Below are positions 1-60,774 of a DNA stretch of 60,774 nt, piece after piece. How positions within the stretch are numbered: the first letter of the stretch is position 1; every line of letters begins with the position of its first letter. Location of the stretch: contig CANRFB010000009.1 of NCBI GenBank assembly GCA_947629785.1, positions 1 to 60,774 of the forward strand, read 5' to 3'. This DNA comes from an uncultured Clostridia bacterium. Lineage in GTDB: Bacteria; Bacillota; Clostridia; Oscillospirales; Ruminococcaceae. Both the position numbers and the translations under genes were made by a program. The notes below the pieces were generated by a model. It worked only from the letters and a program-made list of their open reading frames with translations, made no database searches and was not told where the DNA came from.

Positions 1-92
1 TCGAATATTATGTTTGATTGTCTTATGAATCCACAATCGATTTTGCGGGTCGTTTTTGAAAATTGATTTCCGTGATTACGAATTAAAAAGTG

Positions 93-121
93 TTGCAAAT
101 CATTTAAGAATGTGTTATAAT
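93..121 (+). promoter_or_regulatory. Sigma-70/A-type promoter of the NfeD-SPFH operon
   Basis: A -35 TTGCAA (93-98) and a perfect -10 TATAAT (116-121) are separated by 17 bases. A GGGAGG ribosome site follows at 131-136, ahead of the ATG at 145. The 5' untranslated leader would be only about 15-20 bases. Confidence 0.75.
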
Positions 122-144
122 ACTTAGTAAGGGAGGTAGTGCTT

Positions 145-594
145 ATGGTAATTTTCTGGCTGATAGTCTTTGCGGCGGCTCTCGCTGTGGAAGCCGCTAC
201 TTCCGCTCTGGTATCGGTCTGGTTCGCTCTTGGCGCTCTGGGCGCGGTATTCGCGGCGGCACTGGGCGCGAATCTTGCGGTTCAGCTTGTGGTTTTTGCG
301 GTCATTGCAGGAATAACCCTTATTTTTACAAGACCGCTGCTGAAAAAGCTGTTCCCCAATAAGTTCATTCCTACCAATTCCGAACTTGATGTGGGCAAGA
401 CCGCTGTCGTTATTGAAACAATAGACAGCAGCACCGGAAAAGGCAGAGTACGCCTTGCCGATGTTGACTGGGCGGCTGTTTCGGAGGACGGAAGCAGCAT
501 TCCCGAGGGCGAATCGGTCATTATAAAGGAGATCCGTTCCTCGCGGGTGGTCGTCCGCAAAGCAGAAGAAATAATTTCCGCAGCAGAAAAATAA
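145..594 (+). CDS. NfeD family membrane protein
   Basis: Small membrane protein of the NfeD family, 149 aa, which partners SPFH/stomatin proteins and is thought to help organise membrane microdomains. Two hydrophobic segments fill about residues 1-62, ending in a basic KKLFPNKF turn. The remaining C-terminal part is the soluble OB-fold domain typical of NfeD (VGKTAVV, then GRVRLADVDW). It lacks the ClpP-like protease domain of long NfeD proteins, so this is the short form. An upstream in-frame GTG at 139 lies too close to the GGGAGG site, so the ATG at 145 is chosen. The SPFH gene follows 23 bases downstream. Confidence 0.88.
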   Translation: MVIFWLIVFAAALAVEAATSALVSVWFALGALGAVFAAALGANLAVQLVVFAVIAGITLIFTRPLLKKLFPNKFIPTNSELDVGKTAVVIETIDSSTGKGRVRLADVDWAAVSEDGSSIPEGESVIIKEIRSSRVVVRKAEEIISAAEK

Positions 595-617
595 TTATTT
601 GAAAGGATGTCGTTTTT

Positions 618-1592
618 ATGCAGTACATTATAATAGGTTTGTTAATTCTCATTATAATAATTTTTATCGCGGGTATAAAGTTCGTTCCGCAGGCGTCGGA
701 GTACGTTGTTGAACGTCTGGGAACCTATTCCCGCTCGCTTTCGGCAGGTCCGCACTATGTGATACCGTTTCTGGAAAAAGTTGCAAAGCGCGTTTCCATA
801 AAGGAACAGGTAGTGGATTTCAAACCGCAGCCTGTTATTACCAAGGATAACGTTACCATGCAGATAGATACGGTGGTTTTCTACCGTATAACCGATGCAA
901 AACAGTACACCTACGGCGTTGAAAGACCTATTTCCGCCATTGAAAATCTTACCGCCACAACGCTCCGTAACATAATCGGCGAGCTGGAACTGGACGCAAC
1001 GCTCACTTCCCGTGATGTTATCAATACCAAAATAACGGCAATTCTTGACAATGCCACAGACCCGTGGGGAATAAAGGTAAACCGCGTTGAACTTAAAAAC
1101 ATCATTCCGCCCCGTGAAATTCAGGATTCCATGGAACGTCAGATGAAAGCGGAACGTGAGCGCCGCGAGAAGATACTCCAAGCGGAGGGTGAAAAGAAGT
1201 CCCAGATCCTTGTTGCAGAGGGTGAAAAGGAATCCAAGATACTTAAAGCGGAAGCGGAGAAAGAAGCGGAGATCCTCCGTGCGGAAGCGGAAAAGCAAGC
1301 CATGATCCTCCGTGCCGACGCGGTACGTCAGCAGAAGATCCTTGAAGCGCAGGGCGAAGCGGAATCCATTCAGCTTGTCCAGAATGCTCTTGCGGAAAGT
1401 CTTGTAAAACTTAACCAGTCCGACCCGAAAGAAAACGTTATTGCTCTAAAGAGCCTTGAAGCGTTTGCCAAAGCCGCGGACGGACGTGCTACAAAGATAA
1501 TCATTCCTTCCGAGATCCAAGGACTTGCGGGCATGGTCACATCTATCAAAGAGCTCGTTAATAAAGACGAAGCTCATAACGTAAAGAGTTGA
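618..1592 (+). CDS. SPFH/band 7 (stomatin-like, QmcA type) membrane protein
   Basis: Stomatin/prohibitin-like protein of 324 aa. One N-terminal transmembrane segment (about residues 2-22) is followed by the band 7 domain (about 25-180), containing VVERLGTYSR and the TTLRNIIGELELD region. A long coiled coil (about 165-255) is built from repeated EGEK/AEAEKEAEIL units. Such proteins oligomerise into scaffolds at the membrane, and adjacency to NfeD is the classical arrangement. AAAGGATG precedes the ATG. The stop codon TGA lies inside the first copy of the intergenic repeat (GTA AAG AGT TGA GAG), so the last residue is encoded by the repeat end. Confidence 0.9.
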   Translation: MQYIIIGLLILIIIIFIAGIKFVPQASEYVVERLGTYSRSLSAGPHYVIPFLEKVAKRVSIKEQVVDFKPQPVITKDNVTMQIDTVVFYRITDAKQYTYGVERPISAIENLTATTLRNIIGELELDATLTSRDVINTKITAILDNATDPWGIKVNRVELKNIIPPREIQDSMERQMKAERERREKILQAEGEKKSQILVAEGEKESKILKAEAEKEAEILRAEAEKQAMILRADAVRQQKILEAQGEAESIQLVQNALAESLVKLNQSDPKENVIALKSLEAFAKAADGRATKIIIPSEIQGLAGMVTSIKELVNKDEAHNVKS

Positions 1593-1790
1593 GAGCAGGC
1601 TGAGCCTGCATTAGAGTTGAGAGTTGAGAGTTAAGAGTTAAGATGTTGACATAAACCGTTAGTGTTCTTTTCACAACTTAATGCACTTCATACCTGCCAT
1701 GAGGTAAATTAAATCTACAAAAAATTGAGAGTTGGGATATACGCGTTACCGCAATATCTCAACTCTCTACTCTTAAATCTCAACTCTTAA
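1585..1790 (+). repeat. Intergenic repeat element, copy A
   Basis: This fills the convergent gap between the SPFH gene and cheD. It starts with AGAGTTGAGAG, then the GCAGGCTGAGCCTGCA palindrome, then heptads of GAGTTGA/GAGTTAA. The centre contains TACCTGCCATGAGGTA, and it ends in CTCAACTC/TACTCTTAA heptads on the opposite strand. The stretch TTAAGATGTTGACATAAAC recurs inverted at the right end of copy F. No gene or T-rich terminator is visible here. Confidence 0.85.
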
Positions 1791-1791
1791 T

Positions 1792-2274
1792 TCAAACCAT
1801 TTTTGTTTCTTTCATAGCGGCGCGGACTTCCATAATTCCCGTGTCACCGTGGAAAAATACCGTCCGTCCGAAATTCAGACCTGTCTCCTCCGCAACTATC
1901 CTTATCCTGTAGGAAGCCAGAACTTTCTTCACCGCCTCAACGTTTCTTTCGCCGATATTGAACATCGAGGAACTGACGCTGAACATCTGCGCGCCCCCTG
2001 CTATTTTCGCGGTAAGCCGCGAAGCGGACGCTCCCTGAAGATTCATGGTCTGTATAAGTTCCATTATCCCAGTGTCCGCGTAACGCCGCTTGTTGTCTAT
2101 TCCCTGCGCCGCGTCCTTGCTTAACGGAAGCATTATATGGGCAAGCCCCGCTATCTTTTTCTCATTATCGTAAAGACATATCCCCACGCAAGACCCCAAT
2201 GCGTAAGTCACCAGTGTATCGGGAGCCTTGACTACATTCAGATCGGCTATTCCAACCGTAACAAGGTTCGCCAT
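1792..2274 (-). CDS. cheD: Chemoreceptor glutamine deamidase CheD
   Basis: CheD (160 aa) deamidates glutamines of methyl-accepting chemotaxis proteins and binds CheC to stimulate its CheY-P phosphatase activity. The expected catalytic residues are present: Thr23, Cys29 (YALGSCVGICLYD) and His46 (GLAHIMLP). The start codon overlaps the cheC stop (TAATG), implying translational coupling and 1:1 expression with its partner. It is the last gene of the 27-kb operon. Its TGA stop is followed at once by the repeat end (ATTAAGAGTTGAG), and no ordinary terminator is seen. Confidence 0.95.
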   Translation of the reverse strand: MANLVTVGIADLNVVKAPDTLVTYALGSCVGICLYDNEKKIAGLAHIMLPLSKDAAQGIDNKRRYADTGIMELIQTMNLQGASASRLTAKIAGGAQMFSVSSSMFNIGERNVEAVKKVLASYRIRIVAEETGLNFGRTVFFHGDTGIMEVRAAMKETKMV

Positions 2275-2900
2275 TAAACACCCACTCCCAACTTTTCAAA
2301 AAGAGTCTCCAATGACTGCATTTCGGGGACAAGTATCATGTTGCTCTTTATTTCGCTGTCGCCGATAATAAAACTGTCATCTATGAACAGTACCTTATTT
2401 CCCACCTTTGCAAATTCAATTGTAGGCACGCTCAGTATCGCTCCCACCATATCCGAAGTAAGCGTGGGAACGGAAATATCTATTGTCATTCCCGTCAGCG
2501 ATGCAAGGGCGTTTATATAAGATGCCGCCATTATGTTCCCCACTTCGGAAATAAGCGACCGCTCCATTTCGTTCAGATTCATCATGTCCTCTATTTCCGA
2601 ACCGAAAAGCTGCATGGTCATCTTGCTTGCAAACGCTCTCTGGATTATATACAGCATCATGCCGTGTATCTCTCCCGTTATGTTTACAAGCATACCGATG
2701 GTTATATTCTCGGGACCGCCCAGAAATTTTACCGCGTCGTTGAAATCCAGCAGCCGCACCGTGGGAACGGCTATATTCGTTTCGCATTGAAGCAGATCCG
2801 CAAGCGCGCTTGCAGCATTTCCCGAACCGATATTTCCTATTTCCCTTAATACATCTATATGTATAGCTTTAAGCTGTTCTACATTCTGTATGGACATCAT
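2274..2900 (-). CDS. cheC: CheY-P phosphatase CheC
   Basis: Two-site CheC, 208 aa. The phosphatase signature E-x-x-N occurs twice: E20-N23 in REIGNIGSGNA and E119-N122 in SEVGNIMAASY. Both active sites therefore look intact. The protein removes phosphate from CheY-P and interacts with CheD, its downstream neighbour. AGGAGG precedes two consecutive ATGs; the second (2897) has the better spacing, so the real protein may be one residue shorter. Together with FliY this gives the cell two CheC-family phosphatases. Confidence 0.95.
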   Translation of the reverse strand: MMSIQNVEQLKAIHIDVLREIGNIGSGNAASALADLLQCETNIAVPTVRLLDFNDAVKFLGGPENITIGMLVNITGEIHGMMLYIIQRAFASKMTMQLFGSEIEDMMNLNEMERSLISEVGNIMAASYINALASLTGMTIDISVPTLTSDMVGAILSVPTIEFAKVGNKVLFIDDSFIIGDSEIKSNMILVPEMQSLETLFEKLGVGV

Positions 2901-2914
2901 TCAGCCTCCTAAAA

Positions 2915-3649
2915 TCAGTTTCGCAGATTATTTACAATATTTTCAAGTTCATCATGGGTTTTTACCATGTTGATATTAAGCTGAAATGCTCTCTGATACT
3001 CTATTACTTTTGACATTTCGTTTGCGATGTTCGTGGACGAAGCCTCCACGTAATTCTGGAGTTTTCTTATATCGCGGTTTGCCTGCGCAGGACCGCTTGA
3101 CTGGGTTTCGATAAAATAGTTATCCCCCACCTGATCCAGTCCATAAGGGTCCTCAAAGGTGTAAACGCCCACCATTTCCGCAAGGGCTGCGGCGTCAATA
3201 TCCGTGCTGTCCTCGTCCTTAAAGGGAATGGTTATCCTGTTTCCGTCATAATCCAGCACATACGCGCCGTATTCGTTGCAGAGTTCCCAGTAACCGTCCG
3301 GATGCTGGGTCATATAGAACGAACCGTCCTTGGTGTAAGTAATGTCCCCCTCCGGAGTCAGCGTTGCGAAAAATCCCTCGTCCAGTGCGGCAAAATCCAG
3401 TTCTCTGCCCGTTTCACGAACCTGCGACTGCTCGAACATCATATCCGTTTTGGGAATCCTTACTCCGTGACCGAACTGCGTTTCCTCGTTGCGGTTGTTT
3501 CTTTCGGTGTATATAAGGTCTGCAAAGGACGGTCTTGACGCCTTGAAACCGTTGGTGTTCACGTTTGCGATATTGTTAGCGGTAATGTCAAGCGCCATCT
3601 GATACGCCATAACGCCCGAAGCCGCGGTATGATAACCTATTCTGCTCAT
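2915..3649 (-). CDS. flgG: Flagellar distal rod protein FlgG (FlhP-like)
   Basis: Rod/hook family protein of 244 aa. The N-terminal signature [18 protein letters not shown] and a C-terminal helix (NYVEASSTNIANEMSKVIEYQ) mark the D0 and D1 parts that assemble into the rod. It lies 45 bases downstream of a second rod-type gene, flgF. The pair corresponds to flhO-flhP of Bacillus. FlgF and FlgG are paralogues, so the labels for the two genes could be exchanged. AAAGGA precedes the ATG. Confidence 0.9.
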   Translation of the reverse strand: MSRIGYHTAASGVMAYQMALDITANNIANVNTNGFKASRPSFADLIYTERNNRNEETQFGHGVRIPKTDMMFEQSQVRETGRELDFAALDEGFFATLTPEGDITYTKDGSFYMTQHPDGYWELCNEYGAYVLDYDGNRITIPFKDEDSTDIDAAALAEMVGVYTFEDPYGLDQVGDNYFIETQSSGPAQANRDIRKLQNYVEASSTNIANEMSKVIEYQRAFQLNINMVKTHDELENIVNNLRN

Positions 3650-3693
3650 AACAATTATCCTTTCCGGAAACTATTTTCCAAACCGTAAGTTTA

Positions 3694-4446
3694 TCAGTTT
3701 ATTCTTGCAAGGTCATTTGCAGCCATCTGGTTCACGCTGTTGATAATTTTTAACGCTGTGCTGCAAGCGGTAAAGACGTGCTGCGAATCCATAGCCTTTA
3801 TGGTCTCCTCCGCAACGTCAACGTTGGAACGTTCAAACCAGCCCTGCATAACCCGGTATCTTTCGGGAATATCCCCGCCGATAGGCGTATCCTGATAGGG
3901 GCGCATAAGATTGTCGTCCACCTTTTCAATGTCCGTTCCGCCCGCAATATAGCTTAATCCGAGATTGAATACCCTGCCGTCGTCAACGGTTATCTGCCCG
4001 AAACGGTCCACCTGAAAATCCGCCGTTCCCAATTGGATACGTTCGCCGTTTTCGTCCAGAACATAGCCGCAGGCACCGAGAGTAAGGTAACCCTCCGCGT
4101 TTATTGTGAATTGTCCGTTCCTTGTAAGAAGTCTTTCACCTGTACGGTACTGTTCGATATTGAAATACACATTCCCGATAAGCGCCATATCAAGGCGGGA
4201 ATCGGTATTCTCAAAAGTGCCCTGCTCCGTGTCGGTGAAAGTGTAGTCTATAGTGCGGTAACGGATCGTTCCCGTGTCGCTGTGATCGCCGCGGATAAGA
4301 AGAAGTTTTTCCGCAAAAGTCGTGGGGATAGCTTCATCGGACTTGTAACCCGCAGTTTTAGCATTTGCAAGGTTGTTTGTGATAACGTTCATTATCCTCT
4401 GTTCGTTTATCATTCCGTTTGCCGCGGTGTAATATCCTCTCAGCAT
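3694..4446 (-). CDS. flgF: Flagellar basal-body rod protein FlgF (FlhO-like)
   Basis: Second rod-type protein, 250 aa. It begins MLRGYYTAANGMINEQRIMNV and has the NNLANAKTAGYK rod signature. The C-terminus carries the SNVDVAEETIKAMDSQ motif that closes the coiled-coil D0 domain. It is co-transcribed with fliA upstream (30-base gap) and flgG downstream. A position directly after sigma 28 matches the flhO/flhP arrangement of Gram-positive bacteria, though here it lies inside the main operon. Confidence 0.87.
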   Translation of the reverse strand: MLRGYYTAANGMINEQRIMNVITNNLANAKTAGYKSDEAIPTTFAEKLLLIRGDHSDTGTIRYRTIDYTFTDTEQGTFENTDSRLDMALIGNVYFNIEQYRTGERLLTRNGQFTINAEGYLTLGACGYVLDENGERIQLGTADFQVDRFGQITVDDGRVFNLGLSYIAGGTDIEKVDDNLMRPYQDTPIGGDIPERYRVMQGWFERSNVDVAEETIKAMDSQHVFTACSTALKIINSVNQMAANDLARIN

Positions 4447-4476
4447 AACAGCATCGTCCTTTCTGTATGGTTAAGA

Positions 4477-5241
4477 CTATATTCTGATATAGTCGCTCAT
4501 GTATTTTTTTAGTTTTCCCACAGCCTGCGCGTGAAGCTGACAGACTCTGCTTTCGGAAATATCAAGAACTTTTCCTATGTCCGAAAATCTTAATTTTTCG
4601 TAATAATAAAGCGTAATAACAAGGCGTTCTCTTTCTTTGAGAGCCTTTATAGCTTCCGCAAGATAATTTAATTTTTCCTCTTTATGCACCGAAGATTCCG
4701 CCGACCATACGCCGTTTTCATCAGTGCCTTCCGCAAGGTCAAAGCCTTTGTCTGCAAGCAGTTCTTCAAATGACAATGTCTGGGAAGTCGCCATCTGATA
4801 TGTAAAATTTTCAAATCTGGAAAGCGTCAGCTTCATTTTTGACGCCATTTCCTCATTGGTAGGTTCTCTGTCAAGCTCGCTGAAAAGCTCGCTGTATGCG
4901 GCGTCATATTCCTTTGCGAACCGTCTTACGCTCCGCGGGATAAAATCCTGCCGCCTGATGTAATCTATTATGGCGCCGCGGATCTTTATGGACGCGTATG
5001 TTTCAAATTTTACATCTTTGTTTATGTCAAAACTGTCAACGGCGTTCATAAGCGCAACGGTAGCTTCGTTTACAACGTCCTCGGTATCGGTGAATTTAAG
5101 GTACATATTCCTTGTGGAAATAGCCGCAAACTTTACAATGTCCATATATGCCATGATAACGCTGTTCCGGACAGCCTTATCGCCTGTTTCCTTGTATCTT
5201 TTAAGGAGCGCGGCTCTTTCTTCTTTTTCGGTATCGGTCAA
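4477..5241 (-). CDS. fliA: Flagellar RNA polymerase sigma factor FliA/SigD (sigma 28)
   Basis: Alternative sigma factor of 254 aa for late flagellar and chemotaxis genes. Region 2 contains DTEDVVNEATVALMNAVDSFD and the -10 binding helix KFETYASIKIRGAIIDYIR. Region 3 follows (SVRRFAKEYD). Region 4 carries the helix-turn-helix LRFSDIGKVLDISESRVCQLH. Translation appears to start at a TTG, 5 bases after AGAGGTGAG. It directly follows flhA, where flhF and flhG would usually intervene, so the sigma factor is made with the export apparatus. No FlgM anti-sigma gene is in the window. Confidence 0.93.
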   Translation of the reverse strand: MTDTEKEERAALLKRYKETGDKAVRNSVIMAYMDIVKFAAISTRNMYLKFTDTEDVVNEATVALMNAVDSFDINKDVKFETYASIKIRGAIIDYIRRQDFIPRSVRRFAKEYDAAYSELFSELDREPTNEEMASKMKLTLSRFENFTYQMATSQTLSFEELLADKGFDLAEGTDENGVWSAESSVHKEEKLNYLAEAIKALKERERLVITLYYYEKLRFSDIGKVLDISESRVCQLHAQAVGKLKKYMSDYIRI

Positions 5242-5275
5242 AGGAACTCACCTCTGTTCACCCTGCGGCGTTTAT

Positions 5276-7354
5276 TCAGACGGCGGGAGCGTCCTCAATT
5301 GAAATATTTCCCACTGCCTGTATCTGAACGGAGTTGTCGATTTCGCTGAACGAAAGCACTGTTATATTGGGTATGAACTGGTCAATAAGCTTTTTGAAAT
5401 ATATCCGCACTATGGGGGAAGTCAGCACAATAGGCACGGGAACAACGTCCTTGACCTTTTCTATCTGTGCGTTAAGCGCGGCAATAAGCTGCTGTATGGT
5501 CTGGGGGTCCATGGCAAGGTACGAACCCTGCTCGGATTTCTTCACCGAAGCGACTATCTTGTTTTCCGTTTCGGTGTCAAGAGTAAGAACGCGTATCTGA
5601 CCGCCGTCCGAGAAACGCCTTGTAATGGTGCGTTTCAGCGCCTGACGGACGTATTCTGTGGTGATGTCGATATCCCGCATATTATGCTGATTATCCGCAA
5701 GTGTTTCCAGAATTGTCTGCAAGTCTCTTATGGGAACGCCCTCTTTAAGCAGCATACAAAGGACTTTCTGCAAATAGGCGGGCGTTACGATGGACGGAAC
5801 AATATCGTCCACCACCGACGGGTTTGTCTGTTTCAGCTTGTCGAGCATGGTCTTTACGTCCTGCCTTGAAAGCAGTTCGTGAGCGTGATTCTTGATAATT
5901 TCCGACAGGTGCGTGATAATTACCGACGTCGGGTCAATAAGCGTATATCCCGCAATTTCCGCTTTCAGCTTGTTCTGCTCGGAGATCCATTTTGCGGGAA
6001 TGTTGAACGCGGGTTCTATGGTGTCGATTCCGTCAATCTCCTTGGTGACGTTTCCGCTGTCAAGGGCAAGGTAGTGATCCATGAGAATTTCCGCATGGGC
6101 GACAACTTCGCCTTTTATTTTGATAACATACTGATTGGGGTTTATGTGCTGATTATCCGTCATTCTGACCGACGGGAAAACCATACCCATATCTATTGCA
6201 AACTGCTTCCGGAAAATTACCACACGCTCTATAAGCGTTCCGCCCGCGCTTTCGTCCGCAAGGGGGATAAGGCTGTAGCCGAACTCCATTTCAATGGGTT
6301 CAACATTAAGCAGCTTGTAAACATTGTCAATATCCTTGTAATATTCCATTTCGGAAAGTGCCTCGCGGTTCTCCGCCATTTCCTGCGCGCCGCTGTCGGT
6401 GACAAGGGCAAGCTCCCTCTGATTCCGCATAAGGATAACTCCCAGTGCCAGAAGAACTCCGCCGAGGACAACGAGCTGAACTTTCGGGAAGCCCGGGATA
6501 AGCATCATTACCAGCATAACTATTCCCGCGATAATAAGCACCAGCGGCTGTGAAGTGAACTGGTTCTTGATGTCAACGTTAAGGCTTTCCTCCGACGCGG
6601 AACGGGTAACTATCATACCCATTGACGTGGAGATGAGCAGCGCGGGTATCTGGGAGCAAAGACCGTCGCCCACGGTTGAAATGGTATATGTGGAAAGTAC
6701 GTCCATGAACTCCATTCCGTCAAATACCAGTCCGACGATGGCACCGCCCAGAAGGTTTACTATCGCCGCCACAATGGAGAACGTTGCATCTCCCTTTACA
6801 AACTTGGAAGCACCGTCCATGGCTCCGAAGAAGTCGGATTCACGCTGAATTTTTGCACGGCGGACTTTTGCCTCGTCCTCGTTGATTATGCCGGAATTAA
6901 GGTCGGCGTCAATAGCCATCTGCTTACCGGGCATGGCGTCCAAGGTAAATCTTGCGGTAACTTCCGCAACTCTCTCCGCGCCCTTTGTAACTACAAGCAT
7001 CTGGACAACAGTTATAAGGATAAAAACTATAAATCCGATAAGAGCGTTGCCCTTCATAACGAACTGTCCGAACGCCTGAACTATCTGCCCTGCGTAGCCC
7101 TGCTGGAACAGGATCAGACGGGTGGAGGAAATATTCAGACCGAGCCTGAATATGGTGGTTATCAGCAGCATGGAGGGGAATATTGAAAACTCCAGCGGCT
7201 CTTTTATGTACATGGTTATCAGAAGAATGACCAGTGAAAGCGATATATTTACAACGAAAAGCATATCCAGCAGCCAAGTGGGCAGCGGAATGATTATCAG
7301 GAATATAGCAAGGATAACGAATACCGTTACCATGTTATTCAGTAATTTTTTCAC
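5276..7354 (-). CDS. flhA: Flagellar type III export gate protein FlhA
   Basis: FlhA (692 aa) is the nonameric export-gate protein of the flagellar type III secretion system. About eight transmembrane helices fill residues 1-310, with the conserved cytoplasmic FHIPEP-type loop (FTLDAMPGKQMAIDADLNSG). The rest is the large cytosolic domain that docks chaperone-substrate complexes. The likely start is GTG, 13 bases after AGGAGAAAGGAAG, a long spacing. The gap before it (7355-7503) carries a truncated intergenic repeat. flhF and flhG do not follow it. Confidence 0.95.
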   Translation of the reverse strand: MKKLLNNMVTVFVILAIFLIIIPLPTWLLDMLFVVNISLSLVILLITMYIKEPLEFSIFPSMLLITTIFRLGLNISSTRLILFQQGYAGQIVQAFGQFVMKGNALIGFIVFILITVVQMLVVTKGAERVAEVTARFTLDAMPGKQMAIDADLNSGIINEDEAKVRRAKIQRESDFFGAMDGASKFVKGDATFSIVAAIVNLLGGAIVGLVFDGMEFMDVLSTYTISTVGDGLCSQIPALLISTSMGMIVTRSASEESLNVDIKNQFTSQPLVLIIAGIVMLVMMLIPGFPKVQLVVLGGVLLALGVILMRNQRELALVTDSGAQEMAENREALSEMEYYKDIDNVYKLLNVEPIEMEFGYSLIPLADESAGGTLIERVVIFRKQFAIDMGMVFPSVRMTDNQHINPNQYVIKIKGEVVAHAEILMDHYLALDSGNVTKEIDGIDTIEPAFNIPAKWISEQNKLKAEIAGYTLIDPTSVIITHLSEIIKNHAHELLSRQDVKTMLDKLKQTNPSVVDDIVPSIVTPAYLQKVLCMLLKEGVPIRDLQTILETLADNQHNMRDIDITTEYVRQALKRTITRRFSDGGQIRVLTLDTETENKIVASVKKSEQGSYLAMDPQTIQQLIAALNAQIEKVKDVVPVPIVLTSPIVRIYFKKLIDQFIPNITVLSFSEIDNSVQIQAVGNISIEDAPAV

Positions 7355-7440
7355 GGTATAACGTAACCTTCCTTTCTCCTGCCTATACGGATCTTATCCA
7401 TCTGCATAAGAACTTTTTTATTCAATAGGTTTTGCTGACT

Positions 7441-7506
7441 CTATCTCAACTCTCAACTCTTAACTCTCAACTCTTTAATTACGCATTACGAATTACGCAT
7501 TATTTA
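7441..7506 (+). repeat. Truncated intergenic repeat inside the flagellar operon (flhB-flhA gap)
   Basis: Heptads CTCAACT/CTTAACT (about 7444-7473) are followed by the second heptad module, ATTACGC-ATTACGA-ATTACGC-ATTA (7478-7503). The last 40 bases match the right end of copy C, including the junction into the stop codon of the neighbouring gene (ATTTAAAT). The hairpin core is missing. The flhB TAA stop lies at the element edge. Confidence 0.8.
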
Positions 7507-8598
7507 AATTCCCTTGGGTTTCTTGCCTTTAAGACCGTAAACGAATGTCAGCACTTCCGCGACTTCGTGGTAGAAATTATACGGAATTTCCCTGCCAAGG
7601 TCAACGGCTTTGTAAAGTCCTCTTGCCAGCGGAACGTTTTCCACCGTGGGAACGTCGCTTTCCTCGGCTTTGTCGATTATCCTGAACGCCAGATTATCCG
7701 CACCCTTTGCCACTACCACCGGGGCTCTGTCCTTATCCGCATTATAGCGCAGCGCAACTGCAAAATGTGTAGGGTTTCTTATAACAACGTCCGCGTTAGG
7801 AACGTCCTGCATCATTCTGCTCATGGCAAGCTGCTGCTGTTTCTGACGGCGCTTGCTTTTTATCTGGGGGTCGCCTTCCATCTGTTTGAACTCTTCCTTG
7901 ACCTCCTGCTTGGTCATCTTCATGTCCTTTTCCCACTTGTATTTCTGGAACATGAAATCTATCGCCGCAACGGCTACAAAAACCGCCGCTATCTTCATAC
8001 ATATGGAAAATACCGCGTCCGCCACATAAACAAGCCCCGCGCCCGTGTCAAGCTGCATAAGCCTTGCAAATCCCGGTATCCTGTCCATTATCTCGTTATA
8101 GACAACGGCTATGAGAATCACCAGTTTTGCAATTGATTTCGCCATCTCGAACATTGCACTCACCGAAAACATCTTTGCAATGCCCTTGAACGGGTTCAGC
8201 TTGTCAAATTTGAACTGTATCGACTTTTTGGAAAATATGAATTTTGTCTGTATGCCCGTTACCATTATGGGAACTATCACCGAAAGCAGCAGTACCGGTC
8301 CTGCCGTGAAGAGCATTACCTTGCCCATTTCAAGTATCAGCTTGTAAGGGGTCTGCATTCCGTCAATAAGGGCACCGTTATCGCCCATGCCCTCGCCCGC
8401 CAAGGAAAACCAGTATTTCATGCTGTCCAGAACGGTGTTGTACATGAAAGACGCCATCAGCCGCAGTGTGAAGAACACAAGCAGTATGAACGCCGCCGTA
8501 ACAACGTCCTTGCTTTGCATGACGTTGCCTTCCTTACGCTGTTCACGGCGTTTATGGGGAGTCGCCTTTTCGGTCTTTTCACCGCTGGTCTCGGGCAT
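7504..8598 (-). CDS. flhB: Flagellar export switch protein FlhB
   Basis: FlhB (364 aa) sets substrate specificity of the flagellar export apparatus, switching from rod/hook to filament export. The basic N-terminus (EKTEKATPHKRREQRKEGNV) precedes four membrane helices. The cytoplasmic domain holds the self-cleavage site NPTH at residues 275-278, followed by FAVALRYN. It cooperates with FliK, also in this operon. A separate 98-residue protein at 49540 resembles only its C-terminal domain. The last codons abut a truncated intergenic repeat. Confidence 0.95.
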   Translation of the reverse strand: MPETSGEKTEKATPHKRREQRKEGNVMQSKDVVTAAFILLVFFTLRLMASFMYNTVLDSMKYWFSLAGEGMGDNGALIDGMQTPYKLILEMGKVMLFTAGPVLLLSVIVPIMVTGIQTKFIFSKKSIQFKFDKLNPFKGIAKMFSVSAMFEMAKSIAKLVILIAVVYNEIMDRIPGFARLMQLDTGAGLVYVADAVFSICMKIAAVFVAVAAIDFMFQKYKWEKDMKMTKQEVKEEFKQMEGDPQIKSKRRQKQQQLAMSRMMQDVPNADVVIRNPTHFAVALRYNADKDRAPVVVAKGADNLAFRIIDKAEESDVPTVENVPLARGLYKAVDLGREIPYNFYHEVAEVLTFVYGLKGKKPKGI

Positions 8599-8666
8599 GG
8601 TCTATCTCCTTTTTAAAGTTGAGGGCGGGAGTTCGCCCGGATAGTTTATATGTTAAACGGCAGGTT

Positions 8667-9452
8667 TCAGACTGCCGGAATAACCGAAAGATATTCTTCA
8701 AGGACTTCCAGCCACTGCTCAAGGTATCTGTCTATAAAATCCGCTATGGGAACTGCCGTAAGAAACAGCATTATAAATCCGAATGCTACCTTTATCTGGA
8801 TATTAACAACCATAAGTTGTATCTGCGGAACGGATTTCATAAGCACGCCCATACAGAATTCCATTATAAGCTCCGCCGCAATTATCGGCATGGCGAGCTT
8901 TATAACCAGCGCAAAAAGCACCGAAAAGTATGTTACTATATTGTAACCAAGATTCGGGTTAAACCCTCCGCCGCCCACGGGAATTGTGTCAAAGGACACA
9001 ACGAACAGTTTTATATATGACATATGGCAGTTTGTGACGAAGAAGTACAGGTACAGCATAAAGCTCAGGAACGAACCCATTATGGACATCTGCACACGGG
9101 TCTCGGGATCAAAGACCTTTGCCATTCCAAGACCTGACTGCATATCCATTACTTCGCCCGCAACCTGTATCATAAAGAAGAACAGATCAGTTATGAAGCC
9201 GATTATCATTCCGATAATGCTTTCACGGAGTATCATCATCAGGTAAATACCCGCCTGCGTCCCGCTGTCAATGGGTTCAGGCTGTTTTATAAGAATGACT
9301 ATATATGTAATGAATATTGATATGCCTATCTTTGCAATAGTGGGGATATTTCTTCTTGAAAGAAGCGGGTTGAATATGAATATTCCCAATATCCTCGCAA
9401 AATACAGCAGGTTTGTTTCCAGACTGCCGTATAAAACAGTAAAGAAGTCCAA
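8667..9452 (-). CDS. fliR: Flagellar export apparatus protein FliR
   Basis: Polytopic protein of 261 aa that, with FliP and FliQ, forms the helical export gate core. Several long hydrophobic segments are visible, including ILGIFIFNPLLSRRNIP and the conserved FALVIKLAMPIIAAELIMEF. The start appears to be TTG, 6 bases after AAAGGAG. Order fliP-fliQ-fliR-flhB is standard. The 68-base gap to flhB holds a short inverted repeat (GGGCG/CGCCC) of unknown use. Confidence 0.93.
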   Translation of the reverse strand: MDFFTVLYGSLETNLLYFARILGIFIFNPLLSRRNIPTIAKIGISIFITYIVILIKQPEPIDSGTQAGIYLMMILRESIIGMIIGFITDLFFFMIQVAGEVMDMQSGLGMAKVFDPETRVQMSIMGSFLSFMLYLYFFVTNCHMSYIKLFVVSFDTIPVGGGGFNPNLGYNIVTYFSVLFALVIKLAMPIIAAELIMEFCMGVLMKSVPQIQLMVVNIQIKVAFGFIMLFLTAVPIADFIDRYLEQWLEVLEEYLSVIPAV

Positions 9453-9474
9453 AAGCCGCTCCTTTCACTGCCCG

Positions 9475-9765
9475 TCAGCCCACGCCCATGGTAGTCTGAC
9501 GGCTTATCTGGTTTATAAGCTCAAATATCCGCACAAGGAATTCGTTGCAGGAACTTATCATCATCGGCGCCATAAGCAGCAGAAGCACAACTATGGTAAG
9601 CGCTTTCGGCACAAATGTCAGCGTCTGTTCGTGAACCTGCGTTGCCGCCTGCAAAATTGCAATTACCAGACCGACTATCATGCTTATGAGAAGAAGCGGA
9701 CCCGCTAATTTTATAGCAAGTATCAGGGCTTCCCTGAATATCTGTATTACCATGGCTTCCGTCAT
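9475..9765 (-). CDS. fliQ: Flagellar export apparatus protein FliQ
   Basis: Two-helix membrane protein of 96 aa. The family pattern is clear: an N-terminal amphipathic start, LAGPLLLISMIVGLVIAILQAATQVHEQTL across the first helix and loop, then the second helix VVLLLLMAPMMI. It is slightly longer than the usual 89 residues because of a C-terminal tail (SRQTTMGVG). It lies between fliP (28-base gap) and fliR (22-base gap). Confidence 0.93.
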   Translation of the reverse strand: MTEAMVIQIFREALILAIKLAGPLLLISMIVGLVIAILQAATQVHEQTLTFVPKALTIVVLLLLMAPMMISSCNEFLVRIFELINQISRQTTMGVG

Positions 9766-9793
9766 GCCGTCCGCCTCCTATCTTATCTTTTCG

Positions 9794-10753
9794 CTATGTG
9801 TAGAATCCCGTAACAAGGGATTCTATAAGAAGCGTCCAACCATCGCAAAGTATGAACAGCAGCAGCTTGAACGGAATTGACACCGTTGTCGGCGGCAGCA
9901 TCATCATACCCATTGACATAAGCAGTGTTGAAACGATTATATCTATTATAAGAAATGGGATATAAAGCAGGAAACCTATTTCAAATCCCAATTTTATCTC
10001 GCTGAGTATAAACGCGGGAACGACCATTGTAAAACTTATTTCTTCGAGGAATTCCTCCTGCGTTTCGGCTTCCACTTCCGTTCCCGTAAGTCCCATGAAG
10101 AAGTTCATGGACTCGTCGCTGGTGTTTTTCAGCATCCATCTCTTTAACGGCACCGACGCCGCCTGAACGGCTTCCACCGTGGTATATTCGCCGTTTTTGT
10201 ATGGAACGTATGCCGTTTCGTTCATTTCGTCAATGACCGGATTCATTATAAAAAGGGTAAGGAAAAGCGCAAGACCTATCATAACCTGATTCGGCGGAGT
10301 CTGCTGAACACCCATCGCATTTCTCAACAGAGAAAAGGAAATTATGATACGGGTAAAGCAAGTCAGCATTACCAGTATCGACGGCGCAAGAGACAGTATC
10401 GTTATCAGAATGATCAGGTCTATGGTCGTGGAACTTTCGTTGATATTAAGCTGATCCAGAAGCCCCTGTGCGGTAGGTTCATCATCGGTCAGCGGTCCGT
10501 CATAAGGAAGCGCAGTGGTTGTTTCCGCATTCTGTTCAATTTCCTCCGCAGGCACCTGCGTCTGTTCGGAGAAATAATCCTGCGGGTATGTAGTCTCAAC
10601 ATTGGGAATGGTCGTGACGAAACCCGTCACTCCCTCGTAGTCCGTATTCCCATCGTTACCCATAGCCGCACTGACGCTTAAAGCGGGAAACGCGAACGCC
10701 GCGGCGCAGACTATGCCCACAGCGGCAAGCCTTTTAAAAATCATCTTTTTCAT
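9794..10753 (-). CDS. fliP: Flagellar export apparatus protein FliP
   Basis: FliP, 319 aa. A cleavable signal peptide (about 1-29, ending LSVSAA) precedes an acidic Thr/Glu-rich stretch (about 30-100) not needed for the core fold. The conserved FliP body follows, with TCFTRIIISFSLLRNAMG, QTPPNQVMIGLALFLTLFIM, and a final helix before MMMLPPTTVS. The ATG at 10753 is used because AAAGGA lies 8 bases upstream; a longer open frame from 10834 overlaps fliO too far. It overlaps the fliO end by 20 bases. Confidence 0.94.
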   Translation of the reverse strand: MKKMIFKRLAAVGIVCAAAFAFPALSVSAAMGNDGNTDYEGVTGFVTTIPNVETTYPQDYFSEQTQVPAEEIEQNAETTTALPYDGPLTDDEPTAQGLLDQLNINESSTTIDLIILITILSLAPSILVMLTCFTRIIISFSLLRNAMGVQQTPPNQVMIGLALFLTLFIMNPVIDEMNETAYVPYKNGEYTTVEAVQAASVPLKRWMLKNTSDESMNFFMGLTGTEVEAETQEEFLEEISFTMVVPAFILSEIKLGFEIGFLLYIPFLIIDIIVSTLLMSMGMMMLPPTTVSIPFKLLLFILCDGWTLLIESLVTGFYT

Positions 10754-11162
10754 TCCGCACGTCCTTTTTGCCGCGTTCATTTTCCGCACTGATATCGCCG
10801 TCTTCCGTTCCCGCGGCGCGGTTCTTCTCCGCAAACGCCTTTTTCAGACTCTGCATGAATCCCGACGGCGCGGAAATATCTTCGCTCTCCGTCATAATGT
10901 CCGCCTCGTCCAGATCGCATATCTTGCTTACCGAACCGGACGTTACGCCTAAAAGCATTGTCTTATTTCCGACGGTAACGATCATAAGCTGTTTGTCCTG
11001 CGCTATGCCGATGGATTCCACGATCTTAATGCTGTTCTGTCCTCCGCAGAAGCCGCCGCTGTTGAATTTTTTCCTCAGCCAGCCGGCAAACCAAAAGGAC
11101 AGGAACATCAGACCGATTATCCCCAGAAGCGCGCAGACAACGGTAAATACCTCTCCAAACAT
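10734..11162 (-). CDS. fliO: Flagellar biosynthetic protein FliO (FliZ)
   Basis: Small single-pass membrane protein, 142 aa, that assists FliP ring assembly. One transmembrane helix (VVCALLGIIGLMFLSFWFAGWL) is followed by the cytoplasmic FliO domain with KIVESIGIAQDKQLMIVTVG. A charged tail completes it. Recognition rests on the fold pattern and the slot between cheY and fliP. The ATG at 11162 is preferred over a start at 11270, which would lie inside cheY, but its ribosome site is weak. It overlaps fliP by 20 bases. Confidence 0.85.
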   Translation of the reverse strand: MFGEVFTVVCALLGIIGLMFLSFWFAGWLRKKFNSGGFCGGQNSIKIVESIGIAQDKQLMIVTVGNKTMLLGVTSGSVSKICDLDEADIMTESEDISAPSGFMQSLKKAFAEKNRAAGTEDGDISAENERGKKDVRNEKDDF

Positions 11163-11178
11163 GAAGAAACGTACTCTT

Positions 11179-11541
11179 TTAGCCGAGAACTTTCTGAACG
11201 GTCTGGAGAATTCTGTCCGCCTTGAAAGGCTTAACGATAAAGTCAAGAGCGCCCAGCTTGATAGCTTCAACTACCATAGCTTCCTGTCCCATAGCGGAAC
11301 ACATTACTATCTTTGCGCCCGGATCGGAAGCCTTGATGTCCCGCAGTGCTTCAATGCCTGTCTTGTTGGGCATTGTGATATCCATTATAACAAGGTCAGG
11401 CTTTTCGGCAGCATATGTAGTGCAGGCAATTTCCCCGTCCGCTGCTTCGAGAATGTTGGTATAGCCGTTCTTTGTAAGAGCGTCCTTGATCATCATTCTC
11501 ATAAATGCGGCATCGTCTACAAGCATGATCTTCTTATCCAT
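11179..11541 (-). CDS. cheY: Chemotaxis response regulator CheY
   Basis: Single-domain receiver, 120 aa, with every active-site residue: the acid pair Asp9/Asp10, phospho-acceptor Asp54 (LVIMDITMP), Ser82 in place of the switch Thr, and Lys104 (FIVKPF). Phosphorylated by CheA (52144), it binds the switch proteins FliM and FliY to bias motor rotation, and CheC and FliY dephosphorylate it. The position between fliY and fliO is standard for Gram-positive fla/che operons. Confidence 0.96.
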   Translation of the reverse strand: MDKKIMLVDDAAFMRMMIKDALTKNGYTNILEAADGEIACTTYAAEKPDLVIMDITMPNKTGIEALRDIKASDPGAKIVMCSAMGQEAMVVEAIKLGALDFIVKPFKADRILQTVQKVLG

Positions 11542-11631
11542 AATAAACTCCGTTTCTCCGCCGTAAAAATATTTTTTTCAATAACTGCCGGCAATCGGCG
11601 GGACTGCCGTCTTATTCTGATATTTCAATGA

Positions 11632-12975
11632 TTACTGTGCGTTTCCGCCAAGGGTGTCAAGAAACCGTGATTTTATGATTTCGGTAATTCTCACCGCAAA
11701 GTTATCGTCGATAACCACAACGTCGCCCTTCGCGATAAGGTTTCCGTTTACAATGATGTCTACCGGCGCGCCCGCCTGTCTTTCAAGCTCGATTATAGTT
11801 CCCTGTGAAAATTCCAGAATTTCCTTGACTTTCTTGATCGCCGAACCTATCTCTACCGTTACGTTAAGAGGAACGTTCATCAGCAGGTTAAGGTTATCAT
11901 TCTGTTCCTGAGTAAGGTTAGGATTCTGATAAGTTCCGAAACTCTGTAATTGTACAGGCTGTATATTAAGCGCAGGCTGCTGCATCGGCTGAACCGGCTG
12001 CTGATACTGGGGATACGCCTGCGGCGGCGGGTACATTCCCGGCTGCGGATAACCCTGCGGCGGCGGATACATTCCGCCCTGCGGGTACATTCCGTAAGCG
12101 GCATTGGGATCCGGTACCGGCTGAGGATAACCCTGCGGCGGCATCTGCTGCGGAACAGGCTGCGGCGCGGGCTGAGGTGCCGGCTGAGGTGTAGGCGCGG
12201 GCTGAGGTGCGGGAGCAGGTTCCGAAGCTCCTCCGCCGTTTAGCAGAGCCTCTATCTCCGCCTGCGAAAGTGTCGCTCCGCCTCCGCCCGATGATGACGG
12301 TGCAGGCGTCGGCGCGGGAGCAGGTGCGGATTCCTCAATATCCTCCATAATATTGTTATATCCTGCCATCATCTTGGCTGCCATTTCCTTGGCAAGGTCA
12401 ATTGTAAGCACGGACATGAACTCTGAATTGATAACTTCGTCAATGGTGAGGTCAAACTTTACCGTACAAACATACGGCTCGTTGGTGATCTCGTATATTT
12501 CCGTCATAAGGTTGTTCTGACCCTCCTGAACCATAGCTTCGGGAGTGGAAATATCAACCGTTGTTTCAATAATTTCAGAAAGTGCAGTCGCGGAAGCGCC
12601 CATCATCTGGTTCATTACCTCGCAGACCGCGGATATATTCATTTCGTCAAACTGAAAATCATCTGTGACTTCAAGGGGAAGTCCCATTAGCTGGTTAAGT
12701 ATAAGCTGAACGTCGTTCTGTTTCAGGATAAGTACATTCTGACCCGAAACGCCCTGTGTATATTTAATTCTTACCATTACCGACGGTTCAAGTTCCGGAA
12801 ACGCCAGTTCTTCAGTGCTGATGACCTTTACATGGGGAGTGGTGATCCATACCTTAGCTGACAGCATATTTGAAATGGCGGTAGCCGCTGAACCCATTGT
12901 TATATTCATTATTTCACCAATGGCGTCCATTTCGACTTCGCCGAAGCCGTCAATGGTAACTTTTTCATCGCTCAT
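11632..12975 (-). CDS. fliY: Flagellar switch protein and CheY-P phosphatase FliY
   Basis: FliY, 447 aa, combines a CheC-like phosphatase with a FliN-type C-ring domain. Two E-x-x-N sites are present: E21-N24 and E119-N122. A Pro/Ala-rich linker starts near 216. The FliM-type peptide LSQAEIEALLNGG sits at 236-248, inside the linker; in Bacillus FliY such a peptide is at the N-terminus. A Pro/Gln/Tyr-rich stretch with GMYPPPQ repeats follows (about 255-350). The SpoA/FliN domain (about 360-445) has VPLNVTVEIG. There is no separate fliN, so this protein supplies that part of the switch. Confidence 0.94.
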   Translation of the reverse strand: MSDEKVTIDGFGEVEMDAIGEIMNITMGSAATAISNMLSAKVWITTPHVKVISTEELAFPELEPSVMVRIKYTQGVSGQNVLILKQNDVQLILNQLMGLPLEVTDDFQFDEMNISAVCEVMNQMMGASATALSEIIETTVDISTPEAMVQEGQNNLMTEIYEITNEPYVCTVKFDLTIDEVINSEFMSVLTIDLAKEMAAKMMAGYNNIMEDIEESAPAPAPTPAPSSSGGGGATLSQAEIEALLNGGGASEPAPAPQPAPTPQPAPQPAPQPVPQQMPPQGYPQPVPDPNAAYGMYPQGGMYPPPQGYPQPGMYPPPQAYPQYQQPVQPMQQPALNIQPVQLQSFGTYQNPNLTQEQNDNLNLLMNVPLNVTVEIGSAIKKVKEILEFSQGTIIELERQAGAPVDIIVNGNLIAKGDVVVIDDNFAVRITEIIKSRFLDTLGGNAQ

Positions 12976-13025
12976 TGTATGTAACCTTCCTTTCCGTTAT
13001 TCGGATTCTTCAAATAGAAGCTGTG

Positions 13026-14036
13026 TCATTTACCGAGATCCTTATAAATGTTGTCTATCTTGACTGCTTTTCTGTTGTTTTTGATTCCAAGCTTTCCGTC
13101 AAACCAGAGGTTATTGCCTATTTTAACATTGACGTTCTTGTCTATGGGAATATTTAACGGTATAACGTCATTTACCTGAAGCGTAAGCACGTCATAAAGA
13201 TCAAGCTTGGTTTCGCAAAGTACAGCGTCTATTTTAAGATCTGAATCTTTTATAGCGTCAAGCAGCGAGACCCGTCTTTCTTTTTCTTTCTTCGGGTCAA
13301 GCTTTTTAGAAGTCCTTGACCATCTGTCGCCGAATTTTGACATTATTGATTCAAGGTTCATGGCAGGAATACAAAAGGTCATTGTATTTTTTATGCCTTT
13401 GAGTTCTATCTCCAGCACCACAAGAATTACTACTTCGTCCGGTGAAATGGTCTGCATTACTCTGGCGTTGGTTTCGATAGTGGTTATTGTCGGATTTATG
13501 TCAATATATGTACCCCACGGTTCTTTCAGAAGCGCCGCCATTTTGTTCAGCACCGTTGAATAGATCCCCACTTCTATTTCCGTGTAGTCTCTGTTCTGGT
13601 CAACGTAATCCCCCGCGCCGCCCATAAGTCTGTCCATCATGGACATTGCTATGGGGTTGGAAACTTCCATTATGCAGTTGGTTTCCATAACGTCGTCATC
13701 GGTTATTCCCATATTGACCATAGACATCATAACATAGTCAGGGAGCGCGTTGTTGAACTCGTAGTACAGCTGTTCTTCTATCTGCAGGACTTCCACCTTG
13801 CAGTAGATTCTCATAAGTCCTGTCAGGAATGATGAAAGCAGTCGGGAATAGTTCTCAAAAATTCCGTCTATGACTTTAAGCTGTTCCTTGGTGAACTTTT
13901 TAGGCATTTTAAAGTCATAGTTCTTTATCTTCTGTTCCTTCGCCTGTTCTTCTATCTCCTCAAAGGCTTTTGAGCCTTCCGCCGAAAAGCTGTTCAGCAG
14001 CGCGTCTATCTGGCTTTGTGACAGTACATCAGCCAT
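13026..14036 (-). CDS. fliM: Flagellar motor switch protein FliM
   Basis: FliM (336 aa) is the main CheY-P receptor of the C-ring. The N-terminal CheY-binding peptide VLSQSQIDALLNSF is at residues 4-17. The middle CheC-like domain begins around IDGIFENYSRLLSSFLTG. The SpoA domain closes the protein (DVLTLQVNDVIPLNIP). It is transcribed between motB and fliY. In most Firmicutes fliL lies immediately before fliM; here motB is directly upstream and no fliL is seen. Confidence 0.95.
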   Translation of the reverse strand: MADVLSQSQIDALLNSFSAEGSKAFEEIEEQAKEQKIKNYDFKMPKKFTKEQLKVIDGIFENYSRLLSSFLTGLMRIYCKVEVLQIEEQLYYEFNNALPDYVMMSMVNMGITDDDVMETNCIMEVSNPIAMSMMDRLMGGAGDYVDQNRDYTEIEVGIYSTVLNKMAALLKEPWGTYIDINPTITTIETNARVMQTISPDEVVILVVLEIELKGIKNTMTFCIPAMNLESIMSKFGDRWSRTSKKLDPKKEKERRVSLLDAIKDSDLKIDAVLCETKLDLYDVLTLQVNDVIPLNIPIDKNVNVKIGNNLWFDGKLGIKNNRKAVKIDNIYKDLGK

Positions 14037-14122
14037 CTTATCTGCTACCTTTCTTTTTCCATGTTAAATTAAACTATCGGGATCACCCTTTGATAATTCG
14101 CCCGCTTTCGTAAATATGTAAA

Positions 14123-15043
14123 TTATCCGTCGGCTTTCATGCTTGCGAGCATATCTTCTTTTGAAACATACTCTCTTGTAGGATCGGAACGTCCGTTATC
14201 CGCGATCTCCTCCGGCGGCACTTCCTGAACGGGAGAGCTTCCGTTTTCATCGGAGGGCTGAACGAATCCCGTGCCGTATTCAAGCCGGAACAGTTCGTTT
14301 ACCACTTCCGGATCGGTGAAATCCACATCGTTCCGCACGAAAATTATTTCAACACGTCGGTTCTGCCGTCGTCCTTCCTCGCTGTCGTTATCGTCAACGG
14401 GTCGGTATTTTCCGTAACCCGCCGAAGAAAACTTATCCGGTTCGCAGGCGTCAAGGCTTATCATGTAGTTGATAACCGCATTTGCGCGCCCCGCGGAAAG
14501 GCTCCACTCGTTAACGTCCGAATTTGCCGCGCCTGCGGTATGTCCGCTGACTTTGATGGCGTAGATGCGTTCGCTTACGCTTCGTATACCATCGGAAATA
14601 ACGTCAAGAATGTACTTTCCCTCGTCAAGGAGAACATCGCTGTCCCCCGCAAAGAATATATTATCCCTGAACCTCATGTAAACGCCCGTGCTTGACATTT
14701 CCACACTTACGCTTTCCTGAAGTTCATTTGTTTTTATTACCTCTTTGAGGTACATATAGAAATCTTCAAAATCCACTACCTGCCCCTCGTCCTGAACTTC
14801 CGGGACCACATCATCATAGATAGCGGCAGGATCGTTTTCCAGATTGGCGTCGTCCACAACGCGGATAGTCTCCTGCGTAGAGACCTTTGAAAGTGCTGAA
14901 ACTATGTACTGCCATTTGCTGGAATCCATATTTGACATTGAATACAAGAGAACGAAGAATGTAAGCACCAGCGTGATCATATCACCGTAGGTGTCCATCC
15001 AGCTTCCGCCTTCCTCCTCTTGGGACTGCCTTTTCTTAGCCAA
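14123..15043 (-). CDS. motB: Flagellar stator protein MotB
   Basis: Stator subunit, 306 aa. The single transmembrane helix holds the ion-binding aspartate Asp21 (DTYGDMITLVLTFFVLLYSM). The OmpA/MotB peptidoglycan-binding domain occupies about 155-265, with KVSGHTAG, LSAGRANAVINYM and GYGKYRPVDDN. An acidic tail follows. The start is TTG, 7 bases after a strong GGGAGGG. A 198-base AT-rich gap with its own promoter-like sequence separates it from motA, which is unusual for this tightly coupled pair. The coupling ion cannot be settled by eye. Confidence 0.95.
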   Translation of the reverse strand: MAKKRQSQEEEGGSWMDTYGDMITLVLTFFVLLYSMSNMDSSKWQYIVSALSKVSTQETIRVVDDANLENDPAAIYDDVVPEVQDEGQVVDFEDFYMYLKEVIKTNELQESVSVEMSSTGVYMRFRDNIFFAGDSDVLLDEGKYILDVISDGIRSVSERIYAIKVSGHTAGAANSDVNEWSLSAGRANAVINYMISLDACEPDKFSSAGYGKYRPVDDNDSEEGRRQNRRVEIIFVRNDVDFTDPEVVNELFRLEYGTGFVQPSDENGSSPVQEVPPEEIADNGRSDPTREYVSKEDMLASMKADG

Positions 15044-15101
15044 TGCTTATCCCTCCCTTGTCGGTAAAGACGCAAAAATACATAACAAATTCAGTTTAAT
15101 C

Positions 15102-15130
15102 ATTATATCACATTTTTTAACTGATTTAAA
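15102..15130 (-). promoter_or_regulatory. Putative internal promoter before motB
   Basis: On the minus strand a -35 TTTAAA (15125-15130) is 17 bases from a perfect TATAAT (15102-15107). It lies in the AT-rich 198-base gap (15044-15241) between motA and motB. Nothing else was recognised in that gap. It could raise expression of motB and the switch/export genes relative to the upstream hook genes. Confidence 0.5.
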
Positions 15131-15241
15131 GCATATTTTATAAATTTTACAGATAAAGTTTCAACAGATTTTTTCATTAACTTTTAGTTGTTTTGCACAT
15201 TTAAACGATTAACCCGTTTACAATTTACAAATAATTTACAA

Positions 15242-16045
15242 TTATTCTCCCTCGGAAGCCGCCGCTGCGGGCTGTTTCTTGGGGACGTGTGAAGCAGGGA
15301 GCATCATTCTCAGTTTTTCTTCAACGTAACGGGGGTTCGCGCCGGAAATTATCGCCAGCGTACCCTCCTCAACTATCTGCATACAGAGAATTTCCTGATT
15401 GTGGTTGTATTTACAAAGGTTGCCTATAGGCGTGAATATCAGGTGGGCGAGAATACAGCCGTAGAACGTCGTAACCAGCGCCGTGGACATACCTTGTCCC
15501 AGAGAGGACGCCGAGTTCGGGTCGGACGGGTCAAGAGAAGCAAGCATATTGATAAGTCCTATCAGGGTACCGATCATACCCATGGCAGGCGCAACCGCCG
15601 AACCTTTTACCCAGAGCGCGTAGTTGTTTTCGTGACGTTCGCATATGAAGTTTATGGAGTCGTCCAGCATACTCTGTACCTTGTCGGAGTCGTTGGCGTC
15701 AACTATAAGCATAAGCGCGGATTTCATAAACGGGTCGGGACAAGCGTTTGCAGCTTCTTCAAGTGCAAGAATACCTTTCATACGGGCGGTCTTGCAGTGT
15801 TCAACCATATCGTTTATGTACTTGTCCGGATCGTATTTTGTGGGGAAAAACGCTTCTTTCAGCATTTTAGGAACTTTTGTCAGTACCGACAGCGGGTAAA
15901 TGAATACCAGCGCACCGATAGTACCGCCCACAACGATGGCTATGGAAGCAGGATCGAAGAATCCGCTGAGTTCACCGCCTGTAGTGATACCCCATACTAT
16001 AAGTCCTATGGCAAGCACGAAGCCTATAATACCTGAAATGTTCAT
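15242..16045 (-). CDS. motA: Flagellar stator protein MotA
   Basis: Proton- or sodium-channel stator subunit, 267 aa, with four membrane helices. The family pattern is seen in IAIVVGGTIGALVFIYPLSVL, the cytoplasmic loop with charged residues, and GSAVAPAMGMIGTLIGLINML. The ATG at 16045 is chosen because GGAGGAAG lies 5 bases upstream; a longer frame from 16066 starts inside the ribosome site. The pairing partner motB follows after an AT-rich gap. Confidence 0.95.
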   Translation of the reverse strand: MNISGIIGFVLAIGLIVWGITTGGELSGFFDPASIAIVVGGTIGALVFIYPLSVLTKVPKMLKEAFFPTKYDPDKYINDMVEHCKTARMKGILALEEAANACPDPFMKSALMLIVDANDSDKVQSMLDDSINFICERHENNYALWVKGSAVAPAMGMIGTLIGLINMLASLDPSDPNSASSLGQGMSTALVTTFYGCILAHLIFTPIGNLCKYNHNQEILCMQIVEEGTLAIISGANPRYVEEKLRMMLPASHVPKKQPAAAASEGE

Positions 16046-16101
16046 AAAAACTTCCTCCGATAGCAAAATCTTTTATATTCAAGGCAAAATGCCGTTATTT
16101 T

Positions 16102-16299
16102 CTAATTAAGGTTATCGTCTTTCAGACATTTTCTGCGGAACTCGGCGGACTTGTTCATGATCTCCTCCACCGTTTCTTTTACAAGATAGCTGTGACCGTT
16201 CTGCATGGTTATTACCGTATCGGGAGTTTCCTCCGCTATCTCCATGAAATTTTCGTTTATCAGAATGACAGTTCCGTTTATTCTGTTAAGTATTATCAT
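16102..16299 (-). CDS. flbD: FlbD/SwrD family flagellar protein
   Basis: Small protein of 65 aa beginning MIILNRINGTVILINENFM, the hallmark of the FlbD (SwrD) family, always found between flgE and motA or fliL in Gram-positive flagellar operons. In Bacillus SwrD supports motor torque and swarming. A longer frame runs upstream to 16434, but those 45 codons lack family similarity and cross a hairpin-rich spacer. The ATG at 16299 is therefore used. GAAAGGA lies somewhat far (about 12 bases) upstream. Confidence 0.85.
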   Translation of the reverse strand: MIILNRINGTVILINENFMEIAEETPDTVITMQNGHSYLVKETVEEIMNKSAEFRRKCLKDDNLN

Positions 16300-16413
16300 A
16301 AAAACCCTGTTCCTTTCAAGGAAATATGATCCGCATTTGCGGAACGGAAAATTCCATACGGAATATCCGTCGGAAACTATCCGTTCCGCCGCGGAATAAT
16401 TTGTCAGAGGGAT

Positions 16414-16447
16414 ATTTTCCGCTGAGCCCGCCAAAGCCGCGGAAAAT
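16414..16447 (-). other. Hairpin between flgE and flbD
   Basis: Nine-base arms ATTTTCCGC and GCGGAAAAT flank a 16-base loop, just downstream of the flgE stop in the transcript. No T run follows, so it may be an RNA-processing or stability element rather than a terminator. The rest of the spacer (16300-16413) is rich in CGGAA and contains a smaller TCCGC/GCGGA hairpin at 16330-16343. Confidence 0.4.
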
Positions 16448-16470
16448 CGCTTTTACGGGGTCACGAAAAA

Positions 16471-18054
16471 TTATCTCTTGAGGTTTACAAGTTCTTCCAG
16501 CATGGAGTCGGAAGTAGTAATGATTCTGGCATTAGCTTGGAAACCTCTCTGGGTAACGATCATATCCGAGAATTCCTGAGCGAGGTTTACGTTGGACATT
16601 TCGAGGAAGTTGGACTGGATAGAAGTTTCCGTAACGCCCGGGTCGATACCTGCTCTCTTGATCTTGAGTTCGCCGGAAGCCGCAGATTCCGCAAACATTG
16701 TGTTTCCGTCCTCGTTAAGACCGTCCGGATTATCGAACAGACCGATGTCAATTCTCGCGATGGACTTCAGCTCACCGTTATAAGTTACCTGAATAATACC
16801 ATCCGCGCCGATGCTCGCCGCAGAAGCGTCACCGAATGTCAGTTCGCCAATAACGCCGCCTGCGTTTTCAATAGCCGCACGCGCTTCGGTAATATCGTCC
16901 TGATTTGTGCTGTTGATGACCGCAAGCAGATCGTTATAAAGCGACTCATATGTAACTTCGGTATCCTCGCCTCCTTCTTCGTCATCATCAGCCACAGGCT
17001 GTTTCAGTTCGATAGGTTCGCCTGTCTTGTCAACAAATTCTCTTGTTTTGAGTACGGCGTTTCTCAGTGTGTCCGAAGTTTCGGGATCATCGGGATTTTC
17101 GCCTGCTGCCTGAGTGAGGTTCCTTACAGCCTGCTGTACGTCAACATACTGTTTCAGAAGATCCATATTGTATGACGTCGCCGCAGCGTCGCCATCACCT
17201 GTGGTGGTCTTAGCTTCCGCAATAAAGTCCTCGGCAGTACCGCCGTAAGCTTTAAGGTCAAATGTATTTGCTATAATTTCGCCTATTGCAGTAGCTTCAT
17301 CCGCCGTAAGAGGGAATCCCTCCGGAACAGTTAACGTAACTGTATCGCCTGCGCCCTCGGCATTCTGGGCTTCAAGGTAATCAATACCGCACTGTAAAAT
17401 AGTATTCCAGTCGTAATTGAACATATATCCGAACTGGTCGGTATAAATGCCGTAAGCTTCCTGCATAAGTTCGTTAAGGTTGATGGTGTTTCTGAATTCC
17501 AGATCGGAAGCGTTTATCTTGCCGTCGCCGTTGCGGTCAACTGTCTCGACTTTATTCATATAGTTAAGGCTGTCGTTGCCCGTTCCCAGAAGTCCTGCAA
17601 GAGAGTTCCTCGAACCTAAAATGAACGAGTGGTTCTTTGTAACGAGGTTGCCGTAGCTGTCTGTTTCCAGAGCGCCCATTCTGGTATATTTTACACTGGA
17701 AGCGCCCTTGGACGAGCTGAGGTTCTGATTATCGAAAGTACCCGCCATAAAGAATCCGTCGCCTGCGATGGCAAGGTCTAACATTCTGTTGGAGTTCTGG
17801 AAGTTTGAAACGGACATATCCTTGTCGATAGAACCCAGACGCACGCCGTAACCTACCTGAGCGGAGTTGTTGCCTGCGTATGTGTTACGTCCTGCCGTTT
17901 CACCGATGGCTGTCTGATAATAAATATCGCGGAATGTAACTCTTGAAGCTTTAAAACCGTGGGTGTTTACGTTAGCGATATTGTTACCGATAACGTCCAT
18001 TCTTGTCTGGTGTGTAGTAAGTCCGGAAACACCGGAATAAAGTGATCTCATCAT
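16471..18054 (-). CDS. flgE: Flagellar hook protein FlgE, long form
   Basis: Hook protein of 527 aa. The N-terminal D0/D1 signature ([19 protein letters not shown]) and C-terminal [20 protein letters not shown] are intact. FliK measures hook length and FlgD caps the growing hook; both are in this operon. The central exposed region is enlarged. A perfect EF-hand/dockerin-like calcium loop, [12 protein letters not shown], is at 173-184, and an acidic [11 protein letters not shown] segment lies near 360. Ordinary clostridial hook proteins are often shorter. Two ATGs start the frame; AAGGAG is about 13 bases upstream. Confidence 0.94.
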
Positions 18055-18169
18055 AGCCGATCAAGCACTCCTTTTCATTGAGTTGTGCCGGAACGCTCCC
18101 GTCCGTCTGTCGTTCGGGACGGGAAAAGTCTCCTTTCGGTCCGACTTCATTCTCCGGCAAATTAACGTT

Positions 18170-18580
18170 TTACATAATGACCGTTGAATCAATGTTCGTA
18201 AAGATATTGCCCTGCATATCCTCGGCAGTAAGGGTAGTTATGACCTTGTTGTTCTTGACGCTTACCAGAAACGCCGTTGAATCAATCATCACAAGAGCGT
18301 CGTCCGAGCCTTTTTCGCCCGCAAGCTCCACCGCCCTGTTGAGCCTGTCCAGCCTGTTCCCCTCGCTCATGTCGATATTCCTTTCGGAAATCCTGTCCAT
18401 GGCGTGTTTTGAGAACTGCACTCCGCTTTCCTGCGCTTCAAGCTGTTTCCTCAGTTCTTCCGCAAAACTGCTGTTCTGAGGCGTCCTGCCCGCGCTTTGG
18501 GGAGTTTCGACCGGTCTGCCCGTCTGTACCGACACATTACGGAGCTGCATATACTCGCTGATCAACATAGTCGGCATCAA
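18170..18580 (-). CDS. Conserved flagellar operon protein (TIGR02530 family)
   Basis: Protein of 136 aa of the family usually named only flagellar operon protein. The diagnostic C-terminal part is GVQFSKHAMDRISERNIDMS, then LNRAVELAGEKGSDDALVMI and DSTAFLVSVKNNKVITTL. The first 40 residues are a variable Gln/Thr/Pro-rich arm. It always sits between flgD and flgE in Firmicutes and is presumed to act in hook assembly, but its biochemical role is not established. The spacer to flgE (18055-18169) holds no gene. Confidence 0.85.
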   Translation of the reverse strand: MMPTMLISEYMQLRNVSVQTGRPVETPQSAGRTPQNSSFAEELRKQLEAQESGVQFSKHAMDRISERNIDMSEGNRLDRLNRAVELAGEKGSDDALVMIDSTAFLVSVKNNKVITTLTAEDMQGNIFTNIDSTVIM

Positions 18581-18606
18581 ATCCTTTCAAATTACTTGGT
18601 ACTTCC

Positions 18607-20205
18607 CTATACCAGTCCCATAGCAGCCGCACTTGGCTTTGAATCCGGATCGGAAAAATGTCTTATGGACTTTTCCTCGCCTGTAAGGTCTGAAAGCGAT
18701 CCGGGATCAGCATTCTTATTGCATATCTCATCAAGCGTATATCTTCCGGAAGTTTCCAGCCAGCCTGATTTTCCGCTTTTCAGGAGAATTTCAACACGCT
18801 GTGTTCCGTCCGCAAAGGTAACAACTTCGCCAAGCTGACCAACGCCGCTGTAACCGATCTCGGTAACTCCTCTGCCGCTTGAAGTATATCCTACGGCAGG
18901 ACCGTCTTTGATCCTTGAAGTTACGGCATGATTATTGATAAATCTTATATCATACATTCTTGTTCCCAGTTCGTCCGCAAGAGCTGCTTCTTCGGGGTAT
19001 GCCTCAACCGAGATCCTGTGAGGAACGCAGTCGCTTGTAGATGTGGAGGGTTCTGTAGTAACGCCTTTCAGCTTTCCGCTTGCCGTTCTTTCTGCGGTAT
19101 TGGGGTCAAGGTTCACCGTGTATGTAATTGTTCCGTTTCCGTATGTGTTATCCACACTGACCGTTGAAGAACCGTTTACCAGCGTGCCCTCTCTCGGAAT
19201 AGCGCTTACAGTGGAAATTCCGCTGTTATCGCTGCCGTCAGCCGGAAGAAAATCGTCCATTGAGAAATAGCCTGCCATCAGGTCGTCGCCCACAAGGTAC
19301 GCTGTTTCAAGATAATAATCGTTATCGTCAAATTCTTCAAGCTGAGAAGCCGCCGTTGTCTGATTTATCCCGTCAAGCTCTTTCATCAGAACGTCTACCA
19401 AGTCTTTCGATCTTGCAAGATACGAGGAATTGATCTCACTTACTTTATATCCTTGGCTATTACTGACGGTTTCGGTTTCTGTCCCGTCCTGTTCCGGTGC
19501 GGGAACTGTTCCGCCTGTCTCGCCTGCCGTGCCCTCGGACTTTTCGCTGCCCTCTGCACCCTCGCTGCCTTCAACGCCGCCTGCTTCTTCGTCCTCGGTT
19601 TCGCCGTCCGCTGTATCTTCGACGATCTCCACATATTTCAGCGGGTGAGCATCGCCGCCTACAACAACGTAGCTTTCGCCGTACAGGAACAGATAGCCTG
19701 TTACCTTACCGGTTATGGATTCTTCTTCCTTGCTTGTAAGAGTCTTAACAGTCTTGCCGACCATATCCTGAAGCTGCTTGAAAATCTGCGGGTCAACAAT
19801 ATCGGTAACTTCGCTTGTCTTGTAAGCGTTGCCGTTTATCATAAGAAGCGGTTCACCGTCAACTATTGTAACGGAATCAACGTTTCCTGTGATATAGCTC
19901 TGACCAAGATTGATGGTAACAGCTTTTCCCACCAAAGACATTGCATAGCTCTGACTTGACTGCTGAGTCATATTCTTGATACCTTCCAGCATGGAATACT
20001 GCGCCATCTGGGCAAGTACCTCCGAATCGCTCATAGGATCGTTAAAATCCTGATTCTGCATCTGGGCAACAAGTAACTGCAAGTAGCTGTCGAAGTCCAT
20101 ATAGCTGCCGCTGTCCTTGGCGTCCGCGTCAACATAGCCTCCCACATAGCCGCCGGAATATTTGCTGTATACTCCGCTTGCGCCGTAGTTTATGCTGTTG
20201 TCCAT
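18607..20205 (-). CDS. flgD: Flagellar hook capping protein FlgD with long C-terminal extension
   Basis: The first 100 residues match the FlgD N-terminal domain: DFDSYLQLLVAQMQNQDFND and SEVLAQMAQYSMLEGI, followed by a SLVGKAVTI strand. At 532 aa it is about twice the usual 140-240 residues. An acidic low-complexity linker (about 200-255, Glu/Gly/Ser/Thr) leads to a C-terminal part with no family I recognise. GGGAGG precedes the ATG, and the gene overlaps fliK by 16 bases. It caps the hook during FlgE polymerisation. Confidence 0.88.
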   Translation of the reverse strand: MDNSINYGASGVYSKYSGGYVGGYVDADAKDSGSYMDFDSYLQLLVAQMQNQDFNDPMSDSEVLAQMAQYSMLEGIKNMTQQSSQSYAMSLVGKAVTINLGQSYITGNVDSVTIVDGEPLLMINGNAYKTSEVTDIVDPQIFKQLQDMVGKTVKTLTSKEEESITGKVTGYLFLYGESYVVVGGDAHPLKYVEIVEDTADGETEDEEAGGVEGSEGAEGSEKSEGTAGETGGTVPAPEQDGTETETVSNSQGYKVSEINSSYLARSKDLVDVLMKELDGINQTTAASQLEEFDDNDYYLETAYLVGDDLMAGYFSMDDFLPADGSDNSGISTVSAIPREGTLVNGSSTVSVDNTYGNGTITYTVNLDPNTAERTASGKLKGVTTEPSTSTSDCVPHRISVEAYPEEAALADELGTRMYDIRFINNHAVTSRIKDGPAVGYTSSGRGVTEIGYSGVGQLGEVVTFADGTQRVEILLKSGKSGWLETSGRYTLDEICNKNADPGSLSDLTGEEKSIRHFSDPDSKPSAAAMGLV

Positions 20206-21725
20206 AATTTCGCCTCCCTGATCTCAATATTTTCCTCCGGTTCTTCACCGTCGGTGATCTCATCTGTTCCGCGGTAATTTCCGCCGCTGCCCGAAGAATA
20301 TTCGCCGCGTCTTTCAAAGCCCTGATCCGTGAAATTCAGACCCATCTGTTCAGCCGCGTTGCTCGGCTCCACTACCTGAATGTCCCTGACTTCCACATCT
20401 CTGTTTTCCAGACCGCCGCCCAGTTCCGCCGCACGTTCCGCAAGCATTCTGCCCACTGCTTCATGTTGTGCCGAAAGCGTTACCGAAAGCGCACCGTTTT
20501 CCTTTACAAGCTTAACGGCTACCTGACCGAGTTCCTCGGGCTTGAGAACAATTACAAGCTGTTCCGTACCGTTCTGCTCCGTCATTTCAAATACCCGTTC
20601 CGTTAAAGTTTCGGTGACCTTTGAAACTATCGCTTCCGCTTCGGGAAGTGTAAGTTCTTCCTCCGGCGTGAACTCAGTTATCTCCGTTTCTACGGGAACA
20701 TAGTAAGTTTCAGCCGCAGCCGCGTTTACGTCAGGATTTTCCGGAATCGTGACTTCTTCGGGAATTTCCTCCGCCGTTTCCTCCGTATCCGCCGTTATTC
20801 CGGTATTAACGGGTTTAGCCTCTCTGACTTCACTGCCGCTGATAGCTTTCACCTGATCCGCAGCGTTGTTTATTCTCACGCTTACGAATGGCATTTTGAC
20901 GGTGACCGTCACGCTGTTCTCGGGCTCGGAAACGTCCTCTTTCAGCGTTTGGGAATAGTCCGCGTAGAGTCTTTCCATTCTCTCCGCCTTTTCGGGAGCG
21001 ACCTTTTCGGCAGCCTGTTTCGGATAGGTCATGACTTCCTCGGCAGCGCTTACCGCAGCGGCTTTTCCCGAATCGGTAACAAGGTATTCCTCCAATTCCT
21101 CCGCGGGAGTATTCAGCATAGCGGAAAGAATATCCATAATGCTGAGAAGTTTTTCCTCGTCGTCTTCATCGTCGTCCTTTTCCTCGGTCCCGCCGAACTT
21201 TTCAAGGATCTCGTCAATGCTCTTTATAATTTCGTCCGTATCGGTAAGAGATTCCGTTTCCATAGCGATAACGCCGCCGATGTTGTTCATGATCTCCGCA
21301 CCGAGCAGGAATATGTCGCTTTCCTCCTCGGAAAGTTCCGCACCGCCGTCAAAAAGCATTGAGAAAAGATCCGTCTTGCGTTCCTGACCGTCATTGTTTC
21401 CTCTTACGGCTCTTAAAACCGCATCAAGGAGCATTTTCAAGCCTTTGAGAACGCCGTTGTCGGTTTTATCCAGCTGCGTCATAATGTCGTCAAAGGTTAT
21501 AGGCGCGAATATCTCCGCGGGAACGCCCATATCGTCAGCGGGAATTTCCGCAATACCCTCTGCAAGAACTTCTCCGCCCGCAGAAATATCATTCTGCGCC
21601 GCAAGCACATCCGAAAACGTCACTCCCTCGGGAATTTCGCCGGTCTGTGCCATGGGCATCTGCATACCGCCTTTCACCGAAGCCGCCATTACTGCCGCCT
21701 GAATGTCAACCATTACCTGATCCAT
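20190..21725 (-). CDS. fliK: Flagellar hook-length control protein FliK
   Basis: FliK, 511 aa. The N-terminal ruler region is long and acidic (EEKDDDEDDEEKLL near 185). The C-terminal Flg_hook domain is recognised by LVIVLKPEELGQVAVKLVKE and LSVTLSAQHEAVGRML. It controls hook length and triggers the FlhB switch. It is followed by an overlapping flgD and preceded by a structured 116-base spacer after fliJ. Confidence 0.88.
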   Translation of the reverse strand: MDQVMVDIQAAVMAASVKGGMQMPMAQTGEIPEGVTFSDVLAAQNDISAGGEVLAEGIAEIPADDMGVPAEIFAPITFDDIMTQLDKTDNGVLKGLKMLLDAVLRAVRGNNDGQERKTDLFSMLFDGGAELSEEESDIFLLGAEIMNNIGGVIAMETESLTDTDEIIKSIDEILEKFGGTEEKDDDEDDEEKLLSIMDILSAMLNTPAEELEEYLVTDSGKAAAVSAAEEVMTYPKQAAEKVAPEKAERMERLYADYSQTLKEDVSEPENSVTVTVKMPFVSVRINNAADQVKAISGSEVREAKPVNTGITADTEETAEEIPEEVTIPENPDVNAAAAETYYVPVETEITEFTPEEELTLPEAEAIVSKVTETLTERVFEMTEQNGTEQLVIVLKPEELGQVAVKLVKENGALSVTLSAQHEAVGRMLAERAAELGGGLENRDVEVRDIQVVEPSNAAEQMGLNFTDQGFERRGEYSSGSGGNYRGTDEITDGEEPEENIEIREAKLWTTA

Positions 21726-21756
21726 AAATTTCCCCTCCTTTCGGATAAAATATTTA

Positions 21757-21808
21757 TTTAAAGCGGAGACTCGTCAGCGTGAACACGCCGGCGGAAACTC
21801 GCTTTAAA
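21757..21808 (-). other. Nested hairpin in the fliJ-fliK spacer
   Basis: Outer arms TTTAAAGCG (21757-21765) and CGCTTTAAA (21800-21808) enclose an inner GCGTG-AA-CACGC stem. It lies in the mRNA just upstream of the fliK ribosome site, so it could affect processing or translation. There is no T run that would make it a standard terminator. Confidence 0.45.
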
Positions 21809-21841
21809 CCAGATTTAAGACAACACCATGCAAAAACTGCC

Positions 21842-22282
21842 CTAACTTCTGTAAGTACTGTTTGTCACATACTCGGCTATGAACTGTTCGTCAGCCTTTG
21901 CGGCTTTGAACTTATAATCTTCAAGTTGTTTGTCCTCTAATTTTTCCAGTGAGGAAACCTCTTTAGTGGCTTCTATTACCACATTCAGCTGCTGCTGAAC
22001 TTTCTCCTCCATCTGAGCGATAGAAGCTTCTAATTCCCGTATCTGCGCCGAAAGCGACTGATGATAGCCTTTGAACATCGTCACCTGCATCACCGTCATT
22101 CCCGCCGCGGAACGTTCCACAAACTCGCCGTTTGAAACTCTTAACTTGTATTCGAGGGCGTTTTTCTCGTCCATGTACTGCTGCTGCTGTTTCCGAAGAT
22201 GCGCAAGATCGTTCTTTTCTCTGTCAAGGACTTGCTGCTTGTAGCCTTTCAGCTTGTTCAGAGAGAACTCAAACTTCTTCAC
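21842..22282 (-). CDS. fliJ: Flagellar export chaperone FliJ
   Basis: FliJ, 146 aa, almost entirely a two-helix coiled coil rich in Gln, Glu and Lys (KLKGYKQQVLDREKNDLAHL, then IRELEASIAQMEEKVQQQL). It works with the FliI ATPase, encoded directly upstream, as the stalk that couples ATP hydrolysis to export. Sequence conservation is low, so position between fliI and fliK is part of the evidence. Confidence 0.85.
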   Translation of the reverse strand: MKKFEFSLNKLKGYKQQVLDREKNDLAHLRKQQQQYMDEKNALEYKLRVSNGEFVERSAAGMTVMQVTMFKGYHQSLSAQIRELEASIAQMEEKVQQQLNVVIEATKEVSSLEKLEDKQLEDYKFKAAKADEQFIAEYVTNSTYRS

Positions 22283-22323
22283 CGCCGATACATTTCCTTT
22301 CGTGGTGCTTTAATACATAAAAG

Positions 22324-23643
22324 CTATTTTACCGCTTCCTTCATCATTTCCACGGTTTTCTCAAATGAGAACGCCTCGTCCGTGGCTTGCTGAAGGAATG
22401 CGTTTATCTTGTCTATTTTCTTTAAAGCCTCGTCCAGCGCGGGGTTTGTACCTTTCTTGTACGCGCCTATGGAAACAAGGTCGTAGTTTGCATAATATAC
22501 CGAAAGCAGGTTGCGCATTTTAGAAGCCGCGTCCCGCTGTGGTTTGTCGGCAATTTCCGACATCAGACGGGAAACTGATTCCAGAATTTCAATGGCGGGG
22601 TAATGATTTCTCGCCGCGACCTTTCTGGAAAGGATTATATGCCCGTCAATGATACCTCTTACCGTATCGGAAATAGGTTCGTTGGTGTCGTCGCCCTCCA
22701 CCAGAACGGTGTAAATTCCCGTTATGGAACCTTTTTCAAAATTTCCCGCCCGTTCCAGAAGTTTGGGCATTGCCGTGTAAATGGAAGGCGTGTAGCCTCT
22801 TGCAATAGGTGCTTCGCCCACCGCAAGACCTATTTCACGCTGCGCCATTGCAAATCTTGTAAGGGAATCCATCATCAGCAGGACGTTCTTGCCCTGATCC
22901 TTGAAATATTCCGCAATTGCCGTTGCTGTCATGGGGCATCTGTTTCTCATCATGGCGGGCTGATCGGAAGTTGCCACTACCAGCACCGAACGCGCCATGC
23001 CCTTGGGACCCAGATCCCTTTCAATGAATTCCAGAACTTCACGTCCGCGCTCGCCCACAAGGGCGATAACGTTTATGTCCGCTTCGACTTCCCGGGCGAT
23101 CATTCCCAGAAGTGTGGATTTGCCGACGCCCGAGCCCGCGAAAATTCCCATACGCTGACCTCTGCCTATTGTCAGAAGCCCGTCTATGGCTTTCACCCCG
23201 AAAGGTATTATCTCGTCAATTCTCGGTCTTGTAAGGGGGTTTACGGGTTCGCCTGCTATGGAATATCTGTCTGTAGTGCGGATAGCCTCGCCGCCGTCGA
23301 TGGGCTCGCCGATGGCATTGATTATCCGTCCCACAAGTTCCTCGCCGACGCCAACCTGAAGCTGTCTGCCGGTGTTGTCAACGATGGACCCGGGACCTAT
23401 GCCCTCGGTGTCGGTATAAGGCATAAGCATTACCTTGCCGTTGTTGAAACCAACCACTTCGCCGTAAATGAACGAATCGGAGGCTTTCCTGCCCTCGCCT
23501 TTCCGGTAGATCCTGCAAACATCTCCGATATTTGCTTCCGGACCGGAAGCCTCAATGGTCATGCCTATGATCTTTTCGATCTTACCCTGATAACGGAACA
23601 GATCCGCCTGTCTGACGGCGTCCCTGACGGCTGCAAAATTCAT
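22324..23643 (-). CDS. fliI: Flagellum-specific ATPase FliI
   Basis: ATPase of the flagellar type III export system, 439 aa, related to the F1-ATPase beta subunit. The Walker A loop GSGVGKST is at 170-177. The Walker B region (NVLLMMDSLTRFAMAQREIG) and the C-terminal lever domain are complete. FliH, encoded upstream, regulates it, and FliJ follows downstream. Confidence 0.96.
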   Translation of the reverse strand: MNFAAVRDAVRQADLFRYQGKIEKIIGMTIEASGPEANIGDVCRIYRKGEGRKASDSFIYGEVVGFNNGKVMLMPYTDTEGIGPGSIVDNTGRQLQVGVGEELVGRIINAIGEPIDGGEAIRTTDRYSIAGEPVNPLTRPRIDEIIPFGVKAIDGLLTIGRGQRMGIFAGSGVGKSTLLGMIAREVEADINVIALVGERGREVLEFIERDLGPKGMARSVLVVATSDQPAMMRNRCPMTATAIAEYFKDQGKNVLLMMDSLTRFAMAQREIGLAVGEAPIARGYTPSIYTAMPKLLERAGNFEKGSITGIYTVLVEGDDTNEPISDTVRGIIDGHIILSRKVAARNHYPAIEILESVSRLMSEIADKPQRDAASKMRNLLSVYYANYDLVSIGAYKKGTNPALDEALKKIDKINAFLQQATDEAFSFEKTVEMMKEAVK

Positions 23644-23679
23644 ATACAGACTCCATAGAACAATAAATTTCCGCGTTTG

Positions 23680-24549
23680 TCATTCTTCCTCGTCGTCTCC
23701 GCCGCGGGTGTTCTTCATGATCTCTTTAAGGAACTCAAGCTGTGTGGGAACTCCCGCGTCCACTATGGACGAACCGTTGTCAAGAATTGCTGTACCTGTC
23801 TCCGCTTCGCTGTCAAACTCTATTTCAATTTCGGGAATAAAGGGAATAACTTTGTTTATCAGTTTTGCGTCCGTCTTAAAGCGTTCGGTAATATCGTCCT
23901 CCGCAAGAGTAATTTTCACATAGTCGGAATTTCGGAAATTCTTGGCGGCTTCTGCGATGATCCCGTCCAGAATTTTCGGAGCGGTTTTCAGTTCGGTCAT
24001 GGTGATCTTTTTCACCAGTTCAAAAGCCGTTTCCCGCAGTTCCTCCTCATTGGAAATATAGTACGCGTCCTTTCGGGAATTTATCTCCGCAAGGAGTTTC
24101 CCTGCCGCGTCAATATATTTCTCGTACTTTTCCAGAGATTCTTTTCTGCCCTCTGCGAAGCCCTCGTCATGCCCTTCTTTTTTTGCCTGTTCTTTCAGAG
24201 TGGCACATTCCTTTTCGGCTTTCTGCATAACGGCAAGCGTGGCGGCTTTCGCCTCTGCGGTCATGTCCGCAGCCTGTTTTTTCGCCTGAGCGATAACGGC
24301 GTCCCGTTCTCTTTCAAAAGCAGCCTTGTGGTTCGCCATGAACTTTTCCAGTTCGGCGTTTACCGCGTCATTGAAACGCTTTTCCTCGGCGGCTTTCTTT
24401 TCCTGTTCCTGACGCTCCAGTTCCTCGGCGGAAATGAACTCGCTTTCTTCCGCCTCGGATTCTTCGCTTGGGATATTCACCTTATTGTCGATCTTAACGG
24501 GTTCACCGAATTCATAAACTGAGCCATAGCCCCTGACGACTTTAAGCAA
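23680..24549 (-). CDS. fliH: Flagellar assembly protein FliH
   Basis: FliH, 289 aa, a cytoplasmic regulator and adaptor of FliI that anchors it to the C-ring. Residues about 30-170 are a charged coiled coil (ELERQEQEKKAAEEKRFNDA, AQAKKQAADMTAEAK). The C-terminal vacuolar-ATPase-E-like domain includes VKKITMTELK and DAGVPTQLEFLKEIMKN. The tail GGDDEEE is acidic. Its start overlaps the fliG stop by 8 bases. Confidence 0.9.
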   Translation of the reverse strand: MLKVVRGYGSVYEFGEPVKIDNKVNIPSEESEAEESEFISAEELERQEQEKKAAEEKRFNDAVNAELEKFMANHKAAFERERDAVIAQAKKQAADMTAEAKAATLAVMQKAEKECATLKEQAKKEGHDEGFAEGRKESLEKYEKYIDAAGKLLAEINSRKDAYYISNEEELRETAFELVKKITMTELKTAPKILDGIIAEAAKNFRNSDYVKITLAEDDITERFKTDAKLINKVIPFIPEIEIEFDSEAETGTAILDNGSSIVDAGVPTQLEFLKEIMKNTRGGDDEEE

Positions 24550-25552
24550 TTATCTCGTCCTCTCCGCCCTTGCCGATAACAAGTTCTCCCTCTTCTTCCA
24601 GATGACGGATAATGCCGACAATTCTCTGCTGAGCTTCGTCAACATCACGCATACGAACGTTGTGGAGATACTCGATTTCCTGCTGAATGGATTCCTGCAT
24701 TCTCTGGGGCATATTTGCATAAAGGGTAGCGGCGACTTCCGCGTTTGAACCCTTGATGGCAACAGCCAGATCCTTGGTTTCCACGTCCCGTATGAAACGC
24801 TGGATAGACATGGAATCCAGAGAAAGGATATCCTCGAATACGAACATCTTCTTTTTGATCTCTTCCACAAGGGAGGGGTCTCTTGCAGACAATTCGTCGA
24901 AAATGTACTTCTCCGTTCCGCGGTCTACCTTGTTCAGTACATCGGCAACATAGTTGATACCGCCCACTTCGGTGAGATCCATGGAAACCACCGCCGCGAA
25001 CTTTCTTTCAAGAGTGGACTCGATAGCTTTTACCGTATCAGGCGAAGCCGATTCCATCTTGGCTATTCTTTCAACGACTTCTACACGCTTTTCCTTGGGG
25101 AGTTCCTGCAAAACGTGGGAAGCCTGCTCGGAAGTAACATATGACAATACCAGAGCGATAGTCTGGGGGTGTTCGTTCTGGATAATTGCAAGCAGATTCT
25201 TGTAATCCGACCGCTTGACAAACTCGAAAGCCTTGGACTGCATGGATTTTGATACTTTATCCATAAGCTTCTGAGCCATTTCCGCGCCGTATGCCTTTTC
25301 CAGAACGTCTCTCGCGTAGTCTATACCGCCCTCGGTAATGACTTTCTGTGTAAGGCAAAGCTCGTAGAATTCATTCAGCACCGCGTCTACTTTTTCAATT
25401 TCAATGTACGGCAGACTGGAGACCTCGAAAGTGAGTTTTTCCACATCTTCGTCACTGAGTCTTTTGTAAACGTTGGCAGCGTTATCGGCACCGATGGAGG
25501 TGATAACTATCGCCGCCTTTTGCAGGCTGGTCATTTCCTCAATATCAGGCAT
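24542..25552 (-). CDS. fliG: Flagellar motor switch protein FliG
   Basis: C-ring protein, 336 aa from the chosen start, that transmits stator torque. It begins MPDIEEMTSLQKAAIVITSI, contains the middle-domain ENPQ equivalent NEHPQTIALVLSYV, and ends with the charged torque helix (SLVEEIKKKMFVFEDILSLD, DLAVAIKGSN). A longer frame starts at 25567, but GAGGGTG lies ahead of the ATG at 25552, which overlaps the end of fliF by 8 bases. Confidence 0.95.
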   Translation of the reverse strand: MPDIEEMTSLQKAAIVITSIGADNAANVYKRLSDEDVEKLTFEVSSLPYIEIEKVDAVLNEFYELCLTQKVITEGGIDYARDVLEKAYGAEMAQKLMDKVSKSMQSKAFEFVKRSDYKNLLAIIQNEHPQTIALVLSYVTSEQASHVLQELPKEKRVEVVERIAKMESASPDTVKAIESTLERKFAAVVSMDLTEVGGINYVADVLNKVDRGTEKYIFDELSARDPSLVEEIKKKMFVFEDILSLDSMSIQRFIRDVETKDLAVAIKGSNAEVAATLYANMPQRMQESIQQEIEYLHNVRMRDVDEAQQRIVGIIRHLEEEGELVIGKGGEDEIIA

Positions 25553-27176
25553 TAGTGTCACCCTCATCTTTCATCCAAGTTCTAAGGAGCTGAGCAACGA
25601 TTTCGGGACTTTGCTTAGCAAATTCGCTGATCTCGCGTCTGATAACGACTTCCTTGGTCTCTATCTGATCGTCCATAAGACTGGGTATTTCGATAGGCTC
25701 GCCGCCCTCACCAAATACAAACATATCCGTTGGCTCTCCGTTTTCGCCGTCCGCGGCAAGATTGCTGGCTTCGATAACCTGCTGCTCGAATGCTTTCCGC
25801 TTCTTCTTGGCGTTGCCCGAAAGTATTGCAAGCGCGATGAATATAACAAGCAGTATGATAAGCACGATAGCGCCCACCAGAATAAGCTGATCAAAGGTAA
25901 GACCGAACAGGTAAACGGGAACCACATTGGCGTCTGCGTCCTCGATATCCGAAAGTTTCGGGAAGTTGGTTACCGTAACAACGTCCTCAACTATTTCGGG
26001 GTCTACCGTACCCGAATTTCCCACAAGTCTTACAAGGTCAAGCTTCTGATCCTCAGAAAGGTAGTCGGTGTAAACTATTACCGCTATGGAAATGCCCTCA
26101 ACGTCATAGCCGACCTTTTCCACCTGTTCCTTGTAAGTATCAACAAGGTATGTATTTGAAAGGGAATTTTCCGTCCATGCGCCGTTGCCCTCGGTATCTC
26201 CCGTAGGATATGTGTCATCGGCGTTGTATTCAACGCCCACGACGCCGCCGTCCGCGGTAGTTCCGCCGCTGGCGTTATCCGCGTCAGCATGGGCAAGAAC
26301 GCCCGTATTGTTGTTTCCGTCGGCGGAATAGTCGGTATTCTCGCTGACCTTGTTGTCAAAGTCGAGGAGCATATTTACCGCCACGGAAACGCCGTCCTCG
26401 TTGTAAACGGGAACAAGCAGTTCTAATATCTTTTCTTTTATGGAATTTTCAAGGTTTGTCTTGAAAGCAAGCTTCTTGGTTTCCTGAACGATAAGGTCAT
26501 AATCCGCTTCGGTGTCTATTATCTGGGGAATTCCGTACCCGTCCACAATGGAGATATTCTCATCAGTAAGTCCCGACCATGACATTTTCACCAGATTGGT
26601 GATACCCGCGATCTGCTTGTTGGAAAGCTTATCTATTCCGTCCAGATAAACGGTTATCGCCGCCGTAGGATATTGCCTGAGCTCTTTTATGACGGTGTTT
26701 TTCTGCTCGGGTGCGGTAAGGTTCACCGTTGCGGAACTGATATTCCCCAGAGAACTTATCTGGGCGCTTAATCTGTTCTGGGTGTCGATAAGATATTTTG
26801 TCTGATATTCCTTATCGGTGACGAACATTCCCGCGTCAGACGTATATGTATAGCTCTGGCTGTTCTTGGGGTACTGCTGCATGGCAAGCTGCATTACGAT
26901 GTCGTTTTCCGTGCCCTGCGCGACCATTATCGTACCGCCCGAAAGCCTTGCCTCGTAGCCCATTTCCTCAATAAGGGAAACCATTTCCGAAGCTTCCGTG
27001 GTTTCAAGACCCTCGTACAGAACTATGTATTCCTTTTTATTTAAAAGTATCGTAATTACCACCGCAATAATGACTATCGCCACAAGCATTGCGATATAAA
27101 GTATGCGGCGCTTCTTGTCCTGTGATTCCCAGAACTGGGTGACGGACTTTACGACCTTCTGGACTTGCTCGTTCAT
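25545..27176 (-). CDS. fliF: Flagellar MS-ring protein FliF
   Basis: MS-ring protein, 543 aa. An N-terminal membrane helix (ILYIAMLVAIVIIAVVITIL) precedes the YscJ-like ring domains with ALEGEL-type sequence SAQISSLGNISSATVNL and GYGIPQIIDT. An Asn/Asp/Gly-rich loop covers about 285-330. A second helix near 430-450 is followed by the FliG-binding cytoplasmic tail. It houses the export gate and is the first structure of the basal body. Confidence 0.95.
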   Translation of the reverse strand: MNEQVQKVVKSVTQFWESQDKKRRILYIAMLVAIVIIAVVITILLNKKEYIVLYEGLETTEASEMVSLIEEMGYEARLSGGTIMVAQGTENDIVMQLAMQQYPKNSQSYTYTSDAGMFVTDKEYQTKYLIDTQNRLSAQISSLGNISSATVNLTAPEQKNTVIKELRQYPTAAITVYLDGIDKLSNKQIAGITNLVKMSWSGLTDENISIVDGYGIPQIIDTEADYDLIVQETKKLAFKTNLENSIKEKILELLVPVYNEDGVSVAVNMLLDFDNKVSENTDYSADGNNNTGVLAHADADNASGGTTADGGVVGVEYNADDTYPTGDTEGNGAWTENSLSNTYLVDTYKEQVEKVGYDVEGISIAVIVYTDYLSEDQKLDLVRLVGNSGTVDPEIVEDVVTVTNFPKLSDIEDADANVVPVYLFGLTFDQLILVGAIVLIILLVIFIALAILSGNAKKKRKAFEQQVIEASNLAADGENGEPTDMFVFGEGGEPIEIPSLMDDQIETKEVVIRREISEFAKQSPEIVAQLLRTWMKDEGDTNA

Positions 27177-27246
27177 TATCCGATAATTCCCTTCTTCTTT
27201 AATACGCGGGCTTATATCTATTTATATACAGATAAAGCCGTCAAAA

Positions 27247-27555
27247 TCACATTGTGATCTGGAGAATGCTGTTATAAGCGTTTACAGCCGCGTCCTTCAC
27301 CGCCACAAAAGTTTCAACGGCAACAGACGCCTTTGTCATGTTGTTGTAGATCGTATGCAGATCGTCAATTTCGCCCATGGTAAGCCGCACAGCGTCCTCC
27401 TGAAGCGTTTTCTGCGTCTCCTGAACTTCCCCGAATATCTCCTTGAAAACGTCCGAGAACTGCGGGGTATCTTCCTTTGTTTCAAGCTTTGTATCTTCCC
27501 TGTCGAAAATTGATTCCACAGGCTGTATTGAACTGCTGATAGGTACTATAAACAT
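27247..27555 (-). CDS. fliE: Flagellar hook-basal body protein FliE
   Basis: FliE, 102 aa, links the MS-ring and export gate to the proximal rod. The conserved C-terminal part is recognisable: FSDVFKEIFGEVQETQKTLQ, then LTMGEIDDLHTIYNNMTKAS and KDAAVNAYNSILQITM. The short N-terminus is variable. It lies between flgC and fliF as in nearly all Gram-positive flagellar operons. Confidence 0.92.
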   Translation of the reverse strand: MFIVPISSSIQPVESIFDREDTKLETKEDTPQFSDVFKEIFGEVQETQKTLQEDAVRLTMGEIDDLHTIYNNMTKASVAVETFVAVKDAAVNAYNSILQITM

Positions 27556-27624
27556 ATCCGAATTTCTCCTTTATCTGAAAGAACTTATCTTCCGTTTAAA
27601 AACTTACCGTCAGGCAAGATCCTC

Positions 27625-28125
27625 TTACCTTCCGTTAAGCGACATAGCTTTAGTAAGCATAGCCTTTACCGCGCTGACGGCGGAAATATTTGCTTCGTAG
27701 GAACGCTGAGCCGCCAGCAGGTCTATCTGTTCCTTGGTGTTGTCAACGTTGCTTTTATAAATGTAGCCGTCCTCGTCCGCAAGGGGATTGTCAGGGTCGT
27801 AAACGGGGATAAACGGCGCGTCGTCCTCGATAACGTCCGCAACCGCCACGCCCGCGGATTTGAACTTGTTAATATGTCCCAGATAGTAAACGCCGTGATA
27901 GTGTTTCCTGCCGTCGGGACGTTCCGAAATCGTTGCATACTGGTCAAGAACGTCGGAAAACTTTTTCTTTTCCGTGAAAACGGTAAGCTGTCTGCAATAG
28001 GGATCGCCGTCAGGGGAAGTGTTATAGGTTTCCTGATTGGCGATATTCTGGGAAATAATATCCATACGGAGCCTTTGTGCCGAAAGCGCCGAGCCTCCTA
28101 TATCAAGCGAACTCAAAAAAGACAT
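27625..28125 (-). CDS. flgC: Proximal rod protein FlgC
   Basis: FlgC, 166 aa. The N-terminal rod signature is LRMDIISQNIANQETYNTSP. The C-terminal helix reads NVDNTKEQIDLLAAQRSYEA with SAVKAMLTKAMSL. It assembles with FlgB, FlgF and FliE into the proximal rod. The 29-base gap to flgB and an AAAGGA ribosome site fit tight co-transcription. Confidence 0.94.
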   Translation of the reverse strand: MSFLSSLDIGGSALSAQRLRMDIISQNIANQETYNTSPDGDPYCRQLTVFTEKKKFSDVLDQYATISERPDGRKHYHGVYYLGHINKFKSAGVAVADVIEDDAPFIPVYDPDNPLADEDGYIYKSNVDNTKEQIDLLAAQRSYEANISAVSAVKAMLTKAMSLNGR

Positions 28126-28153
28126 AATGACCGTCCTTTCACAAAGTTATCGG

Positions 28154-28567
28154 TTAATTCTTGGAAACGGCAAGCCGTATCATGCTGTATCTGCTGTTCA
28201 TGTAGTCCATAAGCGCGCTGTACTGATACTGAGCGTCCGCAAGGGCGAGCTGTTCCTTTTCCATATCGACGTTGTTGCCGTCAAGGATCTGGTTCGTATC
28301 GGTCTCGTATGTAGTTACCACCGAAAGTTTCAGCGGTTCGTTCAGGGATCTTCCGTAAACGTCCTTATCGTGGCACTCGTGGTTGATCCATTCGTGATAC
28401 TTGCACTTGCATTTTTCTTCAAGTATAAGCCCAAACTCCACGGTTTTCGCCTTGAAATCGGGGGTATCAGCGTTAGCTATATTATGGCTTATAATGCGCT
28501 GTTTGTACCAAGTAGCGTCCAGACCCTGCTCGGCAAGGTTCATGGTCGTGCTGTCGAAAAGGCCCAT
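28154..28567 (-). CDS. flgB: Proximal rod protein FlgB
   Basis: FlgB, 137 aa, the first gene of the fla/che operon. The rod motif is seen in WYKQRIISHNIANADTPDFK, followed by a long loop with the run KCKCKYHEW, and the C-terminal helix NNVDMEKEQLALADAQYQY. The ATG at 28567 is used because GAAAGGA lies 9 bases upstream; the alternative ATG at 28585 would precede the ribosome site. Confidence 0.93.
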   Translation of the reverse strand: MGLFDSTTMNLAEQGLDATWYKQRIISHNIANADTPDFKAKTVEFGLILEEKCKCKYHEWINHECHDKDVYGRSLNEPLKLSVVTTYETDTNQILDGNNVDMEKEQLALADAQYQYSALMDYMNSRYSMIRLAVSKN

Positions 28568-28591
28568 ATTTACCGTTCCTTTCATGGTATA

Positions 28592-28620
28592 ATATTACAC
28601 ACAGTATATTTTTCTGTAAA
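28592..28620 (-). promoter_or_regulatory. Putative promoter of the fla/che operon
   Basis: On the minus strand TTTACA (28615-28620) and TAATAT (28592-28597) are separated by 17 bases, with transcription starting roughly 15-20 bases before the flgB ATG. This would be a vegetative promoter. No convincing sigma-28-type promoter was found here. Bases 28621-28782 are AT-rich with nothing else recognised beyond a small GGGG/CCCC inverted repeat at 28636-28651. Confidence 0.45.
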
Positions 28621-28782
28621 ATTTCCAATGTTCAAAGGGGCGCAATGACCCCGCAAGAGGCATTTATTCACTATTAAGTATATCACTGTCGCAAAAAAAT
28701 TACAAGAGTTTATCAAAAATTAATCTCGTAAACATAGTAAAAATTTTTACGGTAATTCTATTAATTTTTCCTAAACATCACA

Positions 28783-28832
28783 AAAAAGCACGCGCACATA
28801 CAAACTTTTGCTGTATTATGCGCATGCTTTTT
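28783..28832. terminator. Bidirectional intrinsic terminator upstream of flgB
   Basis: Arms AAAAAGCACGCGCA and TGCGCATGCTTTTT pair over 14 bases with one G-T-type mismatch, enclosing a 22-base loop. T runs follow on both strands. It ends transcription arriving from the DUF975 gene and isolates the flagellar operon. Bases 28833-28953, between this and the repeat, hold no gene that I can see. Confidence 0.75.
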
Positions 28833-28953
28833 GTTGGTTTTGCACAAATATGTAAATAATTGTAAGGAATATTATGGAATTTTAAAGCGTATACATCAAG
28901 GACTACCTACAACAAATTTATACTATAAGTTTATTTTTGAAGCGGAGACGTTA

Positions 28954-29195
28954 TAATGCGTAATGCGTAATTGGAGAGTTGAGAGTTAAGAGTTAAGAGT
29001 TGAGAGCAGGCTGAGCCTTGCATCAGAGTTGAGAGTTTAGAGTTGAGAGTTGAGATAAAATTTTCAACTTTGTACTCCTGAATTAAAGAAAACAGTAAAA
29101 TCTTAACGATTTACTCCCGAAGCACAATAAGCGGAGAAAAGAACAAAGACAGTTTATGTCAACATCTTAACTCTTAACTCTCCACTCTCAACTCT
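28954..29195 (+). repeat. Intergenic repeat element, copy F (rearranged)
   Basis: The left end has AATGCGTAATGCGTAATT heptads, then GAGAGTTGAGAGTTAAGAG heptads, then GCAGGCTGAGCCTTGCATC. Its hairpin arms are imperfect in this copy. A second heptad tract and a unique 90-base middle follow. The right end TTATGTCAACATCTTAACTC is the reverse complement of part of copy A, so halves have been exchanged between copies. The stop codon of the DUF975 gene lies in its last heptads. Confidence 0.75.
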
Positions 29196-29934
29196 GAAGT
29201 AAGGCTTCAGCTTTGCCGTTAGAAATTGCTTCCGCTTTTATCTCTTCATAGGCGAAAGCCATCGCCGCGTAATAATAGGGAAAAACGTAAATTATTCCCA
29301 GAATGTTGTATGTAAGCGCCGAAAGCAGGAACCAGCCAAGAAAAGTCAGCTGCAAATAAAGCAGATCGGCTTTGTGTCCGTCCATCATCTTCTGACTGAG
29401 CCTTAACGCTTCCGCCGCGGGAATGTCGGGGTATTCCGCCTTGATAAACACCGCCTGCGAATAGCTGTAATACTTCACTATCCCCGGGATCACAAACAGC
29501 AATCCCCACAGCGAAGTATAAAGCACTACAAGCGAAGTTACCCCAAAACTGCCTATTATCCTGCTTTTCCCGAATACGCGGAAAATTTCCCACAAGGACG
29601 TCTTTTCATAAATTGACATTCTGTACCAGTTCTGCACGCCCATAAACAGCACTAACAGCGCTGCAAGCAGAACTGCGTAAAGAATTACCATAAATAAACC
29701 GCCAAGAGCTGTCACGACAGCCGCGCCCCGTGCTTCGCTCTGCACAGTGCCTATTAAAGTCACAATGGAAATGCCCATTATTATCACAAGCAGGACATAA
29801 ATTATAATTCCGGACAGGAACGTCGCACCGATGTATATAAGATTCGCCAGTATTGACGTACCCGTATTCAATTTATAGAACGTTTTCGCGTTGCTTTTTA
29901 TTCTTCCGTGATCATAACCCAAGTCGTTTTTCAC
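29188..29934 (-). CDS. DUF975 family integral membrane protein
   Basis: Polytopic membrane protein of 248 aa with about five or six hydrophobic segments. The DUF975 pattern is visible: an N-terminal RIKSNAKTFYKLN, GLLFVIPGIVKYYSYSQAVF, then LRLSQKMMDGHKADLLYLQL and FLGWFLLSALT near the end. Function is unknown. The GTG at 29934 has no good ribosome site; a TTG at 29922, 9 bases after GGGGTG, is an alternative. The C-terminal codons CAG AGT TGA come from the repeat, so the stop is supplied by repeat copy F. Confidence 0.8.
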   Translation of the reverse strand: MKNDLGYDHGRIKSNAKTFYKLNTGTSILANLIYIGATFLSGIIIYVLLVIIMGISIVTLIGTVQSEARGAAVVTALGGLFMVILYAVLLAALLVLFMGVQNWYRMSIYEKTSLWEIFRVFGKSRIIGSFGVTSLVVLYTSLWGLLFVIPGIVKYYSYSQAVFIKAEYPDIPAAEALRLSQKMMDGHKADLLYLQLTFLGWFLLSALTYNILGIIYVFPYYYAAMAFAYEEIKAEAISNGKAEALLQS

Positions 29935-30004
29935 CCCATATTAGCAAAGGCTTGCCCTATGCCCTTTATTTTAATAATGAATATTCAATTTGCATTAAAG
30001 TTTT

Positions 30005-30199
30005 GAGAGTTGAGAGGCAGGCTGAGCCTGCACCCTTTCAGGCAAAGTTTTGTGATTTTCAAGTTAATACCTGCCGTGAGGTAAAACAAAGCTAAATCTA
30101 CAAAAACATTATGAGTAGGGATTATAAGCGTTACTGCAATATCTTAACTCTCAACTCTCAACTCTTAACTCTGAGGCAGGCTCAGCCTTGTCAGCCTTG
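30005..30199 (+). repeat. Intergenic repeat element, copy B
   Basis: Full-length element between the DUF975 gene and argF. The left end GAGAGTTGAGAG leads into GCAGGCTGAGCCTGCACCC and TCAGGCAAAG. The second hairpin is a perfect TACCT-GCCGTG-AGGTA. The right end is ATATCTTAACTCTCAACTC heptads, followed by an extra inverted core fragment (GGCTCAGCCTTGTCAGCC). That fragment overlaps the last three codons of argF. Confidence 0.85.
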
Positions 30200-31096
30200 C
30201 ATCAATTTAACCATAACTGCCTTTTGCGCATGGAGGCGGTTCTCAGCTTCCTCGAAGATCTCGTTTGCGTGCGCCTCGAATACCTTTTCGGTTATCTCTT
30301 CCTCGCGGTGGGCGGGCAGACAGTGCTGGACCATGGCGTCGGATTTCGCCGCGGACATTACCTCGTCATTTACCTGATAGCCTTGGAACGCTTTGCGGCG
30401 TTTCTCCGCTTCGCCCTCCTGTCCCATGGACGCCCATACGTCCGTAATTACAACGTCCGCGTTCTCCGCGGCTTTTACGGGCGAATCGGTCAGTTCAAAG
30501 CAGTCAAAATCCTTTGCAAAATCCAGTACGCGCTTATCGGGGTGGTAGCCCTCGGGACAAGCAACGGAAACGGACATTCCCGATTTCAGACCGCCGACTA
30601 TAAGCGAATTTGCCATGTTGTTTCCGTCGCCGATAAAGCACATTTTCAAGCCGTCAAACTGCCCCTTGAATTCGCGGATAGTCATAAGGTCCGCAAGCAC
30701 CTGACAGGGGTGGCAGAAATCCGTAAGCCCGTTTATTACGGGAATTCCGCCGAATTCCGCCAGATCCTCAACTTCTTTCTGCTCAAAAGTGCGGATCATT
30801 ATCCCGTCAATGTAGCGGGAAAGCACACGGGCGGTGTCCTGAACGGGTTCGCCCCGTCCTATCTGCAAGTCGGAAGCGGACAGGAACAGCGGGTGTCCTC
30901 CAAGCTGATACATACCCGTTTCAAAGGAAACCCTTGTACGGGTGGAAGCTTTCTGGAATATCATTCCCAAGGACTTGCCCTGAAGATGTGGGTGGGGAAT
31001 GTTGTGTTTCAGTTCGTATTTGAGCTGATCCGCAAGATTAAGTATCTCAATTATTTCCTCTTTGGATAAGTCAAGCATTTTAAGAAGATGTTTCAT
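30191..31096 (-). CDS. argF: Ornithine carbamoyltransferase ArgF
   Basis: Converts ornithine and carbamoyl phosphate to citrulline in arginine synthesis; 301 aa, the normal length. Carbamoyl-phosphate loop STRTRVSFETGMYQLGG, the HPCQVLADLMT motif and the ornithine-binding HCLPAHR motif are all present. It is the last gene of an argD-hydrolase-argF unit (18-base gap). The final codons (ATG CAA GGC TGA) overlap an intergenic repeat core, which supplies the stop codon. Confidence 0.96.
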   Translation of the reverse strand: MKHLLKMLDLSKEEIIEILNLADQLKYELKHNIPHPHLQGKSLGMIFQKASTRTRVSFETGMYQLGGHPLFLSASDLQIGRGEPVQDTARVLSRYIDGIMIRTFEQKEVEDLAEFGGIPVINGLTDFCHPCQVLADLMTIREFKGQFDGLKMCFIGDGNNMANSLIVGGLKSGMSVSVACPEGYHPDKRVLDFAKDFDCFELTDSPVKAAENADVVITDVWASMGQEGEAEKRRKAFQGYQVNDEVMSAAKSDAMVQHCLPAHREEEITEKVFEAHANEIFEEAENRLHAQKAVMVKLMQG

Positions 31097-31114
31097 AGTA
31101 AAATTTTCCTTTCA

Positions 31115-31843
31115 TCAGTTTATTTTCTGTATAAATTCCTCAATCGTCTTATTGAGTCGGGAGGCGAATTTATAGGGGATATTGTGACCCGCGCCGTCCC
31201 ACATATCATAAGCGCAGTGTGGATTTCTCTGGGAAAGCATACGGGTGGATTTCCGCATATCGGTGGTCTCTTTCATGCCGCAAAGGGCAAGCATGGGAAC
31301 GTCAATTTCCGAATATTCAGGGAAATTTTCAAGAACGATGCCGTTATCCACAGCCGCAAGAATGGATTTCATGCTGACGTTCTTGCAGTATTCCTTGTGT
31401 TCCTGACGTTCTTCCTTGTTAAGTCCCACGGAAATGCTTATTGCGCCGCTGCGCATGGTCTTTTCGTTGTCCGACTGTTGGCGCATAAGTTTTTCAACTT
31501 CGCCCATGTCTTTAATAAGCCACGCGCTTATCATTATAACGCCTTTGAACAGTTCGGGGTATTTGCATACAAGCGGAACACACAGCTGCGCCCCAAGTGA
31601 AAATCCCACAAGCGTAACTTTTACGCCGAGGCTTTTAACCAGTTCGGCAACCTGTTCAACAGCCAAGTCAGCCGAAAATGTGCAGTCGCAGTTTCTGCCG
31701 AAGCCGGGCAGGTGAGGAACTATTACCTGATACTTTTTCGCAAATATCGGCGTCTGTTTTGAAAAGCAGTGAACAAAATTCATGCCGTGGAGAAATACGA
31801 TAATATTATCGTCATTTTCCCCGTATTTTTCATAATACATCAT
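31115..31843 (-). CDS. Alpha/beta hydrolase fold protein
   Basis: Cytoplasmic alpha/beta hydrolase, 242 aa. The oxyanion region IVFLHGMNFVHCF, nucleophile elbow VGFSLGAQL (Ser of G-x-S-x-G) and a C-terminal GAGHNIPYKF histidine are visible. The substrate is unknown. It overlaps argD by 4 bases (ATGA) and precedes argF by 18, so it is translated with arginine enzymes. Whether it acts in that pathway or is a passenger is open. Confidence 0.85.
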   Translation of the reverse strand: MMYYEKYGENDDNIIVFLHGMNFVHCFSKQTPIFAKKYQVIVPHLPGFGRNCDCTFSADLAVEQVAELVKSLGVKVTLVGFSLGAQLCVPLVCKYPELFKGVIMISAWLIKDMGEVEKLMRQQSDNEKTMRSGAISISVGLNKEERQEHKEYCKNVSMKSILAAVDNGIVLENFPEYSEIDVPMLALCGMKETTDMRKSTRMLSQRNPHCAYDMWDGAGHNIPYKFASRLNKTIEEFIQKIN

Positions 31844-33009
31844 TCAAGTGTCCTCCTGATAATATCAAGTCCCTTGTCTATCTCATCGTATGTAACGTTC
31901 AGCGGCGGCAGAAGCCGCAGTTTCGTTTTTGCCGTAAGCGTCAGAAGCCCCATGTCAAGACAGGCTTTGCAGACATCTGCGGCGTTCTTTGTTTTCAGGC
32001 GGATACCTATCATCAGTCCCATTCCGTCAACGCCGTCAACTTCGGGAATTTCAAGGAGCTTTTTCCTGAAATATTCGCCCTTTGCCTTTACCTCGTCAAG
32101 GAATTTTTTCCCGGAAACCTTGTTTACCACTGCAAGACCGCCCGCGCAGGCGAGGAGATTTCCTCCGAATGTTGAACCGTGAGTTCCGGGAGTGAGAACG
32201 TCCGCGCACTTTCCGCCCGCAAGACATATCCCCACGGGAACGCCGCCCGCAATGCCTTTTGCAAGGGTGGTAATATCAGGTTTCACGCCGTACAGCTTTG
32301 AAGTGAGGAATTCTCCCGTTCTGCCCGCGCCTGTCTGGACTTCGTCGGCAATTGCGAGAATATCCTTTTCGGCGCAGATCCTGAAAATTTCGTCCACGAA
32401 ATCCTTATTCAAGGGCATTACGCCGCCCTCGCCCTGTATGAACTCGAACATTATTCCGCAGACTGTATCGTCAACTTTATTCCGCAGGTCCTCTATATTG
32501 TTTGCTTCAACATTTACAAAGCCCTCAAGGAACGGGAAGAAATAGTTATGGAAAACGTCCTGACCCGTTGCGGAAAGGGTTGCCATAGTTCTGCCGTGGA
32601 AGCTGTTCACAAGGGTTATTATATTATAGCGTTCTGAGTCTTTTCCGTACTTGTCGAAAGAATATTTCCTTGCAATTTTAATTGCGCACTCGTTAGCTTC
32701 CGCGCCGCTGTTCCCGAAAAACATCTTTTCATAGCCTGTTACTTCGGAAATTTTCGCGGCAAAATCCGCTTGTATTTTTGTGTAATAATAGTTTGAAGTG
32801 TGCTGTATGGCTCTTGCCTGTTTGCAGACCGCATCCGCCCAGTCCTCGTCGCAGTAGCCGAGGGAATTTACGCCGATACCGCTTCCGAAATCAATATATT
32901 TCTTTCCGTTCTCGTCTGTAGCGGTGCGGTTTTCGCCGCTTTCCAGAACCAGCGGATAACGCCCGTATGAACCCATAACGTGCTTATTAAATTCTTCTAT
33001 TGTACTCAT
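31840..33009 (-). CDS. argD: Acetylornithine aminotransferase ArgD
   Basis: PLP-dependent transaminase, 389 aa, making N-acetylornithine from its semialdehyde. Class III signature IADEVQTGAGRTG, the PLP lysine in TTLAKGIAGG, and FGNSGAEANECAIK for phosphate binding are present. GAAAGGAAAG precedes the ATG. Upstream, across repeat copy C, is a lipase-like gene and then argB. Confidence 0.95.
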   Translation of the reverse strand: MSTIEEFNKHVMGSYGRYPLVLESGENRTATDENGKKYIDFGSGIGVNSLGYCDEDWADAVCKQARAIQHTSNYYYTKIQADFAAKISEVTGYEKMFFGNSGAEANECAIKIARKYSFDKYGKDSERYNIITLVNSFHGRTMATLSATGQDVFHNYFFPFLEGFVNVEANNIEDLRNKVDDTVCGIMFEFIQGEGGVMPLNKDFVDEIFRICAEKDILAIADEVQTGAGRTGEFLTSKLYGVKPDITTLAKGIAGGVPVGICLAGGKCADVLTPGTHGSTFGGNLLACAGGLAVVNKVSGKKFLDEVKAKGEYFRKKLLEIPEVDGVDGMGLMIGIRLKTKNAADVCKACLDMGLLTLTAKTKLRLLPPLNVTYDEIDKGLDIIRRTLE

Positions 33010-33026
33010 AAAAATCTTTCCTTTCT

Positions 33027-33231
33027 TTAAGAGTTGAGAGCAGGCTGAGCCTGCACCCAGTCAGGCAAAGTTTAGTGATTCCTAACTTAATACCTGCCGT
33101 GAGATAAAGTAAAGTTAAATCTGCAAAAGTATTGATAATTGGAATATAAGCGTTTCTGCAATATCTTAACTCTCAACTCTCAACTCTCAACTCTTAACTC
33201 TTTAATTACGCATTACGAATTACGCATTATT
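33027..33231 (+). repeat. Intergenic repeat element, copy C (best full-length example)
   Basis: Starts with TTAAGAGTTGAGAG, then GCAGGCTGAGCCTGCACCC. A conserved middle (TACCTGCCGTGAGATAAAG, then GTTAAATCTGC, then AATATAAGCGTTTCTGCAAT) leads to CTCTCAACTC heptads that include the inverted CTCTCAACTCTTAA end. The second heptad module ATTACGC-ATTACGA-ATTACGC-ATTA lies at 33204-33229. The lipase-like gene's TAA stop is at its right edge. Confidence 0.88.
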
Positions 33232-34688
33232 TAAAATCCCATTTCTTTAAGTTCCGAAGCAATTTTAACGTATTCCTCGCGGGGGTCAAAGCCTTTGTAA
33301 TCCTCGCGTTTCAGGTCGATGGTGTCGCCGTGGGAAATTCCCCGTATGTGCTTTGTTTCAAATACCCCGCGGAAATTTCCCCATTTTGCTGATTCCACAG
33401 TCACAAGCCCGTCATTTGCACCGTACTTGCGGAGGATAAGATTCGTAAACCCAAGCAGATTGAAGCTGAACGGATATTTCATCACCGAAGCGTAACTCTG
33501 ATAATATACCTTGTCCGAATCGGGTACTTTCGCATTGAATTTCTCCGTAAACTCGCAGCTAAGCTGATGCGCTAACGTGTAGAAATCGGGAGTATTATCC
33601 CCGAACCCCATGAACCGCTTATCCATGAAATCGGAAACTTTCCTGTAAATACTGTCGGGAATGGCGTTTGCTTCGTCCGATAATTGGGAACCGTGGTGCG
33701 GCGTTCCCACAGTGGTGAGAGAAGCCACACTGTCCGCCATTCCGAGCTTTGTAATTGCATAACGCGAGTCCAGTCCGCCTTTTGAATGTGCGATTATATT
33801 CACTTTCTCGCAGCCCGTTTCGGCTTTTATTTCGAGAATTTTATTCTTTATCAGTTCGGAATTTGTGGTAATGGTTGCGCAGGCTTCCTGATGCCCGTAA
33901 TAAATTTTCGCGCCGTTTTTAATGAGTTCTTTGGGAATGCGTCCCCAGTAATTGAAATATTTCCAGTCGCGGAAACCCATTCCGTGAACGAGAAGTATTG
34001 GATATTTCGTGGCGCATATCTGCGATTCCGCCCGCTGAACATCACAGGCGGCGCGGGTAGTTTCGTAATCGTATTCAGCTTTTGCCGAACGGTATAAACC
34101 TATCAGCGCAAATATCCCCACTATCGGTACAGGCAGCAGGAAAAACGCAAGAACACGCTTCACAATTCCCAATCGTCTGCACAAAACCATTATGCGGACA
34201 ATTCCGTTAAAGCCGTAACCGAAAATTATCAGCCCCGCAATAACAGCATCGGGTATCCAGTAACTTTTCGGCAGCCCCCAGAAGTTATTCTTTATGGCGA
34301 AAATATAGAAAATCGTCTGGAACACAAGTGAAATTGCCGTGTATTTCAGCAGATATTTTCCGCCGTACATCGCCCTTATGCGGATATTTACTTCCGACTT
34401 GTCGAATTTTGTCTTGTAGGGTTTTACCGCAAGCCGTATCAGCCAATAAAGGGAAAACAACACGGCAGGCGCGGCGTTTAATGCCAGATTTACATACCCT
34501 AAGAATGCAGAACCCAGAATTTCAACATCTGCAAAATTTTCAGGCAGAAGAAACAATCTTACAATAAGGTAAATATGGGGAATTACCGTCATTCCGAGGA
34601 GTTTTCCCACAGTGCCCGCCAGCGGGAACTTGTCGAAAACGTCCAGAACTATTATTGCCGCAAAAATCAGCGTCATAAATATAAACAT
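33231..34688 (-). CDS. Membrane-anchored lipase/esterase-like protein
   Basis: Protein of 485 aa. About six hydrophobic segments fill residues 1-200. A C-terminal alpha/beta hydrolase domain follows, with YPILLVHGMGFRDWKY, the nucleophile motif IIAHSKGGLDSR, TVGTPHHGSQ typical of triacylglycerol lipases, an aspartate in GANDGLV and a histidine in GISHGD. It probably acts on membrane lipids or esters at the membrane; the side is not clear. It lies 23 bases after argB in the same direction, inside the arginine cluster, with no obvious pathway link. Confidence 0.8.
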   Translation of the reverse strand: MFIFMTLIFAAIIVLDVFDKFPLAGTVGKLLGMTVIPHIYLIVRLFLLPENFADVEILGSAFLGYVNLALNAAPAVLFSLYWLIRLAVKPYKTKFDKSEVNIRIRAMYGGKYLLKYTAISLVFQTIFYIFAIKNNFWGLPKSYWIPDAVIAGLIIFGYGFNGIVRIMVLCRRLGIVKRVLAFFLLPVPIVGIFALIGLYRSAKAEYDYETTRAACDVQRAESQICATKYPILLVHGMGFRDWKYFNYWGRIPKELIKNGAKIYYGHQEACATITTNSELIKNKILEIKAETGCEKVNIIAHSKGGLDSRYAITKLGMADSVASLTTVGTPHHGSQLSDEANAIPDSIYRKVSDFMDKRFMGFGDNTPDFYTLAHQLSCEFTEKFNAKVPDSDKVYYQSYASVMKYPFSFNLLGFTNLILRKYGANDGLVTVESAKWGNFRGVFETKHIRGISHGDTIDLKREDYKGFDPREEYVKIASELKEMGF

Positions 34689-34711
34689 TCCCCATTACCC
34701 CTCTTTTATAA

Positions 34712-35578
34712 TTAAATAAATTGCGTGCCAATTCCCTCGTTTGAAAGAAGTTCGATAAGTATCGAATGGGGAACTCTGCCGTCTATGATACAAGTCTTTT
34801 TAACGCCCCGTCTGACAGCTTCGACGCAGCAGTCTATCTTCGGTATCATTCCGCCCGAAATTATCCCCTGACGTTTCATGAACGGAACTTCGCTGACCTG
34901 AACGGTATTTATAAGCGTTCCGTCGTCGTCCTTGTCTTTCAGCAAACCTACAATATCCGTCATAAGAATGAGATTCTCCGCGCGGAGTTCCGCGGCAATT
35001 CTTGCTGCCGCAGTATCGGCGTTGATATTGTAAGTCTGACCGTTTTCGTCGCAAGCCACCGTTGCAATTACGGGAACATATCCTCTGTCGAGGGCATCGG
35101 TTATAGGAGTTGTGTTGACGTTTTCAATTTCGCCCACAAACCCTAAATCGGGGTCGCTCTGCATTTTTGAAGCTGTTATCATCTGTCCGTCAATGCCGCA
35201 CATTCCCAGCGCCTTGCCCTTATGCCTTGTAAGGTGTGAAACAAGTTCCTTGTTTACCTTGCCCGCAAGAACCATTTTCACAATATCCACAGTGGCTTCA
35301 TCGGTGTAGCGCAGACCGTTAATGAACTTGCTTTCAATGCCCACTCTTTTCAGCATATCGTTTATTTCGGGACCGCCGCCGTGAACAAGCACTACTTTCA
35401 CGCCGACCAAGGAAAGCAGGACAATATCGCTCATAACGGCATTTTTCAGTTCCTCGTTTGTCATGGCGTTCCCGCCGTACTTTACAACGACTATTTTGCC
35501 GTTATATCTTTGTATGTACGGAAGCGCGTCTATAAGAATTTTAGAACGTATTTCATTTGAAATTTTTATCTCGCCCAT
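34712..35578 (-). CDS. argB: Acetylglutamate kinase ArgB
   Basis: Phosphorylates N-acetylglutamate; 288 aa. Amino-acid kinase motifs are seen: KIVVVKYGGNAM, VLVHGGGPEIN, and NINADTAAARIAAEL. GAGG lies 11 bases before the ATG at 35578; a TTG three codons upstream is less likely. It follows argJ across repeat copy D. Residues that would show arginine feedback inhibition were not assessed. Confidence 0.95.
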   Translation of the reverse strand: MGEIKISNEIRSKILIDALPYIQRYNGKIVVVKYGGNAMTNEELKNAVMSDIVLLSLVGVKVVLVHGGGPEINDMLKRVGIESKFINGLRYTDEATVDIVKMVLAGKVNKELVSHLTRHKGKALGMCGIDGQMITASKMQSDPDLGFVGEIENVNTTPITDALDRGYVPVIATVACDENGQTYNINADTAAARIAAELRAENLILMTDIVGLLKDKDDDGTLINTVQVSEVPFMKRQGIISGGMIPKIDCCVEAVRRGVKKTCIIDGRVPHSILIELLSNEGIGTQFI

Positions 35579-35613
35579 TTTAATCAAAACCTCTTTAAAT
35601 TTAGTTTAATAAC

Positions 35614-35834
35614 TTAAGAGTTGAGAGCAGGCTGAGCCTGCACCCTTTCAGGCATTATTTAGTAATTTCCCGCTTAAATATACCGTGAGGCAAGGTAAGG
35701 CAGAATCTGCAAATAAAAATTTCCCACCCATATAGGCAAAAATTTTTATAGAACCAGCCTTACTTCATGCACGATGGGTACATACCTGTTTTTAACAAAA
35801 TAAAGCCTGAATGGGTCAAGGCTCAGCCTTGTCA
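35614..35834 (+). repeat. Intergenic repeat element, copy D (two cores head to head)
   Basis: Left core: TTAAGAGTTGAGAG, GCAGGCTGAGCCTGCACCC, TCAGGCATTATTTAG. The right part is a second core on the opposite strand, reading CAAGGCTGAGCCTTGACCC, then TCAGGCTTTATTTTGTTA. Its hairpin arms differ from the left core but still pair perfectly. The argJ stop codon TGA (35832-35834) lies in the inverted core. Confidence 0.85.
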
Positions 35835-37100
35835 GCTGCGGTAATCGCCGTTAATTTTAACATAATCGTATGTCAGATCGCAGCCCCAAGCCGTCGCGGA
35901 AACATTCCCCATATTAAGATCAATGAGAATTTCAATTTCGTCCTCGGAAAGAATTTTCTTCGCCTCTTCCTCGGAGAAACCCACTCCCGCGCCGCCTTTG
36001 CACATGAGGATCTTTCCCGCCTTTGACGCAAAGGAAACGTCCGCTTTGTCAACGTCAAATTCCGCTTTTGCGTAACCCATAGCGCAGAGAACACGTCCCC
36101 AGTTCGCGTCGGCACCGAACATGGCGCATTTCACAAGGGGAGAATTTATAACGCTTTTTGCAATTGTAATTGCAGTGTCAAGGTCGGGCGCGGTGGAAAC
36201 TTCACAGGTAAGAAGTTTTGAAGCGCCCTCGCCGTCCTTGGCAAGCATACGCGTAAGATTCGCCATTACCTGATAAAGCGCGTCTTTGAATATGCCGAAA
36301 TTTTCATTTTCCGCGGTAATTTCCGAATTCCCCGCAAGCCCCGAAGCCATCAGAACGCAGGTGTCGTTTGTGGATTGATCGCCGTCAACACTGAGACAGT
36401 TATATGTAACTTTCACCACTTCCGAAAGCGCCTTTTGCAGACATTCCGCCGAAACAGCACAGTCGGTGGTTATAAAATTCAGCGTTGTTGCCATGTTGGG
36501 ACAGATCATTCCGCTGCCCTTTGCCATGCCGCCGATGTGACATTCCTTGCCGTCAATGACAAATTCAACGGCGTACTCTTTCTTCACCGTGTCGGTGGTC
36601 ATGATAGCGGTGGCGGCTTCTATGTTTCCCGCGTAGGAAAGCTTTTCCGCAAGCTTGGGAATAGCGTTTTCTATAGGCTCAATGGGAAATATCTGCCCGA
36701 TGACTCCCGTAGAACCGACTATTACCTGTTCCGCGGGGATGTTCAGCGCCTGCGCGGTAAGTTCGCACATCTTAACGGCTTTTTCCTCGCCGTCGGGATT
36801 GCAGGTGTTTGCATTTCCCGAATTGACAATAACGGCTCTTGCTTTTCCGCCCGACTTTTTAAGATTATTCTTTGTGACAATGACGGGCGCGCCTTTCACC
36901 TTGTTGCTTGTGTAAACTCCCGCCGCGTTGCAGACATTATCGGCAAAAATAAGCGCAATATCGTTTTTGCTGCCGCTTTCGGAAATATCGTTCCCGCCGG
37001 AAGTTCCCCATTTTTTAATGCCGCAGTAAACGCCGCTTGCTTTAAAACCTTTTGCAGCGCAGACTCCGCCGTCTATAGCATGAAATTTTTCTTCTATCAT
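35832..37100 (-). CDS. argJ: Bifunctional ornithine acetyltransferase/N-acetylglutamate synthase ArgJ
   Basis: ArgJ, 422 aa, recycles the acetyl group from acetylornithine to glutamate and may also make acetylglutamate from acetyl-CoA. The self-cleavage region GMAKGSGMICPNMATTLNF is intact; cleavage would occur before the Thr after MA. GGAGG lies 9 bases before the ATG at 37100; a TTG at 37118 is rejected. No argA or argE is in the window, so the cyclic route is inferred. The stop codon lies in repeat copy D. Confidence 0.95.
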   Translation of the reverse strand: MIEEKFHAIDGGVCAAKGFKASGVYCGIKKWGTSGGNDISESGSKNDIALIFADNVCNAAGVYTSNKVKGAPVIVTKNNLKKSGGKARAVIVNSGNANTCNPDGEEKAVKMCELTAQALNIPAEQVIVGSTGVIGQIFPIEPIENAIPKLAEKLSYAGNIEAATAIMTTDTVKKEYAVEFVIDGKECHIGGMAKGSGMICPNMATTLNFITTDCAVSAECLQKALSEVVKVTYNCLSVDGDQSTNDTCVLMASGLAGNSEITAENENFGIFKDALYQVMANLTRMLAKDGEGASKLLTCEVSTAPDLDTAITIAKSVINSPLVKCAMFGADANWGRVLCAMGYAKAEFDVDKADVSFASKAGKILMCKGGAGVGFSEEEAKKILSEDEIEILIDLNMGNVSATAWGCDLTYDYVKINGDYRS

Positions 37101-37120
37101 TTTAAAAAACCTCCGCAAAT

Positions 37121-37156
37121 TTAATGCGTAATTCTTAATGCGTAATGCGTAATTTA
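37121..37156 (+). repeat. Short TAATGCG heptad tract between hicB and argJ
   Basis: Units related to AATGCGT are repeated (TTAATGCGTAATTCTTAATG, then CGTAATGCGTAATTTATG). This is the second heptad module in reverse orientation, without the hairpin core. The hicB stop codon TAA lies at its right end. Confidence 0.75.
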
Positions 37157-37363
37157 TGCAAAAGCCAACTTGCCCTTGGGTTCGGGGATTGCCTTGCCGA
37201 TCTGTTTAGCTGTTTCTATCCATTCATCTATTATGATATGAACATTTTCAAGAGCTTTCTGCATGGTCTCGCCATCAGCCATACAGCCCGCAAGTTCGGG
37301 AACTTCGGCAATATAACTATTATCTTCATTACTCCAATAAATAATAATTTCGTATTTATACAT
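37154..37363 (-). CDS. hicB: HicB family antitoxin (short form)
   Basis: Antitoxin of 69 aa with the HicB partial RNase H-like fold: NEDNSYIAEVPELAGCMADG, then ETMQKALENVHIIIDEWIE. It would neutralise HicA. It lacks the C-terminal DNA-binding domain of longer HicB proteins, so autoregulation by this protein alone is doubtful. A perfect AGGAGG inside the hicA end precedes its ATG, while hicA has a weak site, which should favour antitoxin excess. Overlaps hicA by 8 bases. Confidence 0.85.
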   Translation of the reverse strand: MYKYEIIIYWSNEDNSYIAEVPELAGCMADGETMQKALENVHIIIDEWIETAKQIGKAIPEPKGKLAFA

Positions 37364-37616
37364 CGAACTTGCCTCCTAATCTATATTTTAATATAATATT
37401 CCTTACCTGTCTGACCTGATAAGGCTTTGCCTTATTACCTTTAGGCTGAATATTTATCAATTCGTCCACATCATCTTTAAAATATATAAAATGGTCGCCT
37501 TTTATACGAACGGTAAACCCAAGCAAAGTCAAAGCTTTTTGCAAATCGCTGAAATCAATATTATTATCTTGTGTACCGCTCATAATTTGCATAAATAATT
37601 TATTGTATTTACTCAT
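37356..37616 (-). CDS. hicA: HicA family mRNA interferase toxin
   Basis: Toxin of 86 aa with the double-stranded RNA-binding-like HicA fold. The catalytic histidine is in KGDHFIYFKD, and the C-terminal helix reads GNKAKPYQVRQVRNIILKY. HicA toxins cleave mRNA when unbound. This copy is slightly longer than the 60-80 residues of many HicA proteins, with an N-terminal arm. The pair sits between argJ and argC, flanked on both sides by repeat tracts. Confidence 0.85.
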   Translation of the reverse strand: MSKYNKLFMQIMSGTQDNNIDFSDLQKALTLLGFTVRIKGDHFIYFKDDVDELINIQPKGNKAKPYQVRQVRNIILKYRLGGKFDV

Positions 37617-37687
37617 ATATTTTACCGCTTCTTTAATTTGTAACTCTTAATGTATAACTAAATTTATAATAGCATATTAAATTTATA

Positions 37688-37753
37688 ATTACGCATTACG
37701 CATTACGAATTACGCATTTAACTCCACTCTCAACTCTTAACTCTCTACTCTAC
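37688..37753 (+). repeat. Truncated intergenic repeat between argC and hicA
   Basis: Module ATTACGC-ATTACGC-ATTACGA-ATTACGC-ATTTA is followed by CTCAACTCTTAACTCTCTACTC heptads, here on the opposite side from copy C. The argC stop (TAG) is formed at its edge. No hairpin core. The remaining spacer (37617-37687) is AT-rich and may hold the hicAB promoter, not identified with confidence. Confidence 0.75.
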
Positions 37754-38697
37754 ATTAGTCCTGTTGTTTCATCAATTCCCATCATGATGTTCATGCACTG
37801 GATAGCCGCACCGCTTGCGCCTTTGCCCAGATTGTCAAGCCGCGAACAGAGCAGAACGTGGTCGTCATTTCCGAAAACAAATATCTGCATAAGGTTCGTG
37901 TCGTGAAGGGTGTTCGCCGCAAGGAAACCGTCCTCAAGAACGCCCTCACCGCCGAAAGGCATAACTTTTACAAAATTCTGTCCCTCGTAATGCGCCGCCA
38001 TGACTTCCCAGACGTGCTGCGCGGAAGTCTTTTTCGCCATTGCACGAAGATGCAAAGGAACGGTAACTACCATTCCGTTGTAATAATCGTCAACTATGGG
38101 ATTGAATATGGGCGGGTAGGATAAGCCCGAAACAGCCATCATTTCCTTGATGTGCTTGTGATGTTTTCCCATGGAATACTGTCTGGGAGAATTGTATTCA
38201 AAAGGCTTGTTCTCGCCTTCGTAAACGGCAATTGTCTTTTTCCCCGCGCCGCTGTAACCCGATACCGCATGGCATACTATGGGGTGATAAGGCGCAATAA
38301 GCCCCTCTTTCACAATGGGATATACCGCCGCGTTGAACCCGCTGGCATAACAGCCCGGAACGGCTACCCGCTTTGAAGCCGCTATCTTCGCCCTGTGTTC
38401 AGCAGAAAGCTCGGGAAGCCCGTATGCCCACGCAGGATTCGTCCTGTGCGCCGTGGAAGCGTCAATTACGCGGGTATTCTTGTTCTCAACCAGCGAAACC
38501 GACTCTATAGCCGCCGCGTCAGGCAGACAAAGGAATGTAAAGTCCGACTCGTTTATAAGCCGCTTCCGCTCCTCGGTGTTCTTACGCAAAGCCTCGTCTA
38601 TTTTCAGAAGCTCTACATCGTTTCTTCCCTGAAACCTTTCAACTATCCTCAGCCCCGTTGTCCCTTCCTGTCCGTCAATAAATACTTTGTACGCCAT
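37750..38697 (-). CDS. argC: N-acetyl-gamma-glutamyl-phosphate reductase ArgC (type 2)
   Basis: NADPH-dependent reductase of the arginine pathway, 315 aa, of the shorter type 2 family (starts MAYKVFIDGQEGTTGLRIVE). The catalytic cysteine is in RVAVPGCYASGF. The C-terminal NLGKGASGAAIQCMNIMMG motif is conserved. The 132-base gap from argH (38698-38829) is AT-rich with several TGAATATAT/ATTCAT elements that could be ArgR sites; none is a full match. Confidence 0.93.
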   Translation of the reverse strand: MAYKVFIDGQEGTTGLRIVERFQGRNDVELLKIDEALRKNTEERKRLINESDFTFLCLPDAAAIESVSLVENKNTRVIDASTAHRTNPAWAYGLPELSAEHRAKIAASKRVAVPGCYASGFNAAVYPIVKEGLIAPYHPIVCHAVSGYSGAGKKTIAVYEGENKPFEYNSPRQYSMGKHHKHIKEMMAVSGLSYPPIFNPIVDDYYNGMVVTVPLHLRAMAKKTSAQHVWEVMAAHYEGQNFVKVMPFGGEGVLEDGFLAANTLHDTNLMQIFVFGNDDHVLLCSRLDNLGKGASGAAIQCMNIMMGIDETTGLM

Positions 38698-38829
38698 ATC
38701 AATGATCCTTTCTTCTCCCCCTGAATTGCAGTCTTAACAATATGATATATGATATTTATGAATTTTTTGGATATATTCAGTGTCCGCAGTATAAATTTAT
38801 GCAATTATGCAGGAATTTTATGTATATAT

Positions 38830-40224
38830 TCATTTTGCGATGAATATTTCTCCGACTTCGCTGCGAATATATTCAATCTGCGCCTTTACCGACTCCGGCG
38901 AAGGACCGCCGGGGACTTTGCGCATATTAACGCAGGTCTCTAAATTTATCGCCTTGTAAACGTCCTCGTCAAAAGCGGAACATACCGCCTTGTATTCGGA
39001 AATGGGAAGTTCCTCAAGGGTAGTGCCCTTTTCAATGCAAAGCGCAACCAGCGTTCCGGTAATTTTATAAGCGTCCCTGAACGCCAGACCCTTTTTCACA
39101 AGGTAATCGGCGCAGTCGGTGGCGTTGATGAACCCTCCCGCCGCCGCCGCGCGCATACGATCGCGGTTCACCGTCATGGTGGCAAGCATTGGGATAAATG
39201 TGGAAATGCAGAGTTTCACGGTATCAATTGCATCGAAAATCGCCTCTTTGTCCTCCTGCATATCCTTATCATAGGCAAGGGAAAGCCCTTTCATCATCAC
39301 AAGAAGCGTATTCAGGTCGCCGTAGACCCGTCCCGTCTTTCCGCGGATAAGTTCGGTAATATCGGGATTCTTCTTCTGGGGCATAATGGACGAACCTGTG
39401 GAATACGCGTCGTCAAGTTCAATGAACTTGAATTCCCACGAACACCACATGACGATCTCCTCCGAAAACCTCGAAAGGTGCATCATAAGTATCGAAAGCG
39501 CAGAACAGAGTTCAATGCAGAAATCCCTGTCCGAAACCCCGTCAAGACTGTTCTGCGTAATATCGTCAAATCCCAGCATGGCTGAAACCTGTCTGCGGTC
39601 TATGGGATAAGTCGTAGCCGCCAACGCGCCGCTTCCAAGGGGCATATAATTCATTCGCTTGTAGGTATCGGAAAGCCGCCCCATATCCCTGAGAAGCATA
39701 TTCGCATACGCCATCATATGATGCGCAAGGGTTATGGGCTGCGCCCTCTGCAAATGGGTATACCCGGGCATTACCGTGTCAAGATTTTCCTCGGCGATAC
39801 TGCATACCGTTTCAATAAGCTTTTTTACAAGCGGTATAATTTCTATAATTTCGTCCTTTAAGTACATTCTTATGTCAAGAGCCACCTGATCGTTTCTGCT
39901 GCGGGCGGTGTGGAGACGTTTGCCGGTTTCGCCGAGGCGCCCTGTAAGGACCTGTTCCACAAACATATGAATGTCCTCCGCATTTGGGTCAAAAAGCAGT
40001 TTCCCGCTTTCAATATCCGCAAGAATTTCCGTAAGTCCCGCAACAATTTTTTCGCTTTCGGATTTTTCTATTATACCCGTATCTCCAAGCATTGTGGCGT
40101 GAGCAATTGAGCCGCGTATATCCTGCCTGTACATTCTGGCGTCAAATGAAATCGACGAGTTGAAATCGTTAACTCGCTTGTCAAGTTCCTTGCTGAAACG
40201 TCCTGCCCACATTTTATCAGCCAT
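38830..40224 (-). CDS. argH: Argininosuccinate lyase ArgH
   Basis: Last enzyme of arginine synthesis, 464 aa, of the fumarase/aspartase superfamily. Signature loop GSSIMPQKKNPD, MPGYTHLQRAQPIT and TARSRNDQVALDIRMY are present. A perfect AGGAGG precedes the ATG and is embedded in the last codons of the upstream lipoprotein gene (gap 2 bases), so the two are co-translated. Confidence 0.96.
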   Translation of the reverse strand: MADKMWAGRFSKELDKRVNDFNSSISFDARMYRQDIRGSIAHATMLGDTGIIEKSESEKIVAGLTEILADIESGKLLFDPNAEDIHMFVEQVLTGRLGETGKRLHTARSRNDQVALDIRMYLKDEIIEIIPLVKKLIETVCSIAEENLDTVMPGYTHLQRAQPITLAHHMMAYANMLLRDMGRLSDTYKRMNYMPLGSGALAATTYPIDRRQVSAMLGFDDITQNSLDGVSDRDFCIELCSALSILMMHLSRFSEEIVMWCSWEFKFIELDDAYSTGSSIMPQKKNPDITELIRGKTGRVYGDLNTLLVMMKGLSLAYDKDMQEDKEAIFDAIDTVKLCISTFIPMLATMTVNRDRMRAAAAGGFINATDCADYLVKKGLAFRDAYKITGTLVALCIEKGTTLEELPISEYKAVCSAFDEDVYKAINLETCVNMRKVPGGPSPESVKAQIEYIRSEVGEIFIAK

Positions 40225-40226
40225 AT

Positions 40227-40778
40227 TTATTCCTCCTGTGAAGTAATATCCTGTTCCGCAGTGTCCGAAGTTTCCGAAGAACTTCCGCCTGTACCGGAAA
40301 CAGCGTCGGTTTCCGCATTTTCGCCGCTGTGAACGGTAAGCCCCAGTTCAATTGCCCGTTCTTCCGGAATGCGTTCATATTCGTCCATACCCTCGTCCGT
40401 GACCCAGAACATCTTGCTGCTGTCCTCATTTACGGAAACCTGAGCATATGAAGGAACTCCGTCATCGTCCACTTTAAATTTCAAGTCCTCAAACGAATAA
40501 CTTACAGGTTCATATGTCAGGACGTAATTATCATTTAAATAACATTCACTAAGATAATATTTAAAATCGTCCGTAAATTCAACAACCGTCATAACGGTAA
40601 TATAGCCGTTTTCATCGTAAGTGTTATAGCCTGTATTATCACCTGCCGCCCAGAAACCTACCAGAGATTTCTGAAGTGCCAGATCATCTTCTGTCATAAC
40701 ATGATCCGAACAGCCGGAAAGTACCGCCGCCAGAACGGCGCAAAGAATTGCCGCAGTTATCTTTTTCAGAATTTTCAT
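40227..40778 (-). CDS. Predicted lipoprotein of unknown function
   Basis: Protein of 183 aa with a clear lipoprotein signal: a basic start, a hydrophobic stretch, and the lipobox LSGC with Cys23. The mature part has Tyr/Asp-rich strands suggesting a small beta-structured domain (VGFWAAGDNTGYNTYDENGY). A Ser/Glu/Thr tail follows. I did not recognise a family. The last codons (CAG GAG GAA TAA) contain the argH ribosome site. It should sit on the outer face of the membrane. Confidence 0.8.
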   Translation of the reverse strand: MKILKKITAAILCAVLAAVLSGCSDHVMTEDDLALQKSLVGFWAAGDNTGYNTYDENGYITVMTVVEFTDDFKYYLSECYLNDNYVLTYEPVSYSFEDLKFKVDDDGVPSYAQVSVNEDSSKMFWVTDEGMDEYERIPEERAIELGLTVHSGENAETDAVSGTGGSSSETSDTAEQDITSQEE

Positions 40779-40796
40779 ATTTGTGTTCCTTTCAGG

Positions 40797-41732
40797 TCAA
40801 ATATTATTATCTATACAGTTCATGATGACGCTTATCATCATTTCCTTTTCATCGGGACGTGATTCTGCGACCATAATAGTCAGTGCAACAAGTGTATGAT
40901 CGTCAATAACTTTCTCACCATCAATAAACAAAGCGTTATTTCTGTCAAGAAAATACAAAAAAATTGCAGCGGCGATCCTTTTGTTTCCATCACTGAAACT
41001 ATGATTTTTGGTAATAAAATACAATAAATTGGCAGCCTTTTCTTCCAACGACGGATAAACGTCCTGACCGCCGAATGATTGATATATATTTCCTATGCTG
41101 CCTTTAAAAGAGTCGTCTTTTTCGTTCCCAAAAACATCGGATGCAGTTCCGAATTTCATTGTATCAATAACTTTACGGCATTCATCATAGGTCAGGACAT
41201 ATACCGCATCACTGCCTTTAGGTCTTTTCATATTCTGATGGTCATAACTGTCAAGAAGATCAAGTGCAGTATTATATCTTTCTATTACAGACAGTACCTG
41301 TTTTGCGTCAAGTTTTTCATCTGAGCGTTTCATTATCCGTATTACCTCATTAAGCTGATGTATACGGTTATTATTTACAGCATATCCTTTGATTATGTAA
41401 TCATTAAGGACACTGTTCGCCCATCTGCGGAACTCTATACCGCGCGACGATCTTACTCTGTATCCCACCGAGGTTATAACATCAAGGCTATAGTATTCCA
41501 TATGATATGTTTTTCCGTCTGCGGCAGTTGTCGCAAAATTTGCGACAACTGAATCAAATCCCGCTAATTCCTCATTCAGAGCATTTTTTATATGCTTGCC
41601 TATAGTCTTTACATCTCGGTCGAACAGTTCCGCAAGCTGATTTCTGTTCAGCCACACTGTACTGCCGTCCGAACTTACAGTCAGCGAAACGGCTTTGTCT
41701 TTGCTCTCAAAAAATAAAATTTCATTTTTCAT
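40797..41732 (-). CDS. RhuM-type N-terminus fused to a Fic/DOC domain
   Basis: Protein of 311 aa. Residues about 1-130 match the RhuM family (VWLNRNQLAELFDRDVKTIG, GYRVRSSRGIEFRRWANSVL). Residues about 150-305 form a death-on-curing/Fic domain with the active motif HSFSDGNKR at 244-252, complete for His, Asp, Asn and Arg. Fic enzymes transfer AMP or phosphate to target proteins, and the RhuM part may bind DNA. No ribosome site is seen. No separate antitoxin is adjacent. It is 18 bases upstream of the lipoprotein gene. Confidence 0.85.
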   Translation of the reverse strand: MKNEILFFESKDKAVSLTVSSDGSTVWLNRNQLAELFDRDVKTIGKHIKNALNEELAGFDSVVANFATTAADGKTYHMEYYSLDVITSVGYRVRSSRGIEFRRWANSVLNDYIIKGYAVNNNRIHQLNEVIRIMKRSDEKLDAKQVLSVIERYNTALDLLDSYDHQNMKRPKGSDAVYVLTYDECRKVIDTMKFGTASDVFGNEKDDSFKGSIGNIYQSFGGQDVYPSLEEKAANLLYFITKNHSFSDGNKRIAAAIFLYFLDRNNALFIDGEKVIDDHTLVALTIMVAESRPDEKEMMISVIMNCIDNNI

Positions 41733-41751
41733 ATGACATATAACAAATAAA

Positions 41752-41813
41752 CGGGGCGAAACGCAGCATTGCGCCCGTTCAAAACGAAATGTCCGCCTTG
41801 AATTTTCGCCCCG
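41752..41813 (-). terminator. Large-loop hairpin after argG
   Basis: Arms CGGGGCGAAA (41752-41761) and TTTCGCCCCG (41804-41813) pair over 10 bases around a 42-base loop that contains a small CGCA/TGCG stem. In the transcript it follows the argG stop and ends with GTTTATTTG, a weak T run. It could be a terminator or a regulatory leader for the RhuM-Fic gene. Confidence 0.45.
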
Positions 41814-41824
41814 AAAATTATCGC

Positions 41825-43063
41825 TTACTTGTTGTTTCTCTTAGCGTCAAGCATAGCCTTTACCTTGATGGGAAGTCCGAACAGATTGATGAATCCTGCG
41901 GAATCAGCCTGATCGTAAACGTGATCCTCATCGAATGTAGCAACTTCCTCGCTGTAAAGAGTATAGGGAGAAGTTACTCCTGCATTGATGATATTGCCCT
42001 TGTAAAGTTTCAGTTTAACATCGCCGGTAACGGTTTCCTGAGTCTTGTCAACGAAAGCGGAAAGCGCTTCGCGGAGCGGTGTGTACCACTGTCCGTTATA
42101 AACAATGTCCGCAAAATCTATGGCAAGCTTCTGCTTCATGCGCTGTGTAGCCTTGTCAAGAGTAATTGTTTCCAGAACTTCATGTGCGGCATAGAGAATT
42201 GTTCCGCCCGGTGTTTCATAAACGCCTCTTGATTTCATACCAACAAGACGGTTTTCAACAATATCCGCAAGACCGATACCGTTTGCGCCGCCCAGTTCGT
42301 TAAGCTTCATAACCAGCGCAACGCTGTCCATAGCCTTGCCGTCGATAGCCGTGGGAATGCCCTTTTCAAAGTGAATGGTAACATATGTGGGCTTGTCAGG
42401 TGCCTGAATGGGGGAAACGCCCAGCTCAAGGAACCCGGGCTTTTCATACTGAGGTTCATTTGCGGGATTTTCAAGGTCGAGACCCTCGTGAGAAAGATGC
42501 CACAGGTTCTTATCCTTGGAATAATTCGTTTCTCTGTTTATTTTAAGAGGAATATTGTGCGCTTCCGCATAGTCGATCTCCTGATCCCTTGATTTAAGAT
42601 CCCAGATACGCCAAGGCGCGATGATCTCCATTTCAGGAGCGAAAGCCTTTATGGTCAGTTCAAATCTTACCTGATCGTTGCCCTTGCCTGTGCAGCCGTG
42701 GCAGATAGCGTCCGCGCCCTCTTTCTTGGCGATCTCAACAATTCTTTTAGCAATTATAGGGCGTGCGAAAGATGTACCCAGCAGGTATCTGTTCTCATAA
42801 ACAGCCTGTGCCTTTACAGTGGGGAAAATAAATTCCTCAACGAATTCCTTTTTCAGATCTTCAACATAAAGCTTTGATGCGCCTGTCTTTAAAGCTTTTT
42901 CCTCCAGACCGTCAAGTTCGGTACCCTGTCCCACATCTCCCGAAACGGCGATAACTTCGCAGTTATTGTAGTTTTCTTTCAGCCACGGGATAATGATCGA
43001 GGTATCCAGACCGCCTGAATAAGCTAAAACTACCTTTTTGATGTCTTTTTTTGCCTTTGCCAT
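41825..43063 (-). CDS. argG: Argininosuccinate synthase ArgG
   Basis: Joins citrulline and aspartate using ATP; 412 aa. The PP-loop AYSGGLDTS is at 14-22, followed by [20 protein letters not shown] and [16 protein letters not shown]. It has its own promoter with an ArgR-box-like sequence across the -10. GGAGG lies before the ATG. The gene is separated from the other arginine genes by the RhuM-Fic and lipoprotein genes. Confidence 0.97.
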
Positions 43064-43116
43064 TGTAAAATTCCTCCAATAAAATTTATTAAAAAATTGC
43101 TTTTTTCCACAATATA

Positions 43117-43150
43117 AGAATAATTATACACCATTTCCCGCGTTTGTCAA
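43117..43150 (-). promoter_or_regulatory. argG promoter with putative ArgR operator
   Basis: Minus strand: a perfect -35 TTGACA (43145-43150), 16 bases, then a perfect -10 TATAAT (43123-43128). TGTATAATTATTCT (43117-43130) overlaps the -10 and matches the ARG-box core TGAATAATTATTCA at 12 of 14 positions. Arginine-dependent repression is therefore likely, although argR is not in the window. Confidence 0.65.
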
Positions 43151-43204
43151 GCATTTTTTGCATATTTTTATTAACATTTTGAAAATATGCAGAATATTTT
43201 GCAT

Positions 43205-43246
43205 AAAAGCGGCAATATTCATTATAAAATGAATATTGCCGCTTTT
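43205..43246. terminator. Perfect bidirectional hairpin terminator
   Basis: An 18-base perfect stem (AAAAGCGGCAATATTCAT with ATGAATATTGCCGCTTTT) has a 6-base loop. It lies downstream of the Rpn-like gene and upstream of the argG promoter, so it closes the accessory operon. The T run is four bases on each strand. Confidence 0.75.
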
Positions 43247-43295
43247 GAATAAGAATATTAAGGCATCGTTATAATGCACCGCAGCTTTTTTACTG

Positions 43296-44090
43296 TCAGC
43301 TGTTAAGTATCTTCTGTATCTGATTTTCGGACATACCGCTTGCAAGTAATTTTGAAACGATCTCGGCTTCTCTATCTGCTCTGCCCCTTCTCTCTGCATT
43401 GTAGAGTCTTGAATTTTCAAGCGCCTCAGCTTCTTCACGCTGTCTGATAAGCTCTCTGACTTTTTCGTCATTGCTCAATTTGTAAACAGCATTTACGCCT
43501 TTCCGAATGATCGGGATATTTGTATTCTCCAATTTACTCAACTCCTCTTCACTTTCAGCGTTGATCAGCTGCAGCCACAATAATTTATGATCGTCAGGAT
43601 CTATTCTTTTACCTGTTATTTTCCTGAGTTCAAAAAAGTAAAGTGCTAATTTATCAGAAAAAAGTTCATGTCTTTTGTCTTCACGAATAGAAAAAGACGA
43701 TTGATACTCTTTACAGCCGAACATGATAAAATCAAGAATGTTCAACGAGATAGCCTGATTCAACGTCAGGTAAGGATATCCGCTTCTGGAATTTTCACTA
43801 TACATATTTGCCCAGTAGCAAAGTATACGCTCCTTGTAATCCTCTTCCTTTGCGACCTGCATTTCTATGTCGATATTTTTGTTTCCCGCAGTAAGCTTTA
43901 TGTCAAGTCTGGTAAGCTTGCCGTCCGGCTGTTTTGGAACGATTTCAGGATTGAGGACTTTTAAATTTGTTATTTCATTAAGCGGAATGCTCAAAGTATC
44001 CGAAATAAATCCTGCCAATATATCCTCATTCTGTCCGAACAGTGCCTTAAACGCAATATCCTTTTTAGGAGAAATAATTTTGGTCTCCAT
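43296..44090 (-). CDS. Rpn family / PD-(D/E)XK nuclease-type transposase-like protein
   Basis: Protein of 264 aa of the Rpn (recombination-promoting nuclease) superfamily. It begins ISPKKDIAFKALFGQNEDIL. The nuclease core is RLDIKLTAGNKNIDIEMQ with the Asp...Glu-x-Gln arrangement, followed by ILCYWANMYS. The C-terminus has a basic charged coiled coil and a short QIQKIL helix. Family members are abundant and variable in gut Clostridia and may act in recombination or phage defence. A TATAAT at about 44130-44140 lies upstream. Confidence 0.85.
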   Translation of the reverse strand: METKIISPKKDIAFKALFGQNEDILAGFISDTLSIPLNEITNLKVLNPEIVPKQPDGKLTRLDIKLTAGNKNIDIEMQVAKEEDYKERILCYWANMYSENSRSGYPYLTLNQAISLNILDFIMFGCKEYQSSFSIREDKRHELFSDKLALYFFELRKITGKRIDPDDHKLLWLQLINAESEEELSKLENTNIPIIRKGVNAVYKLSNDEKVRELIRQREEAEALENSRLYNAERRGRADREAEIVSKLLASGMSENQIQKILNS

Positions 44091-44155
44091 ACTATCACCC
44101 CTCGTGTTTTCCTGTCAATTCTATTATACCACATTCCGCTTAAAATGAATATCTT

Positions 44156-44398
44156 TCATGCAATCGACAATATGCTTCCGACCGCAATATCGCATTTGTC
44201 GATCAAAACGGTAATATCCTTGCCTATATACTGCGGATCGGTATATCGTACCATAGCAACCGATTTTACAACAACTACGTTACCGTTATTGTCAACAAGT
44301 TTACAGCCGTTGGTAATTTTTTCGCTGTCTCCGTCAAGTGTTACGGAAAGCTCGCTGCCGATAGGCAATATATCTGTAACTCTTAACATATCAGTCAC
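44156..44398 (-). CDS. Small hypothetical protein
   Basis: Protein of 80 aa, predicted mostly beta (LPIGSELSVTLDGDSEKI, NGNVVVVKSVAMV). No family recognised. It overlaps the preceding gene by 8 bases, so it is translated with it and may bind or regulate its product. No signal peptide or membrane segment. Confidence 0.6.
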   Translation of the reverse strand: MTDMLRVTDILPIGSELSVTLDGDSEKITNGCKLVDNNGNVVVVKSVAMVRYTDPQYIGKDITVLIDKCDIAVGSILSIA

Positions 44399-44821
44399 CT
44401 CCGTGTAAATTAATATATGCCTTTAATTCTTCCTGATATTTTATTAAAGCATTTTCTGTCTGCTTTATTTCAAAGTCCGTTAGTTTATAAACTTCTGCAT
44501 ACTTTAACAGTTTCTTTTGGGCTTCAATTTCGTTTAATAAACAGCTTTTGTAAGAACCGTCATTTTTACCGTTTCTATATTGCTCGGTATGTATTAATTC
44601 TTCAAACACACTTGCCCTGCCCGGGTCTTGTTTCAGCAAAATCGTTTTAGCATTATATGTAATTCCTTCGGCGTGCTTTCTCTCAAGATACACGTCCGTT
44701 TCATCACTTTGCTGGATAATGCCTCCGTTATGCTGAAAAGCTTTTTTATAGCCCTGAATTGCTTTTTGGGCATTGGTTCAACATAGCCGTCAGGTTTAGA
44801 CTTGCGTGCCAACACACTCAT
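44391..44821 (-). CDS. Hypothetical protein in two frames joined at a -1 slippery site
   Basis: Frame 0 starts at the ATG 44821 (MSVLARKSKPDGYVEPMPKK) with AGGAAG 10 bases upstream, and soon loses sense after residue 27. The downstream frame continues AFQHNGGIIQQSDETDVYLE and carries FEELIHTEQYRNGKNDGSY, resembling a metal-binding helix. The two join without loss at A_AAA_AAG (44747-44741), a classic -1 slippery heptamer, giving 143 aa. A lost A in a homopolymer, from mutation or sequencing error, is the alternative. Product unrecognised. Confidence 0.6.
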
Positions 44822-44843
44822 ATGTGTATCACTTCCTGCTTCT

Positions 44844-44871
44844 ATTATACCACATTCTCCGGATTTGTCAA
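44844..44871 (-). promoter_or_regulatory. Promoter of the frameshifted gene
   Basis: Minus strand: a perfect TTGACA (44866-44871), 16-base spacer, and a perfect TATAAT (44844-44849), with the ATG about 23 bases later. The neighbouring Rpn gene has the same GAATGTGG/CGGAATGTGG TATAATAGAA block around its -10, hinting at shared control. Confidence 0.7.
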
Positions 44872-44909
44872 CGTTCAGGACGACAAAAATCACCTGCCGA
44901 ACGAGCTGA

Positions 44910-44931
44910 AAGCCGGTATTTCTGCCGGCTT
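44910..44931. terminator. Short hairpin after the XRE gene
   Basis: AAGCCGG and CCGGCTT pair over seven bases around an 8-base loop, in the gap between the XRE gene and the frameshifted gene. No strong T run, so termination is uncertain. Confidence 0.35.
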
Positions 44932-44953
44932 GATGACCTGTTCAAAACGAATA

Positions 44954-45283
44954 TTACTGCTTCTTTCCGCTTAACATACCAAGGCGTTCTATAAGCCTGC
45001 CCTTGTTCTTTTCGCTAAGCGAACGGTATTTGTTAATGATCCTGTTTTCTTCCGGCAGAAGTTTCGGGTAATACATACCCTTTTTATTGTTAGTTCTTCC
45101 TGCAATATAATCAAGGGACACGTCATAAAATTCCGCAAGTATCTTTGCCATGTGGAACGGTATCTCTCTTTTCCCGCTTTCATACAGATAATACTGCTGT
45201 TTGCTCGTAAAGAGTATCTTTCCCACTTCTTCCTGAGTCAGATCCTTGTCCTCCCGCAGATCCCTCAGCCTCTGATAATACAT
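44954..45283 (-). CDS. XRE family helix-turn-helix regulator
   Basis: DNA-binding regulator of 109 aa. The helix-turn-helix is LREDKDLTQEEVGKILFTSK with QQYYLYESGKREIP. It then reads HMAKILAEFYDVSLDYIAGR, the standard end of this domain. A short charged tail follows. GGGAAAG lies 8 bases before the ATG at 45283; longer frames to 45358 are rejected. It is divergent from the orphan gene at 45411 and could regulate that promoter or the small operon to its left. Confidence 0.85.
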   Translation of the reverse strand: MYYQRLRDLREDKDLTQEEVGKILFTSKQQYYLYESGKREIPFHMAKILAEFYDVSLDYIAGRTNNKKGMYYPKLLPEENRIINKYRSLSEKNKGRLIERLGMLSGKKQ

Positions 45284-45341
45284 ACCCATCACTTTCCCAA
45301 AATTATTAAAGGAAGTATATCGTAATAATCCAAATAAATGT

Positions 45342-45370
45342 TTGACAGTATTCCGCATGAATGATATAAT
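45342..45370 (+). promoter_or_regulatory. Consensus promoter of the orphan small gene
   Basis: TTGACA (45342-45347), exactly 17 bases, then TATAAT (45365-45370): a perfect consensus vegetative promoter, the strongest in the window. An AAAGGAG site and the ATG at 45411 follow. Confidence 0.85.
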
Positions 45371-45410
45371 ACTTATTGTAAATCAATTGAATTACAAAGG
45401 AGCTGTTTTT

Positions 45411-45764
45411 ATGAGCGTTACAGATTCGTTTATTGATAGTTTTTTCCGCGAAAGCTTCTCTTATTCCGAGAGCTTTTTTGACGACATTTACGAGGGCGAA
45501 CTTGCAAAAGCCTTTGAACCGTTTCTGCCGGAAGATACAAAAGATTATTCCGGAATTACGGAAAAACTTCTGCGGCATATTTCCGAAAATCAGACCGACC
45601 CGTCCGTTCTGCTTCGCGACGTTTCGGAACTTTCCGAAGCCGCGCAGAAAAATAAAAGCCTTGCTTTTAAATGCGGCATAAAAGCAGGCTTGAGATTCGC
45701 ACATGAAATTGCGTCTATAAACAAATTAAAAAGCGACGATGTTTACAAGAATTTTTTCTTTTAA
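45411..45764 (+). CDS. Small hypothetical acidic protein
   Basis: Protein of 117 aa, Phe/Ser/Glu-rich at the start (SFIDSFFRESFSYSESFFDD), then helical (KNKSLAFKCGIKAGLRFAHE). No transmembrane segment or known family recognised. AAAGGAG precedes the ATG at 45411; an in-frame ATG at 45342 overlaps the promoter and is rejected. The stop overlaps the convergent metallophosphatase end by 4 bases. Strong promoter and ribosome site suggest high expression. Confidence 0.75.
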   Translation: MSVTDSFIDSFFRESFSYSESFFDDIYEGELAKAFEPFLPEDTKDYSGITEKLLRHISENQTDPSVLLRDVSELSEAAQKNKSLAFKCGIKAGLRFAHEIASINKLKSDDVYKNFFF

Positions 45765-46468
45765 ACGTTGTTTTCCCCATAAAACATATCGAAATTTTCA
45801 AACATTATTTGCAGCTTGTCTATCTCTTTTTCGGTGTGGTAATGTCCGGCGTACCATTTTTTATAGTCCAGACGATCTTCTATGCTGTCCAGCCAATCTT
45901 CCGTTGACTTGTCCACGTCGTCCTGATCCACGCCTTTCAGGAAAACCTCCGTGGGCTCGTATTTCCGCGGAGTGGTGTGGGTCAGGACCACATCAACTTT
46001 CCAGTTCACACCGTCAAGCTGCTGTTCAACATACCGTTTTATTTCCTCCGATGGCTGTTCGTCGGGCCACCAGCCGCCCCCGAACATCAGCCGCGACATT
46101 TTGTCAATGCTGTATGCGCCGCCCATTACAATCGTCTTTTTCCCGTTCAGGTCGAAAATTTCCCCGTCCTTTGCAAAAAGCAGAGACGGATATTCTTCCT
46201 CGGCATACACCGTTCCGCCGTGCCAAGGCTTTTCCTTGTAGGTTTTTATGTTGTACGGACGTCTTTCGTGGTTGCCGTGTATGCAGAACAGGGTAACGGG
46301 GATTTTTTCGAGGTACTCTTTCTTAGCCTTGTCCCGCTCCCCGCCTCTGAAATTTATCCCCGCATCGCCGAGTATTATCAATATATCTTCCTTTGTTGTT
46401 CCCATTTTTTTGCAGAATATTTTTATCCGTTCAAAATTGCCGTGTGTATCTCCCGTTATATATATCAT
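45761..46468 (-). CDS. Calcineurin-like metallophosphoesterase
   Basis: Cytoplasmic metal-dependent phosphoesterase of 235 aa. The motif series is complete: MIYITGDTHGNFER (D-x-H), IILGDAGINF (GD), CIHGNHERR (GNHE), LTHTTPR and YAGHYHTEKE (GH-x-H). The substrate, possibly a nucleotide or phosphoprotein, is unknown. GAAAGGAA precedes the ATG. It is followed upstream by punA with a 17-base gap, so the two share a transcript. Confidence 0.9.
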   Translation of the reverse strand: MIYITGDTHGNFERIKIFCKKMGTTKEDILIILGDAGINFRGGERDKAKKEYLEKIPVTLFCIHGNHERRPYNIKTYKEKPWHGGTVYAEEEYPSLLFAKDGEIFDLNGKKTIVMGGAYSIDKMSRLMFGGGWWPDEQPSEEIKRYVEQQLDGVNWKVDVVLTHTTPRKYEPTEVFLKGVDQDDVDKSTEDWLDSIEDRLDYKKWYAGHYHTEKEIDKLQIMFENFDMFYGENNV

Positions 46469-46485
46469 ACAAAATTCCTTTCAAA

Positions 46486-47316
46486 TCACAATTTCTCTGC
46501 CAGTGAAATTATCGACTCGGTAACAAGCTTTTTGAACAGCGGTGCCGTTCTGTCGGCAGTCTCCTGAACTTCCGCATGGGTAAGGGGTTTGTCGGTAATT
46601 CCGCAAGCCATATTTGAAATGCAGGAAATTCCCACAACTTTCAGACCGCAGTGATTTGCGGCGATAGCTTCGCAGGCGGTGGACATTCCCACCGCGTCCG
46701 CGCCGAGAGTGCGGACCATTCGTATTTCCGCGGGGGATTCGTAATTCGGTCCCGTAAGCTGGATATAAACGCCCTCCTGCAAAGGAATTTCCAGTCTTTT
46801 CGCCGTCTGACGGACGATTTCCCGCAGTTCCCTGTCATAAATATTGCTCATATCGGGGAATCTCACCCCCAGCTCCTCGGGATTTTCCCCGATAAGCGGA
46901 GAAGGTGCCATACATATCTGGTCGGAAATAAGCATAAGGTCGCCCGCATGGAAGTCAAAATTCACCCCGCCCGCGGCGTTCGTAAGGAAAAGTACCTTCG
47001 CCCCCATCATTTTCATAAGACGAATGGGAAGGACCACGTCCTCCATTTTGTAGCCCTCGTAATAGTGAACGCGCCCCTGCATGATAACGACTTTCACGTT
47101 TCCCACATACCCGAAAACGAACCGTCCTTTATGTCCGAGAACGGTAGACACCGGGAAGCCCTCAATATCCTTATAGTCCAGAGTGGAAACTATCTTTATC
47201 CCCTCCGCGTAATCCCCCAGTCCCGAACCCAGAACCAGTCCTATATCGGGAGTGAAATCTATCCTCTCTTTAAAACCTTCAAAACACCCTTTTATTCTTT
47301 CATAAACATTACTCAT
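46486..47316 (-). CDS. punA: Purine nucleoside phosphorylase (trimeric, PunA type)
   Basis: Cleaves purine nucleosides with phosphate for base salvage; 276 aa. Phosphate-binding GLVLGSGLGDY, NAAGGVN, and the base-binding LTGPNYESPAEIRM with VGMSTACEAIAANHCG are present. GAAAGGTAAG precedes the ATG. It lies downstream of the pullulanase gene across repeat copy E and directly upstream of the metallophosphoesterase. Confidence 0.94.
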   Translation of the reverse strand: MSNVYERIKGCFEGFKERIDFTPDIGLVLGSGLGDYAEGIKIVSTLDYKDIEGFPVSTVLGHKGRFVFGYVGNVKVVIMQGRVHYYEGYKMEDVVLPIRLMKMMGAKVLFLTNAAGGVNFDFHAGDLMLISDQICMAPSPLIGENPEELGVRFPDMSNIYDRELREIVRQTAKRLEIPLQEGVYIQLTGPNYESPAEIRMVRTLGADAVGMSTACEAIAANHCGLKVVGISCISNMACGITDKPLTHAEVQETADRTAPLFKKLVTESIISLAEKL

Positions 47317-47335
47317 AAATATCTTACCTTTCTTT

Positions 47336-47530
47336 TAGAGTTGTTTTTTAGAGTTGAGAGTTAAGAGTTAAGAGCAGGCTGAGCCTGCACCCTTTCAGGC
47401 GTTATTTAGTGATTTCCAAACTAAATATACCGTGAGGTAAAGTAAAGTTAAATCTGCAAAAGCATTGAAAAACGAAATATAAGCGTTACTGCAATATCTC
47501 AACTCTCAACTTTCAACTCTCAACTCTTAA
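47336..47530 (+). repeat. Intergenic repeat element, copy E
   Basis: Begins with GAGTTGAGAGTTAAGAG heptads, then GCAGGCTGAGCCTGCACCC, TCAGGCGTTATTTAGTG, and a shortened second hairpin (TATACCGTGAGGTA). It then has GTTAAATCTGC, AATATAAGCGTTACTGCAAT and the CTCAACTCTCAAC-type heptads, ending CTCAACTCTTAA. The pullulanase stop codon lies four bases beyond the end. Confidence 0.87.
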
Positions 47531-47533
47531 AAA

Positions 47534-49504
47534 TTAGTCTGTGGCAATAGTCTCATAGACTTCTTCGGCGGAATAGTCGGGTTTCACACGTCCCAGAACT
47601 ATGGCGCTGAGCCCGTCAATTTCATAATCGCCCTCTTCTATCATTCGCAGGGGAACTGTTCCCGCCTTTTCTCCGTCAACATACACGCCATATGAACCGA
47701 AAGCGTGCAGAGTCACGGGGCAGTCGTTGGGATTGAAGAATACTACTATTTCTTCAAATTCATTGTCGCCGTAAAGCACGAATCCCACTACCCGCCGGGG
47801 AAGTCTGTCAATGTACTGCATTTTCTCGCCTATCTCGTCCTTATCGCACATTCTTAACGCCGTATGCACTTTCCTGAACGCTATAAGCCCTTTGTAATAT
47901 TCAAAAACGTCCTTGTATTCGGATTTTCTGTTCCATTTCAGACTGTTTATGGCGTCGGGAGACTTGTAACTGTTATGGTCGAACGCCGTTCCTCCGGGGA
48001 AAGGCTTGGAGCGCAGGAATTCCTGCCCCGCTTGGATAAAGGGTATCCCCTGCGCAAGGAAAACCATCGCCGCCGCCATTTTGTCCATGCGTATGCGATT
48101 TTCCATGCTGTCGGTGCTGTTGGTGTAGTAAAGCTTATCCCAGAGAGTAAGATTGTCATGGGCTTCGGCATAATTCACCGTCTGGGCGGGGGTTTCCGTC
48201 CATGCAAATTTCGTAAGGTTCGGTATCTGCGGGTGGGGAATCCGTCCGCACATGACTTCTTTAACATATTCTTCGTTGCCCGTCGCGCCGTTTACATAGC
48301 CTTTGTCGCGGTTCTCAAAATTATTTCCCTTTATGGTGTCGCGGAAATCATCGCTGAAATACGCAAAATCGGGAGTGTTGCGGGCGTTTAATTTCATGGC
48401 GCGCTTATCCCATTCAAGAGGGGAATCCCCGCCTGTCCAGCCCTCGCCGTAAAGCAGGACGTTGGGATTTATTTCTTTCAGCTTTTGGGAAATGATATTC
48501 AGCGTTTCTATGTCGTAAAGCCCCATAAGGTCAAAGCGGAAACCGTCTATCTTGTATTCTTTCGCCCAGTAGCAAAGACTGTCAACTATGAATTTCCGAA
48601 CCATCTTCCGCTCGGTGGCAAGTTCGTTGCCGCAGCCGCTGCCGTTGCTGAAATATTCCCCGTTCTCGCCCCAGAGTCGGTAGTAATATTTCGGGTAAAT
48701 TTTATTGAAATTGGAATCCGCCGTCGCCGCCGTGTGATTGTACACAACGTCCATGACAACGCCTATCCCCTCTTTGTGAAGCGCATACACAAGCCTCTTG
48801 AATTCCGCAACTCTTGTTCTGCCGTTGAACGGGTCAGTGGAATAAGAACCCTCGGGAGCGTTGTAATTCTGCGGATCATAGCCCCAGTTGAACTGGGGAC
48901 GGTGAACGTCGCTTTCGTCAACGGTACTGTAGTCAAAACAGGGCATAAGATGAACGTGTGTAACGCCTAATTCTTTGATATGGTCAATGCCGATGCTGTC
49001 TCCCGCGGCATTTACAAGCCCCTTTTCAATGAACGCAAGGAAACGCCCCTTGTAGCAGAAATTCCCGCTCTTGTCAATGGAAAAATCCCTGACGTGCAGT
49101 TCGTAAATACAGGCGTCGGTGTATTTTTCAAGCTTTACATAGTCCTGCTTTTCCCAGCCTGCGGGGTCGCATTCCTTAGTGTCGATGACCATTCCCATAA
49201 CGCCGTTGACGCCCGCGGAACGTGCGTAAATATCCACCGCTTCCTGTTCAATGCCGTCATAGGTCATAACATAGGTGTAATATACGCCGTTAAGGTCGCC
49301 GAAAGCAGTCTTGCTCCACACTCCGTCCCTGCCTTTTTCCATAGGCATACGGCGATAGGGTATCTCGTCGGTACAGCTTTTGTAAAGCTGTACTCTTGCC
49401 CCGTCCGCTTCGGGCGCCCATACCCTGAATTCCGTTTTTTCCTTGCTGTATAATGCTCCCAGTTCTCCGTCATAACCGTATTTTTCATCTATGTGCGTAA
49501 ACAA
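47534..49504 (-). CDS. pulA: Type I pullulanase (GH13), intracellular
   Basis: Debranching enzyme that hydrolyses alpha-1,6 links of pullulan-type glucans or glycogen; 656 aa. A CBM48-like N-terminal domain (EFRVWAPEADGARVQLY) is followed by the GH13 barrel with VVMDVVYNHTA, GFRFDLMGLYD (nucleophile Asp), LLYGEGWTGG (acid Glu) and YAEAHDNLTLWDKL. No signal peptide, so it acts on internal glycogen or imported oligosaccharides. The GTG at 49513 abuts AAGGAAG; a TTG at 49504 with 8-base spacing is preferred. Confidence 0.93.
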   Translation of the reverse strand: MFTHIDEKYGYDGELGALYSKEKTEFRVWAPEADGARVQLYKSCTDEIPYRRMPMEKGRDGVWSKTAFGDLNGVYYTYVMTYDGIEQEAVDIYARSAGVNGVMGMVIDTKECDPAGWEKQDYVKLEKYTDACIYELHVRDFSIDKSGNFCYKGRFLAFIEKGLVNAAGDSIGIDHIKELGVTHVHLMPCFDYSTVDESDVHRPQFNWGYDPQNYNAPEGSYSTDPFNGRTRVAEFKRLVYALHKEGIGVVMDVVYNHTAATADSNFNKIYPKYYYRLWGENGEYFSNGSGCGNELATERKMVRKFIVDSLCYWAKEYKIDGFRFDLMGLYDIETLNIISQKLKEINPNVLLYGEGWTGGDSPLEWDKRAMKLNARNTPDFAYFSDDFRDTIKGNNFENRDKGYVNGATGNEEYVKEVMCGRIPHPQIPNLTKFAWTETPAQTVNYAEAHDNLTLWDKLYYTNSTDSMENRIRMDKMAAAMVFLAQGIPFIQAGQEFLRSKPFPGGTAFDHNSYKSPDAINSLKWNRKSEYKDVFEYYKGLIAFRKVHTALRMCDKDEIGEKMQYIDRLPRRVVGFVLYGDNEFEEIVVFFNPNDCPVTLHAFGSYGVYVDGEKAGTVPLRMIEEGDYEIDGLSAIVLGRVKPDYSAEEVYETIATD

Positions 49505-49539
49505 AACCGCCACTTCCTTTTCCGAAAATATTTGTGTGA

Positions 49540-49836
49540 TCAGTATTTAGACTTTCCGTTTTCCTTTGCAATTTTCATTACCTGAACATAAATTCCCGCC
49601 ACCACCTGATAAAGTTCGGGGGGGATTCCCTGACCAACATTCAGCATGGTGAGCAGAGCCGCCGTGGAATCGTCGCGATATACGGGAACGCCGTTCTCGT
49701 CCGCAAGATTGATTATCTTTTCCGCAACGTGTCCGTGTCCCGAAGCCACCACAATGGGAGTATAATCCTTTTCGGGATTGTATTTCAGGGCAACAGCCGC
49801 TCCGGAGGGCTTTTTGCCGCCTTTATATCCTGACAC
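49540..49836 (-). CDS. FlhB C-terminal-domain-like protein (YlqH/FhlX type)
   Basis: Protein of 98 aa resembling only the cytoplasmic domain of FlhB: AAVALKYNPEKDYTPIVVAS, HVAEKIINLADENGVPVYRD, and VGQGIPPELYQVVAGIYVQV. The NPTH cleavage site is absent (KPSG stands in its place). In Bacillus such a protein can replace the cleaved FlhB C-terminus. GTG start, 10 bases after AGGAGG. It overlaps the FliK-like gene by 14 bases, so the two act together. Confidence 0.9.
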   Translation of the reverse strand: MSGYKGGKKPSGAAVALKYNPEKDYTPIVVASGHGHVAEKIINLADENGVPVYRDDSTAALLTMLNVGQGIPPELYQVVAGIYVQVMKIAKENGKSKY

Positions 49837-51775
49837 TGAGACCGCTCCTCCTTTCGTTTATCTTGGGGAATACCTCGTTAAGTTCCCTTTTCCGCCTTAA
49901 AGCCCCCACCATGGTTTTCTCGGCGTTGTAGCCGCAGGCGGAAGCAATTGCGGGAACTGTGTCCTTCAGCGAAGAATAGTTCTTTTCCGTACCTGCGGGA
50001 CACATGATGGAAACATTTATGTTCTTGCCGTGAGTATAGACTTCCATTTCAAAATAACCCGCTTCTTCTATTTCAAAACATAAGAACAGATGACTGTCGT
50101 CCTCGCCCGTTTCGGAATTTTTCCCCGCGTCCGGATCCGCCCAGAGTTCCCCGAAAGCCTTAAGCCCGTCAAGATTCATGGGAACAAGGAAATGCAGCAG
50201 CGGCGTGAAAACCCCCGGCGCGGTCAGAAGCCCCTGTATCATGTCCGAACGGTCTATTGCCGCAAGGGATTTGAGGGACGGGTCGTTGATGTTTTTAAGC
50301 AGGAAATCAAGCATATTTTCCATGGTCGTGGGCGGGCGGTAATTTATCCCCGCCGCCTGCGCCATGTCCGTGAGAATAAGGTTCACGCTCTGGGCAAGGG
50401 CTATCTTTCCGTCCATATCGTCAACTTTGTTTATGATAACGCTGAGCCTGTCGATAAGCGTATTCAGGTCTTTGCCCGTTTCAAATTCCCTTAAAAGCGT
50501 GTTCAGCCCGCCTTTGAGGTTGTCGGGGAGAAGTTCCGAAAACACCTTTTTCAGCGCGGAAATGCCGCTTTGCAGAGTGAACTTTTCCACGCCGCTTTCC
50601 GCGGGAATTTCCTCTTTGGGGATTTCATCTGCGGGAATATCCTTTCCGGAAATATCCTGCGCCGCGTTCCCGTTCCGGATAGTTCCGCCTGTTCTTGCGG
50701 CGGTTTCCGCGGGAACGTCAGCTTGTTTCGGAGACGCGGGAAGCTGAAGCGCCTTTTTGAGAATTTCCGAAAGCTGTTCGGGAGAAAGCTTTTTGACGCC
50801 GTAATTCACAGCTATGGCAATACGCTCGGTAAGCATTGTCATGGAACGCTGCGCCGAAGCGGAGGGGCTGTCGTTGAGAGCGTTGAGCTTCACGTCCGAG
50901 GGAAGCGCCGACTTCTCTATGAATTTGGTGAAAAGAACGCCCAGCTTGTCGGCAGTTTCCGCGTCGGGAGCCATGTTCAGTATCGCCTGAAAACTTTCGC
51001 CCACCGAGGAAGTGTCATTGTTGAACCGCGAAAGATTATATGTTATCAGCGAAAGCAGGTTCTGGGTCTTGTCATTGAGCAGCAGGCTCTTTTCAAGATA
51101 GTTCACAAGGGCAAGAATGTCGCCTTTTACCTCGCTGAAAGTGTTTGGGGTGAGCTTATCCGCCGTTTGCAGAAGCAGATCTCTTACCTCGCGGCTCTGG
51201 GCTGTTTCCCCCGCAAGATAGCGCAGACTTGCGGAGATCGAGGTAAGAAGCCCGTCTCTTGCCTCCGCGGAAGCGGCGGCTTTCATAAAATCAAGCACCG
51301 CGGCGGTCATTTCCTCGCCCAGATCTGTTCCCGCCAATCCCGAAAGCATATTTTTAAGTTCGCCCCAGAGTTCCCCGCTGAATATGGTGGATTCGCTCTG
51401 CTGACGAAGCATATCCGTCATTACTTCCTCCGGCGAGAGAAGTATTTCCGAGGCAAACTCGGTGACCTTGTTCAGCAGTTCCGCATTCCCCGAAGCCTGA
51501 AGCGCGGCAAGGGCATTCCCGCCCACAAGTCCTTTCAGCAGCACCGCCGACATGGCAGGGTCTTTTACAAATGACCCCTGAAACCGCAGCTGCCCCGCTC
51601 CCGTCTGGTCTTTGAGGTTCTGCTCGCCAAGCTGTTCGTCCCGCTCGTTCGCTCTGTTTACCTGATCAACGTTTCCAAGTTCAAAATTCTGCTCCTGAGT
51701 CTGAAACTTTGGATTCTGGTTAAGGGAGTAGTCCTTGGGGTTTACCGGAGTGGTGACCCTTAACATTTCAGACAT
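49823..51775 (-). CDS. Large FliK-like hypothetical protein (YlqG-type)
   Basis: Cytoplasmic protein of 650 aa, largely helical, with Leu/Ala-rich bundles (about 80-350), a disordered Pro/Glu/Thr stretch (about 365-410), and a C-terminal beta domain (HLFLCFEIEEAGYFEMEVYT) reminiscent of FliK-type hook-length domains. It is translationally coupled to the FlhB-like gene, as ylqG is to ylqH in Bacillus. The role is probably in export control; that is inference. The ATG at 51775 has AAAGGA upstream. Confidence 0.65.
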   Translation of the reverse strand: MSEMLRVTTPVNPKDYSLNQNPKFQTQEQNFELGNVDQVNRANERDEQLGEQNLKDQTGAGQLRFQGSFVKDPAMSAVLLKGLVGGNALAALQASGNAELLNKVTEFASEILLSPEEVMTDMLRQQSESTIFSGELWGELKNMLSGLAGTDLGEEMTAAVLDFMKAAASAEARDGLLTSISASLRYLAGETAQSREVRDLLLQTADKLTPNTFSEVKGDILALVNYLEKSLLLNDKTQNLLSLITYNLSRFNNDTSSVGESFQAILNMAPDAETADKLGVLFTKFIEKSALPSDVKLNALNDSPSASAQRSMTMLTERIAIAVNYGVKKLSPEQLSEILKKALQLPASPKQADVPAETAARTGGTIRNGNAAQDISGKDIPADEIPKEEIPAESGVEKFTLQSGISALKKVFSELLPDNLKGGLNTLLREFETGKDLNTLIDRLSVIINKVDDMDGKIALAQSVNLILTDMAQAAGINYRPPTTMENMLDFLLKNINDPSLKSLAAIDRSDMIQGLLTAPGVFTPLLHFLVPMNLDGLKAFGELWADPDAGKNSETGEDDSHLFLCFEIEEAGYFEMEVYTHGKNINVSIMCPAGTEKNYSSLKDTVPAIASACGYNAEKTMVGALRRKRELNEVFPKINERRSGLSVRI

Positions 51776-51825
51776 ATCCGACCATTCCTTTCCGAAAAAT
51801 TTTTTCAAACAGCATATGGAAAAAT

Positions 51826-51855
51826 ATTCTAACTTTGTAAAATTTAATCAGTCAA
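51826..51855 (-). promoter_or_regulatory. Putative promoter of the FliK-like/FlhB-like operon
   Basis: Minus strand: -35 TTGACT (51850-51855), 18 bases, -10 TAGAAT (51826-51831). It lies about 50 bases upstream of the ATG at 51775. The rest of the divergent spacer to 51983 is AT-rich with nothing else recognised. Confidence 0.5.
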
Positions 51856-51983
51856 AATTTTAAATTTTTATCGTTTCTTATAAATTTTTATGTGTTTTTG
51901 TTAAATCTGACGAAAATTAGCATAAAAATTTTTCCGCTTTATTTTTATTATATTACATTTTTGTCTTGTAGTAAAGAGTTTTT

Positions 51984-52009
51984 TATAGTATAATTAAAAA
52001 TATACTATA
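51984..52009 (+). promoter_or_regulatory. cheA promoter region with inverted-repeat operator
   Basis: TATAGTATA and TATACTATA, nine-base perfect arms, flank an 8-base spacer. Two TATAAT sequences overlap the repeat (one begins at 51989, one at 52004); only weak -35 sequences such as TTGTAG lie 17 bases upstream of the first. The overlap suggests a regulator-binding operator controlling cheA. No typical sigma-28 promoter was found. Confidence 0.45.
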
Positions 52010-52035
52010 ATCATCATGCGGCATATGTATTTCTG

Positions 52036-52071
52036 CTGCCGCGAGCGGGAAGAAATTTCCCGCACGGGCAG
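52036..52071 (+). other. Structured leader hairpin of the cheA mRNA
   Basis: An inner stem GCGGGAA/TTCCCGC with a GAAAT loop is extended by an outer CTGCC/GGCAG stem across a small internal loop. It lies in a leader of roughly 125 bases before the cheA ATG. No known riboswitch consensus was recognised. A second weaker pairing, GGTTTTG with the AACTAAAAC part, lies at about 52091-52121. Confidence 0.5.
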
Positions 52072-52143
52072 TTACAATATTTGCTCATATAGGTTTTGTA
52101 TGAACCCGGGTAACTAAAACTTATTTTTTAGGTAGGTGTTTTT

Positions 52144-54561
52144 ATGGCAAAATTTGAAGCCGGAATGGAAGCTATGGCGGATATGTACGTCTTTGAGACT
52201 ACATCTCTGCTCGAACAGCTTGACCAGATCCTTATGAAAACCGAAAACGAAAGCAGCTTCGGTGAGGAAGAAATAAACGAGATCTTCCGTACCATGCATA
52301 CCATTAAAGGCTCGTCCGCTATGATGGGTCTTGAAAATATGTCAAAGCTTGCCCACGCTATCGAGGATATGTTTTACATCATCAGAGAGGATCACCCCGT
52401 GATCTCCTCAATGGAATCACTGTACGATCTGGTGTTTACAGCTTCCGACCTTATGAAAGCTGAAATAGAGCTTTTGCAGGACGATGAATACACGCCCACC
52501 GACTTTACCGAACAGATGAATAAAATAGAGGCGTTCGTTGCCGTTCTCAAAGGCGGCGAAGGCGCTGCCCTCGCTCCCGCTGCTTCTGCGGTTGCTCCCG
52601 CACCTGCTGCGGCAAGTGCTCCCGCTCCCGCCCCTGCAAATTCCGACCCGTCACAGACCACCGTCAGAGTGTTCTTTGAAGAGGACTGCAAGATGGAGAA
52701 CCTCCGCGCGCTCCTTGTTATCAACAGGATAAGCGATTCCTGCTCCAAACTGGAATATTCTCCCGCGGATATCGAAAACAACCCCGACACCGCCGAAACC
52801 ATCGTCAAGAACGGCTTTGACGTGGTATTCATTCCCAAGCCCGATTCTTCCATTGACGGCGTTGTCGATACCATAAGAACCACACCTAATGTTAAAACTT
52901 GCAATATAATTTCCCAGACCTCAGCGGGAAGTTCCGCTGCCGCGGCAGCCGACGACGATTCCACCACCGTCCGCGTACATTTCGAGGACGACTGCAAGAT
53001 GGAAAACCTCCGCGCCCTGCTGGTAGTGAACAACGTCCGCGACGTCTGCGACAATGTTTCCTTTGAACCTGCGGACATTGAGACAAATTCCGAATCCGCA
53101 AAATACATAATCGAAAACGGCTTTACTATCCGCTTCAAGTCTGATAAGCCGAACATGGTGCTTCAGGTGATAGAAAGCGCCCCCTCGGTAAAATCCTACG
53201 AAGTTATTGAAAATACAGCCGCTCCTCAGCCTGCCGGAACTGCGGCAGCCGAAAAGCCCGCCGAAACAGCGGCGGCACCCGCTGTTTCGGCAGCTTCACC
53301 TGCGGCAGCGCCCGCGGCAAAACCCGCCGCAAAGCAGGAAGCCAAACCCGCTGCGGCAGCCGCAAAACCCGCTTCCGGCGGTGCGAAACAGTCCCTTATT
53401 TCCGTAAACCTGAACAAGCTGGATACTCTCCTTGACCTTGTGGGCGAAATAGTTATTACCGAAGCTATGGTAACTTCCAACCCCGACCTCAAAGGACTGC
53501 GCCTTGATAATTTCCAGAAATCTGCAAGACAGCTGCGCAAACTGAACAGCGAACTTCAGGACACCGTTATGTCCATAAGAATGGTTCCCCTTTCCGGCGC
53601 GTTCAGCAAAATGACCCGTATCGTAAGAGATATGAAAGTAAAGCTGGGCAAGGACGTTGACCTTATCTTCGAGGGCGAGGAGACCGAAGTTGACAAGTCC
53701 ATTATCGATCAGCTCAACGACCCGCTCATGCACATGGTGAGAAATTCCATGGACCACGGCATCGAGGATAACGTTGAGGACAGAATAAAAGCCGGCAAGT
53801 CCCCCAAGGGAAAACTTACCCTTTCCGCCTACAACTCCTCCGGTGAAGTTATCATCGTAGTTGCCGACGACGGTCAGGGAATCAATCCCGAAAAAGTCCT
53901 TGCAAAGGCTGAAAAGAACGGTATTCTCACCAAACCCGCAAGCGAATATTCCGAAAAGGAAATTCTCAATATGATAATGCTCCCCGGCTTCTCCACCAAC
54001 GATCAGGTAACGGAATACTCCGGCAGAGGCGTTGGAATGGACGTTGTCCGCAAGAACATCGAGAAGATCGGCGGAACAGTCTCCGTTGAATCCAAGTTCG
54101 GTCAGGGAACGAACTTCATAATAAAAATTCCCCTTTCCCTCTCTATCGTGGACGGCATGGAAGTTTCCGTCGGCGAATCCATATTTACCATTCCTATCAA
54201 CTCTATCCGCGAGTCATTCAAGGTAAAGCCCAATCAGCTCGTAAAGGACACCAACGGCAAGGAAATGGTCATGATCCGCGGCGAATGTTTCCCTCTTATC
54301 AGACTTTATGATCTTTACGACCTCGTTCCGGGTACGAACGATCTTTACGACGGTATAGTCATACTCGTTGAAACAGACGGAAAGTGCGCCTGCCTCTTTG
54401 CGGACGAACTTATCGGCGAACAGCAGGTAGTTGTAAAGCCGTTCTCCTCTCTGCTCAATAATTACAACGTAAAACAGAACGGTATGGCGGGCTGCTCAAT
54501 ACTGGGCGACGGTTCTATCACCATAATTCTTGACGTAAGCAACATAATCAGCGATTTCTAA
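52144..54561 (+). CDS. cheA: Chemotaxis histidine kinase CheA with two P2 domains
   Basis: CheA, 805 aa. P1 has the phospho-accepting His52 (TMHTIKGSSAMMG). After an Ala/Pro linker come two tandem P2-like CheY/CheB-binding domains (about 171-257 and 273-356), both containing DCKMENLRALLV. A second Ala/Pro/Lys linker (360-415) leads to P3 dimerisation, the P4 kinase (N box HMVRNSMDHGIE, G boxes DDGQGI and GRGVGMDVVRKNI, GQGTNF) and the P5 CheW-like domain. It phosphorylates CheY and CheB. First gene of cheAWRB. Confidence 0.96.
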   Translation: MAKFEAGMEAMADMYVFETTSLLEQLDQILMKTENESSFGEEEINEIFRTMHTIKGSSAMMGLENMSKLAHAIEDMFYIIREDHPVISSMESLYDLVFTASDLMKAEIELLQDDEYTPTDFTEQMNKIEAFVAVLKGGEGAALAPAASAVAPAPAAASAPAPAPANSDPSQTTVRVFFEEDCKMENLRALLVINRISDSCSKLEYSPADIENNPDTAETIVKNGFDVVFIPKPDSSIDGVVDTIRTTPNVKTCNIISQTSAGSSAAAAADDDSTTVRVHFEDDCKMENLRALLVVNNVRDVCDNVSFEPADIETNSESAKYIIENGFTIRFKSDKPNMVLQVIESAPSVKSYEVIENTAAPQPAGTAAAEKPAETAAAPAVSAASPAAAPAAKPAAKQEAKPAAAAAKPASGGAKQSLISVNLNKLDTLLDLVGEIVITEAMVTSNPDLKGLRLDNFQKSARQLRKLNSELQDTVMSIRMVPLSGAFSKMTRIVRDMKVKLGKDVDLIFEGEETEVDKSIIDQLNDPLMHMVRNSMDHGIEDNVEDRIKAGKSPKGKLTLSAYNSSGEVIIVVADDGQGINPEKVLAKAEKNGILTKPASEYSEKEILNMIMLPGFSTNDQVTEYSGRGVGMDVVRKNIEKIGGTVSVESKFGQGTNFIIKIPLSLSIVDGMEVSVGESIFTIPINSIRESFKVKPNQLVKDTNGKEMVMIRGECFPLIRLYDLYDLVPGTNDLYDGIVILVETDGKCACLFADELIGEQQVVVKPFSSLLNNYNVKQNGMAGCSILGDGSITIILDVSNIISDF

Positions 54562-54592
54562 GCGATTTTCCGATAAGAAAGGATTGAATATA

Positions 54593-55069
54593 ATGGAAGA
54601 AAATACTACCGTAGCGACTTCCGCAAGCAAGAACTATTCCGCTGACGGAAATGAAGTGCTTTTCTTTACGATCGACGATACCATTTACGGCATTGAGATC
54701 AAGTATGTAAACGAAATAATCGGTATCGAGCAGATAACCATTGTTCCCAAGATACCCGATCACATCAAGGGCGTTATAAACATCAGAGGTAAAGTCGTGC
54801 CCGTAATAAGCGTAAGAAAGCGTTTCGGCATAGACGAAATTCCCTATGACGACAGGACCTGCATAATCGTTCTGGAATTCGAGGACGGCAATCAGGTGGG
54901 AATAATTGTCGACCGCGTCCGCGAAGTCGTAGTCGTAAACAAGAACGACATCAGCAAGACCCCCGATGCAAAGAACGTTAACGCAAACCACTACATCAAG
55001 TCAATTGTCAATCTGGACAGCGGCATAAGACTGCTCCTTGACTGTGACAAACTCATCAAAGACGACTGA
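54593..55069 (+). CDS. cheW: Chemotaxis coupling protein CheW
   Basis: CheW, 158 aa, couples chemoreceptors to CheA. The SH3-like double barrel shows LFFTIDDTIYGIEIKYVNEI, then the conserved IKGVINIRGKVVPVISVRKR and VGIIVDRVREVV. AAAGGA lies 9 bases before the ATG at 54593; an in-frame TTG at 54584 is rejected. The gap to cheA is 31 bases. Confidence 0.95.
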   Translation: MEENTTVATSASKNYSADGNEVLFFTIDDTIYGIEIKYVNEIIGIEQITIVPKIPDHIKGVINIRGKVVPVISVRKRFGIDEIPYDDRTCIIVLEFEDGNQVGIIVDRVREVVVVNKNDISKTPDAKNVNANHYIKSIVNLDSGIRLLLDCDKLIKDD

Positions 55070-55097
55070 AAATAAATTCCGCACGAGGTGATCCCCC

Positions 55098-55949
55098 ATG
55101 ATGCTCAAACTTACGGACGATGATTTTAACCGTCTTGTAACATACATGAAGAAAAATTACGGAATAAATCTTGAAAAAAAGCGTATTCTTATTGAGGGAC
55201 GTCTTTCAAATATGGTAACTGCCCGCGGCTTCAAGGATTTCAAGGAATTTATTGATTTCGCCTTTGCGGATAAATCGGGCAACGAAACAATGCAGCTTGT
55301 AAACAAACTCACAACAAACCACACCTTTTTCCTCAGAGAACCGGAGCATTTCGATTTTCTGAAAAGCACGGTGCTGCCCTACATAGAAAAGCACAACGCT
55401 GCGGAACGTTCCATGAACATCTGGTGCGCCGCTTCCTCCACGGGTCAGGAACCTTACACTATCGCCATGACCATTGACGAATATTTCAGCACGAATATTT
55501 CCAAGTGGCGTATAAATTTCCTGTCAACGGACATTGACACCGACGTTCTGAAAACTGCCCGCGAGGGGATCTACGCCGCCGATATGGTAAAGGACGTTCC
55601 CCCCCAGTGGCTGTCAAAGTATTTCGTAAAGATCGACGACAAGCATTATCAGGTCATCGACCGTCTGCGGAAGATGATAACTTTCAGGCAGTTCAACCTT
55701 ATGGATAACATAACCGCAAGCAAGCCTTACGACCTTATAAGCTGCCGCAACGTTATGATCTATTTTGAACAGGCGACCAAAAACGCACTTATAGAGCGAT
55801 TTTACGACGTTACCCGTGACGGCGGTTACCTGTTTATCGGTCACGCCGAAAGCGTTGGCAGAGATACAAGATACACCTACATAAAACCCGCGATTTACAG
55901 AAGGAACGATAATTCCGAAAAAGCCCCCGCAGGCAGGTTCATACACTGA
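55098..55949 (+). CDS. cheR: Chemoreceptor methyltransferase CheR
   Basis: CheR, 283 aa, methylates glutamates of chemoreceptors using S-adenosylmethionine. An N-terminal helical domain (KKNYGINLEKKRILIEGRL) is followed by TNHTFFLREPEHF and the SAM-binding motif WCAASSTGQEPYTIAM. DLISCRNVMIYFE and GGYLFIGHAES close the catalytic domain. GAGGTGAT lies upstream of two consecutive ATGs. It opposes CheB and CheD. Confidence 0.95.
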   Translation: MMLKLTDDDFNRLVTYMKKNYGINLEKKRILIEGRLSNMVTARGFKDFKEFIDFAFADKSGNETMQLVNKLTTNHTFFLREPEHFDFLKSTVLPYIEKHNAAERSMNIWCAASSTGQEPYTIAMTIDEYFSTNISKWRINFLSTDIDTDVLKTAREGIYAADMVKDVPPQWLSKYFVKIDDKHYQVIDRLRKMITFRQFNLMDNITASKPYDLISCRNVMIYFEQATKNALIERFYDVTRDGGYLFIGHAESVGRDTRYTYIKPAIYRRNDNSEKAPAGRFIH

Positions 55950-56055
55950 CCCGCCAAGGGCGCGCGGAATGTATCCGAGAACGCCCTTGCACCGAAAAGA
56001 GCGTTCTTTTACATTTAAAATGCAATACAACTGTTTTTAAGGAGCGATCGGTATT

Positions 56056-57162
56056 TTGGCTGAAAAGAAACAATCTGTCAAACTGAAAATAAAGATCCTG
56101 CTCGTTGACCGCTCCGACGCGCTCCGTTCTGCCGTGAAAAATTTCTTTTCCGCAAACAACACCGTCGAAGTGACAGACGATTTTGCCGACGTGAACGACG
56201 CCCGCAGGAAACTCGGTTCCGGACTGACCATCAACGCCGCTATAATAGAAGTTTCGCCCGTAAAACCCGAGAATGCCGCTTTCATACGCGAACTTGCGGA
56301 AAAACATTCCGTTCCGTGCATAGCGATACATGAAGCTTCCTACACCGTTCCCGAAGATCTTCCGGTGTCGGATATTGTCAAAAAACCCCGTACCCGCTCG
56401 GAATTTGCGTCTTTCGGAACGCTTCTAAGCACAAAGCTGATACTTACCGCAAAAGTGAACAATTCCGGAAAGTGCGAAGACGGGGCGGTATTCCCCGTAC
56501 TTAATGTCAAGAGTCACAAGGGCAAGGTGGAACCCATTCAGCCCACCCGTGATGATATTTCGGGGCTGGACAAACGCACCCGCGACGGGTATGTAGTGGC
56601 GCTTGGGGCTTCCACAGGCGGTACGGACGCTCTGGAATGTATTATAAAGACTTTTCCCAAAACCATGCCGCCGGTACTGGTAGTTCAGCATATGCCGCCG
56701 GTATTTACAAAACTGTACAGCGAACGCCTGAACCGCTGCTGCGCCGTTCATGTAAAGGAAGCGCAGGACGGCGACAGGCTCAGTCAGGGACTTTGCCTTA
56801 TCGCCGCAGGCGGCGCGCATATGGAACTCAAACGGGACGGCAGGGGTTATTATGTGAAATGCGGAGCCGGCGAGAAAGTCTCGGGACACTGTCCGTCGGT
56901 GGACGTTCTGTTCACCAGCGTTGCGGAAACAGCAGGCAGGAAATCCATCGGCGCGCTTATGACGGGAATGGGCGCGGACGGCGCAAAAGGACTTCTGAAA
57001 ATGCACCGAAGCGGCGCGTACACCATCGGTCAGGACAAGGACAGCTGCGTGGTCTACGGAATGCCCATGGAAGCCTACAAGTTAGGCGCGTGTTCCGAAC
57101 AGCAGCCGCTGGAGAATATCGGAAAAACTCTTTGCAGACGGCTTACGGACGGCTGGAACTGA
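56056..57162 (+). CDS. cheB: CheB methylesterase with a degenerate receiver domain
   Basis: Protein-glutamate methylesterase, 368 aa. The catalytic domain is intact: Ser186 (GASTGGTD), His212 (VVQHMPPVFT) and Asp308 (MTGMGADGAKG). The N-terminal receiver (about 12-110) is not: the acid pair is D18-R19 instead of DD, and the phospho-acceptor Asp position reads AAIIE65VSP instead of the usual DVxMP. The end lysine (VKKP) remains. Activity is therefore probably independent of CheA phosphorylation, possibly constitutive through the Glu. TTG start, 11 bases after AAGGAG. Confidence 0.9.
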   Translation: MAEKKQSVKLKIKILLVDRSDALRSAVKNFFSANNTVEVTDDFADVNDARRKLGSGLTINAAIIEVSPVKPENAAFIRELAEKHSVPCIAIHEASYTVPEDLPVSDIVKKPRTRSEFASFGTLLSTKLILTAKVNNSGKCEDGAVFPVLNVKSHKGKVEPIQPTRDDISGLDKRTRDGYVVALGASTGGTDALECIIKTFPKTMPPVLVVQHMPPVFTKLYSERLNRCCAVHVKEAQDGDRLSQGLCLIAAGGAHMELKRDGRGYYVKCGAGEKVSGHCPSVDVLFTSVAETAGRKSIGALMTGMGADGAKGLLKMHRSGAYTIGQDKDSCVVYGMPMEAYKLGACSEQQPLENIGKTLCRRLTDGWN

Positions 57163-57193
57163 CGCATTTTTTCAAAGATTTCAGCTAAAAATA

Positions 57194-57222
57194 TTGACAA
57201 ACGGCAAAATGTATAATAAAAT
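57194..57222 (+). promoter_or_regulatory. Putative promoter of the surface protein gene
   Basis: TTGACA (57194-57199), 17 bases, then TAAAAT (57217-57222), 67 bases before the chosen ATG. A TATAAT at 57212-57217 has too short a spacing (12 bases). The gene thus has its own transcript rather than depending only on cheAWRB. Confidence 0.55.
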
Positions 57223-57288
57223 ATTATTGTAGCTATGAAAAACATCTTTATCATAAATTTTCATAAACCGAAAGGATTGGTACAAACA

Positions 57289-58020
57289 ATGAAACTTAAA
57301 AAATTCCTTGCGGCTGTAATTGCCGCAGCCGCTTCCATAAGCACGCTTGCGCTGACAAGCTTCGCGGTAGGCGACGGTGAAGCCGCATACTGTTTCGATA
57401 ACACAAACAGGCTTGCCGACTGGCAGACTTACGGTTCGGCAGCGGACGTGGGACTTGCCCTGACCCAGAAAGCGGGCGTTTCCCTGAACGGCGACGGCTG
57501 TCTTATGGTTTCCGAAAGCAGCACGGGTGAAGTTACAAACGGCTTCGGCGGGGCGTATATTTCTTCCGATACATTTTCCATGGAAAACTTCGGCGGCTGC
57601 ACATTCACAATGAATGTTATGCTTTGCGAGGGCATGGAGGGCTTTGTGGATAACTTCTCGCTCTACAGTGACGGAATGATATGGCTGCAATCTGTACCCG
57701 CGTCGCTGAATTCACAGACGTGGACGGAAATTTCACTCACGCTTCCCGAAGACGCGGCAAACACCACGGTAGGTTTCACAATACCTACATTCCAACCCTG
57801 CACGGGGGATATACTGTACATTGATGATTTCACGATAACGCTTCCCGACGGCACGGCGGTTGAAAATCTCGGCGACTACACTGCAAAGACAATAACCGGC
57901 GAGGACACCGTTTCCACGGGTACGAACGTTGCGCTTACCATACTTCTGGTAGTGCTTATCCTTGCAATAGTTGGCGGCATAGGTCTTATCGTATCGGCTA
58001 TTATTAAAAAGTTTGCGTAA
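57289..58020 (+). CDS. Secreted protein with C-terminal membrane anchor
   Basis: Protein of 243 aa. A signal peptide (MKLKKFLAAVIAAAASISTL, ending SFA) precedes an extracellular domain of about 175 residues with a beta-sandwich look: CLMVSESSTGEVTNGFGGAY, WTEISLTLPEDA and GDILYIDDFTITLP. This resembles carbohydrate-binding-module folds, but I cannot assign a family. A single transmembrane helix (VALTILLVVLILAIVGGIGL) and KKFA end the protein. No LPXTG motif. The ATG at 57289 follows AAAGGA by 12 bases. Confidence 0.7.
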   Translation: MKLKKFLAAVIAAAASISTLALTSFAVGDGEAAYCFDNTNRLADWQTYGSAADVGLALTQKAGVSLNGDGCLMVSESSTGEVTNGFGGAYISSDTFSMENFGGCTFTMNVMLCEGMEGFVDNFSLYSDGMIWLQSVPASLNSQTWTEISLTLPEDAANTTVGFTIPTFQPCTGDILYIDDFTITLPDGTAVENLGDYTAKTITGEDTVSTGTNVALTILLVVLILAIVGGIGLIVSAIIKKFA

Positions 58021-58042
58021 TTTCTGTACTTAACGGACAATT

Positions 58043-58067
58043 CCCCCGAAAGTCAGGCTTTCGGGGG
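58043..58067 (+). terminator. Hairpin terminator after the surface protein gene
   Basis: CCCCCGAAAG and CTTTCGGGGG pair over 10 bases with a 5-base loop, followed by TTATCTGT. The ATG at 58076 of the next gene begins only 9 bases later, so the structure may also affect its translation. Confidence 0.65.
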
Positions 58068-58075
58068 TTATCTGT

Positions 58076-59014
58076 ATGCAAGGAGTGGTTTTCAACTTGG
58101 AAATTTTAAAGAAGATAGTTACAAACAGGTGGTTCATACTGTTTGTAAGCCTGCTTTGCGCCGCTTACACGGCGGTGCTGTGCTATTTTGCATATATTGT
58201 TTTCTTCTATGAAATAGAATACGTTGACAAAACAAAATTCGCAATAATCTACTCGGCGGTGTCCTTGGCGGCAGGATTGCTGTTCCTGTACACGCGGAGG
58301 TCGTTCATAACCTGCATTATCAGTCTTGTGAATCTGCTGGTATTCTTCCCCACGCTTTTGCTTGACTGGGGAAACTGGCCTTTGCTTATTCCTGCGGCGA
58401 TGGTAACGCTTTTCGGGTTCTTCTGCTGCAAGATGAACGACACGCTGAAAACGGTATTCGGGACGATATTCCTGTTAATGTACATTCTGGGCGGGATAGT
58501 GTTCTTCCTGATAATGAATGTATTTACGGTAAGGACGGTGGACACGCTTCTGACTCCCCACGGCGGAATAATTTCCGAATCGGGGAATTTCCGCTGTTAC
58601 GTTCTGGACGTACAGAACAAGTCCACGGGAAAGGTAGCGGTATACGTTCAGCCAAACAAGCTGGACAAAGACCTTGGATATATCCGCCTGAACACCACCA
58701 TTAAGAAGCTTGTAAAGCAGGCTATCAAGGAAAACCGCGACGACGCGCTTCACTACGAGGTACACTGGGACGATGAGGGAAAGCTTTACATTAACGGTGA
58801 GGAATACTTCAACGAGGCGGATTTCCTTACCGAGACCGATTCGGGCGAAGTTACCTACAATTTTACGGACGATGTATGGGTACACACATACTTTGATGTA
58901 GACTACCCGATAATAGACCTTATAGACAGGGTAACGCAGATAGTTTCGGAAAAGCTGCTGAACAACGACGACGAAACGCCCTCCGAAAGCGAAACAACAG
59001 CCGCGGCGTCATAA
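58076..59014 (+). CDS. Membrane protein of unknown function
   Basis: Protein of 312 aa with five hydrophobic segments in the first 150 residues (WFILFVSLLCAAYTAVLCYF, AAGLLFLYT, LLVFFPTLLLDWG and others), then a soluble part of about 150 residues with alternating strands and an acidic Thr/Glu tail. No family recognised. The start is uncertain: the ATG at 58076 lies next to a hairpin and lacks a ribosome site, while a TTG at 58097 has AAGGAG 11 bases upstream. It may function with the preceding surface protein. Confidence 0.65.
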   Translation: MQGVVFNLEILKKIVTNRWFILFVSLLCAAYTAVLCYFAYIVFFYEIEYVDKTKFAIIYSAVSLAAGLLFLYTRRSFITCIISLVNLLVFFPTLLLDWGNWPLLIPAAMVTLFGFFCCKMNDTLKTVFGTIFLLMYILGGIVFFLIMNVFTVRTVDTLLTPHGGIISESGNFRCYVLDVQNKSTGKVAVYVQPNKLDKDLGYIRLNTTIKKLVKQAIKENRDDALHYEVHWDDEGKLYINGEEYFNEADFLTETDSGEVTYNFTDDVWVHTYFDVDYPIIDLIDRVTQIVSEKLLNNDDETPSESETTAAAS

Positions 59015-59020
59015 AAAATT

Positions 59021-59049
59021 CTCCCTCACGGATACGTGGGGGAGTTTTT
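59021..59049. terminator. Bidirectional terminator
   Basis: CTCCCTCACG and CGTGGGGGAG pair with one G-T mismatch around GATA, followed by TTTTT on the + strand and preceded by AAAAAATT, so it works in both directions. It separates the convergent membrane protein and Nudix genes. Confidence 0.8.
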
Positions 59050-59060
59050 CTGCGGAAGCA

Positions 59061-59474
59061 TTACACCTGTTCTCTGATAGCTTTCCTTGCCTTATTGACA
59101 ATAGTTTTGTCGTTCTCGTAAGTGAGGACGGCAGAGGCGTGACCTATATCCACCCATTTCAGCTCGGAAATTTCATCTTCCTGCGGTGTGAGGTCGTAAT
59201 TGCGGGCTTTGGCGATAAAGTACACGACTATCTTCTGCGTGTCCTTTCTTGGGAAATACTGAACGGTTTCGCGGAAAGTGGGGTCGATTATAACATCGAC
59301 GCCTGTTTCCTCCATAATTTCGCGCTTAGCGGTTTCCACCTCGGTTTCGCCCGCCTCGACGTGACCCTTTGGGAAAGACCAATGCCCGCTGTTGATATGT
59401 TTTATGAGCAATATTTCGATATTGCCGTGATACCTGCGGTAGACGATAGCGCCGCAGGATTTCTCGTGGGTCAT
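59061..59474 (-). CDS. Nudix hydrolase (diadenosine polyphosphate hydrolase-like)
   Basis: Nudix hydrolase, 137 aa, cleaving a nucleoside diphosphate linked to X. The full Nudix box spans residues 37-59, with G37, E43, R51-E52, E55-E56 and G58 in place, following HWSFPKGHVEAGE. The pattern is most like bis(5'-nucleosyl)-tetraphosphatases. An open frame continues another 100 codons upstream through the repeats, but AAAGGA ahead of the ATG at 59474 decides the start. Confidence 0.9.
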   Translation of the reverse strand: MTHEKSCGAIVYRRYHGNIEILLIKHINSGHWSFPKGHVEAGETEVETAKREIMEETGVDVIIDPTFRETVQYFPRKDTQKIVVYFIAKARNYDLTPQEDEISELKWVDIGHASAVLTYENDKTIVNKARKAIREQV

Positions 59475-59503
59475 ATGTATATCGTTCCTTTCCTGAAATT
59501 GGT

Positions 59504-59527
59504 ATGACCGTTCCGAACGGCGGTCAT
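59504..59527 (-). promoter_or_regulatory. Inverted repeat in the Nudix leader
   Basis: ATGACCG and CGGTCAT arms surround TTCCGAACGG, between the promoter and the ATG. It may be an operator or an RNA hairpin controlling the Nudix gene. Confidence 0.4.
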
Positions 59528-59541
59528 TCAGACTTAATATA

Positions 59542-59570
59542 ATTATACCACAAAAAAACGCGTTTGTCTC
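59542..59570 (-). promoter_or_regulatory. Nudix gene promoter
   Basis: Minus strand: -35 GAGACA (59565-59570), 17 bases, -10 TATAAT (59542-59547). The ACAAACGCG block after the -35 also follows the -35 of argG. Confidence 0.55.
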
Positions 59571-59590
59571 GCTTTTTTTGAAAATTTTTT

Positions 59591-59990
59591 GCAGGCTAAG
59601 CCTTGACCCTTTCAGCAAGGCTGTAGCCTTGACCCTTTCAGGCAAAGTTTTGTTATCTTCCGCGTGTGCCTGCCGTGAGGGAGGCTGAGCCTGCACCCGG
59701 TCAGGCAAAGTTTTGTTATCTTCCACGTGTACCTGCCGTGAGGCAGGCTGAGGCGGGGGAGCCCCCGCGGGCATAATCAGGTTTTATTTTGCTTATATCA
59801 GTTTTGTACCCGGCGTGAGGCAGGCTGAGGCGGGGGAGCCCCCGCGGGCATAATCAGGTTTTATTTTGCTTATATCAGTTTTGTACCCGGCGTGAGGCAG
59901 GCTGAGCCTTGACCCATGCAGGCGTTATTTAGTGATTTTCAAATTGATGCCTGCCGTGAGGCAAAGCGCAGCGCAGTCTGCAAACAAAAA
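59591..59990 (+). repeat. Tandem array of repeat cores, including two 77-bp units
   Basis: At least six cores in the same direction fill the divergent gap between the Nudix and relB genes. They include GCAGGCTAAGCCTTGACCC, CAAGGCTGTAGCCTTGACCC, and GGAGGCTGAGCCTGCACCC. Two identical 77-bp units (59743-59819 and 59820-59896) replace the first hairpin by GCGGGGGAGCCCCCGC. A final copy ends TGCCTGCCGTGAGGCAAAG and CAGTCTGCAAACA. Bases 59991-60040 to the relB promoter are AT-rich without visible features. Confidence 0.88.
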
Positions 59991-60040
59991 TTTAGCAAAG
60001 AATGCTTTATATCAAACGCTATATAAATTATAGAAAATGC

Positions 60041-60068
60041 TTGACATTTTTCAAAAATGAGGTATAAT
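60041..60068 (+). promoter_or_regulatory. relB-yoeB promoter with palindrome
   Basis: Perfect TTGACA (60041-60046), 16 bases, and perfect TATAAT (60063-60068). The spacer contains ATTTTT-C-AAAAAT, a candidate operator for antitoxin autoregulation. Confidence 0.7.
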
Positions 60069-60092
60069 ATAATCAGGAAAGAAGGTGATACT

Positions 60093-60365
60093 ATGGCACA
60101 AACAACACAGATAAACTTTCGCATAGACAAGGATATAAAAAGAGATGCGGAAAAAGTTCTGGACGATATAGGACTTTCTATGTCAGCAGCGGTGACAGTG
60201 TTCCTGAAAAAGGTTGGCAGAGAACATCGCATTCCCTTTGAACTCGAATCTGACCCATTTTATTCTGAGAGCAATATGAATCATCTTTTGGATTTGAAAC
60301 GTAAAATTGACAACGGAACGGCACATTTTACCGAACATGATATTATAGAGGTCGATGATGAATGA
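60093..60365 (+). CDS. relB: RelB/DinJ family antitoxin
   Basis: Antitoxin of 90 aa. The ribbon-helix-helix N-terminus is TQINFRIDKDIKRDAEKVLD with DIGLSMSAAVTVFLKKV. The C-terminal acidic arm (FTEHDIIEVDDE) would wrap the toxin. GAAGGTGAT lies before the ATG at 60093; an in-frame ATG at 60057 overlaps the promoter. The stop overlaps the toxin start (ATGA), ensuring coupling. Confidence 0.9.
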   Translation: MAQTTQINFRIDKDIKRDAEKVLDDIGLSMSAAVTVFLKKVGREHRIPFELESDPFYSESNMNHLLDLKRKIDNGTAHFTEHDIIEVDDE

Positions 60366-60625
60366 AACTGCTTTGGGAAGATTCGGCTTGGGACGATTAT
60401 ATTTATTGGCAGATTCAGGATAGAAAAACACTGAAAAAAATAAATTCACTGCTTACAGAAATAAAGCGTACTCCTTTTAACGGGCTTGGCAAAGCAGAGC
60501 CTTTAAAAGGGGATTTAAGCGGATTGTGGAGCAGGCGTATAGACGATAAAAACAGATTAGTTTATTTTATTAAAGACAGCACTGTTTATATTGTTTCCTG
60601 CCGCGGACATTATAACGATAAATAG
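60362..60625 (+). CDS. yoeB: YoeB/Txe family mRNA interferase toxin
   Basis: Ribosome-dependent endoribonuclease of 87 aa. The catalytic set of E. coli YoeB is present at identical positions: Glu46 (KAEPLKGDLSG), Arg65 (DDKNRLVYF), His83 and Tyr84 (SCRGHYNDK). YoeB usually pairs with a YefM-type antitoxin; here the partner is RelB/DinJ-like. The TAG stop overlaps the first base of the next repeat. Confidence 0.92.
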   Translation: MKLLWEDSAWDDYIYWQIQDRKTLKKINSLLTEIKRTPFNGLGKAEPLKGDLSGLWSRRIDDKNRLVYFIKDSTVYIVSCRGHYNDK

Positions 60626-60774
60626 GCAGGCTGAGCCTGCACCCGGTCAGGCATTATTTTGTTATCTTCCGCGTGTGCCTGCCGTGAGGCAGGCTGTAGC
60701 CTGCACCCGGTCAGGCATTATTTTGTTATCTTCCGCGTGTGCCTGCCGTGAGGCAGGCTGTAGCCTGCACCCGG
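60625..60774 (+). repeat. Tandem repeat array of 63-64 bp cores (runs off the window)
   Basis: Two full units and the start of a third: GCAGGCTGAGCCTGCACCC or GCAGGCTGTAGCCTGCACCC, TCAGGCATTATTTTGTTATC, TTCCGCGTG, then TGCCTGCCGTGAGGCAGG. Periods are 63 and 64 bases, the difference being one T in the loop. It begins in the yoeB stop codon. The array continues beyond the window. Confidence 0.9.

Follow-up and report, generated by a model that had tools for sequence, protein, structure and literature searches.

The window analysed here is the whole 60,774-nt stretch of contig C9, part of a draft genome (3.05 Mb in 162 contigs) of an uncultured Clostridia bacterium. Towards its right-hand end lie forward-strand genes for a RelB antitoxin (60093–60365) and a YoeB-like toxin (60362–60625). 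The pair (60093–60625) sits between two repeat arrays as a neighbour outside the repeat itself. In the span 59591–59990 to its left, a hairpin designated hairpin 1 recurs on the forward strand in several states: a GC/TG chimera with four of six pairs (59591–59605), CAAGGC-TGTA-GCCTTG with all six (59616–59631), GGAGGC/GCCTGC with five of six (59680–59694), and a further GC/TG chimera with four of six at a tandem-unit junction (59897–59911). Two 77-bp units (59743–59896, forward strand) carry the sequence GCGGGGG-AG-CCCCCGC (59753–59768 and 59830–59845) in place of the 3′ half of hairpin 1. On the other side of the gene pair, a perfect forward-strand hairpin 1 starts immediately past the YoeB-like gene's stop codon (60626–60640) and is followed by two perfect copies with TGTA loops, at 60689–60704 and, at the window end, 60753–60768. 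A same-sized open reading frame (ORF) pair with arrays opens contig C15 of the same genome (positions 1–1312 of locus L001) and resembles window positions 59743–60774; the ORF pair is likened by size, and the C15 arrays differ in unit number and order, as if the segment had been duplicated. Integron attC sites, considered for gene pairs between arrays, are probably not involved, to judge by the features of attC core sites.

The remaining copies are spread more widely. Single forward-strand repeat arms with heptamer tracts on both sides lie at 30017–30083 (hairpin 1, ACCC tail, and body), 33040–33106, and 47374–47439, and a full-length inverted element of ~205 bp occupies 35627–35831, with a GC-type hairpin 1 at its left end (35627–35641) and a CA-type at its right (35817–35831, minus strand). 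The forms of hairpin 1 listed in the preliminary description, including the GC-rich substitute in the 77-bp units, all exist in the window: GCAGGC-TGA-GCCTGC at 30017, 33040, 35627, 47374, and 60626 (and at 1595 without an ACSC tail), GCAGGC-TGTA-GCCTGC at 60689 and 60753, CAAGGC-TGTA-GCCTTG at 59616, and CAAGGC-TGA-GCCTTG at 35831 on the minus strand. In the span 59591–59990, however, for which they had been described, one of four tailed copies is fully paired, and GCAGGC-TGA-GCCTGC is absent from that span. An excess of mismatches at tandem junctions was not supported (5 of 48 copies versus 3 of 68; p = 0.27).

The smallest unit of the repeat is 25–26 nt long and comprises a 6-bp stem, a loop of 3–4 nt that is TGA in most copies, and a tail of 10 nt, for example ACCCATTCAG; in places, this unit repeats at its own spacing. 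Beyond the tail lies a body of ~40 nt, followed by modules that combine in many ways, TGCCTGCCGTGAGGTA and TATACCGTGCATGA among them. The tag ACSC (GSGT on the other strand) stands beside the hairpin, and among copies anchored on the downstream body it is present at no more than one mismatch in 119 of 131; many of the other tag-bearing copies were found with ACSC in the search pattern. The bodies that follow the unit look unrelated between genera. Units occur singly, in tandem, and as inverted pairs forming the ~205-bp element, and half elements are flanked by tracts of the heptamers GAGAGTT/AACTCTC. Such tracts, together with ATTACGC/GCGTAAT, lie beside repeats at window positions 28954–29206, 30004–30178, 33027–33230, and 35596–35626.

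Among the loci collected, nine inverted pairs of 203–241 bp carry hairpin 1 at both ends, seven from the window's genome and two from a named relative. In seven of these nine full-length elements, the ends differ in hairpin-1 type, and each end is paired within itself; it is thus the local hairpin, not a long palindrome, that is kept. The element at 35627–35831 folds at −71.6 kcal/mol (z = −7.18), seven folds of single units show little or no advantage over their shuffled counterparts (z between +0.53 and −2.07), and the whole span 59591–59990 gives z = −1.91.

The repeat is real, and within the order its core reaches beyond the window's genus and family. The hairpin-1 core pattern (NNAGGC-TGA-GCCTNN followed by ACSC) has nine matches in the window, against a mean of 0.00 in 100 shuffles, and 153 copies genome-wide at up to one mismatch, against two for the reversed control pattern. 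Of the genus's 21 genomes, 14 matched a 67-nt query; some relatives, G003 and G006 among them, gave no match, whereas G000, G016, G164, G196, G372, and G517 are genomes rich in copies. The exact core was present in 28 of 297 genomes of the window's family (21 of 126 genera) and in 20 of 394 genomes sampled from the order (18 of 169 genera), 17 of these 20 lying outside the window's family; many single matches in these scans may be chance or coding occurrences. In a second family of the order, two genomes hold 17 and 25 exact copies. Database relatives yielded 25 stretches with the exact 23-nt core, from metagenome-assembled 'uncultured Clostridia' and one Oscillospiraceae; several of the uncultured Clostridia entries are labelled 'Lapin', French for rabbit. 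Hits in other genomes were places fetched from among the matches listed.

Support for pairing in hairpin 1 comes from 234 tailed copies, in which the two outermost stem positions are Watson–Crick in 224 and 222 cases; because some collected loci overlap, some copies were possibly counted twice. The four positions beyond the stem, going outward, are Watson–Crick in 32, 67, 52, and 74 of the 234 copies, and this sharp drop beyond the outer pairs delimits a stem of six pairs. Both outer pairs are matched in 219 of the 234 copies, drawn from 21 genomes, as GC/GC (152), CA/TG (54), CC/GG (11), and GA/TC (2), such that all four combinations of the two outer pairs exist. Loci of the window's own genome had been recruited by matches to the repeat, hairpin 1 included. 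When the downstream body instead of the hairpin served as the anchor, 115 of 131 copies possessed a perfect stem (five of them the GC-rich substitute) compared with 49 of 5,000 random sites; a further seven possessed five pairs. With the tail also required, 110 of 119 stems were perfect (loops of 3 nt in 96 and of 4 nt in 14), the other 12 of the 131 being left out of this set for want of a tail. Body-anchored copies also include compensated changes in the inner stem, namely GCAGAC/GTCTGC (two copies) and GCAGGT/ACCTGC (one).

Comparison with other genera widens this repertoire. In one genome of another genus (G196), whose loci were recruited by the core pattern, a search with the tail alone (A[CG]CCNNTTCG) returned 28 places, 19 of them with a perfect stem (random sites, 0.56%). 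These perfect stems are of four kinds—GCAGGC, GTCGGC, GTGGGC, and GCGGGC—with several loops, and after removal of nine copies of the form by which the loci had been recruited, 10 of 19 remain perfect. Nine distinct, perfectly paired stems are known in all: GCAGGC and CAAGGC, plus GCAGAC and GCAGGT in the genus, GTCGGC, GTGGGC, and GCGGGC in G196, and CCAGGC and GAAGGC elsewhere; stems within one genome or family share ancestry, and not all of them are independent events. Shuffling of the arms among 147 pooled copies placed pairs 1–5 above all 1,000 shuffles, while the innermost pair (125 copies, shuffle maximum 127) did not exceed all of them.

A prediction made in advance held that, outside the window's family but still within the order, the two bases 5′ of AGGC would be complementary to the dinucleotide on the 3′ side. 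It was right in 19 of 23 places from four other families, with the next position outward unpaired in all 23. The set comprised 23 of the 40 listed places outside the window's family and was picked before the 5′ bases were visible (of 25 places named for the prediction, those in G564 and G326 were left out); one family contributed 18 of the 23 places and three families the rest. Chance predicts one success in 16 per place, giving P = 9e-20 under an assumption of independence that is untrue for copies within one genome. The misses were L189, which seems unrelated, L195 and L206, in which the outermost pair is broken, and L201, with one broken pair and one G-U. Among held-out loci of the window's own genome, 27 of 29 fitted the same outer-pair prediction.

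The preliminary description had made significance above phylogenetic background the measure of covariation, and within the genus the two outer pairs fell short of this (E = 0.11 and 0.26). This result comes from a simplified, R-scape-like null applied to 131 sequences and 77 columns with 100 simulations, and confined to the genus because the pattern used to collect most copies from other genera holds the inner stem constant. Elsewhere in the genus alignment, column pairs that do not pair with each other correlate equally strongly, as blocks, and within the genus the two outer alleles could be such blocks, swapped whole. Covariation is thus unproven by the genus alone, and its support derives from comparing genera. 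These same observations favour shared descent as the sole explanation, in which a small number of subfamilies, each with its own stem, would have been spread as blocks and the paired changes would date from a handful of ancient events: two outer alleles predominate in the genus, and the outer pairs do not rise above the tree-based null. The seven further perfectly paired stems, and the success of the outer-pair prediction in other families, make this explanation very improbable. The paired change first described for hairpin 1 therefore stands across genera, where outer pairs match, inner stems are exchanged, and the prediction succeeds, but not within the genus. Hairpin 1 is base-paired, its arms changing together in a manner that seems to preserve its shape. 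The inner AGGC-TGA-GCCT is strongly conserved, so sequence matters here in addition to shape.

For hairpin 2, the second stem proposed to show compensated changes, no such relationship was found, and the hairpin as proposed is rejected. In 61 copies with TNCCTNCCGTG, the partner bases are independent (Fisher p = 1.0). Position 2 of the 5′ arm and position 4 of the 3′ arm read G-T in 28, G-C in 13, A-T in 9, and A-C in 4 copies, these four combinations accounting for 54 of the 61. TACCT is joined to AGGCA, and TGCCT to AGGTA, as freely as to the supposedly compensated arms; the stem is perfectly Watson–Crick in 16 of 61 copies, with one G-U in 10 more. Among copies with a further unit next to them in tandem, the 3′ arm is AGGCA in eight of nine, whichever 5′ arm is present, and of five hairpin-2-like sites within 59591–59990, one has a perfect 5-bp stem (59948). 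The folding program pairs this stretch otherwise in the units folded, and the stem that it prefers, CAGGY...RCCTG, likewise shows no paired change (p = 1.0 over 52 copies of the C type and 4 of the T type). Apparent covariation in a short palindrome needs checking in each copy: hairpin 1 passes, and hairpin 2 fails.

Covariation of the hairpin-1 arms agrees with the selection on a folded RNA or single-stranded DNA that was originally proposed, yet paired change is also predicted by palindromic binding sites and by templated mutation. In quasipalindrome correction, a replication process in which one arm is copied from the other, arms would become complementary in the absence of any selection on the fold. 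Such templating requires nothing beyond hairpin formation, can produce paired changes, even as a double change made at once, and fits the scarcity of single-mismatch intermediates among the 131 anchored copies, where perfect stems far outnumber those with five pairs. Against this, neither hairpin 2 nor the CAGGY/RCCTG stem shows paired change within these same bodies, the ends of seven of nine long elements stay different, and the conserved ACSC tag is left unexplained; templating is an unlikely source of the pattern, albeit one with some chance of being correct.

A double-stranded palindromic site for a dimeric protein, the half-sites of which shift together as specificity shifts, would also generate complementary arms, and strong conservation of the inner sequence and of the tag is in keeping with it. 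Several symmetric stems, however, coexist within single genomes (G000, which is the window's genome, as well as G164, G232, G008, and G196), and 4-nt loops stand beside the usual 3-nt loops (20 of 234 copies), which would shift the helical phase of such a site. Moreover, hybrids should be tolerated by any dimer that binds both forms, so the rarity of unmatched outer dinucleotides, hybrids included (8 of 116 in the genome's loci), counts against this decidedly unlikely explanation. Taken together, the pairing rule, the two loop lengths, the few unmatched copies, and the unlike ends of the long elements are better accommodated by a locally folded strand than by a duplex site.

Such a strand could be RNA, with hairpin 1 acting in transcripts as an mRNA 3′-end or 5′-leader element (in stability or processing, or in termination for the tRNA-linked variants). 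By a crude ORF caller, nine of 85 hairpin-1 copies from 31 loci lie inside an ORF. Copies abut stop codons: hairpin 1 faces 27 distinct gene 3′ ends in these loci, lying within 40 nt of 20 of them and at distance zero or overlapping in 11, with six of the 27 overlapped at the stop codon itself (crude ORF calls). On the start side, five of 18 are within 40 nt, the nearest at ~30 nt apart from one overlap that rests on a crude ORF call. When every copy is counted, 50 stand at gene 3′ ends versus 21 at starts, but with each gene side counted once (27 versus 18), the preference for 3′ ends is not significant (p = 0.23). ARAGORN also calls tRNA genes in five loci of other genomes (L073, L074, L192, L193, and L206) whose 3′ ends hairpin 1 directly adjoins or overlaps. 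On the other hand, the window has no Rfam match above the gathering score, a 15-locus sample gave two tRNAs and nothing else above the gathering scores, none of the window's hairpin-1 copies is followed directly by a U-tract, and there is no clear G-U bias among non-Watson–Crick cases at the two outer pairs (five G-U versus three A-C). A role at the RNA level is quite unlikely to be the explanation.

Several features of these junctions were recorded separately. ORFs in L004, L011, L019, L020, and L027 end on the loop TGA of hairpin 1 (crude ORF calls), and the repeat may thus supply their stop codon. The CC-type hairpin begins at the tRNA 3′ CCA in L073 (G087:C4), L192, and L193, and, by eye, in L072; in L073 and L192 it runs on into a terminator-like GGGCTCAGTTTTT, and L073 holds four copies of ~100 bp downstream of a tRNA-Pro gene. 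In L069, hairpin 1 begins 57 nt past a tRNA, while for L039, L072, and L095 tRNA ends are likely by eye, ARAGORN having found none.

The repeat turns over quickly. At seven intergenic sites compared with relatives (G016 and G015), where the adjoining DNA is 81%–95% identical, all seven differ in their repeats, the orthologous sites holding other repeats, rearranged repeats, or other genes (a toxin–antitoxin pair), with no clean empty site or target duplication at any of the seven. Intergenic regions of these bacteria are therefore rebuilt quickly between species that are ~94%–95% identical in most adjoining DNA.

Known repeat classes offer partial parallels. Pneumococcal BOX elements and RUP are mosaics of modules, with internal units that vary in number, and resemble the repeat in this construction. 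MITEs such as ERIC and NEMIS resemble it as intergenic inverted-repeat elements without genes, here of ~205 bp; unlike them, the repeat shows no target duplication at the sites seen, no transposase with matching ends was found, and its ends are self-complementary hairpins. The general definition of REPs, palindromes of 20–40 nt in many extragenic copies, covers the 25-nt unit (15-nt hairpin plus 10-nt tail). The organisation is that of REPINs, in which two inverted hairpins form a larger hairpin, as in the nine inverted pairs and the strongly folding window copy. As described in the GTAG REP/REPIN literature (PMC2817692, PMC3116915), those repeats share inverted hairpin pairs that form a larger hairpin, singlets, tandem clusters, and high copy number with the present one, which differs in its tag (ACSC, not GTAG) and in the absence of a Y1/RAYT gene from the genome.

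CGTC-tagged REPs, as far as the main text of Di Nocera et al. 2013 (PMC3733652) describes them, have 8–9-bp stems in which A-T pairs nearly always come first, loops of 4–5 nt, and the tag CGTC (also TGTC and CCTC); they occur in five phyla, with no dedicated transposase known. That main text contains no instance of Firmicutes, Clostridi-, or Ruminococc-. By the same account, members of both families are short hairpins that lie between genes, number from tens into the hundreds, and carry an unpaired tag at one end, and both form inverted dimers in a mosaic arrangement, but the repeat described here has a 6-bp stem with a sharp end, a loop of 3–4 nt, and the tag GSGT, and is found in Clostridia. 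A CGTC tag appears solely in the CC/GG variants of other genera, where ...GGACG reads CGTCC on the other strand. The best-ranked matches in the open-access literature included no paper on this repeat in Clostridia. In sum, the repeat behaves as a REP with REPIN-type organisation, without the GTAG tag and RAYT of one family or the stem of the CGTC REPs.

A RAYT/IS200 partner was sought and is unsupported. The Y1 transposase domain (PF01797) has no match in the window's genome, which is a draft, and occurs in six of 14 hairpin-carrying genomes, also drafts; in such assemblies a Y1 gene may have been lost. Ten Y1 loci were recovered from carriers (of 12 Y1 matches), and in one of these, L160 (G164:C1:201034-204390), the gene for an IS200-like Y1 transposase has a copy of hairpin 1 at a distance of ~0.28 kb. 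No tailed hairpin lies within ~1.5 kb of the other nine, and none of the 10 is flanked by two inverted copies of hairpin 1.

On the strength of these comparisons, we lean towards reading the repeat as a REP-like family of non-autonomous, dispersed, tagged hairpin elements that are often doubled into the ~205-bp inverted element. The recognised form would be a folded single strand, either lagging-strand DNA during copying or RNA, such that changes that break the stem would be lost while double changes would survive. A trans-acting enzyme with no recognisable relationship to Y1/RAYT transposases would copy or move the repeat, and recombination between copies would give rise to the tandem 63-, 64-, and 77-bp arrays, as well as to the mismatched chimeras within 59591–59990. 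More tentatively, and with the odds somewhat against it, the family might constitute, within a clostridial order, a third superfamily of tagged REPs: a hairpin-plus-ACSC module, recognised in single-stranded form by an enzyme other than Y1/RAYT and plugged into genus-specific bodies, that assembles closely packed, rapidly changing mosaics between genes, with some copies at stop codons and at the 3′ ends of tRNAs. To our knowledge, nothing is known to move REP hairpins that stand apart from the RAYT system. A pairing-constrained hairpin that gut Clostridia of several genera share, and that occurs in a genome where no Y1 was detected, provides a handle for finding such an enzyme by co-occurrence.

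In relatives, other sequences can stand in place of the repeat. Where the window has a repeat element at 33010–33200, G016 carries a HepT-like/nucleotidyltransferase pair identified by Pfam (L137; G016:C4:59900-60900), and DNA similar to this region occupies the same site in G015. Heptamer tracts likewise replace repeats at orthologous intergenic sites of relatives. Within the window, a HicA/HicB-like pair (37154–37616) is bounded by heptamer tracts; in G016, the HicB part is near-identical to that of the window and is then followed by repeat elements.
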